Shown one piece after another: positions 1-64,000 of a stretch of 64,000 nt of DNA. The DNA comes from Ceratodon purpureus (taxonomy: Eukaryota; Streptophyta; Bryopsida; Pseudoditrichales; Ditrichaceae). The notes below the pieces were generated by a model. That model was given only the letters and a program-made list of their open reading frames with translations. It ran no database searches and was not told the DNA's origin. The stretch covers positions 18,633,357-18,697,356 of the forward strand of contig CM026424.1 in NCBI GenBank assembly GCA_014871385.1, written 5' to 3'. The position numbers were made by a program, and so were the translations under genes. Positions within the stretch are counted from its first letter, which is position 1; each line of letters begins with the position of its first letter.

Positions 1-2352
1 CAGCAGACCGTCCTCTAATTGCAAAGACGGATTTTGTTGCCGTCGTTTACGGATCTTTGCTCCCACAGTAGTACGTCCAGAACCAAGCTCTTCCAAAACT
101 TTTCCTTTCTCCCTTGTCGCATTGACATTGACCTCTGAAGTACATGTGTTAAACGTGTAAATACAAAGTTTTACCGCTGTGAAATCATTGCACGACTCTA
201 AACACAAAAACAACCTCGCATACATTACCTTCCACTCTGGGACAAGGCGGAATTGGTTCGTCCAATACTTCACGTTCAACGCCTTTACTCCGACTGTCTC
301 CCAGAGTACAGCCAATCTGGGATCCACCTCCCACCCACATTGAGTCCTTCCTTGGAATAATGGTCTCCACGTCGCGAAGCTCTGCGTGACTATGAATATT
401 AGAAAACTCCACCTCCGAGTACCGATATTCGTCGATACTTACCTCATTTTGTCCCGTCTGCGGTACTGGCACTGTGTTTCCAGACTCTTCTTCTATCGTA
501 ATGTCTTTGAACATGTTAATGCTAGTCCCATTCCCTGCCGCCTGTTTTGCTTTGGAGTTCATTCCTCCGAGAGATAGCTTAAACACAGTGCTCGACAGCA
601 CTTCCACCTCTTTCCGCATGTCGTCACTTTCCTCCATCCTTCTAGTAAATGAGAGTTTCGACATTTCACTGTCCCGTTGTAAAGCTTCAACCTTCGCCTT
701 AGTCTGGTTGTGATCGACAACGAGATCGTCGTACTGACGTCTCATTATCTGAATGACTTCCTTCAACGAGGCAAAGTGACGTTCCACATCAGTCTCCGTT
801 CCAGCTGCCAAGGACGGAGGAGGTGTCGACATGCACTCCTCTAGTAAACTGGGAGATAAGTTGACGTCGTCATAATCAAAGTTCACGTCCGTTGGCGGGT
901 CACTTAGGGTTCCCTCGTTAGTTCCGTCGTTCTTATCGGACGCTGTTGATGTTCCCTCAGCCTGAAGAACAACAGTGTATCAGCAAATTAAGTTCTTTAT
1001 GGGACTGAATACCATTCCTGACAAACAGTGCCGCTCCAGTGCGTAACAGTGCCCTCAATCAATCAAGGCACAGTTGTCGAGGGCACGCAGATTACCGGAT
1101 ACCTTATCTTTAATTCTCAAACTATAACTTTACAACAGTACCATTCATTGTTTGTGTCGCCCACATGTGCTATATTTATATTTCACATCCCGCAACCCAA
1201 TACCCCACTTACCTGAGTGACTTTGCTCTTACCGGAGTCGGGCAATGACTCCAAACTTACGCCGACGTCCTCCTCCGCACCTTTTCGTTTCTTCCTTTGG
1301 CGCCGGGCGTTACTCATCCTCTCATGCTCAAGGTGGGCTTCGGGTGTATCCCAATGAGCCACAAACACCGGGTACAGCTTTGCTGGACACTGCGGGTGTC
1401 TTTTTTTGTGCTCATACCAGTGGCTGCGCCAGGCATACCGCGTCCAGCTTAGTGCGTCCCTCAAATACTCCTTGATGTACCCGGGTCTTAGCGGTCGGTC
1501 GAAGGTGAATTTGCTATCAATGTCTCGTGCGATGAGTTCAAAAGCTAACTCCGGATGGCTGCTGAAGTCCCTCGACGTCACGTCTAGAAGTCGCCCAGCA
1601 ATATCGCGTATAGCTCGGTGGAACACTGTTCTCAATCCTATGGCATTACCGTCTTCGTCTGTTTCAACATGCGTCCTTGCACCCACTACAAGGTTCCGCT
1701 GGTTCCTGTGATACTCAGCTCTCTGCCTCCTTTGGAGGTTACGTCGGTCGTTCGGGCTCCCTGCAGAGTTGTTCTGAACACTCGCCACTGGAGGAACGAC
1801 AGATGCGACATGTGCACTAAGGGGACGGCTCATGCCAGAGGTAGCGGAGACGGGAGCAACAAGTCCCACCCCGCCGTTACCTGAAACAGTACCATGCAAA
1901 TTGACGTTGGTCGCGGCCGTAGTAAAGTACCTCGTCTCCCCGACTCCTGAAGGCCCGCCCTCGTCGCGCAACATTTCCATCGAAGTCGACGCATTCGCAA
2001 CAGCGCTACTGCCACCTCCCCATGGAACGTGGGTGGCAGTGGTCATTGTATGGACGGGAGTCCTGGAGGTTGACGCGTTCGGAAGCATTTCCGCGGGTAG
2101 CATTCCAGGAACTGACTGCGCAAACGTGCCGGCTGCGGCTCCGACGTACATGTTCATCATGTGCTGCATGAAGGGATGATACATAAACGACATGTCGTTC
2201 GCAACCGGTCCGGGCGGGTAATTCACGTCAGCCGCCGTCGGAGAAATACTGCTCTGCAGAGACGTGGTTCGCTCTCGCTGGTTATTGCCGTGCTCCATCG
2301 ACGGGTCCATGGACGATGCGTGCGTATACATTCCAGCCGTGTTCTGCAACAT
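1..2352 (-). CDS. Ptta/En/Spm (TNPA-like) transposon protein, partial at window start
   Basis: Three exons read leftward: 2352-1213, 961-229 and 134 to beyond position 1. Phases agree (phase 0, then phase 1), giving 669 visible residues with no stop. The N-terminal 200 residues are low-complexity (Ser, Thr, Met, Pro). Residues about 215-355 are the recognisable part: a basic stretch, a segment beginning GLRTVFHRAIRDIAGRLL, then WTRYAWRSHWYEHKKR and a HWDTPEAHLEHERMSNARRQ segment. This arrangement is typical of the plant Ptta/En/Spm family that accompanies CACTA transposases and may bind subterminal repeats. Exon 2 encodes a probable coiled coil (VERHFASLKEVIQIMRRQYD onward), and exon 3 a basic RKRRQQ segment. 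The gene is divergent from the BRCT gene, with about 645 bases between start codons. The C-terminus lies outside the window. Family assignment is by pattern only; the reading frame looks intact. Confidence 0.72.
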
Positions 2353-2996
2353 GATTCCAGAAAAACTTGAGTTAGTACCAATGTTGATGTTCTTTACAGG
2401 TACCTTATGACTTGAACGCGTTAGTCGACGATGTCCACCTCGCGGTTTGACATGCTGCTAAACTATGAAGGATCGTCGTCCACATCAGGTGTACGCAATC
2501 ATCGAAGGAGATCTGTACTATGACTCCAGTATCAGGTAACAGTACTTTGATTTTACATATGCAATGTGTCCGACAAAACAACTTCATGTCCACAATATGT
2601 CATCATACCTGCTCCGCGTTGCCTCGGGAATCCATTGTCGCCTGAACTCTCTCCAGTGTCTACAGTTGAACTGGAGAGCAACCAGGTGCATGCAAATGGA
2701 GAGTATGCCTGTGGCAAGGGTTATCAGAAACTGGGGATGGAATATCTCGCCGTCCACATACAGGCGGCGCCCCCCTCATTTATCGGTCCACGTAAGTGGT
2801 GGACTGGAACTGCAGTTCCACCATGGATTTCGGTATCGACTCCAACTCCTTGACAGCCACCTATGCGCGTAAATGCCGCAACGTTATCGACGTCGACGGA
2901 CGGTTCTCTGAGATCCAAGCGCCTCTACTATGGACACCAGCGGACCAGTTCCTAATCAGTACAGTTGATGCATAATTCGGATTACTTGTGGCAGAC
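2353..2996. promoter_or_regulatory. Divergent intergenic region between TNPA-like and BRCT genes
   Basis: This 644-base stretch separates the start codons of two oppositely directed genes and must hold both leaders or promoters. A good translation context (CCACCATGG) sits at 2822-2830 and opens a short frame, MDFGIDSNSLTATYA, that could splice through a GTAAAT donor near 2868 to the acceptor at 2994, adding an N-terminal exon to the BRCT gene. I could not decide this. No convincing TATA box was seen. Confidence 0.35.
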
Positions 2997-3869
2997 ATGG
3001 AGGTGGACCGCGTGGGGGGTGCGGATGTCACATCTGGGGAAATGTTCGGCGTCTCTGAGCAATCCAACAGTTCGGTGCAGGACGCGTTGTCCCAAAACTT
3101 CTGTTCGTCTGTCGATGATGTTGACATTGTGTTCGAAAAATGCTTCCAGGACTGCGTACGAAAACGTCCTCGACCATGGGAGGATTTTGACGACGAGGAT
3201 GATTGCTCACAGTCGTCCCCAAAGTCGACGCGTCTTCCAGACATGCCAGTGTCCGATGACGGGAAGGACGTTACGGAGGAGCTGTGGTTCAGCGGAGTAA
3301 CCCTTTACATGGCTCGTCCAGTCCATTCAAAGTAATTTCTGAGCCTGTGATGTCTGCGAGGCTTTTGTCCCCTACCTCGCGCAGAGGCGGCCGCATATGC
3401 TGAATTCCGTGTTAACATTTGGACTTCGTTTGCAGGGACATGTTCTCTCGACGTCTCGCACGGCTCACAATGGACAGTCTTTGTATGGAGGCAGAGTATT
3501 TGGGAGCGTTAGTACGTGACACGTTAGATGAAAAGGTTACACATGTGATTATCTACCGAGAGAAGGGACAGCGCTTGGAAAGACAGTCAGTTCAAATGAG
3601 GTATGTCTGAATACTTGTAGTGTGAATTTTTTTTTGCGTCACATATCCACTTCACTGTTTTCCAAACCATTTATGCTAAACGAAATTAACATCTACTTCT
3701 TGAACATTTCTACTGCAGCCTCGGGGGGAGGGATGTGCAGGACATCGTCCTCCTCAGCGGTCACTGGCATCCCCTTCGAACGTTTATTAAGGTAGTTTAC
3801 CAAGATTGGCTATCGGATTGCCTAACCGCCTCGGCATTGCTCCCAGTAGAGGACTACCTTGCTCTGTGA
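2997..3869 (+). CDS. BRCT-domain protein, resembling the C-terminal BRCT of DNA ligase IV-type proteins
   Basis: Three exons, 2997-3331, 3436-3600 and 3719-3869, join in phase to 216 residues. Donors are GTAATT and GTATGT; acceptors end TTGCAG and CTGCAG. Residues 1-95 are acidic and Ser-rich (WEDFDDEDDCSQSS). From about residue 97 a BRCT fold is readable: ELWFSGVTLYM (first strand), a long helix-rich middle, KVTHVIIY (third strand), then IKVVYQDWLSDCLTASALLP with the invariant BRCT tryptophan, ending in EDYLAL. BRCT domains bind phosphopeptides or repair partners; the last BRCT of plant DNA ligase IV is the nearest match I can think of, from memory. No ligase catalytic region is present. The gene lies between TNPA-like and TNP2 genes, which suggests capture by, or cargo of, the transposon. 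A further 5-prime exon is possible. Confidence 0.6.
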
Positions 3870-5944
3870 ATTGTAATTCAACAACAGCTGAAATAAAAAC
3901 AGCTTCATATTGATTTGAAAATCATTTTGCGTCACTTTTAGTGACTACATGGTATGGAGTCATAGCTATATCTGAATGCATTTCACGATCGCGATTCATT
4001 TCTGCAAGTGATATCTGAGTAGAGAATGTTAGGATTGAGAGCTTTGCACTCAATCGGTAATCATTATCGAAGTCCTATTTGACCATTTCGTTAAAGAAGA
4101 AGAAGTTCCAATAATCGCGGAGTCCCATCATACATTTCTGGTACTCTGTTTTCTCCCACAGTTCGTAAAACTCAACACCTCTCTTCTGCGCCAGGCACAA
4201 ACATCGAAACTCCCTTCCATAGTTATCGTACTGTCGGTCTGCACCGTCAAGGTCCAACTCCGCAAACCAGTTGAGCATTACCATGTAGACGGCGCTCCCC
4301 TCAAGATGTCCCATGGTACTTATGCACTACACCTGGTTAGCACTCCAATGCTCAAATGAGAATATAGTCCACTGCAGCTCGGAGTAACCCACACTTATGG
4401 AAGATTCGACTCTGTTTTCATCACGCCCTACATCGAAGACTTCCTTACGACTCTGCAGTGAGACTAAGGCGTCTAAAAGAGGCCCGTCTCCCTGGTTATC
4501 ATGACTCATGTATAGCCCCATCTTCGCCCGTCGAATGATGTGCCAGTATCAGCTCGGATGGATGCATGTAAACATATACTATACCCTATTTAGGAACACT
4601 GAGGAAAAAGTCTAAGTATAGAAGTAGTTCCATATCCGTACATGATAATCAGCGGGTATCAATAGAGACCCATATGCGTATTGCCAGAATGTCACTGCCA
4701 CATCAGAAAAAGAAGCTTCCAGTTCCCCGCTTATTTTTTTGACCTAGTTCTGTCGTAAGGTAAATCGCTCTCGGAATACAGAGCGCTTGCCATGCCGGTT
4801 AGATCTGAGAAACCTCTTTTTAGAATTTGCTTGGTTTCCCACATTTTTCAACACAGACCCGTTTTTGCATTGCCCGTACCAGTAGGGGAAAAAAAACCAT
4901 CCGCTTCACTACACTTTCTTTTCTGACCTAATACTGTCGTTATGTAAACCGCCATAGCCATACGGATCGATTGCCATCCCCGTTAGATTTGAAAAAACTC
5001 TTCCCAGAATCTGCTGAAACTCGCAGTTCTTTCAATGCAGACCCATATGCGCATTGGCACTAACAGTCCGATTAAGAAGCTTCCAGTTCTAGTGAGTTCA
5101 TTTTCTGACCTAATTCTGTCATGAGGTAAACCGCCCTAGGAATTTAGATTGCTTGCCATCCGTGATCGATTCGCAAAACCCATTTTTAGAATCTGCTAAA
5201 ACTCCTAGTGGTCCTGTCATTATTTAAGGTGGCGTTGGTGACGTTCGAATCGACGATGTGCACAGCCGGACGCATCCATCATCAAGGAGGCAGTGGTGGA
5301 CGTTACAGAGTAACCTCCGAGTGCCGTTGGTCTCCAGTTCCCCGAAACCTGAGCTCTTCCACTTTTTTTGTTTTCTGACATAGCAATCGGTGGGGTATAT
5401 AGCGTATTCCCTCAACAGCACATGTCGGAGCATGGAGTTTGGTTGTTCTAAAGCACCGCCTGGGCACATTGTCGCGGTCGAATTTCAGGTACTCATACTT
5501 AGACCCTTAACTCCATAACCCTCTTCCCAACTTTCCTCCCTTCCTCTGTTTCCTTGTTTACATTCGAAGTTCTGTTATATTTTCAACTTTGCATTGTATT
5601 TTCTACTGTACAATTAATTTCAGCTCGCCCATTAAGTAACATATTGTAATTAGAACCGCAAAGGTGTTCCACAGTGGCTCAGACGTTGTGTACCTCACCG
5701 TGGGATGCAAGCTCTCTGTACCTGACTTCATGTAACTCGTAATTTGTCATCTCCCATACAGTAATTTAGGTGTCTCACTATCATTCACATGACTTACCTT
5801 GGTCACGAAGAATTTGCATTGTCACATTGCATCTATGGTTCGAAATGTCTATGTTTGCGTGAACAGTCCTTCATGACTAACGTAAGGTTACAATCCTGTC
5901 TGACAAATGGGGGAAATGGGGTTGTCCGGGACCAGTGAGCAGAC
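3870..5944. other. Non-coding spacer with weak minus-strand frames
   Basis: Two minus-strand frames at 4521-4327 and 4314-4075 are in the same register, separated by one TAG (end ANQV, then MGHLEGSAVY), and a third frame lies at 5469-5224. They could be exons or remains of one gene, for instance with the tandem repeats of 4667-5215 in an intron, but I found no phase-consistent join and no family similarity. No other gene is seen before the transposase start at 5945. Confidence 0.3.
4667..5215. repeat. Three diverged tandem copies of a ~185-bp unit
   Basis: Copies begin at about 4667, 4856 and 5040. Each opens with GACCC followed by a TGC-rich stretch (ATATGCGTATTGCC, TTTTTGCATTGCC, ATATGCGCATTGGC). 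Each carries TTTCTGACCTA-like or TTTTGACCTAGTTCTGTCG about 70-80 bases in, then GGTAAA(T/C)CGC, TTGCCATCC and AGAATTTGC/AGAATCTGC. Spacing is 189 and 184 bases. Arrays of this kind occur inside or near the ends of CACTA elements and may be protein-binding arrays; that role is inference. Confidence 0.75.
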
Positions 5945-8900
5945 ATGCCGCGACGACGGCCTCCGATTCCAATGCCGGTTCAAAATGAACGTCGTCAGAA
6001 AGCTAGAGACCAGAAGCTCCTGCGGAGGGAAATCGCTATCGCAAACCAGCTCGGTCAGCGGCGATTCTTATGTCCCTGTAGCATATGCAACAGAGGACTC
6101 CGTACTATGTTGTCTCACGCCACAATCACCAAGCATGTCCGATGGTATGGGTACCATCCGTACCAACGGGGTAGCACTGTGGTAATTTCCCGCACTCATT
6201 ATGTTCATAGGGGATTTGCAGTTGATTTCAAAGCCTGCTCTTCAAGTTAGCATAGTTCACTGCTTATATCACATGTTAACGCCATGTATTACGCATGTGA
6301 CGATCGGCTGAAGTGTGCGCCTCCGTTAAATTGAAGACGAGGGTATTGTAACTATGGTATTCTGGGTGTACAGGGTGTCGACCCCGACGCATCAGACATT
6401 GAGTGGGGCGAGTCCATCCGATTGGAGTATGGTAGAGAAGCCGGCAGGAGCCACGAGCCAGAACATGATCCTGCCGCTGCCAACGTCGACGTTGTCGAAG
6501 TTCTACGTGCGGCATACGGCGTCGCGGACAACATCAGGGATGTTGCTGCCGAAGGAGCGAACAGGCGTGAGGGCACGCCACCGGCAGCAGGGCCCGACTA
6601 CGGCGTTCCTCAAGACGAAATGGACGATGCTATCCCGACTGCAACAGGCTCCCACGATAACGCTGAATCGGATGAAGGGTCTGATGCCGATGAGGACTTG
6701 ACGTGGGGGAATCCTGACGACGGTGACATGCAAGCTGCAGCTGAACAAGACAGGATTCAGGAGGTGGCGCGGATACCCCTATACGAGGGTTCACCTCTGA
6801 CAAGCCTGGAGGCCGTGATTCTCATGCTCAACCATCACAGGGCCAACAACGCCACCAATGTCCAGATAGACCAGTCGTTTGCTTTGACGCATCGGGTGCT
6901 TCTCCCTCAACCGAACACTTTACCGGACTCTGAGTACGCTGCCTCACAAATGTTGCGAAAGCTAGGCCTGGAGTTCAACACAATCGAGGTATGCCCGAAC
7001 AATTGCATACTTTTCAGAGGAGTGTTTAGAGACCACCAACTGTGCCCCAGCTGTGGATCACCGAAGAGGAAGCGGCACGGTAAATCCTGGGTATCTCAGA
7101 AAGTCCTCCGCCACTTCCCTTTGCCGCCGAGGCTGCGTCGCATGTTCCGAAGCCCACTGCAGGCTGCAGCGATGACCTGGACAGCGAGGGAAAGGGAGCG
7201 TGATGGTCTTGTTAGGCATGTTTTGGACTCCAAACACATGGCGGATATACGGCAGAGACACCCTGCTTTCTGTTCAGATCCAAGAAGGCTTTTCCTTGCC
7301 CTTGCCACGGATGGAATGAATCCATTTTCAGAGAAGCGGAGCGTCTACTCTACGTGGCCAGTTACTCTACAGAATTACAATATCGCACCTTGGTTGACAA
7401 CGAAAAGGTACTTCATTATGCTCTCGTTGCTAATACCGGGTCCCAAATCACCTACTGGAGATGACTTCGATACTTTGATTGAGCCACTGGTAGAAGAGCT
7501 TGAGATGCTCTGGTATGAGGGTATTATAATGGAGGATGTCGCCAGGTTTAGAAACGAGCCTAGGTTTGTGATGAAAGTCATGTTAATCTTCTGCATACAC
7601 GACTTTCCAGCCTATGGCATGGTGGCCGGTTGCGTAACGAAGGGGTACAAGGGATGTCCTGTCTGCGGTCAGCACACTACATCCCGCAGATCGAGCTTTT
7701 TGAAGAAGAATGTATATGAACACCAGGCTCGCAGATTTCTCCCTCATAATCACGAACTGCGGTCCAATAGTCGGGATTTCCGAGGCCAGGTTGAGTTTCA
7801 GGCACCTCTACCGCGGGTGACAGGATCCGAGGTGGTAGCATTTGCGGAACAGCGACAGCAATGGCTCGACGCCGGGGGTGTAGCTGGAGGAGCACAGGAT
7901 CCGGTGCGAATCAGCGGAGTAAAAAGGCTGTCCATTCTGTACAGATTGCCGTACTGGGAGGTGAGTAAAATCTAGACGCCATTACGTGATTTAGAATTAA
8001 TGTGGAAAACCCTGTTTTTTAACCGTGACGATTTATGGAACTCGGGGAAACATTTAGGACATCGTGAACGCAACGACGTCAATATATGTAGGCTTATATA
8101 TGTTTTGTATGCTGCTTGGGTAATTACTTCCATGGCATCTTTGTCTGCTCACTGTTAATTATGTCAATGGACATATAGGTTGCTCGTTACATACTGTCAG
8201 TTACATTAAAACTTTTGTCAGAACATGTAGTTCACAAGTACGAGTTCTATCTGGAAGTGGAAAACCATAGCGGTTCTGTAGAACGATTTGCAGGAATGTG
8301 AATTACGCCTAATTACATACATACGTTATGTTATGAGGCTTATGAATTATATCGCCAGTGATATGTCTTGATACGTTGCACTCGATTCGATGTGGTAGCC
8401 ACATGCTACTTTATCGCGTGGTTTCTGTAAACTTAATGTTGTAGGAAAGAGCCGGATACATGATCGAGATGGAGAGTCGGATGAACATGAGAAACCACAT
8501 GTTAATCTTCAGTGGAATAGAAGTGAACCTATAATATATTATGGTTCGGCCGTTGCCCTAGTCCGTCATTACGATTAAGTGTTTTGCCAGTCGTTAGAGT
8601 GGAGGACATATAGATTCGGGTTTTGGGGATGTGCATGATGCCTGACATACTAAGTCAACATAGTTGTGGGCATTCTACATAGTGGTGGCTTTATATGTAT
8701 GAGCGTCATGTTGTCAAATCATTGTTTAGTTGAACTGATTTTATAGTTATGTCCGGATAACTGTATTTCACTTTCTGTAAATAGCATGTCCGATGGTAAA
8801 CCCTAAGTATAGGATTTTATCCCAGACTGTAGAGGCCCGGACAGACTGTTGTTCCGTAGTGAATCACATTCGATTACTCTACCGCAATGGTTATGTACTA

Positions 8901-11413
8901 AAAAAAAATTTATACTTGTCAGTGGGGGGCGAAAACGCATCTTTTCACTCTGTTAGTCGCCATGGCATTGGGGAGTTGAGTATCGTTGTCGGGGTTACAT
9001 GTCACTTGGAACTGTCTGGATATCATATTATCATACCGATTAAATTTTATAATGACTTCCTTAAAGTTACTATTCTACGTACTCAGTTCTCCATTTCGAT
9101 CCGTTCTCCTCGTCTAACCTGTAATCACTTGTTCACTTCCGTGACTCGATCAAGGTTGCTAAATATCCTAAGCCTACGAACAGTTCATGAATGGGAACTT
9201 ACAGATTTTCGGACACCATGCTGCCTAGGTAGATGTTGCCCAACAGTGAACTCTGAATGGGACATATGCTCTTTTCGTAAATGACGACAAGACTTCTCGA
9301 AATGGACAATATTTAATTGTGACCCCTTTTTTGCCACAGGGTATGCGCATTCGACACACCATCGACGTTATGCACGTCGAAAAAAATGTTTCAGCAAGCA
9401 TCCTCGGGTTCCTACTAGGCGAGAAGGACACGGTCGCAGTCCGGAAAGACCTGGAGTCCATCGGTATACGTCCGGGATTGCATCTGATCTCTCGTCCAGG
9501 TGCAGCCAACTATGTGAAGCCGCATGCTCCATACTGCTTGACAGTATCTGAATCTACAAAGTTTTTCAGAACGTTCAAGTCCCTGAAGGTCCCTACGGGT
9601 TACAGCTCGAACATCGGGAGACATGTGAGTGACAAGAAGCTACATGGGCTCAAGTCACACGATCACCATGTTATTTTGCAGAATGTTTTACCAGCTTCTA
9701 TACGGGGAATGCTACACCCTGGCGCTAGGGATGCGGTAATAAGGCTGGGTCACTGCTTCCAGCGAATCTGTACGAAGAGAGTGGACCCATCGGCGATGGA
9801 AGAGCTACAGAAGTACGTAGCCGAGACCATGAGCCTCTTGGAAATATGGTTCCCACCCGCCTTCTTCGATATCATGCCGCATTTAGTCCTCCACTTGGTG
9901 GAGGAGCTGGACTGGTTTGGCCCCGTCCATGCACGGTGGTGTTATGGATCAGAGAGGTATCTGTATGTTCTAAAGAGGTATGTGCGGAACAGAGCTAAAC
10001 CAGAGGCCTCTATTGCTACGGGATATTTGTATGCCGAAGCACTTGGCTTTATGAGTGAACATCTCTCTCTGTATCCCGGACACCAGAAGATGTGGGATCC
10101 AGATGACAACGAGGGAGACAATGGAGAGGTATTGGAGGGGGCGCCAACCACCAGAGAACTCTTGGATGCGGAGCTTCGTAGCATCCACAAGTTCATCATA
10201 ATGAACACGCAGGACACAGAAACACTACGGCAGTACGTTTAATCTACCAATGGCTTAATGTATTCCTATTGATTTTGCAAGTTATGACAGCTCGCTTCAT
10301 CTTAAAATCATAAGCTGTGCATTAATGGATTTGCATTGCATCGTGGAAGTGAACTCGGTATGTGATTAGCGATTGACTTGTTTTACGATCCTCTGTTTAC
10401 ATTAGAGAGTACGACATCTTCTCGGCCACTGAGCGTGGCAGAGGTCGAATTCGGAACGTGGAACCTTTCTCGACCTGGTTGGACAGGCGCGTCGACTTAA
10501 TGCTAGCTCGTGGAGAAGAGGTGTCAGTGGAGCTTCGTAGCTTGGCACAACTCCCCCTGAACTCCGTGAAGGAGTACAAGAGGATGAAAGCGTTTGGTAA
10601 TCATTACCGAACTGAAGATGTAGCAGTTGGTAACACGTACGAGAGTTATGATTCAGGAGTAGCTGCTATAGTGTCTACGGACTGTGTGGCCTCAAATGTG
10701 GATCATAGGCCGGTTAGAGCAGATCTCAAGTACGTGGGGGTTCTGCGTAACATCCTTCAGGTTGACTATGTTCACACAAAAATCACCGTTATGGAGTGCA
10801 GCTGGATTAGGCCCAGTGTCGGTGGGAACGCTGTTATGAAGGTCGATGATCATGGATTCTGGCTTGTGAAAAAAGATGCTTTCACAAATCCTCGTGGGGA
10901 GAAGTATATCCTACCGTATCATGCTTCTCAGGTGTGTTAGATGAAGCCCAGTATGTTATGGTTTTTTTCCGTGTATATATTTTTTTCAATCAATGTTGCC
11001 GTTTGCAATAGAAGAGATATAAATGTGGAGTATTCAGAGAGGATCGTAAGTGATTGCAGGTTTTTTTCGCGGCTGACAATGATAATCCACATTGGAGCGT
11101 CGTGCTCCAGAAGGAACCACGGTCAAGGAGGGTGGAGGAGGACAACGATGACGTTGTAATTGGGGCTGCCGGATTGGCAACACCTGTGACTTTAGATGAC
11201 AATAGCTTCGGTACTAATGCTACCAAGGACGGAGACCAGTCGGCTGGGATAAACGTCCTCGTGCAGGAGGTCGAATTAGCGGATGCTGAGAGAGAGACAG
11301 ACGAAACTGAGAATGCCTTGCAGGACGTTGACCATGTCGATGAGGATGATGATGACGACGTGGATACACAACAGGATACATGGGTACGAGTCGATTACGC
11401 GGATGTGGCGTAA
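5945..11413 (+). CDS. CACTA (En/Spm) TNP2-type transposase, apparently intact
   Basis: Five exons, 5945-6181, 6374-7960, 9340-10232, 10406-10931 and 11060-11413, give 3597 nt and 1198 residues with no internal stop. The N-terminus has a Cys-rich motif (CPCSICN, residues 43-49) and HVRWYGYHP, usual for TNP2 proteins. The tnp2 core covers about 350-620. The acidic residues of the CACTA DDE triad are present: D392 in ATDGMNPF, D489 in HDFPAYG and E622 in MHVEKNV. A DUF4218-like region follows at about 710-845 (from KSHDHHVILQNVLPASIRG), and a DUF4216-like region at about 1015-1095 (YVGVLRNILQVDY to ADNDNPHWSVV). The C-terminal tail is acidic (DEDDDDDVD). The enzyme would cut at and rejoin CACTA termini in the nucleus. 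Intron 2 is long (1379 bases). Intact frame, triad and splice sites suggest a young, possibly active copy. Confidence 0.92.
7961..9339 (+). other. Large intron 2 of the transposase gene
   Basis: The 1379-base stretch begins GTGAGT and ends CCACAG, and joins LPYWE to GMRIRHTIDVMHVEKNV, a join expected for this family. A frame at 8793-9284 inside it has no recognisable product and is probably chance. Confidence 0.8.
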
Positions 11414-14329
11414 TTGGAGCGGTTGATTTTAGTACTCTGTTCTAGGTTAGTCACGGTCGGATTTGTAGTTGATGATTTACATTTATGTTATTGGACTACG
11501 ACTACGTAGAGGGATTTCACTTATGTGCATGTTGACGGACTCCCTTCAGTAGGTTATTCTGCTGTTAGACTGTTTGAATTATGGTTTCATATGAACACGT
11601 AGGGTCGAAATCATATATGAGACGAGCATGTATTTGAGATCTTATCCTCCTCATAATACACTGGCTTACACGCCGGTTTGAAATCTGGAAAGCCGTAACA
11701 GTAAATGTTTTAATTCTAGGTGACTGTAATTGTAGAACATAATACTGACTGTGTGCTACATGAGTCTAAGAGGACAGGGACAGGAATTCAAAGCACAGCG
11801 TGATTAACAGTGTCTGAATTGCCAGTTGGGAAAGTGTAATCCAATCAAGAAGCGTACATATGGTGGACAAAGTAGGTAACTATTTTTTTTATCTTTCTGA
11901 TGAGCGAGCTCGCAACATTCGCCAATCCCGCGAACTCTGGATTGAGGTGGCCATTGAGGAGGATCCGGTGGCGGCAACTGCTTGTGCATGTGAAAGAGCG
12001 GAGGTACGTATTCATTATCTCTGCCTCATAGGATGTGCACCTCGCAATCATATTTATGTCATGTAATACTGTCTTTGAAAATTGGGAACTCCGTTGTCAC
12101 GTGAACGAACTTCATATGTCATACTGTTTTGGAGTTGTTCTGCCGATGGCAAAATCCCCCTGCAATAATGATCTACAGAGGGAAGTGGGCAGAGTTGTTT
12201 CATTTGGATTTTAATTTTAATTTTTATATGTTTTTGTTTTTTTTTTTTATCTAGGAAAGGAATGGTAATACTACAATTACAGGTGTATAGTAGAAGCTAC
12301 AGTGAGTGTTGATGAAATCATGTAACACAATAAGGAATGCTGACAAGGTTTAACGTCTGATTGGATTACACCATGTTACACTGTTTAATCTTCGAACTGA
12401 AATGTGAGAAGATGTAATTAGAACTTAATCCATTCAGAATTGCAATGATAGCGGAAGTGTAAAATGCACAGTATAAATCACGGGGCAGCAGTGCTGAATG
12501 CCGTAGAATGTAGGTTGTGCATCCTTGAACTGAGAAACGCAGTACTTAATGCATACTGACTAGGTCCGCCACAATTAGGGTTCTCTGTAGAACATCAATA
12601 CAGGATTCACTATGCACTTCTCTCATAGCGTACTACTTTTTTTTAATGAAATAAAAAACGATATTAAGTGGAACATATATTTGAAAGAGTGGATTGTATG
12701 AAAATATGTTTATGGTATCAGCTGATTTATGTCTGCCATCCTTGTATGATGTTTTAAGTCACGGAGAGCCAATGAGTTCTACTGTTGGGACGATGACTGT
12801 CCATGAAACAACTGGTACACGGCAGTGGCACCTCATTGGTGAAAATGATTATGGCGTGGGAAGAAGCCATTGTCGGTTTCGCAATCGGTGAATGTAATGG
12901 ATGTTGTGCACAGTAAATTCCATGTTAGCGCAGGGTATGTCGAATCTACAGTTGCAGTCGTGTGCAGCTACCATCATCTACTTAAAATCTTTTTTGGTAA
13001 TGGCAATGTTGTGGAGGGACGGTTGTGATGTTGGGTCTTTGTATTTGCATCATTTATTAAGATTTACAGAACTCAGGAGCAGTTTGGAGGCTTTGGGTTG
13101 TCGATGACAAATGTTCTCCATTTTCAAACAGCACCGCCAGGAATTTTCTCAAGGAGGGGAGGGGTGGGGTTCAAGAACATGTTGAAGTAAGTTATTTTAC
13201 TGTAGATTAAGCCCGAATTGAAAATGTGAAGTTTTCACGTTCTGTTTGTTTTGATGTCTTTGCGTGAATAAGTGTATGTATAAGGATTTGGCTAATGAAA
13301 TGAGTGAATTGATTATGGAAAGCGTAATAATTTTTTACGACTGGTCCAGAACGAAAGTTACAGTGGATGTGCATACGAACATAAGATTGAAGTCCGAATC
13401 TGAAATGGAGTACGTATTGACTAGTGTAGAAGGAACGAGTAATACAGAAGCGTATCCAGATAGTCAAGCGGGTTATTCAGTTTATGGTTGTTTGGATCAG
13501 AAATTAAATTAAGGTAGCGAATTTCATTTTTAGACATTCGTATGGTGATCATTAAACCCGAGTATCACTATCTGGGTAGAGCTGAATTAATGTCACATAC
13601 TGACTAACGCAGACTAATTAGAAGACCACAGTATTAACACAGGAGTAGATGTCTGAAACTCATATGATTGACAGCCAACGACGTGCATGGTGAATGAGCT
13701 GGGACTGCTCGGTAATGGCGTTGTGGTCCGTCAAAACCATGTAACTGGGGATTATGGCATTTCATATCACAGGGGATGGAAACGAGAAATCATCATATAT
13801 GTCTCTTCCACCATGGGGCGGAATGAGTGGAAAAGTAAGTGCTTCGTGAAATTGACACTTTGGGGATGTAGACTAGCAGGGGAAGTAGGGGTGTGGTATT
13901 CCCAGTCACCCAGGCGAGGCCAGTCTCACCATCCCCTACATAAGCATTGGAGCCTTAGAATTCGCAGATGTGTTTAGAGTTTCCCATGTTCTTTGAGCGG
14001 TTTCCACAGTGAGTTTAGCATTTTGCACCATAGCGTGGCGCCCCGATTTCTGTGGCGGTTTGTGTATGCAAGCTTTGTCGCCGGGAGGAGGAGCTTGTTT
14101 ATCGCGGATAGGAGGTCACTTCTCTTGTGTTTGTCCGCTGTTCCGAGGACTCTGGTGTACCACAGGTAATGTTCAGTGCCCTCTCAGCGCAACGACGTCT
14201 TGTTCTGTTCTTGTCTTCGCGTGTGACAGTGTCGTCCATTGTTAGAATGCCGTCTTAGAACTTCATGTACGCTGGTACTGAAGTTTCATGATCTGTGCTG
14301 CTGCTTCAACCACGCAGGATTCGGATACA
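11414..14329. other. 2.9-kb spacer between transposase and downstream gene
   Basis: Mostly non-coding, with T-runs (about 12237-12250). A frame at 11860-12003 (FYLSDERARNIRQSRELWIEVAIEEDPVAATACACERAE) ends at a GTACGT donor-like site and might be an isolated exon or fossil; no partner exon was found. The final 600 bases probably hold the promoter and leader of the gene starting at 14330. Confidence 0.35.
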
Positions 14330-16554
14330 ATGGTGACGACGAGGGGGATGAGCTCCACAATTCGCAGAGAGAGAAAGCACCGTCGGAGAGCAGGCGCCGA
14401 CGAAGGCGAGGGCTCGAAGACATGGTTCACGAAGGATCAGGGCCTAAACGGAAGGGGGTTTATACCTGGGACGGATCTCACGAACAAGCATTGCAGCAAG
14501 GCGGAGTACGTTGAATTCTGGGGGAGGAAAAATTACCACAACGGCGGCAGGTACAAGAAGCGGGTTTCTCCGAGAATGGTGCGCAGAATTCGCTATCTCT
14601 ATCAACGAGTATTTCAGCGACCAATTGGAGCTGCGGACGCCATACCTTATCAATTTGGGAGAGGGCTTCTGGCGGAGAGGAAAGGCATTCCCATTGACTG
14701 GGCGGGTTATGCAAGGAAGATGACACATCGCGGAACGGGAGACCTCGCACACATTGGCGGAGGGGACGCTGTGGTAGGCGGCCTGACAAAGAAGGGGGCT
14801 CCGTTTGTTTTTACATCCATGGAAACTTTGAGGACGAAGACGCCAACACATATGTGGCCAAAGAACGAGGTCGGCAGCGAAACCGATGAAGAAGAAGGCT
14901 CGGATAATGATTGGGAGGTAAATGTGATCCACGCGGCGGTGCGTGTTATGGAGCCCCTCCATACACATCGGGGTGTCCTTGCGGAGCGACGAGTTGAAGT
15001 GGAGGAAGTTCAGCCCGTCGCAATCGTGGAGCGCGACCCGGGTAAGTTAATTTGTGTGAGCCAGTCCTGTTCGTGTTGTATGTGTGATCGCCAATTAAGT
15101 CTTCCATATGGTTCCCCTATGTGAGGCACACTCAGCTCTTAGACAGGATGGTACTTCCGCACGTCGTCAGTGAATCCTCACCTGGAATTGTGTTCAGTCG
15201 CGGTGCATGCAGTACAGGAGACAGTGGAGGGAGACGCGGATCCTGAAGCCCAGATGGACGAGGTTGCACCGACGATGACATTCGACAAATGCCTCTGCGG
15301 TGGATACATCCCCCCAAGCGATGAGTGCGTACAGGAAACTGTCAATCCGGAAGGAGGTGAGTACATTTTGAAGTAGGAAGAGTATAGAAATCTCTTGGGC
15401 AACCTCTAGCATGTTCCGTGCGGAACAGGCGGCGTAGGTCCCGGACATTGTCAGAGTAATGTGTAGTCAATTGGAAGCGAATGCTTTTCCCAAATGCATA
15501 TGTATGTCTGTACTGAATAACAAGCGTTTTATATTGCTCAAAGATGCAGAAGCGGAATTCCAAGTGAAACCCGAACCGATGGAGTGTGAGGAGAAACCGA
15601 AGATCCCCATTCCAGAATCGCAGACGGGACATGAGATTCGGTCTCCCAGAGCTCCTTCTGTTGCTCCCCTTCAAACTCCTGGAGGCACACAGTGGGACGT
15701 GGATTGGGGTAGGTTCAATGTCTGATTCAGTATTGATTGTGGATTGCATTAGAAATTACAGCTTGTAGAGGCTGGATTGAACAGCCCTCCATGCGTAGGT
15801 TCCCTCCGAATGTGGTTAAGTCTTGGGAGCATGTCATTGTTGCGTATATGTATAGTACTGATTCATAAATTGGCATTCATGTAGGACGAGTCTGTACGGA
15901 GTCTGTTGGATGTCGTGGGCATTTAAATTTGTGTGGCACGCTGATCCTTGAACATTGGATGTATGCGCAGTTTTTGTCGCAGAGGCTGTTTCAATCAGTA
16001 AAGGTACGGCAACAAGAGAGAATTGCAAACAGCATGTTCAGGGGAAGATAATGCGAGCTAGAGAGGTGAAGAAGACGAAGTCTGCGGAGATTGCCGACCT
16101 GGAGGAGAGGGGGAAAACGTTGAGTGCGCACCTCAAAATGCAGGACGTGCGAGTAGAGTACCTCAGGAACCAGCTGCATCTCGAGAGAGCTGTGTCGTCT
16201 TACATGCTCAACAAATGGGGAGACTGTGCGGCCGTAGCAGAGCAACATGAAAGAGAGGCAGAGGTGAAGAATCGCCTGGAAATTGCGGAGAAGGAGGCGT
16301 ATAATTTGTGGAGTAATGGGCTGAACAGAGCAGAAGAAATATGGGTCATCTACCAGTCGTTGGAGACTCTCCAGCGCGTATTGTCCACCTGGGAAGGGAA
16401 ATTCGAGGAGGTCGTCGAAGCCCTGTTTCGGTACATGAACCGTGAGGACATAAGCGAGGAGGAGGCTCTTCAGTTGTCTTCCTTGAAATGCAGGTGTCCC
16501 GACTCAGCATGCGACTTTCCCTTCGTTGTGGACGCCAGACACCGCCACCTGTAG
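14330..16554 (+). CDS. Transposon-associated protein of unknown function with C-terminal coiled coil
   Basis: Four exons, 14330-15041, 15213-15356, 15544-15708 and 15983-16554, all joined in phase 1, give 530 residues. I do not recognise the family. The start was chosen at ATACAATGG, giving MVTTRGMSSTIRRERKHRRR, a basic N-terminus. Residues about 40-165 form a globular-looking block with WFTKDQGLNGRGFIPGTDL, VSPRMVRRIRYLYQRVFQRP and GRGLLAERKGIPIDWAGYAR. The layout of this block recalls the putative plant transposon protein domains found beside En/Spm genes, but I cannot confirm it. The middle is acidic and Pro/Glu-rich; exon 4 is a long heptad-like helix (AREVKKTKSAEIADLEERG) ending in CRCPDSACDF. 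Exon 2 has two in-phase acceptors (after 15196 or 15212). It sits downstream of the transposase in the same orientation. Confidence 0.62.
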
Positions 16555-16895
16555 TGAAGATGCAGAGTGCAGGATCATGTAGATAGTTCGGTGTCAGACT
16601 CTATTTCTGTGAATTTTTGGTCTTCAATGCTTTGTAATTAGTAGGAAGACGTTGCAGTGGGGATGGAGCTAAGATAATAGTTCCCTCGTTAGAAAACCAA
16701 ATAGTGTCCCCTAATCCGCCGCAGACGGTTCATGTAATTTTTGTATTTCCCAGTAAGGCATGTGAGGAACCTTGGAACACAAATTGCCGTAACTTTGAAC
16801 GGAGTGGCATTGTATTCTCTGAAACATATATAAAATTTCGATAGCAATATTGGAAATTCGGGTATGTATATGATGCTCTGTTTCGATTGGTGTCT

Positions 16896-16970
16896 GGTTG
16901 GGGGGTTACGCTTGGTGTTTGGTTGGGGGGTTACGCTTGGTGTTTGGTTGGGGGGTTACGCTTGGTGTTT
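16896..16970. repeat. 25-bp minisatellite, three perfect copies
   Basis: Three adjacent identical 25-base units at 16896-16920, 16921-16945 and 16946-16970. Each begins GGTTGGGGGGTTACGC and ends TTGGTGTTT. Confidence 0.95.
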
Positions 16971-17106
16971 GCTTGTATGCTTACATTTCCTGTGTGGCTC
17001 GGGAGGGTTGGGTGCTCTAGTGTGGGGTATGTTATGGTATATGTTATGGCCTGAACCTTTTGTTTTGCGCTCCTGTCTGGATGATGTGCGTTGGAGGGAT
17101 GGTTGG

Positions 17107-17160
17107 GAAGGGCGGGGGGGGGGCGGGGGGGGGGGGGGGGGGGGGGTTGGGGGGGGGTTG
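17107..17160 (+). repeat. G-tract, potential G-quadruplex
   Basis: A near-continuous run of G with single C or TT interruptions, including more than 20 consecutive G. Such tracts can form G-quadruplexes and are prone to sequencing length error. Confidence 0.9.
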
Positions 17161-17848
17161 GAAGGGTGGATGGGGTCGGCTTGGTAAGATCTCGCATTTG
17201 GGAAATATTTTGTATTGTAAAAAAAAAAATTGGGGACTTCATAAAGCTGTAAGATGTAAATCGCGTGCATTAACACAACGCTCGCGTGATCGAAACCTGG
17301 TGCCCGGTTGATGTTACGGTGGTATCTCTGTCTTCGTTGTCCAGGACTTCGCTCTTCCGAAAGGAACCAAGGTAAACCGAGGCTGCGACGTTGGCTACAT
17401 CGCAGTCAAAGCATTTTCATACAGAAAAAAAGAAAGGATTTTTTATCCGGAGATGTCGATTGTGGGTAGGGGGTGTCATTACTGGCCGTCGAGATGATGA
17501 AAGCGGGCAGTCGACGCGTCAGACTACCTCATGGGGGCCCACGATAATGAGCCTTCGTGGACCCTTGGCTTTTACCTACGGTGTTACGGAGAGTGAGTAA
17601 CTCTGTTTGGGGGAGAATCGGGGTGAAAAGCAGTAACGCGAAGATCAATACCCGCGGAAAATGTCGAAATATAACTACGACATCCATAAATGTCAGACGA
17701 CCTTCGCGAGGAATGGCGCCAACCATGCCGGTTGGGCGGTTTTGTAGACAGTCTGCAGTCCGCTAGTATTTCCATACTAGGAGTAGATTGTGAATGGAAA
17801 AGGACCTCCACCCAGCCTAGAGAAATCCCGAATTTCTACCTGTGTACG

Positions 17849-17934
17849 TTCAGCACACTGTAGGAAACACAGGACTCAATTTGGCAAATTCCGTGTGATA
17901 CATTCAGCACACTAGGAAACACATGACTCAATTT
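17849..17934. repeat. Pair of ~33-bp direct repeats
   Basis: TTCAGCACACTGTAGGAAAC at 17849 and TTCAGCACACTAGGAAACAC at 17903 start two near-identical copies, both continuing to GACTCAATTT, 54 bases apart. Confidence 0.85.
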
Positions 17935-18159
17935 CCCCACAGGGAATCGACTATTAGCCCTGGTATAATAGTTCTCATGATCACCAGTGAACTCAACCCT
18001 TACACTTTATATATATTTTATGAATTGCCTTGCATAAACAAAAAACTATATTACATTTACACATTACAAAAATCATGAATGTGACTATGAATTATCAAGA
18101 ACAATACTAGCTTACTATCAACGCATGTCACAGCTTCTTCGAAACTGTTGCAGTGGAGC

Positions 18160-18552
18160 CTAGCTATGGAACTGCACTGTTATGAAAAATTCAGACTTGA
18201 GCCAAGTCTTGAGCCAGCTGAGGATCCCCTGCCTCGCCGCAGTCTGCTCTTCTGCATTGAACTGCTTTCGAGGTATTCTGTCCTCATCGAACTTTCCATC
18301 AGATTCCTTGATGGTAATGCGCTGATAGTCGCAGCAATCGTCCGAGCTGATCACGATGCGCTGCTTCCCTTCTACGTCGTTTGGCTGCAGCTGAAACTCT
18401 CGATATGTCCAGTTCACGTCGAGCTCTATGTCGTGCTGGCCTTCCTTTTCAACGACGGCAAGCGGGACGAAACAGTTCCTGTTCGACCCTACCTTCATGA
18501 CTAGATCATGTCGGGTTTTGTTCACGACCATGGTTGTGAGCTTCTCTTCCAT
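18160..18552 (-). CDS. Small single-exon protein of unknown function
   Basis: An uninterrupted 130-residue frame starts MEEKLTTMVVNKTRHDLVMK and ends in FFITVQFHS. It has no signal peptide and no membrane segment; alternating hydrophobic residues (DIELDVNWTYREFQLQ, KQRIVISSDD, CDYQRITIKE) suggest a beta-sandwich. Small proteins with an N-terminal VVNKT segment occur as lineage-expanded, uncharacterised plant families (a DUF7748-like assignment is a guess from memory). Codon use is GC-rich and unlike the flanking AT-rich DNA, supporting coding. A TATA-like box on the minus strand at 18871-18877 would give a leader of about 290 bases. The gene stands alone, convergent with nothing and upstream of SLY1 on the opposite strand. 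Function is not inferred. Confidence 0.65.
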   Translation of the reverse strand: MEEKLTTMVVNKTRHDLVMKVGSNRNCFVPLAVVEKEGQHDIELDVNWTYREFQLQPNDVEGKQRIVISSDDCCDYQRITIKESDGKFDEDRIPRKQFNAEEQTAARQGILSWLKTWLKSEFFITVQFHS

Positions 18553-18870
18553 GATCGTTCTCGGAGTCTACTCTAAAGGCGCTAAGTAAGTGTGCTAAGG
18601 AAAGACTTCCGAAGTCACTAGGAACGTATGCAATGATTACCGCAGCGTCTAGAGTAAGAAGATTGAATGTGAGGCTCAATGTAGGCGCTCCAAGAAAACT
18701 TCTGTGAACCCGGAGCTGCTGGCCGATTGCCAACTTGAACAGAACTGTGCCCCAACTAGTTTCTAATATCGCAGGTAACACCAAATACATTGGGATGAAG
18801 TTGGAAAACGAAGCAGCGGGTGCAAGAAGATCGATCTGTGTTTAGAGTCTGACAGAGCGAAGCGGGGTTC

Positions 18871-18877
18871 TTATATG
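18871..18877 (-). promoter_or_regulatory. TATA-like box for the 18552 gene
   Basis: On the minus strand the sequence reads CATATAAGAACC, a TATA-type core about 320 bases upstream of the start codon. Position relative to an actual transcription start is unknown. Confidence 0.4.
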
Positions 18878-19818
18878 TACAGGCGGCGCACACTTCGGAA
18901 GTGAACCTAAGATGAAACCCTAACTAGGGATGAGAAACCACATCAATAAGGTTGAGGCACCCATAGTCGACCGGGTCCCCGTAACCGATCAGTAGACTTC
19001 TCCAATTTCGACAAGTTTTTAGATTTAAAATCATGGAAGATCTAGGAAAAAGGTATCAAGCATGATTGGTAGAAAGAGAATCACATGGGAATGTTCTGGT
19101 AGTAGTAATATGATTAAGTTTTGGTGACATGGTGGTCGGTTCTACATACTGGTTATACCGCATGTATTACACAAAAAATGGCTTAAAAAATTCATATTAA
19201 ATTAAATATTGAAATAAATATGAAATTTAAAGTTCCATTCCTCCTTAAATTTATTTCCCCTTCAAGGAAAAATCCCCTTCAACTTATACACCTCCAATAT
19301 CAGTGGGAAATCTCTTAACTGGTCGGTTTTAGGTGTCTCTACCTTACCCCAGTGCTCCATCCATACACTGGCTACAATAATTTTTAAAAACAATATTATA
19401 AAGGCCCATTTCCCGAGATGGGGAGTATAAGAGCTTCGCCCGGGAGCCACCTGGCTCCCGAAAGCCAAAACTCCTACACTCTCAAACCCGAGGCCAATCA
19501 ACCAGTGGTCGAAGAATCCTGAAGTCTACGAAAACGCAAATGCAGCTACGCAAAGATCTACAAAATGACGAAGTTCTCCAGAACCCCGAAATCCACCAAG
19601 TCCAATCCCAGGATCTATGAACGAACACTCATGAGAGCGGAAGGGAGAGAAGGACGAGGACGAAGGACAAGACACAGACAGCGAGGAAGCGCGACCATTT
19701 GCGAGAAGAATTGCTTTGCGGAAGGATTGCGGGAGGAAGGATGGCGGATTTCGTCATGGCGGAGCTCGCGCACTGACGGATCGTGCGATCGGCGCTGCTT
19801 GCGAGGGGGGCCGCAGCC
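18878..19818. other. Intergenic region with SLY1 promoter/leader
   Basis: AT-rich to about 19400, then GC-rich leader-like sequence up to the SLY1 start. A perfect 9-bp stem (CGGGAGCCA..TGGCTCCCG) lies at 19441-19460. No gene is supported here. Confidence 0.5.
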
Positions 19819-22748
19819 ATGGCGCTCTCGCTCCGGCAGAAACAGCTCGGTAAGGCCGCTGTCTCGTCATTCCCAGATCTGTTTCCTAATTCGTCTCGCA
19901 TTGCCATCGCATGGTGTTCGCTCGCTAGGGTTTGTAGTGGAGAGCTTGGTTCTCAGTGTCGACGTGTCGTGCGCGGTTTAGGTGGAGAAATGATTTGCCG
20001 TGGAGGACAGGAGAGGAGTATTTGATCTGATCACATTGCGGACTCCAGCTTTGGTTTCCGTAGGTTTAGGGTTCAGGAGACAAGGGCTTGTGTGAGTTTG
20101 AGTGATTGAGTGCGGGAGGAGGGAGTTGTTTCGGTGATTGAGGGGTGAGGGTTTGTGATTTTTGTGGTTGCAGATGCGGTGGTTCGGATGCTGAACTTGA
20201 ATCACCCGGTGATAAGCGGGGGGACGGCGGATGAGGAGGTGTACAAGGTGCTGGTGTATGACAATTTCTGTCGCGATCTGCTGGCGCCGCTGATTCGGGT
20301 GAATGATTTGCGGAAGCATGGGATTACGCTGTACCTTGGGATCGACAAGGAGCGGCAGAATGTGCCTGATGTTCCGGCAATCTACTTCGTGCGGCCGGTG
20401 CAGTCCAACATTCAGAGGATTATCGTGGACGCGTCTCGTGGGATGTATGAGGCTTTTCACCTCAACTTTTCGTCGTCCCTGCCCCGGCCGCTTCTGGAGG
20501 AGCTCGCCACGGGTACACTCAAATCAGATAGCTTGCAGAGAATCGCTAAGGTTTATGACCAGTATCTTGACTTTGTGACGCTTGAAAATGGAATGTTCTC
20601 TCTTGCCCAGCCGCTCTCGTACGTGCAACTCAATGATCCTGCTGCGCAAGATCAAGACGTGGAAGCTGTGGTGGAAAGCATCGCTAACGGACTTTTTTCT
20701 GTCCTGGCTACTTTGGGCGTTGTCCCCGTGATTCGCTGTGCAAGGTATGTGTAAATTTTACATTGGATCCCTCGTACTGAGTGAGCTGATAAAAGTGTTT
20801 ATCAGCAGTTGTTTCTTTGTCGCTCTGATTACAAGGTCGAAGAGCGAGAACCATCATGATTTATGAGTTTCTGTAGTGTACGAGTTCTATGGTGAAGGAC
20901 TACGATCTAGCCTACATTGTTTAGTATAAGACAAAGAAAGATCTCAATTGACTGGAATGGACTCTACAGGAGGAGAAGTGACACTGAGTGTTTATTATAG
21001 GAACCTCATTATCAAGTATTACAGTACTGTAAAAGTAGAAATTTTGCGCCTAATGCCACATCTGATGTCATGAGCTAGACAACTTGGTGTGCTGTTCTGT
21101 TGCCTATCTATAGCTCGTCATAATTGATTCAAGCACATCGATGCGTCATAGGACCGGGTGCTATTTCTATTTTCTTATCATTTACATCTTTGATTGACAG
21201 GGGTGGACCGGCAGAGATGGTAGCTGGTGTTCTCGACTCCCGGATACGAGATCATCTGGTTTCGCGAAACAACTTGTTCACAGAGGCTGGACACATGGGC
21301 AGTTCTTTCCAACGACCCGTCTTGTGTTTATTCGATCGCAATTTTGAGTTGTCAGTGGCTGTACAGCACGTCTGGAGTTATCGCCCTCTTGTTCATGATG
21401 TCTTGAACATGAGGTTAAATCGTGTCAATGTGCAAACGGACGGAAAAAGAATACCGTATGAGCTCGATGACGGGGACTCGTTTTGGGTTGCAAATGGGAA
21501 CGCTGTATTTCCCCAAGTAGCTCAAGAAGTCGAAGTTCGATTGAGCAGGTCAGTTTAACCAATCACGAAACGGATGCTTCTGTGTGTGGGATCGTCCTCT
21601 ATCAGTCTATATAATTAGTTGGGCTGGGTTTCATATGACCTAGGTGTTATGCATATGTCAGATGCTTGGTTATGAAGATTCTTTGTACTGCTGTTGGTGT
21701 GAAACTGTCTTCAAAGTTTTTTTGCCATGATATTTCCTCCATCTAGTATCTTATTCTTTTTTGAAGAGCTGGATTATTTATTTATTTGTTTAGTTTCAGG
21801 GACGCATTTAGTCAGCACTAATTCTCCAAGTCGTGGTTATCTAGGTATAAGCAAGACATCGAGGAAATAAGCAAGAAAACAGGGGCAAACGCTGAGGATT
21901 TTGACGATAATGAATTGATGGGCAGCACAACTGCACTAAAAAAGGCAACAGGCTCCTTGCCAGAGCTCATTGAAAGGAAGAAGATTATTGATAAGCACAC
22001 CACTGTCGCCAGTGCTTTATTAGGGGAGATTAAGAACCGTTCTCTTGATAGCTTCTGTTCAATTGAGGATGAGATGCTCTCAAAAGGTAGTGTTGATAAA
22101 GGCCTTATTGCACATCTGAAAGGCAAAGGCACCAAAGAAGACAAATTACGGCTGGCTGTTGTATATCTACTTGCAGTGGAAACCACACCTCCAGCAGAGC
22201 TTGAAGCTGTTGAAGCAGCCCTTCGAGAGTCTGAGGTAGATCCTTCAGCATTTCTGTACGTCAAGAGAATCAAGTCCCTGAACGTCTCGTTGTCGTCTGC
22301 TCAAGCCGCAAGCAAGAGTAATCTTGGTGTATGGGGGGGCCAGTTCTACGAGCAAGCATTGAGTTCAATCACTGCAGGGGTCAAGAATTTGCTCTCAGGT
22401 GGTAGGCAAGCAGCCCTTACCCGCGTAGTTGATGCTCTCATGGAGGGTAAACCATCTCCTGAAACTGACTCCTACCTTGTATTTGATCCACGAGCTCCGA
22501 AAGGCTCAGCTGGTGCAGCCAGTGTCTCGAAGGGACCATTCAAAGAGGCCATAGTTTTCATGATAGGGGGAGGAAATTATTTGGAGTATGGTAGTTTGCA
22601 AGAGTTTGCTCAGCGTCAGCAACCCACCAAGAATATTATTTATGGAACTACTGAGATACTATCAGGGAAAGATTTCATTGATCAACTCGCTGTGTTGGGT
22701 AGAAAGATGGGGGTTGGAGGATCTACATCTGCTTCCTCCTCTTCCTAG
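19819..22748 (+). CDS. SLY1: SLY1 family Sec1/Munc18 vesicle-fusion protein
   Basis: Four exons, 19819-19849, 20174-20744, 21201-21548 and 21845-22748, total 1854 nt and 617 residues, close to the plant SLY1 length (about 620). The protein begins MALSLRQKQL, as plant SLY1 does, and continues VVRMLNLNHP, the hallmark VPVIRCARGGPAEMVAG, SSFQRPVLCLFDRNFELSV, YRPLVHDVL, then LPELIERKKIIDKHT and KGPFKEAIVFMIGGGNYLEY near the end. SLY1 binds syntaxin-5-type SNAREs and assists membrane fusion in ER-to-Golgi transport. The tiny first exon (10 codons plus one base) is supported by phase and by N-terminal similarity. All junctions are GT-AG and in phase; nothing is missing. Confidence 0.96.
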
Positions 22749-24218
22749 CGAAGGAAGAGTGTATGTGAATATCTTCTGTCCTCACCCCATCCCCTTCTTT
22801 TTGTTAGTGTTTCTTTCCTGTAGTCTCAAGTAGGATTTTAGTTCATAAGCGAAGGTCACTATACTGGGTAAGTCCATAATTGAACGTAGCGTTTAATGGT
22901 AGGCATGAGATCTCTTGGAGAAACTGTAATGACTTTGGGTACATAATGAAGGATCTTGGAAACCTTTTATCTGTTTTACTGAACATGTTGCTGTGGTTAC
23001 CATTTTCTCTTGCTTTCTCCATACTCTAAGCTTCTTTTTCTCCTTCCTAACTTTCTACTTCTGATGCAGTGGCTTCTTACATGCATGCACAGCTATGGCA
23101 GTGCTTTCCAACAATTTCTGCATTTTATTACATGATCTTGATTAAACTTATTATTCCACCCAGGTTTCGAACACTAGCTGTGCATTGACGTGACGTCTGT
23201 TATTAACTTTACAGGCCGTGACGTAGAGGCTGATGTATATTACAGTAGGATTTTACTCTTGATCTTCTTCGAAACTCTAGTTTTGCCAGGTTAATGCTTT
23301 GGCGCGCAAGTCCGAGTTGTCCGATTGTTGAAAGAGGTTCAGATGCAGGTACTCATCTACTCGCATTTCACTATTTTTGAGTGTTTTTGAGTATTTTGAG
23401 TATTTTTACGCTCACCCACAATATAAAATCATCAATTGATGTGACATCATTCTCAAGTGAATTTGGCCTAGGATTACAATTGCCGTGCATGCAGTATGTT
23501 CCTCCTATTAATTCTTGGTTTATGCCTATCACTTTATCTCCATACTTTCCCGTGTGAACCCTATATGAGCCGAGTTTAGTCTACTTACAGTTTCCTTGAC
23601 ACTAGGAGTCGATGCAGTGATTTCAGTTCCTAATGTTTGTTTGAAATAGATACTCCAAAGATGCACTTTCAAGATTCAGGCTTTTAAGATTGATTAGAGG
23701 CAGTCTTTTAAGTTGTCATTAGTGCTCAGCTTGTGTTGAGTTTCACCACTCTGGTCCATGAGTTGTTCGTTGGTGTTGTTTCATGAGTTTTGTCTCATGC
23801 TGGAAACGCTGTCAATGAAGCTGCTTCAGCAAAATTGTTTGGTCTCTCGGTAAGGGAGCACATTTATTCCTGTGGAGCACCAATGAACCATCACTTCATG
23901 GTACGTTATATCAAAATTTTGAGCCTAGAGTATGACATCCAATCTTGTTGTCGGAGCGTCCTTTATTCCATTCTAAGCTCTTTTTGCAATGGAGAACGCC
24001 CTCGGCTGCTCAAGAGATTGTAGTTCTTGCGCTGGCAAAGTCTATTTAAGGATAAGTGATCTCTAGGAGATGGTGCACCACCTGTACTCAAATTCACCAC
24101 GACACCAGGCTATTAGAAGGACGATTCAGAAGGATGATTTCAAACTTGTGCTTGCCATTCGTTCTGATATCACCTCTAACACTTTACTATTCGAACCCTA
24201 ATTTGATGATCTGCACAC
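22749..24218. other. Region downstream of SLY1, probably 3-prime UTR then intergenic
   Basis: No supported gene. The first few hundred bases probably carry the SLY1 3-prime untranslated region. A 77-codon frame at 23790 has no recognisable content. Confidence 0.4.
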
Positions 24219-24593
24219 TTACTTTTCTTCCTTGTCGTGGCAGCGATGGTCATGGCATCCCCGTCGTGGGCTCTTGCACGTATGCCCGCGTCTTACCTTA
24301 CGTGGTTTGTGGTCAGGATGCAGGTCTATTGGCAAAGGCATCTTTTGGTCCTTGTTTTGTTTGTTGTCTGTGGTGGCTGTGGACCTAGAGCTGATATCCA
24401 AGCACCATTCCCGAGCTTTAATGCGTTGGCCTCGTGGAGTTGGCGACCGAGACCGGGACCGGGATCGCGAACCCCGTGGCGTGGACGGTGCAGAGTGTGC
24501 TTTACATTTCCTGCATGATGTTGGTCTCGTCTCTCCTGCACTTCGTCCCCTCTTGACGCCGCACCACGGGAAGGCCCACTTCCTTCTTGTCAT
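24219..24593 (-). other. Possible SR-like coding fragment
   Basis: The minus-strand frame of 124 codons contains PSTPRGSRSRSRSRSPTPRG, an arginine/serine repeat like those of SR splicing proteins, using several codons (TCC CGG, TCT CGG, TCG CGA) rather than one reiterated codon. The rest (KRGRSAGETRPTS, HKPRKVRRGHTCKSPRR) is basic but not recognisable, and no RNA-recognition motif is nearby on either strand. The frame ends next to a GTAAGT at the stop, which could be a donor. It may be an exon, a fossil or chance; it is low confidence. Confidence 0.22.
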
Positions 24594-27500
24594 TAATTGG
24601 TGGCTCGATTGTTGCTTAATTTTCTTCTGGTTCTTTCACACATGACTATTTGGCTGTGGATTATCCTTGTTGTCATATGTTTTGTGCTTCTGAGAATTTG
24701 GAGTTTCCTTGTAGCAACATGCGTTGAAGATCGCACATTGCATAGTGGAAATTCGGGAACAGGAACCTTAAAATTGTATGAAGTTTTGGTGGAGGCCAAA
24801 CACTTGGATTAGTAGGTTCAGTGTGCAATCATCCAGATTCCTTTGCATTGTTCGAAAGTTGAGGTGTCATGTTGGGTATCACAGTTGATCTTCAAGTTTG
24901 CTGATGATTCTACCTGGTTTCTCGAGAATCTTGGTACTATCCTTTCACATAATGGATGTCAGTTGATGTATTCTCATTAACTCGAGATGTCCCTTGTTTT
25001 GCACTAATACCTCATCGGAACAGGGCGGACAAGTGTACTGGAGAGAGTGCGAAAGGGTTTACGAATTGCTGGAACTGCAAAGAGAGGTGTCTCCTGGCGT
25101 CCATCAGGTGTAGTGAATCTACAGAAACAGCTCTTACATCCATGCATTCCGTTTGAAACCACCGTCTTCTTCATTGGTGAGACCGTTCGCCTTCTGTTTT
25201 GCCATTTCAAATGCCTACCTTTTTGCTTGTCTTAAATTGTTAATTCTACGCGACGATGTCAGTAAATGACATCCATTTTTTTCCAGATGGTAATTACAGT
25301 GACGAGGTTTTGAACATTTGCAATGACATCCTAGAGAAATTCCTCGACCACCAAGTGATAGTTCAATACTTGTCACTTGCAATTGAGACTAGTGTCCAGC
25401 GACTTACCATTTATATTTTTTGTTCTCAGATCGTTCATTCAGGAATGAGTGACTCTGCCTTGGGTACCTTTTAACCGATATCTCAAGTTTCAATCCAGCC
25501 TCCAGGTCTGCCTCACGATTTGTCAACGCTTGTAATTGGGTACTTGTTGCAGAAGATCTGGTGTAAGAGGATCGAATTTCAAACTTTGCTCAACAACCTT
25601 ACTTGTTCTCCAAGTACTTACTCAGAATGGGTCCTTGTCCTCCACGTTGTTTTTCTAGGCTGAATCGAAACCTTGCCCTTGTTGGACTTATATATGTGTG
25701 CTCAATGTTGTCATTATATTATCTTTTTTAATACTGCTTTATGTTGATAATTTAGAAAAAATTCTCAAGTATCCAAATAATATGTTTTATTTACAAATTA
25801 GATTCTTCTGCAATTCATCAATATCATGCTATTTCGTGTACAGCACAGGTTTCTTTTACACCTTCAATTAATACAAAGTGTAGCAGTCTTCTTGACTTTT
25901 GTCATATAAATATTGATAGAAGGTATTTGAGTATCAGACATTTGATATATGCCATCACTTGAAAAAGAACCAAAGATTTTTCTTTTTTTCTTTATTCTTT
26001 ATACTTTTTTGGTGAAGTGTATTAGTAATCAAGTTACCACGTATGTATACTTATGTCAAGGATAGGATATCACCCGTACAAAACGTATTGTGGTTAAAGT
26101 TTTTGGATGATTGATGGTTCTCATATGAAATCCCCAATTAACTTCTTGAACTGCCCAACTCCAATTGCTCATCTCACCTCTCATCGTCCTCCTGCATCCA
26201 TTCTCTATATGGCTCAAGTTGATAGATTCCCATTCTGAGCCATCTCTTCTTCTACCACTTTCATTAGACAACATGTTGTAGAGTGTATTGTACAATGAAC
26301 TGATACTTGTTTGAATGCAACATGTCTGTACCAATAGAATCATGCACAACAAAGCTTCTATGAATGAGTCTAGAATTCTAGCCCTCTATAAAATCAAGTA
26401 CTTGTTCTACAAAGAAAATGTAGTGAGAATATATTTGTTACATTGTAGTTACTTCCATGATATCTAGGTGATTAATGACAATAGATGGTAGTCATTTGTT
26501 GTTCCTTAGAATGGATGGTTAATAAAAGTCTCTTAGTGGTTTTTGAGTGTTATTAAAACTACCCTTTCAAATTTTATAATCATCTCGACTTCAATTAAAA
26601 TTAGAAATCGTAATGTGATTTTGGTTGTATTGATTTTTAATTCTTGTTTTCTATCTACTTGAAATATTTGATGTTTTACAAAATAGTTCCAAAAATTCTT
26701 ACTTCTGGATGATGATTCCAAGTTGGCTTACCTTATGTCTTTCCAAGAAACCATTAATATACGATAGAAAGGTGTCTTCAATTCCTTACTTTTGAGAAGG
26801 TCAAATTTTGCAAAAATGCATTCTCACTATTATCAAATCTATATCTATTAATATATATTTAATCAAATTTTCATGTGATTTTTGATATAAATGTTTTTGG
26901 AGAATACAGTTCCACATTTTGACGCACACTTGAAGTTAATTAAACTATCTTTACATAATACATGAAGTCATAATTATTGGAAAAATGATAAGAACATTTC
27001 AACATGTAGTGTATTTTGAATTTTGAAAATTATCTTACTAATCTTCATTTAGGGCATGAAATGATTTTTATCACATTTTTACTTAAACAGACATAGAAAA
27101 TGCATAAAAATTTAATTTACAAATCACTTGAAGATTGTTAAAAGTACTAAATTTAACAAATTATTATACTTACAACTTGAATACATTTCATCGTGGAGAA
27201 TTTTTTTACAAAAATAAGTGATTATAAGAATTGATTTTCATTCACCATGATGTTCTTCATTGTATCCTACACATTTTGTCAAATATACAAATACCAATAA
27301 TTTATTTGGATATTGATACAAGTTTTTAAATTTTAAATCTTTAAATGGCTCTAAAAATTCTAATAATTTCAAATCGTCACCAGAATGTGAAAATGTTTTT
27401 TCAAAGTTGTAGTGGATTCTGCCCCTCATTGAATCTGGTTGGATTTCTCTCTCTTTTACGAGAATGATTTGTATCCATGGTCATTGAGGCCTGGGGTGAA

Positions 27501-28788
27501 TCTGAACAGGAACCACAGTGGGCTTTTAGCGTGGCTTGGCTTAGGTGGGTGTACCCATATGATATCATCCGAGTGGACATTCCATGACGTGAGTTGCATG
27601 AAAGGCACCCCCCCACACACACACACACACACCACAATCCTTTTGCAAAGCCTCAACAATTTCGAATCCTCATCGATCAGATCGGACGACCCACCAAACT
27701 TGCCCCAAATAAATGCAAGTGGCAAAGCAATGCCACACTGTGGACTCTGGAGTCTACTGTCTGGTGGAGGGAGGAGTGACGCCCAAGCCTACACTTCAAA
27801 GCTTCCAGAAGCTCTGCTTCATGCCTCCAGCGTGGACGCATGCTGCTGCCATGCTCCGTACCATGTCAAATATATTTTATTCTCTATTATGAACAGAACT
27901 TCGTTGTTTATTCCGTCAAGTGTAAGTTGAGGAATTCGAATTCTGGAACTTGGGAATGCGTTTGGGAATATCGTTTCTTTTTCTCTATTTTATTTTCTGC
28001 TATTCCCGACATGTGAAGAAAAGGTTGGAATCTTGAGCTTGAGCAATAAGCAGAGCATAATAATTGGACTGAAGCAAGCTTGGTGCTCAAGCTTCTCCAT
28101 GATCAGAAAACACTTCAATGATGCTGGAATCTCCCCCAGCGTGACATTTTTACCCGTCCAACTGTCCAAAGTATACTTGCTCCAGTGTACGTTTCATCTA
28201 GTCTATATTGCACACTGGAACGTTTTCTGCAAGCTTGCTTGGGCATCAATCCGGTTTCCAGACATACTTATCTTCCATGTTTGTTCCTTTTGGATGATAC
28301 AAACTTAATATTAAATTGATCGAAGGTAGGCTAGGTTCCAAAATCTCTGGAGTATCAGGGAGCAACATTGACATTAGAAGATGTTGAAATTTTATTGTAG
28401 TAAATATTTAGTTAACTGAGTAAGGCAAAAGATACGAGGTAAAATGGTGGAGTGCAAAGAACTATAGATTGAATTTGATGTTTAATTCGATTTTTTCTCC
28501 TTTTCAACACTAGCGGAAAAGGGATCCAATCTCTTGAGAAGATTTGTCGAATTTATCAAAAAAAATTACTTGGAAGAATTGGATAATTTTTCTTGAGGGC
28601 TTGGATCTCTTTCCCACTAGTGCAATCTCCAATGTATTCTTCTCCTATTCATCTTAATATTTTTTGGACCTAGGTCCACTTTCTATCCAATGTAATGTTT
28701 TGTTTTGAAAAGGTTATGTGTCCCAAACAATGAAACTAGGTGCTTTTTAAACCAAAATAGATGCTTATTGAACAAAATAATTTGCTTG
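24594..28788. other. AT-rich intergenic DNA
   Basis: Increasingly AT-rich from about 25700. I see no supported gene. It holds a CA microsatellite at 27613-27632 and many A/T runs. Short frames here lack family content. Confidence 0.5.
27613..27632. repeat. CA dinucleotide microsatellite
   Basis: About ten CA units following a C-run. Confidence 0.9.
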
Positions 28789-29710
28789 TTTAACCCCTAA
28801 ACTCCCAGGCAACCAAAATGTGGTCGCCGGCTATTTTGGGCAGGGCCCCATAGTGGTAAAAATAACTTTTAAGTTTTGAGATTTTGCATGTGGATTCTCT
28901 AGGTCATTACGTACATGCCAAGCTTTGTTTCATAAGATTTGGTTATGTAATGCAAAAGTTGTGAATGGTTGAAGGTAAAAAATCTCAACGCGGGCAGCCA
29001 CAAAATTTTTCAAATATGTTTATAAAAAATAAATAAAAATATCATCATTTTGTAGAGATTCATATTTAAATGGAATGCTTTGATTTAGTCCATTCCAACA
29101 AGTGAGGTAAAAGATATGACAATTCATGTTATGCGGCAGTTTGGTCAAATCTTCATGAAAAAAAACTTTAAGAGCTCATTTTGAATACAATTTTGACAAT
29201 TTTTCAAAAATAAAAATTGGAAAAGTTTTTTGTTATGTATTACATCATTTTTACTGTTGAAAGTAATGTTATCTACTATTATGTGGATGTAATTAGCAAT
29301 TTAGTTTTTTCTTGTATTCTACAATTTACATATCTTTTGAAGATGAAAATATAGGTTTTTTCATTTGGTATTTTTTGTGTAGATTCTCAAGTCATTTTTA
29401 TATTAGAATATGGAGTTGCCCATTTCAAATTTGTTAAGCATATATTTTGAAAATTCATTGAAAGTGAGATTCCAGCTTTTTGAAGGATTGAAAAAAACTT
29501 GTTTCTAAACTTTGAACATTATGATCTTGCAATTGGTTTTGTATTTTTCTCTAAAATTTTGGAATTGAATGTCTCAATAAGTCAGCTATAAGATCCTACG
29601 GTTGAAATTGCAAAAAAATGTCACAAAATTGGAAAAACTAACTTGCTTCACAAAAGAGTGTTGAAAGACAGTTTTTAATGTGAATTCATGGTGGGCATTT
29701 AGGGGTTAAA
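28789..29710. mobile_element. AT-rich repeat with inverted ends (putative non-autonomous element), copy 1
   Basis: The segment is bounded by TTTAACCCCTAAA (28789-28801) and its perfect reverse complement TTTAGGGGTTAAA (29698-29710); similarity of the ends extends through CCCA with two mismatches. There is no coding capacity. The inside aligns by eye with 62390-63080: both have AAGCTTTGTTTCAT, ACTCATGTT/ATTCATGTT, GCAATTTAG/GAAATTTAG and a CTAAACTTTGAACATT- or TCTAAACATT-like core in the same order. Core fragments recur near 49050 (inverted) and 49820. No clear target-site duplication was found. It may be an unclassified DNA transposon relic or another dispersed repeat. Confidence 0.5.
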
Positions 29711-29805
29711 GTTTACATTTTACGTTGATTGACAAGAACTCTATTATCCGAGGGGTGTAGTCATCCCCAAGATTGCAAATTAGTAGAATTCAAAGCTTCA
29801 AAAGT

Positions 29806-29897
29806 AGTCTAGAAATGTTACCCGCCGGTCTGGCTGGTCTGGACCTGGTTCCGCAACGGTGTTCTTCTTTCTTGCAATGGAATTTCGCCATTTGACT

Positions 29898-29928
<31 letters not shown>

Positions 29929-29933
29929 AGAAA
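29806..29933 (+). mobile_element. LINE-like 3-prime-end insertion with poly(A) and target-site duplication
   Basis: A short sequence of about 82 bases beginning TGTTACCCGCCGG and ending GCCATTTGACT is followed by a run of about 27 A. It is flanked by a 10-base direct repeat, AGTCTAGAAA, at 29806-29815 and 29924-29933. Poly(A) tail plus duplication is the signature of target-primed reverse transcription. The tail sequence (TGCAATGGAATTTCGCC before the A-run) resembles plant non-LTR retrotransposon ends. The copy is severely 5-prime truncated and encodes nothing. Confidence 0.75.
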
Positions 29934-31441
29934 ACTCAGGCTGTAAAATCGAACCAGCGAACTTCAGTCCAATGAAGACCAAAATAAAACACACATTTTA
30001 CTTGATAGTGGTCTACCTCCAAATCACACCGTAAGAAAATCAGAAAAGAATCAGGTGCTGATGCCTTGGTAGTTACAAAAAACAAGTTCCGTTTTGAAAG
30101 TCCACGAAGTCCATGATGGGGAGCGGCGAGCCGGACCGAGAGTACACTTCCGTATTGTCGTGGCGAGGTCATTGACTCTTCCATTATTATTAGCCTCCAT
30201 CTGCCGGAACTGTTGTCAGCCAGAAGTTGCACAGAACGCTCTCCCACAGTTTCTTCGAAATCAAATGAGGTTGGCATCTGGCCTGGATCTGTTTCCTACT
30301 CCCCCCCCCATTCACTGGCCCGGCCCATCAACAATATTTTACTGAACTCCGGGTTTTTGTATTTGATTTAGCTTATTTGATACCAACTTGCAAATGGTCT
30401 TACTGTCTGTTTGTTGGGCCAGTGCTATTATTCAGCTCACTCAGTGGTTTAACTGATTTGATGGAGAATAGTTTCGATGGATACTTTTATACTGTGATGG
30501 CAACATTGCTGTTATGCTGCTTATGAGATTTAGTGTTGGGCAAAGTGTTGTTGTCACATTACATCCTTGTGTTGTGTTCAGTTGGACATTGATCAATAAC
30601 ATCAGGGTAATTCTCCAATGTTTAGGGTGCCATTTCAATTGTGAATATAGAAAAGGCAGTTTCAGATAGTGCATAGGATATTGCATAATTGAGACCCTAC
30701 CTTGTGGCAACATGAAAGCATCCTGACATTTGGCAGCTTGAGGTCTCATTACCGCCACACATCCTGAGCTTTACGTATCCTTTTAAAAAAGCGGCCTGAA
30801 TCTAAAGCAAAATGGTATTACTCTTCGACGTAGTATTGCATGTTGGACAACCATTATCTAGAAAGCACATGCAAGTGAATTTTCTCCAATGTCATTTCTA
30901 ATTTCAATTACATTTTTTACTCTAAACTTTCCAATAAACTGTATTTTAAAATTAAATTCATATGCATTTTACTAGTAGAAACATGGTCAAAGTATTCCAA
31001 GGAAGAGCTAAAATGAAATCGTGTTGATTTCCACTGAAAAAAAAAGCCATCCATAAAGGATCAGGATTACCCCATGAACCCCGTTTTTAATGACTCCCAA
31101 AAGACCCAAGTATTGTACTGTACACTCCAACGATTTTGGAACCATCCAGTAAAACCAGTGCAGAACTGGAGACACAGTCAAACACCCATCCAGTTTCCTG
31201 ATAAGTCATAAGAAACCAGATTTTCACACTCCAAGATTCCGAAACGGACGCCACCCCCTCCCCTGGTTCTAGAATGTAACAAAATGCCAAAACTATCCCA
31301 GCAACCCCCGCAATTCAGGTCCCGGAACATGATTCAGCCAAGATGCAAGCCAAGCCACGTCGGATACAGAACATTCCGAAAGCAGACATACACACATACA
31401 CACGGGCGGTCCAGTGACCGGGAGGCCCCACTCCCCACCGG
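29934..31441. other. Intergenic region upstream of the ABCB gene
   Basis: No supported gene. A 113-codon minus-strand frame at 30277-29936 has no recognisable family. The last part is probably the ABCB promoter. Confidence 0.4.
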
Positions 31442-32552
31442 CATAAATACTGCAGCCAAAGTTACCAGTTCACTCACACACAAACGCAACGTAACGCAAC
31501 GCAACGCAACGCAACGCAACGCAACGCACTCTGGATAACTTACTAGTATCTAGATTCTAGAAAAGCTCCAAAGCCAAAGCGAGAGCTAAGTTAAAGCCAA
31601 GTTAGTTAATAGACCTGAGTCGCCGCGAAGAGGAAACTTGCTGTCGTCGTCGACGACGCTGTTGCGGCGATCGATCTCCACCTAGGGAGGGAGGAGGGAG
31701 GCGGCCTCACCGCCATCGGGATTACGTCTCCGACATGGCGCCCTCGCATTGCGTGGACCCGCGGTCCACTTGCGGCTCGCCGCTGTCGTCTCGTCGAGCT
31801 ACGGCGCTCCTTTAACAGACCGGTGTTGCGACTGCTGCGGCGTGGAATCTGAACTGGTCTAGGAGGGACGTACGGGGAGGAGGATCAGGAGGTTGGGAGT
31901 GGAGTCGAGGTGTGGGGTTGAGGTTTTCAGGTTGAGGATCGGTGGCTTGCGTTTCTGGTGAGTTTTTTGCTTATTCGGTTGGTGAATCTGTTGTTGGAAT
32001 TCGTTTTTGGTTGTTGAGGATGGTTTGGAGGGACTCGAGTTTTGTGTGCTCGAGTGGGTTGTTTAGATGGTGTTTGGAGAGGAGGTTTATTTTTTTTGCT
32101 TGTTTGAGGAGGTGGTTTGTGGTGGAGTGAGCGCGTTCGCATTTGTTTTTTTGCATTTGGGAGTTCGGCGTTTGGTTTCTTCTTTTTGTTTTTGGTGTAT
32201 TTTTCCTCGGATTCGTCGCTGCGTTTGGAGAGGTTTGTGGAGTTTGGAGGAGGGAGTGAGAAGGGGGAGACTCGAGTGTGCAGCTGGTGTTCGAGAGGAG
32301 GTTATTGATTGCATAATTTGAGGTTCTGTGATCTTGGCAGTCTTCGTAGGTTTAGAGTCTTCTGCAAGATTAGCGGTTTATTTATTTATTTTTTGTTGCT
32401 TTGGGATGGATGTAGAAAACTGATTTTGTAGATATTATGGGCGAGAAGATTCGGGTTTAGTTGAGTGGATTGGTTTCACGGGAGGTGGGAGGAGAGTCGG
32501 TGTGCTGAATTGTCTTCTCGTTTGCTGGAGCTTGCAGCTGCAGGCAGGCGTC
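31442..32552 (+). promoter_or_regulatory. Probable ABCB promoter core and 5-prime leader with intron
   Basis: A TATA-like CATAAATACTGC lies at 31442-31453. A (GCAAC)n pentanucleotide array at about 31485-31527 would fall just downstream in the leader. A GTGAGT near 31959 and a CTTGCAG acceptor near 32536 suggest an intron of about 580 bases in the 5-prime UTR ending just before the start codon. This is inference from signals only. Confidence 0.4.
31485..31527. repeat. (GCAAC)n pentanucleotide tandem repeat
   Basis: About eight or nine units of GCAAC, with one GTAAC variant near the start; the complement is GTTGC. Confidence 0.95.
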
Positions 32553-35500
32553 ATGGCGGACCATCCAATTCCGGATATTGGAGTGCCTGCTGCGGCCGTG
32601 TTGGCGGCCGCTGAGAAAACACCAGCACAGGGCGTCGATCTTGCGAAAGACAAGGCGATGAAGAATTTGAGCGAGGATGAGAAGAAGGCCGAGAAGAAGA
32701 AGGAGAAGAAAAATATCCATGTTGTGCCCTTCTTCAAGCTTTTCTCGTTTGCAGATCCATTGGATTATATGCTTATGCTCGTTGGCACCATTGGTGCAGT
32801 TGGTAACGGAGTATCTATGCCCCTCATGACGATCATCTTCGGTGATCTCACCAATGCCTTCGGCAGCAACCAAAATACAGCTGATTTGGTTCGAGTAGTC
32901 TCTAAGGTATGCATTTTCTTCTTTTTCAGGTGTACCCGTGGTTTGTTTGGCATTTTTTGTTGCTTTTAAGAGAACTTGAGCTTGGTGCCGTTGACTGTAT
33001 CTCGTGTTAGTGGCGGATTGATTGCGTAGGGGAATTGGATTAGGGATAGTGGTTGCTCGAATTTTCCTTCCCTAGACAGTGATTCTGCTGCAAAGATCTT
33101 GGCGATTTACTTTGTTGAGAATTCTTCGATTGGCAGCGTGCTTGTAACATTGTCGTTGTTGGACTTGAGATTTTGAATCGTCGCTTAGAATTTATTTTAC
33201 TTGTGCAGGTAGCTATAAAATTTGTATACATTGGCGTTGGAGCTGCAGTTGCATCATATTTGCGTGAGTTTTTTACTTGAATTTTCCTACTTTACCTGTT
33301 GAATTATCCGTCGTTTCAGGTCTACTTCTAACATATTGTATTCTTTCTAGTTTTTGTGGGAGACGACCATCCGCAGTTGTCCTGATTTTTTTAATTGACT
33401 GAACAAAGTTCTAAATTGTTGTCTTTGGGGTGTAGAGGTCACCTGCTGGATGATAACTGGAGAGCGTCAGGCAGCGCGCATCAGGAGTTTATACCTTAAG
33501 ACGATTTTGAGGCAAGATATTCCTTTCTTTGATCAAGAGACAACAACAGGCGAGGTGATTAGCCGGATGTCTGGAGATACTATACTCATCCAAGATGCAA
33601 TTGGCGAGAAGGTACTTTTATTACGCAAAGGTCTAAAGTTTTTGTGTAGTTTTACATGTTGAACAATTTGTATCGTTTTCTTTCAAAAGTGGTCATGTAG
33701 GGAGTAAAATGACCCTCAGAGGTTCTGCTAGTTTACATAGCACGACTTAGGAGGGGGAATTCCTGCACATTTGATCTGCTTGAATTAGCCGCCCGGTGTT
33801 CGATGTTTCACAAGTTTTTATGAGTTGTGCACGGGCACTGTCTTATGTGGATCGGTGTCTGGGCTCTTCTCAAAGGTATGCAAAAATTTGACATCGACTG
33901 TTCATGGCAGGTCGGCAAGTTCACGCAGTTCGTCTCCATGTTTGTTGCCGGATTCGCAGTGGCATTTTCGAGAGGCTGGAAATTGACACTAGTAATGGTG
34001 GCTACCATCCCTCTGTTGGCTTTCTCAGGCGGGCTCATGGCCATGGTGATGTCTAGGATGTCAAGTGAAGGGCAGGACGCATATGCTGAGGCAGGCACAA
34101 CCGTGGAGCAAGTGGTCAGCTCTATCCGAACGGTGAGAAATTAGCTCTCTGCTTAACTTTGCTATAATGCAAGGTGCTCCATGTAGTGATGAGTGTTCTA
34201 TCAGATTGAAGATTTTTCTGAATGATTACCAAGTTTTTGATTGAGCTCATTAGTTTAGCTCCACTCTCATAACTAATTTATCAGCTTTTTATTTTTTTTG
34301 TTCCTTGTGCAGGTTCTGTCATACACTGGCGAAAGAAAATCTGTTATTGAGTACGATCGCGCAATAGCAAAGGCTGAGAAAACGGGAATCAAGTCGGGAC
34401 TAGCTGCTGGTTTTGGTCTTGGCTTTGCACTCTTTATTATGTTCTCTAGCTATGCGCTGGCCATGTGGTATGGTTCTTTACTTGTGGTCAATGACGGCTT
34501 ATCTGGAGGGGCCGTGATCTCTGTTGTATTCGCTGTTCTTACTGGAGGGGGGTAAGTGATTCCCAAGTTGCTCTTGCTCTTTGAAAGTTTTTTCTTGCCT
34601 GCACCTACTATGTTAACCACTGCTGTGTAGTTTGCTCTGTTTGACTGAAACTTGTATTGTATCCTTGGTTCAGACTGTGCTTATTGCCTGACGATGTTCC
34701 TTTTGCTTTGATGTGAATAGGTCGATAGGCCAAGCCGGTCCGTGTGTTCAAGCTTTCGCCGCTGGCAAAGCAGCTGCATATAAAATGTTTGAGGTCATTA
34801 AACGCAAGCCTGTGATCGATGCATACGACCTGAGTGGTAAAATTCTAAATAATTTTAGAGGTGATGTTGAGCTACGAAACGTGGACTTTACCTACCCGAG
34901 TCGTCCAGATGTACCCATCTTCAGAAACTTCAACCTCTCTATCGCTGCTGGAACCACGGTTGCATTAGTGGGAGAAAGTGGAAGGTGAGATCCTTTGCAA
35001 ATTCTCGATTGATTGTCAAGTTATTGCTTCTTGCCGAGAATCCCATGTTTTGTATATCTTGATGTTCAAGTCGACAACCAGAAGACTTCTTGAACTGAAT
35101 TTGATGGTTGCTTGTTGGTTTGCAGTGGCAAATCGACAGTCGTAAGTCTTGTGGAGAGATTCTACGATCCCGATCAGGGGCAAGTGCTGGTAGATGGTGT
35201 GGATATCAAGGCCGTGCAATTGAGGTGGCTGAGGCAGCAGATTGGTCTTGTGAGCCAGGAGCCGGTATTGTTCGGTACCTCAATTAAGGAGAATATTTCC
35301 TATGCAAAGGATGGCGCTACAAATGAGGAGGTGGAAGCAGCAGCTGCAATGGCTAACGCAGCGAGCTTCATCACCAAGATGCCCAAAGGCTACGATACTC
35401 TAGTCGGGGAGAGAGGAATTCAACTTTCAGGAGGTCAGAAGCAACGTATTGCAATTGCGAGAGCCATTTTGAAGAATCCCAAGATTCTGCTGTTGGATGA

Positions 35501-38331
35501 AGCAACGAGTGCTTTGGACGCACAGTCTGAACATATCGTTCAGGAAGCACTTGAGAAGATTATGGTTGGTCGCACTACAATTGTGGTTGCACATCGGCTC
35601 ACTACAATCCGCAATGCAGATCTCATTGCTGTCATACAACGAGGGGTCGTCGTGGAAACAGGTACAGGGTGCATATTTAAGCAGCTCCATGTTCATTAAC
35701 TCCTTTTACAGCTCTTAGTATAGAATTTAGGCAGTTTTACGGAATTGGTGAAACACATAATTCTAGAGGACAATGCATGTTCGAGTATTTTAGAATTCGT
35801 TTTATTCTTGGCAGTGTAAGGGAGCTTACTTAATTAATACATTTGATGATGTGCAGGATCACATGATGAACTCCTCACCAAGTCAGATGGAGCATATACA
35901 CAGTTGATTCGTCTGCAGCAGATTCACAAAGAGCAGGATGAGGAAATGTATAAAGACGTGACTCAAGAAGGTGAGACGGATGCGATCAGTAGATCTCTAA
36001 GCAAAGGCTCGCGAGGCAGCCGCGGGCTTAGCCTACTTCGCAAGTCACTAAGTGCATCTCGGAGTGTCAACGACCAGCTTGGAAAGAGTGACAGAGCTAT
36101 TGATACTGACGTGGAGATGGGTGATAAGAAAAACAAGAAGCGCGTCAATTCTTCACTCTTCCGACTTGTCAAATACAGTAAACCTGATTTTCCTTTCTTC
36201 TTTGTGGGTTGTCTTTCCTCTCTCGCGAGTGGGACCACATTCCCGCTCTTTGGACTTCTCCTGTCGAATCTCATTGCTACTTACTATATAGCAGATCATC
36301 AGAAACTGAGACATGACGCAAACTTCTGGTCCCTTATGTACTTGATGCTAGCGATTGGCATATTGATCGTTTCCCCAGCACAATTCTACTCATTTGCGGT
36401 GATAGGTCATCGTCTTATTCGTAGGCTACGTAGACTGACCTTTGATAAGGTGGTGAGGAATGAAGTGGCGTGGTTTGATGAGGACGACAACGGCAGGTGA
36501 GACACCTTGGCATTTGATAATATTTTCTTCCTTTTTTTCAGTCACACCCTGATTCCTTGCATCTTTGCTATATTCTAAGCTTAACATGCTTGTTGATTGA
36601 TTGCAGTGGCTCTATTGGTGCACGCCTTTCAACGGATGCAGCAGCTGTGAAAAGCATGATTGCAGACACCCTTTCACTTATCGTACAGAACATCGGTACC
36701 ATAATCACTGGACTAACCATAGCCTTCACCGCCAACTGGCAGCTCTCACTTTTGGTCCTCGCCTTGGTTCCACTCTTGGGTTCACAAGGGTATTTTCAAA
36801 TGAAGATGATGCAAGGCTTCAGCAACGATGCGAAGGTTTGCCTCACCTTTCCACCGCTTGTTGTTGTCATGTTTTTCAATGGTTTGCCAGCATTCGATTC
36901 TGTGATTGCCGTGTATAGTTGTAGTGTTTTAAGTATTGTTTAATTTACTTCGTGTCATGTTTTCAGGAAGCATACGAGGATGCAAGTCGTGTTGCAAATG
37001 ATGCAATTTCAAGTATCCGTACAGTGTCTTCTTTCTGCGCTGAAGAAAAGGTCGTTAGTTTGTATAACGAGAAATGCCAAAAGCCCCTGAAGAGTGGGAT
37101 ACGGCAAGGTTATATCAGTGGGACAGGCTTGGCCTTCTCCAACTTTGTTCTCTTTGCCTGCTACGCACTTTCATTTTGGTTTGGATCGAAGTTGGTAGAG
37201 CAGCGTAAAACCACCTTCGGCGATGTTTTCAAGGTGTTCTTTGCCATCACCATGAGTGCTATTGGTGTGTCACAATCCGCCAGTTTGACACCTGATTTAA
37301 CCAAGACTAAGCTTGCCGTAAACTCCGTGTTTGAGTTGCTCGATCGAAAGTCACTCATCGACCCCTTTGATGTATCTGGGAAAACGTTAAAGACAGTGAA
37401 GGGAGACATAGAGCTCCGCAACGTGAGCTTCACTTATCCGTCCAGACCTACAATTCCCATATTTAGGGATTTGAGCCTTACAGTTCGGGCTGGCAAGGTT
37501 TGTCATTTCTGAACTTGCCTTATTGTGTCCATAGTACCGCCCTTGTGAGTAGAATTTTATTGCTCGTCGTGGGGTCCTTTGAATGGCGTCACATCGTGTT
37601 GTAAAATAGTTGTCTCTGATTTCAAACGTTTATCCTGATCCCAGCCGACCTAATGTGGTTCATTGTTGGGTTATGTTGAACAGACTGTGGCACTTGTTGG
37701 CGAGTCAGGCTCGGGTAAAAGCACTGTGATCTCTCTACTTGAGCGTTTCTATGATCTTGATGGTGGATCAATCCTGCTTGATGGTGTTAATATTAAGGAG
37801 ATGCAAGTACGTTGGCTGAGACAGCAGATCGGGCTTGTGAGCCAAGAACCCGTTCTTTTCAACACTTCTATAAAAGCGAACATCGTCTATGGAAGAGACG
37901 ATGATGTCACAGAGTCAGAAATCGAGTCTGCCGCCAAGGCTTCGAATTGCCATAAATTTATCACGGGCTTACCTGAAGGATTCAACACAGCCGTTGGGGA
38001 GCGTGGTGTTCAACTCTCAGGGGGTCAAAAGCAGAGAGTGGCGATTGCAAGGGCAATTGTAAAAGACCCCAGAATACTTCTGTTGGACGAGGCCACGAGT
38101 GCTCTGGACGCTGAATCTGAACACGTTGTGCAAGAAGCTCTTGATCGTATCATGGTGAACCGAACTACCATTGTCGTCGCTCATCGCCTGTCCACCATCC
38201 GAAATGCTGATGTCATTGCAGTGGTGAAAAACGGGGTGATCGTCGAGCAGGGTACGCACAACGACCTGATGGCTAAGGAGAATGGAGCATATCATGCTCT
38301 TGTTCGTCTTCATCTCTCCTCGACTCATTAA
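32553..38331 (+). CDS. ABC transporter B family (P-glycoprotein/MDR type), full-length
   Basis: Eleven exons: 32553-32906, 33209-33263, 33436-33611, 33911-34132, 34313-34551, 34721-34984, 35126-35661, 35857-36496, 36607-36835, 36967-37497 and 37684-38331. All phases agree and give 1297 residues, the normal size for a TMD-NBD-TMD-NBD ABCB. TMD1 spans roughly 65-370 and TMD2 roughly 735-1030. NBD1 has Walker [10 protein letters not shown] (433-441), signature LSGGQ (537-541) and Walker B ILLLDE (557-562); NBD2 has Walker A 1088-1096, LSGGQKQR near 1195 and [12 protein letters not shown]. Both sites keep their catalytic residues. Intron 6 splits Walker A of NBD1. Plant ABCBs export auxin or other small molecules across the plasma membrane; the substrate cannot be told from sequence. 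The N-terminus carries a Lys/Glu-rich segment ([13 protein letters not shown]). Confidence 0.97.
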
Positions 38332-40230
38332 GTTAGTTCTCGGTCGCGATTTTTATTGCTGCATCTTAGATCCGGAACAGGATTCTTGTGTTAAAAATAC
38401 ACAAGTCCTGACAAGGGCACGATAACTTAGATTTAGTAAAGTCGGGGAATTCTTCCTCACTTAGTCAACCACAATTTTGATTAACTAGTACAGATTCTTT
38501 TGTGGCTCCATGAAGATATATTGTATACTCAATACCACTCTTGCTGCTTTCTTCAGCCATGTTGCTGTATTTACTAACTCCTTTTCTATTTTAACCATGA
38601 ATATACTAGTGATCCACCTCTTCTAACTTATTTCCATGGCCTTTAATATACTGGTCCTGACCCATTTTCATGGTGTCCAGAACGAGCAGAAACCATTTCG
38701 CACGCTCCATCCGTGTTGCAGATTGAACACCATGACAACATATTGTCGCAGGATGAGCGTGTATTAATGTTGGCTTGTCCGACGAGGGAATGAAGATAAT
38801 CAAAAAGCTTCAGTGTGAGAATCATGTCCTCCGGAATAAATGTCCCGACATCTACCAGGAGCAGGCATCTGAACAGATGAAGCACTGTATAGTGCTCGGA
38901 TTGGTGCCAGATTGCAGGGGGCACAATTGCACCTTGAAATGCTTCAACGAAACAGTTCTCGTGATGCCAACGCTGAGGTCAAATCTCTCGACCTCGAACT
39001 ATATTATCTGCTTTCTCAACTACATTCTCACTTCCAAAGTTTGAACGTTCTTACGAAGACTCTGACATCCCTCCGCAGCGGAGTCTCTGCTCCTTCGACT
39101 TCATTCCAACAGTTAAGATAACATGCACCCCTAAAATTCATCAACACTTGCAATGTCAATTTCACCATCTTATTGCACGGAACTTGACAAAGAGACACAA
39201 GTATTAATTTAATCAATATCAAGGGAACCCACCCTTACTCTCGAATACGTTTGTTTTCCTTCAGAAGCAGCTAGCTCCTTAATTGGTTCTTCAAGTGCTT
39301 CCCTTTTCATCCGGGATGTGCACAACTCGCATGGTGCAAGTTCCGGCAACCATCTCCAGCCATCAGACGCTTACATTACACCTCATGCAGAGTCTCATGG
39401 CAACACTAATGTAGCTTTCAAATTTATAAACCGAAAGGAAAAGGATAAAACATAAACTGAGTGCTACGTGGCCACAAGAACAAAATTAACTGCTTAAGAA
39501 CGATTGGGGTGTGGAATCCTGGGTTAAAGGCATAATAATTCCGTGGGGCCGAGAAGTTGACGAGGGATTCCTACACATATTGTAGGTTTTCCAAGAATAC
39601 AACCGACTGTATAATGGAGTCCATTTAGATGATTCTTGGCCATGATGTTCGCAAATTACGTGAGACACTGCTACAAACCAAATAATCGAGAAACCTTGCA
39701 CACCGAGGTCGGCTCCAAGGAAAATGCCATACATACAGAAAAGACCCTGTTGCTCGGAAATGTTATTTTCTTATAAATGCTGATCACCACTTTCCAGCAC
39801 TTCTTTAAACATCAAATCAGCTATGTCAAGTCTAGACAGCTTGAACACTAATCCTCGATATCAAGCTGATCACCACTCCCCTAAGCAGCTGCCATCACTG
39901 TCGTGACCAGGAACTTCACAAAAGAACACCGCATGACAGGAGCACTCAACTCCGCACACCATGCCATATTCGTCTCCAACACTATCACCCCCTCCTTCCA
40001 ACACGTTATACCTGATGACTGTCATCAAATCCCTCTAGCTTCCAGGCACTCGAATTCCTGTGCAATCCATCAGGCAATACCAGTCAGCTTCCCACCACAC
40101 ATGACCATCAAATTATTGCACTGCATCTTGTAGCACGACTATCCTAGATGGAGGTCAATAAACTCTGTCCATTTCAACTTTTCCACATAATTTGATCTCG
40201 AATTTGCGACGGATGCAGAATACAATGGAA
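38332..40230. other. Intergenic region with possible gene fragment
   Basis: A plus-strand frame at about 38876-39121 (DEALYSARIGARLQG, then HLEMLQRNSSRDANAEVKSL) follows an acceptor-like AACAG and looks like a helical last exon, but no upstream exon or family was found. The rest, to the lipid-transfer gene, shows nothing I can support. Confidence 0.25.
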
Positions 40231-40584
40231 TCACGAAAACGTCAAGTGATCATGTGTACCTTGGCAAACGAACCCCTTTGGCACTGCAATGCGGCACTTC
40301 TGGGGGATGGCAAGGGCAATCCTGGGAACCACTCCGTTGGACTTGGCCAGCGGATGGTTCAGCAGTGAGCACAGGCACTTGGCTCCGGGGAGCCCCTTGC
40401 CCATGTTGGCGATGTTGGCGCAGCACTGTCTGGAGGGCGCCACTTTGACATTCTTGCTGGCTGCCATGCAGGGCACCAACTGGAAGATGTCACAGCCAGC
40501 CGCCTCGGACGAGACCACCATCTCAGATGCCACCAGGAGCACCACGAAGCACGCCGCAGCCACTGCTGTTGCCTGGAGCTTCAT
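40231..40584 (-). CDS. Lipid-transfer protein, eight-cysteine motif (LTP/2S albumin-type)
   Basis: The 117-residue frame has a signal peptide (MKLQATAVAAACFVVLLVAS, cleavage likely after SEA, residues 25-29). The mature part carries the eight-cysteine pattern C-X8-C-Xn-CC-Xn-CXC-Xn-C-Xn-C: CDIFQLVPC, QCC, KCLC, QKC and FVC. Such secreted proteins bind lipids in a hydrophobic tunnel and are linked to cuticle, defence or long-distance signalling (DIR1-like or LTPd types). The C-terminal tail QGTHDHLTFS follows a possible donor (AAG then GTACAC) just after FVC, and many genes of this type have an intron there, so the last ten residues may not be real. A TATA box lies at about 40719-40727 on the minus strand. 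Confidence 0.88.
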   Translation of the reverse strand: MKLQATAVAAACFVVLLVASEMVVSSEAAGCDIFQLVPCMAASKNVKVAPSRQCCANIANMGKGLPGAKCLCSLLNHPLAKSNGVVPRIALAIPQKCRIAVPKGFVCQGTHDHLTFS

Positions 40585-40718
40585 TGCGAGGATGGGAAAA
40601 GCAGATCTGAGAGAATTGAAGGTCTGGAGAGGAGGGAAGAACGCTCGAGCTGCTAGAGCGATATTGCAGTGATGAAATCTTGGGAGGGTGGGTTGAAGAA
40701 TGAGTACAGCTTGTGATG

Positions 40719-40727
40719 AATATATAC
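40719..40727 (-). promoter_or_regulatory. TATA box of the lipid-transfer gene
   Basis: The minus strand reads GGTATATATTC about 140 bases upstream of the start codon, a good plant TATA context and distance for a leader of about 105 bases. Confidence 0.6.
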
Positions 40728-41780
40728 CATTCGAGCATGGGCCATGACCTTAGGTGAAATGGAGCTTCCTCAAGGTCATTGACTTAATCCCCTCTTCATT
40801 TACCGGACGTCAACTTCACAATGTAGTGTTGCTGCCACGTTTCTAGGTGGATGTGCATTCAAGAGAAATGTAATTTACTACTTGAAATAGAGATTATAAT
40901 AGGAGAGCTTCATCGTCGGAAATCATACAGTCAATTGCAATAAGATTCTGCAGTTGTTGGCAAGATCTGTGGTGGCTGCTGGTGTTCAATGGGCAGAGTT
41001 TTGTTGAGATGTCAGAGCTGCTTTGGTGAATGGATAGTCAACCTTACTTCATTTATGAGTGCAGAAGCTAGCTCACCAACTCCAATCTCCTACAGTAATC
41101 ACTCCACGAGTTCATTCGCAATATTGCACCGCAATTGCACCCCGTTCTCCATGTTCTCTCGTCTCACGAAGCACTAATCGGTTGCTCATTTTTTCTCACA
41201 ATGAACGAACAGAGTCCCCACTAACACTGGTTCTTGTAGCCAGGTGATACACCCGCAGTTTGTAGCATTATAGATCGTACAGATAAAATTGTAAATGAAA
41301 TAACTGAATTTGTACAATAATTACCGAGTCTTGAATGGACATTTAAGCAACGAAATCGAGAATCAGAGCAATTTATCGATGCTTAGAATTCGCCGTCCAA
41401 TTTGAATCTCTCGAGGACAATTAATCATGGTGGTAGGATTTCCGGTGAAGTGATAAGAATAGGTAAATTTGGTATAGATAACACTTCATGGTTTTTGAAG
41501 AAAATGCCTTGCAATCTCATTGATGACACAGAAATCTCTCCACATGGCTTGGTAGCACCAGCTTGGTGCTTTGAAAACTTTCTTTATGTTGGAGAACTTT
41601 CCAATCTTGACCATACCAATATGAAGAACTGTAGGCTGTAATACAACTGGGATCAAATGTGAAATGTTACCGGAGAGTATGACAAAGAGAGCAAGCTGGG
41701 TGAAATTAGCTGTTCCCTCGTGCACATGGATCAATCCAACAGCCTCACGTGAGGTGCACCGTGCAACATATCTATACCTA
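40728..41780. other. Intergenic region between two minus-strand genes
   Basis: Contains the upstream region of the lipid-transfer gene and the 3-prime region of the lectin-like gene. No supported gene seen. Confidence 0.5.
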
Positions 41781-42648
41781 TTAATGCCAATGCTGAAGCA
41801 GTTTTCGTGCAGCTGGGGGCGGTGGTGCTTGGGTTGTAGAAGTAGTGCAACGATAATCTTCTGAATCTGGATTGTTCACAATGGCGTCCCACACAATCTG
41901 CTTGTTGGCATCGTACAAGACTAGATGCCCCAGACTTTCGATGTCAGAATCCAACAATTCCAAGGTAATCGCTCCCGACCCAGTAGTGTTGCTGGTCCAC
42001 AGCACTGTTCCGTTTTCAAAACTACTTACATTGGTACCACTTTCGAGAAGTAGATTCCCATCATTTTCAAATGTAAACTTGCACCAAAAGCCCGTGTGAT
42101 CTGGCGGCAGTTGTTGCGGCGTGCGGGGACACGGTTTTGTCCAATACGAGGTGTTGGCCGCAGCTTTTGATATGACTTGCAAGAAGCAGACCGGACCAGG
42201 ATCACCCACTGCCACACAAATGATCACACACACTCAATATGTTTACAAAATTTGATAGTCACACCTGATTTTCTTTTCTCAAGTGTATAATCTGAACGGA
42301 AGAATCAAGAACCGGTTCAACAGTCACCAAGTGTGGGCGCAAATTTGGGTCGAACTAGTCTGTCGAGATAAATTTGAGATGAGAAAAACTTGACTAATCA
42401 AAATGGAACTTGAGGGAGAGCAAGTTGGATTTTGAACACACACCTGAATACTTTGCGACTAGTTGACAGGTAGTTAGGTTCCCATCTACTATCAAACCTA
42501 TACCATCAGAATTCGGGGTAATAGTCGGTGTGAAATTAAATGCCGCAGAGAAGTTCAATTGTGCCGGGATTATCAATTGGCCTGATGCCGCCAGGATGCA
42601 GAAGCTGATCTGTAGCAGAATGCAGGACAGGAGGAGAGAGCGGTCCAT
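41781..42648 (-). CDS. Secreted B-lectin (bulb-type lectin)-like protein
   Basis: Two exons, 42648-42444 and 42208-41781, joined in phase 1, give 210 residues. The N-terminus is a signal peptide (MDRSLLLSCILLQISFCILA). The body matches the beta-prism layout of bulb-type lectins: GIGLIVDGNLTTCQL, KFTFENDGNLLLESGTN, NGTVLWTSNTTGSG, then LGHLVLYDANKQIVWDA. The mannose-binding QDNY motif is not clearly kept (NDGNLLLE and LGHLVLYD are the corresponding places), so sugar binding is uncertain. Several N-X-S/T sites are present. The tail is Pro-rich (STTQAPPPPAARKLLQ), with no membrane anchor or kinase. The upstream in-frame ATG at 42741 was not chosen because the signal peptide starts at 42648. A TATA box at 42809-42816 supports the start. 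Confidence 0.82.
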
Positions 42649-42808
42649 CGTTGAAGCTGGATAGTGAACTTGAGTCTTGTGTGAATGGCGCCTGGGGAGA
42701 AATTGCAATTCCACTCCTGTTGACGAAAAACTACCTACCAATATGGAACTGTACCGAGTGCAACAATTGTGAAGTATGTTATCCCAGGCTCTCTCGAAGT
42801 ACTGCGAC

Positions 42809-42816
42809 TATTTATA
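42809..42816 (-). promoter_or_regulatory. TATA box of the lectin-like gene
   Basis: The minus strand reads TATAAATAGTCG, a consensus TATA box about 160 bases upstream of the start codon, implying a leader near 130 bases. Confidence 0.65.
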
Positions 42817-44248
42817 CAACAGTTTGTCCAAACAATATGGTGCAGGAAACTTAACATGCAGTACCTCACAAGGTCACCTAGAGCTGGTAGTGCAGAGTCG
42901 GCTCTATCTTGACAAAGGAGGTTTATTATGAGATCATATACACACAACAGATTAGGGGCGGCGCAGGTTCACTCTGCAACACCTCAAACACGTTTCTCCG
43001 GTCACTGCACATGCATTGACTCTCTTTTAATATTTGCAGACATATTTCCTACTTCGCCTGGGATTTCCCGGAAGTCTTTGCCAGTAGCTAGCCGCGGGTT
43101 TGGTTGGCATTTGAACACTTCGCTTTCCGTAGGTCCATCTCTTATTACTCATCAGACTCGAGATTTAAATGCCCAATTATTTAAATGTGGCGAAACTATG
43201 TTGATATTTTGAGTGATAGGTCAACATCAATTGGGGGAAAACTAAAACTAAAACTAAACTAAAACCAACTCTTGATCTTCAATAGCAAATGTCGACCTAT
43301 AAGGTGAAGTGGAGTTGCTTGTCAACCAAACCTGCTGATAGCTACTTGTGCATACTCCCGGAAATTTGTCCCAAGTAAATTAGGAATATCTGGAAATAAT
43401 ATTCAAGGAGACTCAATGCATGTGCAGTGACTGGAAAGTTTGTGAAGACATGTTTGGGGTCTTTTGAAATGAACCAGGACCCCTGATGTGTTGTGAATGA
43501 TCTGAAACTTCCTTCGCCAACATAGAGTCTCTGCACTTCCAGCTGACCAGGTGACCTTGTGAACAGTACATTTGAATTTTATGTGTTTTTCTAGTTCATA
43601 TTTTCAATGAAAACTTTGTGCTTTATGCTTGATGCCACCGAGAGTTCAACGGACAATTAGACCCAGCTGCAACGGACAATTAGACAAGTTTCCCAATGGA
43701 ATCTTGTGCGGAAAACGACCGATTCTCAGATCAGCAAAAGATCAGTGGCTATGTCGACTCTGTAACCTCTGTTACCTCTGCACCCAGGGAGTCAATGCTC
43801 GGAGCCTGTGGCAAGGGATTGTGACTATAATCCCACGCCATCGTGGATTGTAACTTCCTCGCCGTTGTTAGAACTGAGTTCAGAGTCCAGACTACTCCAA
43901 CTCTGGTAAGTCGAACTCTGTTACGTCGGGGTTCATCGAACCATCTAGGTCTGTTTCAAATTTGAGGTAAAAAAGTAAATATTGTAAAAGATGAAAAGTA
44001 AAACATTGTATTAAAAATAATAGAATGTAAAAGCAGTAATATTGCACCTCCAAATAAGGTAAAGCCAACTACAATATATATATTTGCAACACGATTGTCT
44101 CACCAAATATATATTTGCAACACGATTGTCTCACCAAGAGTTTGCATTCTCAAACACAATATGTTAGTAATTGAGCTTGTTCTGAACTGAGGCTTTTCAT
44201 TTGATTACAATATTGCAAATATTCTAGTACTATTAAGATTGGAAATAT
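42817..44248. other. Intergenic region upstream of cyclin H
   Basis: No supported gene. It contains a direct repeat CAACGGACAATTAGAC (near 43647 and 43670), an ACTAAA-rich run near 43250 and a 31-bp tandem duplication at about 44075-44137. Confidence 0.5.
44075..44137. repeat. 31-bp tandem duplication upstream of cyclin H
   Basis: ATATATTTGCAACACGATTG followed by TCTCACCA occurs twice with a period of 31 bases, ending about 110 bases before the start codon. Confidence 0.9.
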
Positions 44249-45169
44249 ATGGCAGAAATTAGCACTATTCAAAAGCTATGGATCATTAGCCCTTTGGAAT
44301 TGAGAAATAAGTACCAAAATGCAAATCAAAGGGCTGTAGATGCGCTACAAGCTTATGGCTCAAGTCAAGTTATTGTTGACGATAACGGAGGTTTGATATA
44401 TCCTAGTGATTATGCAAATGTAACAGCAAGACAAGGGCGTGTCCCCAAGCATCTTTCTATTAAGGAAGAACTCCTTCTTCGAAAGTTTTATGAGGGCAAA
44501 ATACAAGAAATTTGTGAGGCTTTCCGATTCCCTCATGTAGTTCAAGCAACCTCAATTATGTTCTTCAAGAAATTTTATCAAAAATGGTCTGTTATGGAGC
44601 ATGAACCCAAGAGGATTGCGTTGGTATGTGCGTATTTGGGTAGCCGTGTAGAAGACCTCCATACGACACCTGAAGAATTTGGGGCGTGTCAACAAATAGA
44701 CCCAGAAATTTTGAATGATTACGAATACCTTGTGTTAGAAAGTGTGGATTATAATCTCATGGTATACACTCCTTTCTTTGCTATTCGAGGTTTTGTTTAT
44801 TTGCTAGAGTCCTTTGTACAAGGGACAACCTTTACAAAAGAACAAACTTCAAAAGAATTGCTTAAATTAGCAACATCTCAAGCTGATAAGATGATGCTCA
44901 CAAGTGCCCCTCTCCATTATCCTGCGGGTCAATTGGCATTAGCTGCACTCCGCATGGTTAACAAAGATGAGCCTAAGGTGGACTTTGAACGATTTCTTCA
45001 AACTTTACCAAATGAAGATCGATATTTAGAACTAATTGCTAATCTTGATGCTATTGAACAATTAGTTAGGGTGGAGGGTGAAGAACCTTCAAAGACCAAA
45101 TTGCGCCACATTGATCTCAAGCTTAGACGTTGTTTAACCCCTAAACGTCCTCACCTATGTCAAATTTAG
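44249..45169 (+). CDS. CYCH: Cyclin H, intronless (probable retrogene), altered C-terminus
   Basis: A 306-residue frame without introns starts MAEISTIQKLWIISPLELRN and continues KYQNANQRAVDALQAYGS, matching plant cyclin H (RAKWIF..., YKAANQRAVQML). The cyclin box covers about 75-165 (KIQEICEAFRFPHVVQATSI, FKKFYQKWSVMEHEPKRIAL, YLGSRVED). The second fold includes APLHYPAGQLALAALRM. Cyclin H partners CDKD/CDK7 and MAT1 in the CDK-activating kinase and TFIIH. Other plant cyclin H genes have many introns, so a spliced-mRNA origin is likely. Similarity runs to RHIDLKLRRCL and then stops; the family's basic tail is replaced by TPKRPHLCQI. The switch falls at TTTAACCCCTAAA (45133-45145), an end motif of the AT-rich repeat. 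The long intact frame argues against recent decay. Confidence 0.85.
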   Translation: MAEISTIQKLWIISPLELRNKYQNANQRAVDALQAYGSSQVIVDDNGGLIYPSDYANVTARQGRVPKHLSIKEELLLRKFYEGKIQEICEAFRFPHVVQATSIMFFKKFYQKWSVMEHEPKRIALVCAYLGSRVEDLHTTPEEFGACQQIDPEILNDYEYLVLESVDYNLMVYTPFFAIRGFVYLLESFVQGTTFTKEQTSKELLKLATSQADKMMLTSAPLHYPAGQLALAALRMVNKDEPKVDFERFLQTLPNEDRYLELIANLDAIEQLVRVEGEEPSKTKLRHIDLKLRRCLTPKRPHLCQI

Positions 45170-45721
45170 GTAGTTTAGCAAAGATACATTATAAAATGCA
45201 ATTAATATGAATATTTAGAACTTGATGTATAAATAAAAGTTATGCATTTTGAATTTTAGATTCTATCTATGCATAATGCGGTTAGATCTATGACTGCTAT
45301 CACTAATCTTTATTTATAAATTTTGAAACATAAAATAAAGAATTATTTTGTAATTCATTTACGAATAAGATATTGACAATAAGTGGATGAATTTTTTTGT
45401 GATGGGTTATAATGTAATACTTTAGGTGTAGTGATTTTTAGATTTTTTAGATGCTTGATTTTATAAGTTTATTTTGTCAAGAACACTTTTAGATTAAAAT
45501 CTTCAAAATTTTGGGTGAAACACTGCAACACAAAATGAAGCATAATTTCTTCAAAAACTGTTTCCTTTTCGATCGAATGACACATACAAGGAGCTAACTT
45601 CCCATAGAAAATTCAATTAAAAAAATCACACTACAAAAAGTGCATGATGGATGAGAAAATGCAGATGGAATTTGTACATCAGGCCATTTTGGCCTGGCCT
45701 GCTTGGGCAGTTAGGGTTAAA
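45133..45721. mobile_element. Putative insertion of the AT-rich repeat family at the cyclin H 3-prime end
   Basis: Left end TTTAACCCCTAAAC (45133-45146) is identical to the left end of the 28789 copy, and TTG precedes both. The right end is TTAGGGTTAAA at 45711-45721, a slightly diverged inverted partner whose reverse complement continues CTGCCCAAGCAGGCCAGG, comparable with CTCCCAGGCAACC of copy 1. The 589-base interior is AT-rich and non-coding after the cyclin stop. No target duplication was found, and internal similarity to copy 1 is not obvious, so this is a hypothesis. Confidence 0.3.
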
Positions 45722-46285
45722 ACAATGAAAAATGTATGTAGCAACTTGGGAAGACCCGCTTGTTCAAAAAATGCATTGTCAATCTTATTTTGATAATAAA
45801 TACTATAAATTTGGCGGCTTGGCTTTATCGAATTTTGTTTGCATGTTAATCTCCTGTTGTGCTATCTGATTGTAAACTTGATACATAGTGTTGGAGTTGA
45901 GAGGTTAAATGTCCTAACTTCGACAGAGACAAACATCAGTTGGAGAAGAAGTTTTGCACAGGTACGGCTCCGCACTAACCATTCACTATTCCTTCTGGAA
46001 AGGAACTTCTCGAGAGAATCATTACCAGGAAGGGTACTTCTCAGAGTTCGGTTTGAGAGCATAGACGTCAAAACAATTTCTCCTAACCAAGTAGCAAATT
46101 TCGGGGGTGAAACCCAACGTCACAGAATCTCCACTGCACGTTTCATCACCACGGACAATTTTCAGAAATAATTTGACGTCAAGAGTCTGGTGCCTGCTGA
46201 TGAGAAGGTGCAAGAGCTCAGAACGTTCTGACTTCACAAGAAGTTCAATTCCTTCTGGAGTCTAATTTGAAGGTTTCAGACGATG
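45170..46285. other. AT-rich intergenic sequence
   Basis: Contains the rest of the putative repeat and a CACTACAAAAAGTGCATG stretch at about 45629. A 110-codon frame at 45839-46171 has no recognisable content. Confidence 0.4.
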
Positions 46286-47490
46286 TTAAGGGGAAACTTT
46301 GGAGCTCGATAGGGAGCCAATTAGTGCGTGTCTAAGGACGGTGCACTGAAGATCAAATGAATTGCGAAGTTGCTTTGCATGGGCAGCTATCCAGCTCTCA
46401 GTGATCTCTACAGGAAGATCACTATAATTCTCATATGCCAGGTCGCGAATCTCGTCCAGAAGCTCTGTCATCTCAGTTCTTGCTGCTTCATGTTGCTTCT
46501 GTAAGTAGAATATTTAGCGAGTAGTCAGAAACCTAATCAGGTCTTATGTCCCATCTAAAGCTTGCTAATGTTATGTTCCTCCGCCAGATGAAAAACAAGA
46601 GAATTGACCTGGCTATGTTAAATTATTACACGATGATTGGTATGTGTTGCAAACGAAATAAACCAACATGATAGTATCATTAAGCTCCTCTTTGAATCAC
46701 CCTCCGAAAGGCACCTAGAATTTTTTTGATTCATTGAATGAGTTCAAGGTTACGGTGAGAGAGAGGGTATGGAAGGAGCTCAAAGGTACTTGAAGTTCCA
46801 GCCAAAGATCATGTGCCTGGGGTGTAGGCAAGATGTGAGAATTTCTTGGGGAGATATCACCTTTGCAGCCTCCACATCTGCGACTGCTGCCGCTGGAAGC
46901 ATCCTTTTCTCCAACGACAATGCACGTAGCATCTGCTTCACTGATGTCTTTCCTGAAACCCTTGCTTTCTTCTTTGGGGCCACCTTTTCGCCCAAGTTCA
47001 CTCCCACCTCTCTTTGTCGCGCTTCCTTCCTTGCTGGTTTTGCAATGCCACCCGTGGAGCATGGTGAAGATTGGCTGGAGCTCTTGGACCTCTTTCCAGG
47101 GCTGCCTGAGAATTTCGAAAGAGTGAATTTCTTTTCAAGATAGGCATCTGAGAATAGCAGGTTATCTCTCTCCCCTGTTTCCTCAAGTAGAATAGGTCCG
47201 TCTTTAGCCTTCGCTGGCGCTTTCCTTGGTATTGTGAGTTTTCTCTCAGACGATTCCTTTCCCTTCGACTTCGTGGTATCGTCAAAAGCGAAATTTTTGG
47301 CATTCACCAAGCGAAGCTCATCCTTCACCTCCACGACAAGTTGAGTCAACTCGAGCCTTGCCCCGAGAACCAAGAAGTCCCGGATGCCCACGGCAACAGC
47401 ATAGAGCTGATTCAGAAGGTCACGGTTGCTCAAGACGCCATCGTCTATTGCGATGTTTTCGGGTGAATCCTCTCCGCTATTCATCGTCAT
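46286..47490 (-). CDS. Unrecognised basic, probably nuclear protein
   Basis: Two exons, 47490-46861 and 46498-46286, joined in phase 0, give 280 residues. The intron has GTGATA and TTACAG ends. I do not recognise the family. The N-terminal 75 residues are helical and hydrophobic-patterned (NRDLLNQLYAVAVGIRDFLV, then LELTQLVVEVKDELRLV). The middle, about 85-190, is Lys/Ser/Arg-rich, with SPGKRSKSSSQSSP and VAPKKKARVSGKTSVKQML that look like nuclear-localisation signals. Exon 2 adds a helical C-terminus (TEMTELLDEIRDLAYENY, DLPVEITESWIAAHAKQLR). The design, helix, basic linker, helix, suits a chromatin or cytoskeletal complex subunit, but that is speculation. A GTGAGT just upstream of the chosen ATG makes the 5-prime end uncertain; further exons may exist in 47500-48300. 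Confidence 0.6.
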
Positions 47491-48780
47491 ATCGTAGGGT
47501 ACTCACCACCTGAGTGCATGGCAAGCATTGTCTCCTTCTCAAGAAATACTCCCCACAAAAACAGAAATAAATCAACACATATATAAGGCTCCATTAAATT
47601 CCTTGAGGTCATAAAGAGTTTGGACGTCACCTTCCTTCACCAGAGTCATTCTGTTTGACATTGCAGACGCATTGTTCTTGGACATCCTACCTTTCGTACA
47701 TCCGATTTATCCTTATTCATCTCCGACAGCACTTTCTTCTCAGATCCTCTACAAAGCACAGGAAAGTATAAATTAGGTCACATTACAAAACCGCAAAAAC
47801 CTCTAATACTTCGTGCACGCAATACATCTGACCTAACTCATATCAACTTCTACCTCTTACCCGAACACATCACACCAGTTCTTGAAAGCGCAACAACAAA
47901 GTTTTAGGATGACGACGAAAAAGAAGCCAGAGCAGAACACAGAACTATTCACATCCTTCACAAAAATACACAGATCAACTACGAACCAATTCTCATTATA
48001 TGAGAAACTTGTGCTCGCTGATTCTCCAGTATAGATCAAACCTGCTCACAGAACTCACACCCTGGCCATGAACTACTTCTAAGCGCGAACTACACTACTC
48101 TCCTTCAAATTACGAAAGAAACAACGACACAATTGTAAAACATGGTGTATCCTTCTCCCAATGGCAGAAAACATATGCAAACAAACGACGGGAGAAGCGT
48201 CTAACCATCATGCATACACAAGTTCAAACTCACCATGCCCGCAAAGCTTGATCCATCATCACCATCCAAAGCACAGACTATGAGAGCGCACTGAGAGCAA
48301 TCACTGCCACGAACTCCCGCCGTGACCGCACCTTCTCACAGGAAACCACCGGGTGTGACGCTGCGCCAGCAAATAAACCATAGCTGTATCCTTCGTGTGC
48401 AATGAAGCTTGTGAGGAAGTGAAATCGAAGAAACTGAGCCCTGAGACTCTTTCTCTCTCTCTCCAGGGATCGGCCTCCCAACCAAAGCCAAGAGTGAGTC
48501 CCAACAAGTGCTGATCCGCCGCAAAATTGGAGTCCAAGTGTGCATGCAAGTGCGTGAGCTTCGTGAGCTTTTGTGAGTTTTTGGTGATTTTTTGTCTCAG
48601 TTTTCGGAAACGGAAACCTCACAAACTGATCAAATTCAGGGGGTGTGCATCCAAAGCCGTCATGACTTTTCTGAAATCTACGAAATGCGTAGATGATGTT
48701 GGTCCTCACACGGTGACGGTTTTGGGGTGTGTATAATTTTGGTTTGGAGCGGGGTGTGGATTGTGGTGCCCTAAGTTAAC
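47491..48780. other. Possible 5-prime region of the 47490 gene
   Basis: Moderately GC sequence with minus-strand frames (48709-48278) lacking family content. It probably includes leader exons or the promoter of the minus-strand gene at 46286-47490. Nothing firmer is visible. Confidence 0.3.
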
Positions 48781-51300
48781 CCATTTCGGATTGGAGTTTG
48801 GCATGTTTCAAACCAATATGACCATAACCCAATATGACCATGACTGAAACTAAACATTAACCACAAAAATTGAAAGGCCTTAAAATTGCCAAAATCCTTG
48901 AAAACTAGACTCTTTCAATACAAGGTGTAAGTTTTCAAGTTTCGATGTATTTTGGGGGAAAATAATCATAGGATTTAGTACCTTACTTGTAAATGTATAT
49001 TTACCTTAAATCTTAAATTCAAACTCCTTACCGTTTGTGAGATCATAATGTTCAAAGTTGGACAAGAAGTTTTTTTCCCTTATTAATCCCTAATTATCCT
49101 TAAAATCCAAAATGGGTTTTTGCAATTTCAGGCAGCTTAGATGAGGAGGTTAAAAGTAATATTTTTTTAAAGATTTTTAGTAGATGCTCTCTCTACGGTA
49201 AAGTCTATGTAGTTAAATTTTTGAAGCCAAATACCAATTTTAGAACCTTCATTTAGAAATTTTAGGTTTCAAGTCCAAAACGAGCAGTCTAAAATTAGGT
49301 CTTTTAAAAAAAATGAAATATACTCATAACCAAATCACTACTCATATTCCATAGTGACCCAAGTCAAAAAGTTTCCCAATTTTACAAGGGGAGCCTCCAA
49401 AACTTAAAAGATTTAAGTAATTTGGAGACAAGCTTCAAAGATTTAAGTAATTTTTGAGTTTTTATTTTAAAAATTTGTCAAAATTCGAGATTTTTGAATT
49501 TTTCAAAAGTTTTTTTTTTTTTTTTTGAAAATCACAAATCTATAAAGGTACCTACTCACCGTTCACTTTTTCTTAGCTTACAATTTTTTTTTTGTAATGC
49601 ATGTTTTACTATTTTGTCAATTTTATACCTTCTTATAGAAAATAATTTGCATGAAGGTCTAAAAAGCGTTTTGAGTCCCTAAAATTTTGCATGAGCATAC
49701 CTAACCTAGTTAGCTTCATGGAAAAAAATATGACCAAAATGTTTGAAGTAACAATCTTCAAGTCTCCCTTTGCACCGTGGAAGCAATGCCTCTCAAGCAA
49801 TGTCCAGAAAAACTTTTGCACAAACTTTGAATGTTACGATCTTGAAAACAATAATCATTCAACGGTCAGTTTTTGGAACTACAACTACAAATAGGCTTAG
49901 ATTCAAGATCTTACGGTCGAAAGTCTTAAAAAGGTTTTTAAAATTTGTTTACACCCTGGAAAGTGCATAGAGGTAAAAAATTGCAGTTTTGAGGTTTCAA
50001 GCTTCCAAAAACACAAGGAAAGTTAGGGGTTAAAAAATGGGTTTCAAGTATTTTGTGAGCCAAAAAAATCAATTTCAAAAGTAAATTTGATGTGAGGCTC
50101 TTCAAATTTTTGTTCCTAGGTGTGTTAGGAATATGTTCATGCACTTTTTACCCTCATACAACTCATAAAACTTAAAGAAATGCTTGATTTTTTACATGGA
50201 GGTATGCTGAAATTCAAATACAAATGCCGGTCTTTGATATTTGGAAAATCATATAAAGAAATATTGGAATAAAAATCCAAGTTGTAAGATCATGTCTTAA
50301 AGTTTTATTTATATGTACAAAAAACAAAACTTGAAAAAAAGTAAAATTTCAATTTTTGGTGAATTTTTGAAGTTTATGTGATCTAAAACATTTTGGGCAA
50401 ATTTTGAGCATATACTTTAATTTTGAGTATGCCCTAATAGTGTTTTCAAACTTTGACTACAAATATTTTCTAAAGTATGTGGAATTTTTTAGCATGAATG
50501 GTCTTGTTAGAAAGATATGATAAAAGTCTATACTATGCCAAAATCACAGCTTCATCTTATTAATGTTCAAATTTGAAAGAAAATATTTCAATATTTTAAA
50601 AAACTAAAATATTCTCTCCATTAAATTTTCAAAAAATAATCATTCCAATTCCAAAATGAGCAAACAAGAAAATCTTCATAGAATATATATTAGGAAAATC
50701 TCCATAGAAAACAAGAAAGGAACCTCAATTTTCATCTTTAAAAATAATATGAATTAGATTAAGATTTAAAATAAAAGAAAAAAATCAATTCTAAATTACG
50801 TTTACATTGAATGACGTTGATCTCAATAGTGGAAATGATGTAGGAAGCAACCAGAAAAAATTGCAATTCTTACTTCTAAAAAATCATCAAATTTGAATTT
50901 ATAATGAGGTTTTAAAATTATCTTTAATAAAAAATGTGAGCAAATCACCTCTGCAAAACATGACTTTTAGTATCCCTTACCTCATTAATTAGAATAGCGG
51001 CTCAAAGCATCTTATGTGCATATATAAAGTCTATTAAAAAGATAAGTACGTTTTATTTATTTAAATGTTTTGAGATTTTCTTGGCTACATGAGTGACCCA
51101 TTTTTAAACTTCAATTGTTTGCAACTTTGCGTTTTATATTGAAATCTCATATATCGGAATATGATATGTTAATAATGTCCTGAAGAATGTACATCTAAAA
51201 TCCAAGTAAAACCTAAATATTGCTTTACACAACGAGACACCTATCATTCATATAACTTTATAAATAGTGAAAATTTTCAAAACATTTAATTTTCACATTC
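48781..51300. repeat. AT-rich segment with fragments of the dispersed repeat in both orientations
   Basis: A minus-strand match to the repeat core lies near 49030-49085 (AACTTTGAACATTATGATCT on the minus strand). A plus-strand one lies at 49820-49930 (AAACTTTGAATGTTACGATC and later AAGATCTTACGGTCGAAAG). GTTAGGGGTTAAAA at about 50021 is an end-like motif, and TTAATCCCTAATTATCC near 49083 may be its inverted partner. No gene was found. Confidence 0.5.
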
Positions 51301-52412
51301 CAGAATCCAGTTAGTTCAAAAAGGGGAAAACCAATGTAACCTCAATAATAGGATTCATCAAAAGTTGACTCAAAGACAAAAGGACAAGTCCAAATTATCA
51401 AAAAGAAAACGAACACAAGGATATCGCAGAAAAGGAAAAGAAATCGACCAGAGAGAAAAAGACGGAATATAAAACGGCGCGAAAACACGATAAAAGAAAA
51501 GAAAAGCCGGGCAGAGCGGAGCGAAAAAGCGAAAGCCGAATTGGGGCAGCCCGAGAAGAAAGGGAGGCAGCGGAGCTGCGGAGTGTGTGCGCGATGTGTG
51601 CTGTGAGCCCGTGTGAGTGCCGCGGAGGTGCGGCGCTGGGGCGATGGAAGTACCAGCACGCGCTGCAGACAGATGCCGCCCACGCCCACCCGCGGATCTC
51701 ATCGTGCTCGACGCCTCCCGGATGTGCCATATACTCGCCTTTCCAACTTGCATGGAACTGGTACTTACTTCAATCGTCTCGTCGACTAGATTCATGATCT
51801 AAAACTCAACGTCTAGACTATATTCACTGATCGTATATATTCTTATGAGAATCCATGTGAAGCGCATGTGGAGCTAGTTCGTCTTCTGCACATGTCATGT
51901 GGAGAGTCGTGTCTAGATCTCCTGGCGTGTGTTTAGGGTGGAAGATGAGATATGAATTTGGGAGGTGATGAGATGGGGGAGATTTTGACATGGAATCGTG
52001 AGTTTGGCATGGAGCTACTTGGATGGTGTTTCAATGGGCAGAAAATTTATAAGTTCATAAAAATGAAAAAAATGTTATGAAACAATTGATTGTTTGTGTA
52101 CACACACTGCACCCCCTCAAAAGGTGGCAGTGACCTCTAACTGTCTCGAGCTTGGTCCACCACGGTCTCTAAGTCACACAACTCAACCAACTCTAACTTG
52201 AAAAGAATTCAAAGTACTGATACTCGGAGATGATCGGAGTATTATGCGATATAGAACCCTAGCCTTGAGACGAGCAGCTGTAGAGATGAGTCTTGGCGCT
52301 GGTTGTGATGTCGTTGTCGTCTCAATGATCCATGGTCATAGGTTAGGACTACTTTTGCAGATTGTAATGCTGGAAGGGACGAAAATTGAGAGTTCCCCTA
52401 ATAGTTGATTGC
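51301..52412. other. Intergenic region downstream of the PHR-type gene
   Basis: A GC-richer patch at 51480-51740 gives overlapping frames on both strands (low-complexity Phe/Ser/Arg), with no family content. No supported gene. Confidence 0.4.
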
Positions 52413-55400
52413 TCACACTGAAGTCTGCATGGATGCTGCAGGAGCGCCACCATGCTGTTTGGGGATGCAACCACCCTGGGGTTGGTTGGAGTTAGGAATG
52501 CCATGAGTCATGAGCTGAGAGGAGGGAGGACCTGCAGAAGGGCATGCAGCTGGATGCGCTGCGTTTGGAGATGGTGAGCGGATGCAGGGGTCATCATGTG
52601 GATTGTAGTACAGAATGTTGGGAACTATTACAAGATTGGGGACCTCCACGCGTGATCGTTTTGTGGATGGAGGATCAGCTGAAGAGGTGGCAGTGCTGGC
52701 AATGGTTGTGTCGGTCCAGTTGCTTTGGGAAGGCCCAATTCTGGTGTTGGCGCGTGCAAAGAATTCGCCGTTGGTGATTTGGTGCGAAGGAATGCCCAAT
52801 GCTTGTCCTGCTTTGACTTGGGCTTCTATCATCCTCTGCAGGGTGGCGCCTTGCTGCTCGATTCGTACTTGGAGCTCCCTTTGAGTCTGCTGTAAGGGCC
52901 AATATTACAGTCTTAGCTTGAGTGATTATTTTGCAGATGAATTTTATTATACTGCATAGAATATTCCAATATTGCATGGCAGTAAAGTCACCAAAAACAA
53001 TCTCTCAAATGATACATGTGTTAAATCAGAGTAGATGTGTGACCTCCAACTGCTCGTGTAGCCGCTTCTGCACCTCCATTTGCAGCTTAAGAGTTTGTGA
53101 CATTTTTCCAGACCTGCAGGGAAGAACCAACCAGGACACCACAACATGAGCTTCAGAATTATGTTACAGAGGACGAAAATAACTTGCAAAATCATTACAC
53201 TGTGCAAGAACCATGGGACAATCTTTACGAAGAGTTCGAGCGCCTAGCTTTAGAACACTTACGGGGTTGCATTTTGACTAGGGCCATGACGCTTCCGGTC
53301 ACATTTAGATTCTGCAATACCAACCCATGTACACAAAAGTGAGTGATTATTTCAGCTTGCATTTCACTGTGGAGTGACCCAAAGTTATAAGGTATGCAGT
53401 GTCTTAACGTGGTTCTGATTACGATTGTGTGCTTAAAATTCGATCGTACTCTGATGTCATTAACGGAATCTGCCAAATCACCATCTTGCAGGTAATACCG
53501 CACACACAATGTGCCATGGCGAAGCGCCAAATCTACTTCTATAGCAGGAGACAATGATGGCCTAGAATCGTTGCTTACCTGCGGTTGACGTCTCAGGTAT
53601 AAGGCGATACTTTTGTAAGTGACTCTTCACATGATAGATTGTGATGTCTGCACATCCCATAAGACGGAGTACCGATTTTGGTGTTGCACCTAAAATCACA
53701 ATTTCCATGAATGTCACACTTTAAAACCAGTACCTTGGGTCTCAAATTAAGAATTTATCACTGAGTAGATCAATCGTATATCTTTCCAATTTTATAGGAT
53801 GAAGCTACTGAAATTTTTGAGGCTTCAACGATGGTCCAAATTGAAATTGCAACCAATATTTAATATGGAATTACATCATTTTGGGACTTAACAGGAGGGT
53901 TCACTTACGTTCCGGACCACCGAGTTTGGTAACAGCCGCCACAAACTTTTCGTGGAGATCCGAAGTCCAACGTAAGCGTGCCTTGGCAGCCTCAGCAGCT
54001 GAGCATGTCGCAGGGGGCGACGATCCTAAGGAAGGTCCTGGACTTCCTTCTGATGCAGTTTCTGGTCATTACCAATGCCAACAGGGTCAGGTGATGGTTG
54101 CAACGTGTGCGATGTTTCGACGAGTTTTAGCTTAAATGCCCAAATCACGTAATTTCGAACAAGCACAAACCTGATAGCTGTTGCTCGTTCTGAGAATGCT
54201 GCACAGGGAGCAAGCCTGGCGTCGAAATATCCCCTGACTGAGAAATGTTTCTCTGTAATAAGAATAATATGCTTAGTAAAAAAAAAATAGACTAATGCAA
54301 GTTCAATCGCTTGCGGCAACATCACGCTCATTTAAATCAAGGGGATCATGTCACATTCAAGCTGCATCGTCACACGAATCGTCGGGAGCTTATTTCAAAC
54401 AACACCCCGTATCAAACCCTTGCTTAAACATAGCTCAGGATCTAATCACAGAAAGAGGACGCAGTACTTACCATATTGGGGTTAGGTATGTCCATGCAGT
54501 CGATGAGATCTGACCAGGCTCCGCAATTGTCCCAGTCAGATTGGAGCAGCGGACTTTTTGCCCTCAACGACGGCGCATTATCACTCCCGACCGTTTGCTT
54601 GGAGCTAGAATTACCCGCCAGTAAAACCTGCACCCAGCTCTCAACTCACTTCAGGAACGTACATGAACCACACAATCTTACACCTGCATCAATGTATGAA
54701 ACTCATAGTGTCTGTTCACCCACTGTGTGTAAGAATCCGGTGCCATTCTAAATAACCGAACAATGTACAAAATCTTACAATGTGCATGCCCTGGTAAACC
54801 AACATCAACTCAGCACCTGTAATGACTGCAGAGAGCAGCGGCTGATACCGATAAACTCTTCACATGTATTTCTTTACCACTTATTTTCCTCAGTTCACAT
54901 TCTATGATCCAAACTTGTGGCCTAAGTTACTTTTCCAGCTTCCAACAGTAACTACCCATTGAATCCGTTAAATCTCACTTGTGAACAAACCAAGCTCTTG
55001 TAATGGAGATGATCAAGTTATTGGACTTGGAAACGACATGAATTTCAGAAGGACCTTGAACCAATTGAATCGAAGGACCTGTTCCTTACCTGTGAAGGGT
55101 CACACATGTTTGCGGCGACTAGCGCGGATGCTTCAGAAAGAACAGGTCCAAGTGCCGGGACTGGCATATCTGAAAACGGAGTGGATCTTCCAGCTTCGAG
55201 CTTCACAAGCGGCCGTAGGCACGGCGTGGAGCTGTTCTGGATTTTCAGCGAATCCAGTTCCTCCGGAGAAAGAGTTGTTTCACCGGCAGAGGGAGTAGTA
55301 CTCACTGCTACTGCTGCTGAAGAGGGGCTGGGTTGCCACAGCGGAAGGGAGACCCACTGCGACAGGATTGGGGGCGTGAGCGGCGCTGGCCCATGCTGGG

Positions 55401-55731
55401 TCCAAAAGCTTTGTTCCGGCTGCGTGGTCGCCATCGCCACGTCCACAACGTGTTGCAGGTCGTAATCTGCTTCCCTCGCGGTGGTCGTCGACTCATGAAA
55501 TGACCCACAGGCTGGGATGGGGTTGTAGCCGCTAGGCTGGTGCAAAAGGCCAGGAATTGTCGGCTTCGTTTCATTGATCAACTGATTTAACTCAGATACG
55601 GCGCCCTGGGTGGTCTTCGGAAAGCTTAGCCCCTCCAAGCTCGATGCTTGGGCACTGAAGCGCGCCCTAGGCGCAGTGCCAGAACTTTCTTGGATCGACG
55701 AAGAGCTGGAGTTTGGGGTGATCATCGACAT
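52413..55731 (-). CDS. MYB-CC transcription factor of the PHR1/PSR1 phosphate-starvation type
   Basis: Eight exons on the minus strand: 55731-55090, 54627-54472, 54252-54171, 54061-53909, 53689-53579, 53311-53263, 53113-53044 and 52889-52413. Phases agree and give 579 residues. The GARP/MYB DNA-binding domain is at about 320-374: [35 protein letters not shown], then [14 protein letters not shown] with the SHLQKYR signature. The MYB-CC coiled coil with its LHEQLE motif is at 406-421 ([16 protein letters not shown]), followed by [17 protein letters not shown]. The first 290 residues are Ser/Pro/Gln-rich activation-type sequence. PHR1-type dimers bind P1BS sites (GNATATNC) in phosphate-starvation genes and are restrained by SPX proteins. 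The 49-nt exon 53311-53263 and the weak GTCACA donor after LHEQLE rest on phase and family structure. Confidence 0.9.
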
Positions 55732-58300
55732 GGTTGCAAACTAACCGGTGCATGGAAATCCTGCACACTACCTTCCAAAAGTCACACGAATTATTGTAAT
55801 TTCAACGAATCACTCACCCTGGCTGCTAAGTAAGAAGGTTACTATCGATGAACTACCAAGGTGGATTCACCGGCGGGGCTAACATTACGGAACGGACATG
55901 GTGTGAAGCGGTGCAGGCAGTACTATCATGGACACGAAGCATACTGTTCTAAGTCGTAGACCTTGACCCACTCCTCCCCAGCATATGGACCAATCCATTA
56001 GCGAGCCCAGTGCGCTCATTCTACAAAGCGTCGTGCCTTCGCACAAGCAGCTAACATCGTGGTCTCCTCATGGAGCAATCTGGCGTGTAACAAATTGCGA
56101 TGATGATGATGGTCCCTTGGTGCCAAGCTGTGTGAGTGATCTCGCTTCGACGTACCCTTGGCTGTACCAGTTGAACCCACTACCGGCTATCGACCATGAT
56201 ATTCCTGTCATTGCACATACTACTCTCATCACCCGAAGTACCAACCTCCCTCAAACTCCCCATCCACCATCTCCAATCGAACTACCTCTCTACACGATTT
56301 GTAGCGCCATGCTCCCTTCTCTACTCTCCTTTCTCCACTCACATACTTCCAAAATCCCTGCAATAGCTAAGTAGTGTACCCGTGACGTTGACTAATTTTC
56401 TCTCGATTGAATCACTATCAGCTGAAAAACAACGCACAGTAGAACAATACTACAGTCTAACACACCCCTAGAGACAACTTAAGCAGATCAAAGAAAGGCT
56501 TGGTCAACGAACTCTTGTCTGATCTGAAGCAACCCTCACAGCCAGACCGTACTTGAGATCAAACTCAATCACAATCGTGAACACCAGGAAAATGATATCT
56601 AAAAGTGTACTCGAAGGAAGACGGTGAGATCTGGTGCTGCTAGACTAGAGTATAAGACCAGATTTTCCTCCCGCTCAGTGAGGAGAATTCTCTAAAACGC
56701 AGCGCAGTGGTCCTGGCTCCTGGTGGAGTGCCAGTGGGTTAGGGGCTTAGAGCTCTAGGATCATTGACAAGGGAACATGTTTCCAGTGAGCGGGGTGTAT
56801 TTTTGGGAGTGGGGGTTGGGGGTGGAGGTGGAGGTGGAGGTGGAGGTGGGGAGGTGACTGGCAACGCCGACACAGTAGGGAGAACATCTCCGCAGGGACC
56901 GAGCCTCGAGGGGTTTGGTAAGGCAGGCAAGGCAACCGGGAAAACACCAGGACTCGAGGGGTTTGGTGAAGCAGGCTGCAGCAGAGCTAGCGTGGGCTGG
57001 AATCTTTCTAGGAGGCCAAATGCTTTGCTCATCATGTCATCACAACCCAGGTTAAGATTCTCTCCTTTCCCTTCATCTCTCGGCTGCTCTTTCCCCGCAC
57101 CACCCCTCCCTTCCATTTGCAACCCCCATGTTGCACCCCATTTACCAACCATTTGACTCTGGTGTCACTCCCAGACCACCATATGAACAGCACCGGCTAT
57201 CTTAAGCCTGCCCCAGAATTACTTCCCTCACATACCATACCGCTTCTGGTGACGACATGGTCCTAATTCTAACGCTAATATTCAATACCCACTTCGCAAC
57301 ATCATCCGCAGGCATTAAAGTAACTTAAATGTCCACATTCCAGAGCATGAAGGAACAGAACAAATTGAAGGTTTAAGACACATAACTTACACAGATCGAT
57401 GCACGTGAGCAGGAAGCGGCTACATCCAGGAGATGAAACAACGCCGGGGGAGCTCGGAAGGCAAGTTACTGCGAATGATTCGGAGGGTACTCTGAATGAT
57501 TTTACAGTGCGATTCGGGCTCTTTGTATACGTCTTGGCAACGTGGGGCCACAGGCCCACATTCATGTATGACTTGACAACCTTCACCATCCAGCATAAAT
57601 CATGGCAACCGAGTGCTCGTCCTGATATTGACAAGATTCACATATTCGTCTGAGATTTGCTATCCAGCGGAGGTCATGGCAAGCAAGACTTACTCCTCTT
57701 GCCTTGTGTTTTGGCACACGCCAATCGGCTGAGAGATTCTGGAAAATTCACAAGAGGATAACTCTCAACAGACAATCAGATTCAGGAATGGCCTGGCTGA
57801 TTGGTGATTGGCATGTGCCAATGCCCACAGGTACAGTATGTCAAAATGTTTGTGATTGGAAACAACGAAATTACAAACAAATGAGCTATTTGAGATGGGA
57901 AGCTGTCGCAGTTTGTTTGGTGGTTTGGAGAAGATCCCATGGAGCTCCATAATGGAAGCTAGATGGGGAGGTCCTTTTACCTCTGGTGAGTGAATTGTGC
58001 TTGGAAGAAGGTGTGCTTCTCAACAAGCTTTGTTGTTTGGATAAGTGCATGAGAACTAAAAGCATTGCAGACAGGATGATGGTTGTTCTCTCCATTACTT
58101 TATTGTTTTTTTTTGTTTTTTTAAAGGGTGGAATCCTAATTATAGTGGGTCATAAAAATATTAGTTTATTGAAATTAATAATACGCTCTATCCACGAAAA
58201 CATCAAGAAGTGGCATCTTATATTGTTTCATTAAACCCACTGTTTGTCATATGGTTTCTCAACAAGGTTATATGGTATCGCAAAAATCTTGAACAAAATG
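55732..58300. other. Upstream region of the PHR-type gene
   Basis: Probably long leader and promoter. It contains a (GGTGGA)n-like run at about 56818-56850 that creates Pro- or Gly-rich frames. Frames at 55985-56374 (+), 57634-57302 (-) and 57704-57952 (+) have no recognisable product. Confidence 0.4.
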
Positions 58301-58309
58301 ATCTTTGAA

Positions 58310-58371
58310 GGCATTGTTTAATTATCCAAAGGCATGGCATTGTTTAATTATCCAAAGGCATGGCATTGTTT
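58310..58371. repeat. 26-bp tandem repeat, 2.4 copies
   Basis: GGCATTGTTTAATTATCCAA plus AGGCAT repeats at 58310-58335 and 58336-58361, then a partial copy to 58371. Copies are identical. Confidence 0.9.
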
Positions 58372-58821
58372 GTAAGTAAACTATGAAAGCGGCTATAATA
58401 TGAACCTCAAAAAATCCATGCTTAAAGAGAACTTTTGATTACACAATGTATAATTTGTTCTATTGAGGGATATTTTACAGTAATATAATTACATGAAATA
58501 TGATGATTTGATGTCCAAATTTTATTTTTGAAATGAGTTATAAAACAAAATGTAGAAGTTGGACATAACATAGCAAAAGGTTTATCATTTGTATAGTGAA
58601 TGTTTTCATATAAAGAATTTTCATACAACATAAGGTTTATGAAGTGCTATACATAAAAATGTATATGGCACTGCATGCAATCGCTATACAGGGATTAAGT
58701 GAAGTGTAACGTTCTATCAAAATCATTACATTCTTTAAATTTAGAATTCAAAGGCAAAAAATAATTGTCAATATCAACATCTACTACTACAATACCGAAC
58801 TCAAAAAGGTGTTGTCATGAA

Positions 58822-59550
58822 ATCTTGAAGGATACAGAATGTAAGGTTGAAAACTAAAGGATTATATGCTGAGAAAGAAGCAGGTGGTTGAAGTCTATAT
58901 CTTGAGATCTTGAAAGATACAGAATATAAGGTTGAAAACTAAAGGATTATATGCTGAGAAGCTGGTGGTTGAAGTCTATATCTTGACATGCTGATGGTTA
59001 AAGGTCTACATACTAACAAGTTGACATTTGTATAGTCTGTATGTTGACAGGTTTATTCTTGTTCATATTTGTCGTCACCAGATGTGTCAAAAATCTAGTA
59101 TTCTGTAGATTGAAGGATGTTATGATGTTTGTATAGTCCGTGTGTTGATAAGTTGGTGCTTATTTATTTTTGTTGTCGGCATATATGTTAAAAATATAAC
59201 ATTGTACAATACTAATGGTTGAAGGTTTATTTACTAATAATTCAATGGCTAAAAGTCTACTTACTGACAGGCTAACAACTTATGTCTATAGGTTGATGAT
59301 TGAAGTTCAATATGCTGGCAATTTGATGGCTAAATGTCTATATATTTACAAGTTGATGTTTGTATGTTTTATATGTTGATAAGTATACTTTTGTCTAATT
59401 TTATATCACCATGTGTAAAAAATATAGTATTTTTAAAGCTAAAGAACGTTATAATGTTTGTATAGTCTACATGTTGACTAGTTGATGCTTGTCTACTTTT
59501 GTTGTTAATATGCATACCAAAGATTAGTATTTTCAAAATTCATTGATTAA
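58822..59550. repeat. Satellite-like degenerate tandem array
   Basis: An 85-base unit starting ATCTTGAAGGATACAGAATG (58822-58906) is followed by a close copy (58907-58986). Then come at least four diverged units of about 100-120 bases, each carrying a variant of GATGTTTGTATAGTC, GTTGATAAGTTG and TTTTGTTGTC, then AAAAATATAGTATT, near 59023, 59130, 59354 and 59453. No coding capacity. Confidence 0.7.
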
Positions 59551-60772
59551 ATTATTAAGTTTTGCCAGATACAAGAATTTAATTTAATCAAGATTTTTAA
59601 TGTTTAAATAGAATGTTGAATCAAAGTTTGCATTATACCATCATATCTTTAGCAACCGTAGAAAAATCAACATATGATAAATCTAAGTAATATTTTTTTT
59701 CAAATAATAAATAAATTAAACCTTGAATCAAAACTTTAACATTCTATAATAATCTTTCAAATAAATTGTGTATTTCTAGAGGTAAAGCATGATTTTACTA
59801 AATCAAACTATATTTCCATGTAGAAATCGCATCAATCACCAGTTTGAATGCCTTTTTGGATCACTGTCAATAATGTGTATTGCTTAGAACAATGCAACTG
59901 CTGATCTCAAAATGCAAAGAGTTCACCTGGAATAAATTACGGGGTAGATTGAACATGAAGACAGCCCTTGATACATCCCCTAAGGAAGCATGCCATATCT
60001 TAGTTCCTTGAAATAGCATATGTTCTGTATTCCTCAAATTGGAGGCAACAGGAATTTCAATTTTGCCACATTCAGGTAATTGCAAAGAATGTGTAATTCT
60101 TCAAGCAGTTCGCCAAAGATAAAAGGAACATGGGAAAAGACAACAGAAACATGGACAAGTTAGTTGACTTGGGTGGCATGTGTATGCTTTGTAAAAAACA
60201 CTAGAATGTGGAGTGAATATGCGGCATACAATACATTTCTCACATTCCACAAAGCAAGAATTTGTCTTCTTTTTATGTTTTTTTTTTGGAACTTATGATA
60301 CCATTACTGATTCATGGAATGGTCCCCCTTCCTCCACCCCTCCCCCTCATCATAACATACCCTATTCATGTGCCTTGACATTAGGACAATTTCTTATGAA
60401 TGTCTTATATTGGGCTCATCACACCTCGAATTCAGAATATGACCTGCTTTAACAGCTGTGGAACTTCTCTGTAGCTTCCGATTTTTAATTAATTGAGGTG
60501 GATAAGCAGATCTATGAAACTGTTGGATGACAAAATCCAACTATGATGGAAGGCATCCGCCAGATGCCCAAACAAGATATGCCGTTCCTGGCCCTTCATT
60601 GTCTGAATGGGCTTAGGGCCCTCCTCATGATTCTCTCAATTTGGGACGCTTCGTAGCATGAGCATGCAGAATACCTCTTATTTGCGACATTTTCCCCATG
60701 AAATGAAATTGGTTCCTTTGGCATCAAGGATCATTCAATGTTCTAGGATTATTATAAATCTGCCCATCTTAC
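59551..60772. other. AT-rich region with one weak minus-strand frame
   Basis: The frame 60085-59932 (minus) reads LPECGKIEIPVASNLRN and runs to NLFQ at a GTGAAC donor-like site, which looks exon-like, but it does not join in phase to the candidate exon ending at 60773. Nothing else is supported. Confidence 0.3.
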
Positions 60773-61511
60773 CAAAATGAATGTTTTTGAGAGTAGGTTT
60801 TATCTGCAGAGTGCTAATTTCAAACAAAACTCTGTCGGAATACAATGCACTCTGCATAGTGCCTACCACAAAGCTGACTGTTTCTCGCTGTGGATACCAC
60901 TCTGCTATAGGGTACTTATCTTCGTAGCATTTGGATGAATTGGGTGTGACAAGAATGTCTTTTGGTTGGGCTAATGGAATGTCTCGGGTAGTCTGGATTG
61001 AGCAGACGCTAGTACTAGCCTTCAGTTCCTGGTGCACTTCACTAAGGACGTAGGATGCTGCAAAATCGTACAAGATGGAAAACCGTTAACACCCACAACG
61101 TACGTTCATTTCAGGTTGATAATTTAGCTCTCTAGTACATGGCTTATTTTTTAGGTCACAAGAAAATAAGACATGTTATGCATGACTACATAATTTCTAC
61201 CCTAGAATGAACAAAAGTGAACAAAAGTGCTACATGTTAACAATTTTCCGTCGTGTACGGTTTTGCAGCATCCCACCTTAGGCTGAAGAGCAAGAAAAAC
61301 TTACTTCAAATAATCACATACAGTATTCTCTGAAAAAAATCTTACCATTAAATGCATTGTGGCCAACACAACGTAAACAGTGGAGGTCCATCACTCCACA
61401 AAAATGAAACTGTAGCACAAGCATCTGTGGCATCAAAGCGCCTGTTGGCATGTCACTCGTACATCTCATACACACACATGCAGTCTCACCGTGTAAACTG
61501 GATGGGTGCAC
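60773..61511 (-). CDS. Candidate two-exon gene segment, unrecognised
   Basis: Exons 61511-61346 and 61057-60773 join in phase (AAT G plus CA), with GTAAGA and TTTGCAG borders, and exon 2 ends at a strong GTAAGA donor, so a further exon is expected downstream. The first exon is Cys/Met-rich (CVCMRCTSDMPTGALMPQ, LHCLRCVGHNAFN); the second reads ASYVLSEVHQELKASTS, then DKYPIAEWYPQRETVSFVVG and LFEISTLQIKPTLKNIHFG. I recognise no family. The intron between them holds an imperfect inverted copy of the exon 2 acceptor region (61212-61310). It may be a gene, a broken gene or chance. Confidence 0.3.
61021..61310. repeat. Imperfect inverted repeat, arms ~85-95 bp
   Basis: The reverse complement of 61021-61115 aligns with about 61198-61310. 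Shared blocks in order are TGAAC, GTTAAC, TTTTCC, GTACG, TTTTGCAGCATCC (13 identical), CCTTAG and GAAG. Arms are separated by about 80-100 bases, so a transcript could fold into a long hairpin. Confidence 0.7.
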
Positions 61512-64000
61512 AGTAACTTGGACAATTTCTTGAAGAAACTAATGGTCTGCACTTCATAGAGAAAATCGATGTCAAAAAGTAGTGGTTTATATGCTGCATG
61601 AAGAGGCTCCTACAGAAAACTAAGGTAAAAGCAGTGCAGGGTTTATGGAAAGAATGTTATGTTAAGACACATCAAGCCTCAGTGGCCAAACAACATTTTG
61701 TGGAATTTTGATGATAAAAATTGGCCCTAAATCATGGAGTATAAGTTTTGTCACTGCTCTCTTTACAATCTACTCATGAATTGCATTGGCAAGTGCAGTG
61801 AAGTCAGTGAAGTGAAAAATTGTTCCACAAAGTTGCTTACAGGTTCTGTTCGGTCGCTTTCAGTCCAAATGCATACAATTACAGAATTTAAGCCATGAGG
61901 AGGCCAAGAAGATTACTTTGGGATGCAACATGAGCCCGTTTGAATATAATATCACATTGTTAAAGTACAAATTTCAAAGTTCAACTATTGGTTACAAGTA
62001 GAAAGCCCTTGTATCAAATTTTATCCTCTCCACAATCATATATTTGGATTCTTCCCTTCCACCTAAACCCTAAATCCATATAAAAAGCGGCCCTGAGTAG
62101 GTCTTTATCCTATCTATTTATTCTACGAGATAAATTTCTTCATTCTATGTATGTATGTTTATATGTATATATGTATGTGTGTACATATGTATCTATTTTT
62201 ACTTAGTTTTGTCATGCCCTTTTAAAAAGGATTCTATTATGTGATGAAAAATTGGTGTGAAGGTGAATAAGTTTGTTCTCATTCCTTTTATAGGTTAGGT
62301 TAATTAATGTTGACCTTAAAGACTTAGACAACCAAATTTGAGCTTTTAACTTTTTTAGACAAATCTCATTGTGTCAAAAAAAATAAAAAATCTTAGAATT
62401 ATTCAATGTTGATTCTTACATAATTATCTATGTAGCAAGCTTTGTTTCATGATCTTTCAATGCAAAATCAACAAGCTATAAAAGATTGGAGTTTTTTTAG
62501 GTCTATATGCACAACTAGAATGCTTTCAAATAAAATTTTAAACTTTGTGATTCACATGTATGTAAAAATCTTGAAACCACTCCATTTTAATAAGTGATGT
62601 AAATGATTTGAGAACTCATGTTTTGCAAACGAATTAAGTAGCTTTTCATCAAAAGAAACATTAAGACTTCAATTTTGAAGGATTTTTATTTTTTAAAATT
62701 ATTTTATATAGTTGCTTGTTGCATTAATTTCAACATTGAGATTGACATCATTCAACTTTATATAAGCATAATTAGAAATTTAGGTTTTCCTTTCATTCTA
62801 AACCTTCTTTGATTTATATTTTTTTAAGGTGAAAATCAAGGTTTCATCTTTTGAATTTTTTAATATAGACCATCAAGTCATATTTTTAATATATTATGAA
62901 GTTGCTTGGTCTTTGAAATTAAAGTATCATAAGATTTCAACATTTTTAAAGATAATAAAACTTATTTTTCAGGTCTAAACATTATATCTTTGCAGTTGGT
63001 TTTGTTTCTTATTTTAATAAGTTGGTTATTGAATCCTACAATCGGATTTGGCAAAGAATGTTATAAAATCAAAAAATCTACTTTACCTTAGTTTTAAGGG
63101 TGACTTTTGCTCTAAACCATCAAGGAATTTTAAAGATTAATTAATTATATCATTTATTGTTAAATACCATCCGCAAGAAAAATAAGATTCTAATGTACTT
63201 TCAAACCCGATCGTGGGGTTCAATAATTACATTTAAGCTACAATTTTCTAATTTCAAATTTGATATTTTTTTCCTTTGCGATTGAAACGTTAAGATCTTT
63301 CAATCATATGCCCATATCAATCCAATTTTGATCCACATTATTTAGGTATGATCCCTCAAAGACACACAAATGCTTGCAAACGAATGTCAAATCAAAAGTT
63401 GCCGCATGAATACATAAAGTATATTATTGTAGAATGATTCAAATTAGTTTTAAATCCACACTAAGGTAAAGAAACCAAAAACCATAAATGCCCTCAAGGA
63501 ATGCTATAGAGTTTTCCAAAAACAGAGAAGTGGCACACTGAAAATTGAGAAATTTGTATGGTTTTGGTGAACCAGCTAGTTTTTAGTGGACCATTTAAAT
63601 TTTGCCACATAACGTCAAGTTTTGATTTTTTTAATAGTCTTAGTCTAGTTTTCCGTGATACTCCTATTAGTTAACGGTTTTAAAACACCACCACATTTGA
63701 TTGAGGAAGAGTCTAGTATACAAGAAAGGGGTTAGACAAACTTCCTACTTTCAAAAATTCTAGACAATTATTTACATGGAATAAAAATACAAAACAAGTT
63801 GCATTCTTCATCATTTCTTCTTCTTCATCTCAAAAAAATTCAGAGAAATTCTATCTCCCTCCTTTCTAGTCAAATCACCTTATTTTTACGGTTTTTGGTA
63901 ACTCTACCTTAGAAAGAGCTCGTGAGAGCCGTGCAATTTCCCACAAGTGTTTGCTTTCTCTACAGTATGAAAACTCATATTCTACAATACTAGGAGTGTA
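61512..64000. other. AT-rich region to window end
   Basis: No supported gene. It includes a TATG/TGTA-rich run at 62143-62200 and a diverged copy of the dispersed AT-rich repeat at about 62300-63180. Confidence 0.5.
62300..63180. mobile_element. AT-rich dispersed repeat, diverged copy
   Basis: Colinear by eye with 28860-29640: AAGCTTTGTTTCAT near 62438, ACTCATGTTTTGC near 62614, CATAATTAGAAATTTAGG near 62767, CAAGTCATATTTTTAATAT near 62874, TCTAAACATTATATCTTTGC near 62976 and TTGAATCCTACAATCGG near 63029. Orientation matches copy 1. Inverted ends are not preserved clearly. Confidence 0.5.

Follow-up and report, generated by a model that had tools for sequence, protein, structure and literature searches.

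Four genes lie together at the left edge of the 64,000-nucleotide stretch of Ceratodon purpureus DNA analysed here (the window; assembly GCA_014871385.1, contig CM026424.1, positions 18,633,357 to 18,697,356 of the forward strand). In a preliminary description of the sequence they were given as a TNPA-like gene (-), a BRCT gene (+), a TNP2 transposase gene (+) and a fourth gene (+), here called gene D, and exon models confirmed this order and these strands (Table 1). Numbers preceded by w are window coordinates, negative values lying to the left of the window start.

Table 1. Genes and structural features of the element and its right flank
Feature	Position	Strand	Exons	Basis or remark
TNPA-like gene	1..2352 in the window, extending to w-660	-	w2352-1213, w961-229, w134 to w-137, w-361 to w-660 (stop)	splice model, exon matches in copies
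BRCT gene	2997..3869	+	2997-3331, 3436-3600, 3719-3869	splice model, Pfam, PDB profile search
TNP2 transposase gene	5945..11413	+	5945-6178, 6374-7960, 9340-10232, 10406-10931, 11060-11413	splice model, Pfam
Gene D	14330..16554	+	14330-15041, about 15198-15356, 15550-15708, 15983-16554	splice model, exons conserved genome-wide
Element, part within the window	1..17844	+		ends common to C6 copy, inverted repeats, TAC duplication; right end also matched by end pattern
Left terminal inverted repeat	w-2148 to w-2124			partner of the right one; outside the window
Right terminal inverted repeat, 25 bp	17820..17844	-		20/25 matched; C6 copy has the same right end
Left copy of target duplication TAC	w-2151 to w-2149			outside the window
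Right copy of target duplication TAC (3 bp)	17845..17847			flank of right end
Tandem unit adjoining the element, resembling an empty insertion site	17879..17934	+		joined-flank match

The TNP2 gene was modelled with five exons and 1,197 codons plus a stop, in agreement with the intact five-exon frame of 1198 codons described earlier; the junction of exons 1 and 2 is one of several possible. The 1,197-residue protein matches Pfam Transposase_21 (9.7e-61, 205 bits against a cut-off of 28.6) and DUF4218 (6.8e-29); a match to DUF4216 has an E-value of 4.5e-6, yet its 27.6 bits fall below the cut-off of 30.6. In the splice model acidic residues stand at D391, D488 and E621, each one lower than in the earlier numbering (D392/D489/E622), and these we take to be the catalytic D-D-E triad. 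The triad motifs are also found in the TNP2 proteins of c12, C8, C8:7.82 Mb and C7, the C6 copies being matched in part only.

The TNPA-like gene is transcribed divergently from the BRCT gene and has four exons encoding 814 amino acids, the final part lying beyond the left window edge. A Pfam search with the window protein found no family. Its main exon has two relatives (E 2.1e-40 and 3.6e-40) that overlap Transposase_24 matches lying below the cut-off, and a direct profile comparison of the TNPA-like protein with a Transposase_24 protein gives a weak match (E 0.013, probability 3%).

The BRCT protein is encoded by three exons, and its single BRCT domain matches the Pfam profile at 7.6e-5, scoring 23.3 bits where the cut-off is 21.3. 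In a PDB profile search all 10 sequences at E <=5 bore the names of BRCT proteins, the matches being weak (best E 0.075). It shares a domain with the repair proteins Pescadillo, REV1, Microcephalin, DNA ligase 4 and TopBP1, but differs from them in that it has one BRCT domain only, is 216 amino acids long and is encoded by a transposon.

Gene D has four exons and encodes about 533 amino acids in one of several models of about equal score, the acceptor of exon 2 being uncertain. The coiled coil ascribed to it earlier was not borne out, the simple heptad score of the last exon being equalled in 144 of 500 shuffles. A resemblance to RNA_pol_Rpb4 was set aside, with matches (E 0.018 to 0.095) below the cut-off. 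The only two matches in a PDB profile search were at chance level (E 0.41 and 0.67), and a single-sequence fold prediction for the first exon gave no usable fold (mean pLDDT 34).

All four genes sit between the ends of one element, both in the window and in a relative on C8. Comparison of copies, inverted repeats and the target duplication place the window element at w-2148 to w17844 (C4:18631208-18651200), a length of 19,993 bp. The four-gene block had been put at positions 1-16554; it is indeed a four-gene element, but one that begins to the left of the window and ends beyond gene D. CACTA termini with 3-bp duplications had been named as something to look for outside the block, and inverted ends flanked by TAC are present there, although they begin with CACAA and CACAG. 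When the flanks of the element are joined, they align across the junction with the adjoining tandem unit (91% over 58 bp), which resembles a paralogous empty site.

A copy on C6, 96% identical to the window element, terminates at the same two points, its left and right ends being identical to those of the window at 24/25 and 25/25 positions, and is flanked by a different duplication, TAA. The diverged relative on C8 is 20,397 bp long, has perfect inverted ends (30/30 bp) with the duplication TAT, and contains exons of all four genes. With the C6 and C8 copies, the genome holds other copies in which the four genes stand together; genome copies that never combine the four had been named beforehand as contrary to a four-gene element. 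A pattern derived from the C8 ends matched nowhere but at those ends and at the right end of each of the other two copies, in the window and on C6; controls gave no match. In a blind scan for ends, 3 of 30 controls yielded one pair with a duplication, the best matching at 18-19 of 25 positions as against 20/25 for the window element, so that the scan by itself is modest evidence. Termini enclosing TNP2 alone, the other contrary outcome named beforehand, were rejected: pairs of this kind with a 3-bp duplication inside the window agree at 10 of 16 bases (w5776-11812 is an example) and do not fit the copies. The higher GC content reported for the block holds for the whole element (47.2%, compared to 42.9% in the left flank and 41.2% in the right), but was dropped as a marker of its borders because values of 45% or more also occur in 12 of 36 bins of 2 kb in the flanks.

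With respect to classification, the transposase is plainly a TNP2 despite the terminal sequences. Like plant CACTA (En/Spm) elements, the moss element has a TNP2-type transposase, with its acidic D-D-E residues, inverted ends, and a 3-bp target duplication (TAC, TAA and TAT in the three copies); its TNPA-like gene is a candidate for the second gene, of the TNPA/ORF2 type, of those elements. Full-length plant elements are described as having two ORFs and CACTA...TAGTG ends (PMC4158355), whereas the moss element has four genes and does not carry the strict signature, since its ends are CACAA and CACAG. Tgmt*, a 20.5-kb CACTA element of soybean, is of the same size class and has a tnp2 domain and inverted ends, but its abstract describes a single large gene that combines tnp2 and TNP1-type domains, and mentions neither a BRCT gene nor gene D (PMC2613891). 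The CACTA-related (TRC) elements of animals and fungi, such as SmTRC1, likewise combine Transposase_21 with non-CACTA ends; they are described from other hosts, with a different end sequence (a CCC core in animals), a 2-bp repeat suggested in S. mansoni, and one predicted ORF (PMC1636069). A BRCT partner for CACTA elements was not found in the literature searched. The view that a four-gene element with a BRCT gene would be unusual stands with respect to the two ORFs of described full-length elements, but not within this genome, where BRCT genes recur beside TNP2 or TNPA-type genes.

The gene associations were counted genome-wide by combining 84 matches to the last exon of gene D with 132 TNP2 matches, 66 on either side of a division at about 60% identity, and with the list of TNPA-like matches. 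At 46 of the 84 gene D loci a TNPA-like gene and TNP2 lie upstream in the same order, and at 10 of these 46 BRCT is also present, among the matches listed. All counts except that for the last exon of gene D (106 of 106 candidates scored) are lower bounds, because part of the candidates was scored: TNP2, 132 of 2113; first exon of gene D, 150 of 1318, of which part was added to the list; TNPA-like, 99 of 1034; BRCT, 150 of 260; PF03004, 150 of 386. The BRCT list retained 122 of 153 matches, second exons of loci already taken being mostly dropped by hand, and these merge into at least 113 loci. A TNPA-type gene lies divergently upstream within 10 kb at 31 of the 113, compared to a random mean of 0.35 and a maximum of 3 in 200 draws, for which rounded lengths were used for C2, C7, C9, C11 and C13. 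A much diverged TNP2 adjoins BRCT at four loci inspected outside the family of the window element; for one such element, on C7, no ends were found in the 17 kb inspected. Since the matches extend to E 0.003, chance matches or host genes may be among the BRCT loci.

We consider the locus to be a complete cut-and-paste DNA transposon, potentially autonomous and of the TNP2 (CACTA/En-Spm-like) type, 19,993 bp long, whose four proteins have the roles proposed below (probability about 0.75). The evidence consists of the ends and target duplication, open exon models for all four genes, the recurrence of these genes in relatives, and protein constraint. Relative to C6:4.86 Mb, dN/dS is 0.08-0.21 for TNP2 exons 2-5 and 0.11 for the last exon of gene D. 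Less favourable to this reading are gene D exons 1 and 3, at 0.41 and 0.85 in that comparison, and exons that evolve rapidly with respect to C8, among them TNPA exons A and B (dN 0.49 and 0.66).

As in other members of its family, the TNP2 protein would cut at the inverted repeats and join the element to its target, giving the 3-bp duplication, and the TNPA-like protein would bind the element ends and help to build or regulate the complex. The roles of the other two are inferred. Less certainly, the BRCT protein may connect the host double-strand-break response with the transposase or with the cut ends, perhaps by acting as adaptor to a repair factor or phosphoprotein, and so might help with repair of the donor gap or with the timing of transposition. 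The gene D product is probably an accessory factor that binds DNA or helps to form the complex.

The window copy itself may be a dead, immobile relic of a family that was once autonomous, and this has a substantial chance of being true, if somewhat short of even. The nearest copy, 96% identical, has stops in several exons, and the window ends match at only 20 of 25 positions. Against this, the window copy has open frames, perfect ends are present in the C8 relative, and the end mismatches are almost all shared by the C6 copy, which argues that they were inherited and are not decay.

A rather improbable alternative is that BRCT and gene D are passengers without a role in transposition, acquired by a CACTA-like element of two genes, TNPA and TNP2. 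BRCT occupies three different positions among relatives and is absent from 36 of the 46 TNPA-TNP2-D loci among the matches listed; capture does occur, as seen in a protein-kinase fragment inside the C8 copy; and BRCT exon 1 evolves fast (dN 0.73 against C8). In contrast, BRCT exons 2 and 3 have a dN of only about 0.22 against C8 although synonymous sites are saturated, and BRCT adjoins TNP2 genes whose third exons are merely 36% and 44% identical. The last exon of gene D, found at 84 loci with identity down to about 20-30%, is stop-free in the match at 61 of them. It is very improbable that several unrelated transposons and host genes came together here by chance or by nesting, or that the block is a segmental duplication, even in a repeat-rich genome where the C6 copy itself has a 14-kb insertion: in two copies the block lies between a single pair of ends with a target duplication, the diverged C8 copy has perfect ends of its own, and an empty site exists.

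Returning to the four-gene transposon, a broader proposal is put forward tentatively, as somewhat more doubtful than not: that a deeply branched TNP2 lineage in this moss is a multi-gene machine, in which the divergent TNPA-BRCT pair would be an old core module coupling transposase cutting to host DNA-break repair, with gene D or another late gene as a further specialised partner. If so, these elements would carry their own repair adaptor. Descriptions of full-length CACTA elements in plants give two genes (PMC4158355), whereas there are four here. In this genome many genes with a BRCT domain probably belong to transposons and are not host repair genes, which is a warning for annotation. A transposon lineage with a BRCT gene of long standing poses directly the question of how cut-and-paste elements handle the breaks they make, and allows one to ask whether transposons bring a repair adaptor of their own.

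The inverted ends of the element, which belongs to the TNP2 transposons, were located from a genome search with w9000–12000 (w, position in the window, negative to its left). This search retrieved a 96% identical copy on contig C6 and more distant copies. When w-30000 to w30000 was aligned with the C6 copy, the match ran from w-2148 to w17846, interrupted solely where the C6 copy carries an insertion of 14 kb. Both copies end at the same pair of inverted repeats, the left one being CACAAGCAGAAAATCGGGTTATCTC and the right one, read inward, CACAGGTAGAAATTCGGGATTTCTC; in the window element the two are alike at 20 of 25 positions. The preliminary description had proposed a search for CACTA termini with 3-bp target duplications, and the duplication and inverted ends are indeed present, but the ends are not canonical CACTA. 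When 60 kb were scanned for CAC...GTG pairs spaced 12–29 kb, no pair but these ends combined a 3-bp duplication with 18 or more matches in 25. Since three of 30 Markov controls also gave one such pair each (18, 18 and 19 matches), the scan taken alone is modest evidence for the borders. Their strong support is the agreement of the ends with the C6 copy. The joined flanks minus one TAC align across the junction with the neighbouring tandem unit (91% over 58 bp).

Locations of the element, its relatives and associated features
Feature	Location	Length	3-bp duplication
Window element	w-2148 to w17844	19,993 bp	TAC
Far limit of TNPA-like gene	w-660		
Tandem copies between BRCT and TNP2	w4708-5209		
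Tandem unit beside the element	w17879-17934		
96% identical copy	C6:97.54 Mb		TAA
Insertion in that copy, near w2650 (stretches L015, L016)	C6:97551264-97565359	14 kb	
Further relative	C6:4.86 Mb		
Diverged copy	C8:14261392-14281788	20,397 bp	TAT
Protein-kinase fragment (stretch L027)	C8:14266688-14267173		
Relatives of TNPA-like main exon	C12:284073; C8:17434394		
Examples of TNP2 matches of equal score	C1:14677417; C2:10274216; C3:8377705; C4:2490762		
BRCT loci beside diverged TNP2	C8:7.82 Mb; C5:14.53 Mb; C10:9.25 Mb		
Transposase_24 pair with BRCT	C7:9.38 Mb		
Late gene, C7 (stretch L036)	L036:5838-6494		
Late gene, C10 (stretch L033)	L033:4655-5281		

The CAC...GTG scan also delimited a diverged copy on C8, the ends of which are perfect over 25 bp and, on extension, 30 bp. 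A 29-base pattern from these ends, allowing up to three mismatches, occurs at four sites in the genome. Two are the C8 ends, in facing orientation; the other two are the right end of the window element and that of the C6 copy. The reversed pattern, used as a control, had no match in the genome. Other copies with the four genes in order had been proposed as a check, and the C8 copy bears this out, appearing to hold exons of all four in open frames, with the order and orientation of the window element. The exon search found no match there for the two middle exons of gene D. Although one alignment of TNPA exon B crosses a stop, the exon itself has an open frame of 255 codons. Between TNP2 and gene D, this copy contains part of a protein kinase (Pfam Pkinase, 3.1e-16) that looks like a captured host gene.

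The TNP2 protein (1,197 aa) matches Pfam Transposase_21 and DUF4218, with DUF4216 below cut-off. The BRCT protein (216 aa) matches Pfam BRCT above cut-off; a profile of three relatives matched ten PDB sequences with E values of 5 or less (best 0.075), which bear the names Pescadillo, REV1, Microcephalin, DNA ligase 4 and TopBP1. Between these two genes a 136-nt stretch occurs in three tandem copies, spaced about 183 bp and 65–71% alike. The TNPA-like protein (814 aa, four exons), the last exon of which has 92% protein identity to the C8 copy, found no family in Pfam. Its direct profile match to Transposase_24 is weak; two relatives of its main exon overlap Transposase_24 matches below cut-off, which would tie it indirectly to that family. 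Gene D has two conserved blocks and no Pfam family above cut-off.

By one account, full-length plant CACTA elements have two ORFs and CACTA...TAGTG ends (PMC4158355). Compared with elements so described, the window element has different ends and a larger gene set. The proposed four-gene, CACTA-type element with BRCT stands as to its genes and TNP2 transposase, but not as to canonical ends; it is classed here as a TNP2 transposon, and its larger gene set appears to be new. The searchable literature, at the level of titles and with Repbase and most subscription journals outside its scope, joined BRCT neither with CACTA/EnSpm elements nor with an accessory role to a transposase; the papers retrieved for one pairing of CACTA/EnSpm with BRCT deal, by title, with human genes. 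TNP2 and TNPA would act by the mechanism taken over, by analogy, from their family; for BRCT and gene D any role would be one that we infer.

Against the further relative on C6, dN/dS was 0.15, 0.12, 0.08 and 0.21 for TNP2 exons 2–5 and 0.11 for the last exon of gene D; gene D exons 1 and 3, in this partly broken copy, gave 0.41 and 0.85. Against the 96% copy the range was 0.09–0.80. Exons of its TNPA-like, BRCT, TNP2 and D genes contain stops, which is what a decaying copy should show. Synonymous sites were saturated against C8 (2.9 in one exon, the others beyond the formula). In that comparison BRCT exons 2 and 3 each had a dN of about 0.22, TNP2 ranged over 0.13–0.40 and the last TNPA exon gave 0.05, with higher values for BRCT exon 1 (0.73) and TNPA exons A and B (0.49, 0.66).

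The insertion in the 96% copy has inverted-looking ends, is flanked by a repeated stretch, CCAGTGTCTAC, and is probably another DNA transposon. The window occupies C4:18633357-18697356, and the assembly totals 362.5 Mb (151 contigs), C6 accounting for 110.5 Mb. A review puts the Ceratodon purpureus genome at 360 Mb and each of its sex chromosomes, U and V, at more than 100 Mb (PMC8000587); by size, C6 is most likely a sex chromosome. Stops occur in 20 of 39 gene-D last-exon matches on C6 and in 3 of 42 on the other large contigs (Fisher P 1.3e-5; three matches on small contigs excluded), as if copies on this presumed sex chromosome were decaying unpurged.

At least 46 of 84 gene-D loci have TNPA-like on the opposite strand and TNP2 on the same strand within 45 kb upstream, mostly near 12–15 kb and 6–10 kb, respectively. 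Among the matches listed, ten of these 46 also have BRCT, another 28 gene-D loci lack TNPA-like, TNP2 and BRCT alike, and both TNPA-like and D accompany 42 of 66 closer-class TNP2 matches. TNP2 matches of equal score, 53% identical to the window, lie on several chromosomes, a pattern suggesting that another family recently spread in a burst. BRCT, among the matches listed, takes the window's arrangement, with TNPA-like on one side and TNP2 on the other, at five loci (two with 22- and 35-kb gaps before TNP2), is inverted within that interval at two, and lies between TNP2 and gene D at six, one lacking a TNP2 match; 101 of 122 BRCT matches have no TNPA-like, TNP2 or D among the listed matches within 20 kb.

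The three of these 101 loci that were read, two of them (C8 and C5) of one family, all have same-strand TNP2 3′ exons 0.7–3.3 kb upstream. The genome holds at least 80 Pfam Transposase_24 matches. When these were pooled with the TNPA-like matches, 31 of 113 merged BRCT loci had a divergent TNPA-type gene within 10 kb upstream among the matches listed (200 random draws: mean 0.35, maximum 3), six being of the kind with TNP2 between; 72 of the 113 had none within 25 kb among those matches. The one Transposase_24 pair that was read, on C7, has TNPA (Transposase_24, 9.9e-7), BRCT, TNP2 and then another gene; no ends were found in the stretch read. Its TNP2 is 34% (second exon) and 44% (third exon) identical to that of the window. 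The late genes downstream of the diverged TNP2s on C7 and C10 match each other (E 4.5e-10), found no family in Pfam, and may be another accessory gene of such elements. Because the C7 locus has the same order with a diverged TNP2 and late gene, the order TNPA(-), BRCT(+), TNP2(+), late gene(+) appears, from the loci read, to predate the window family.
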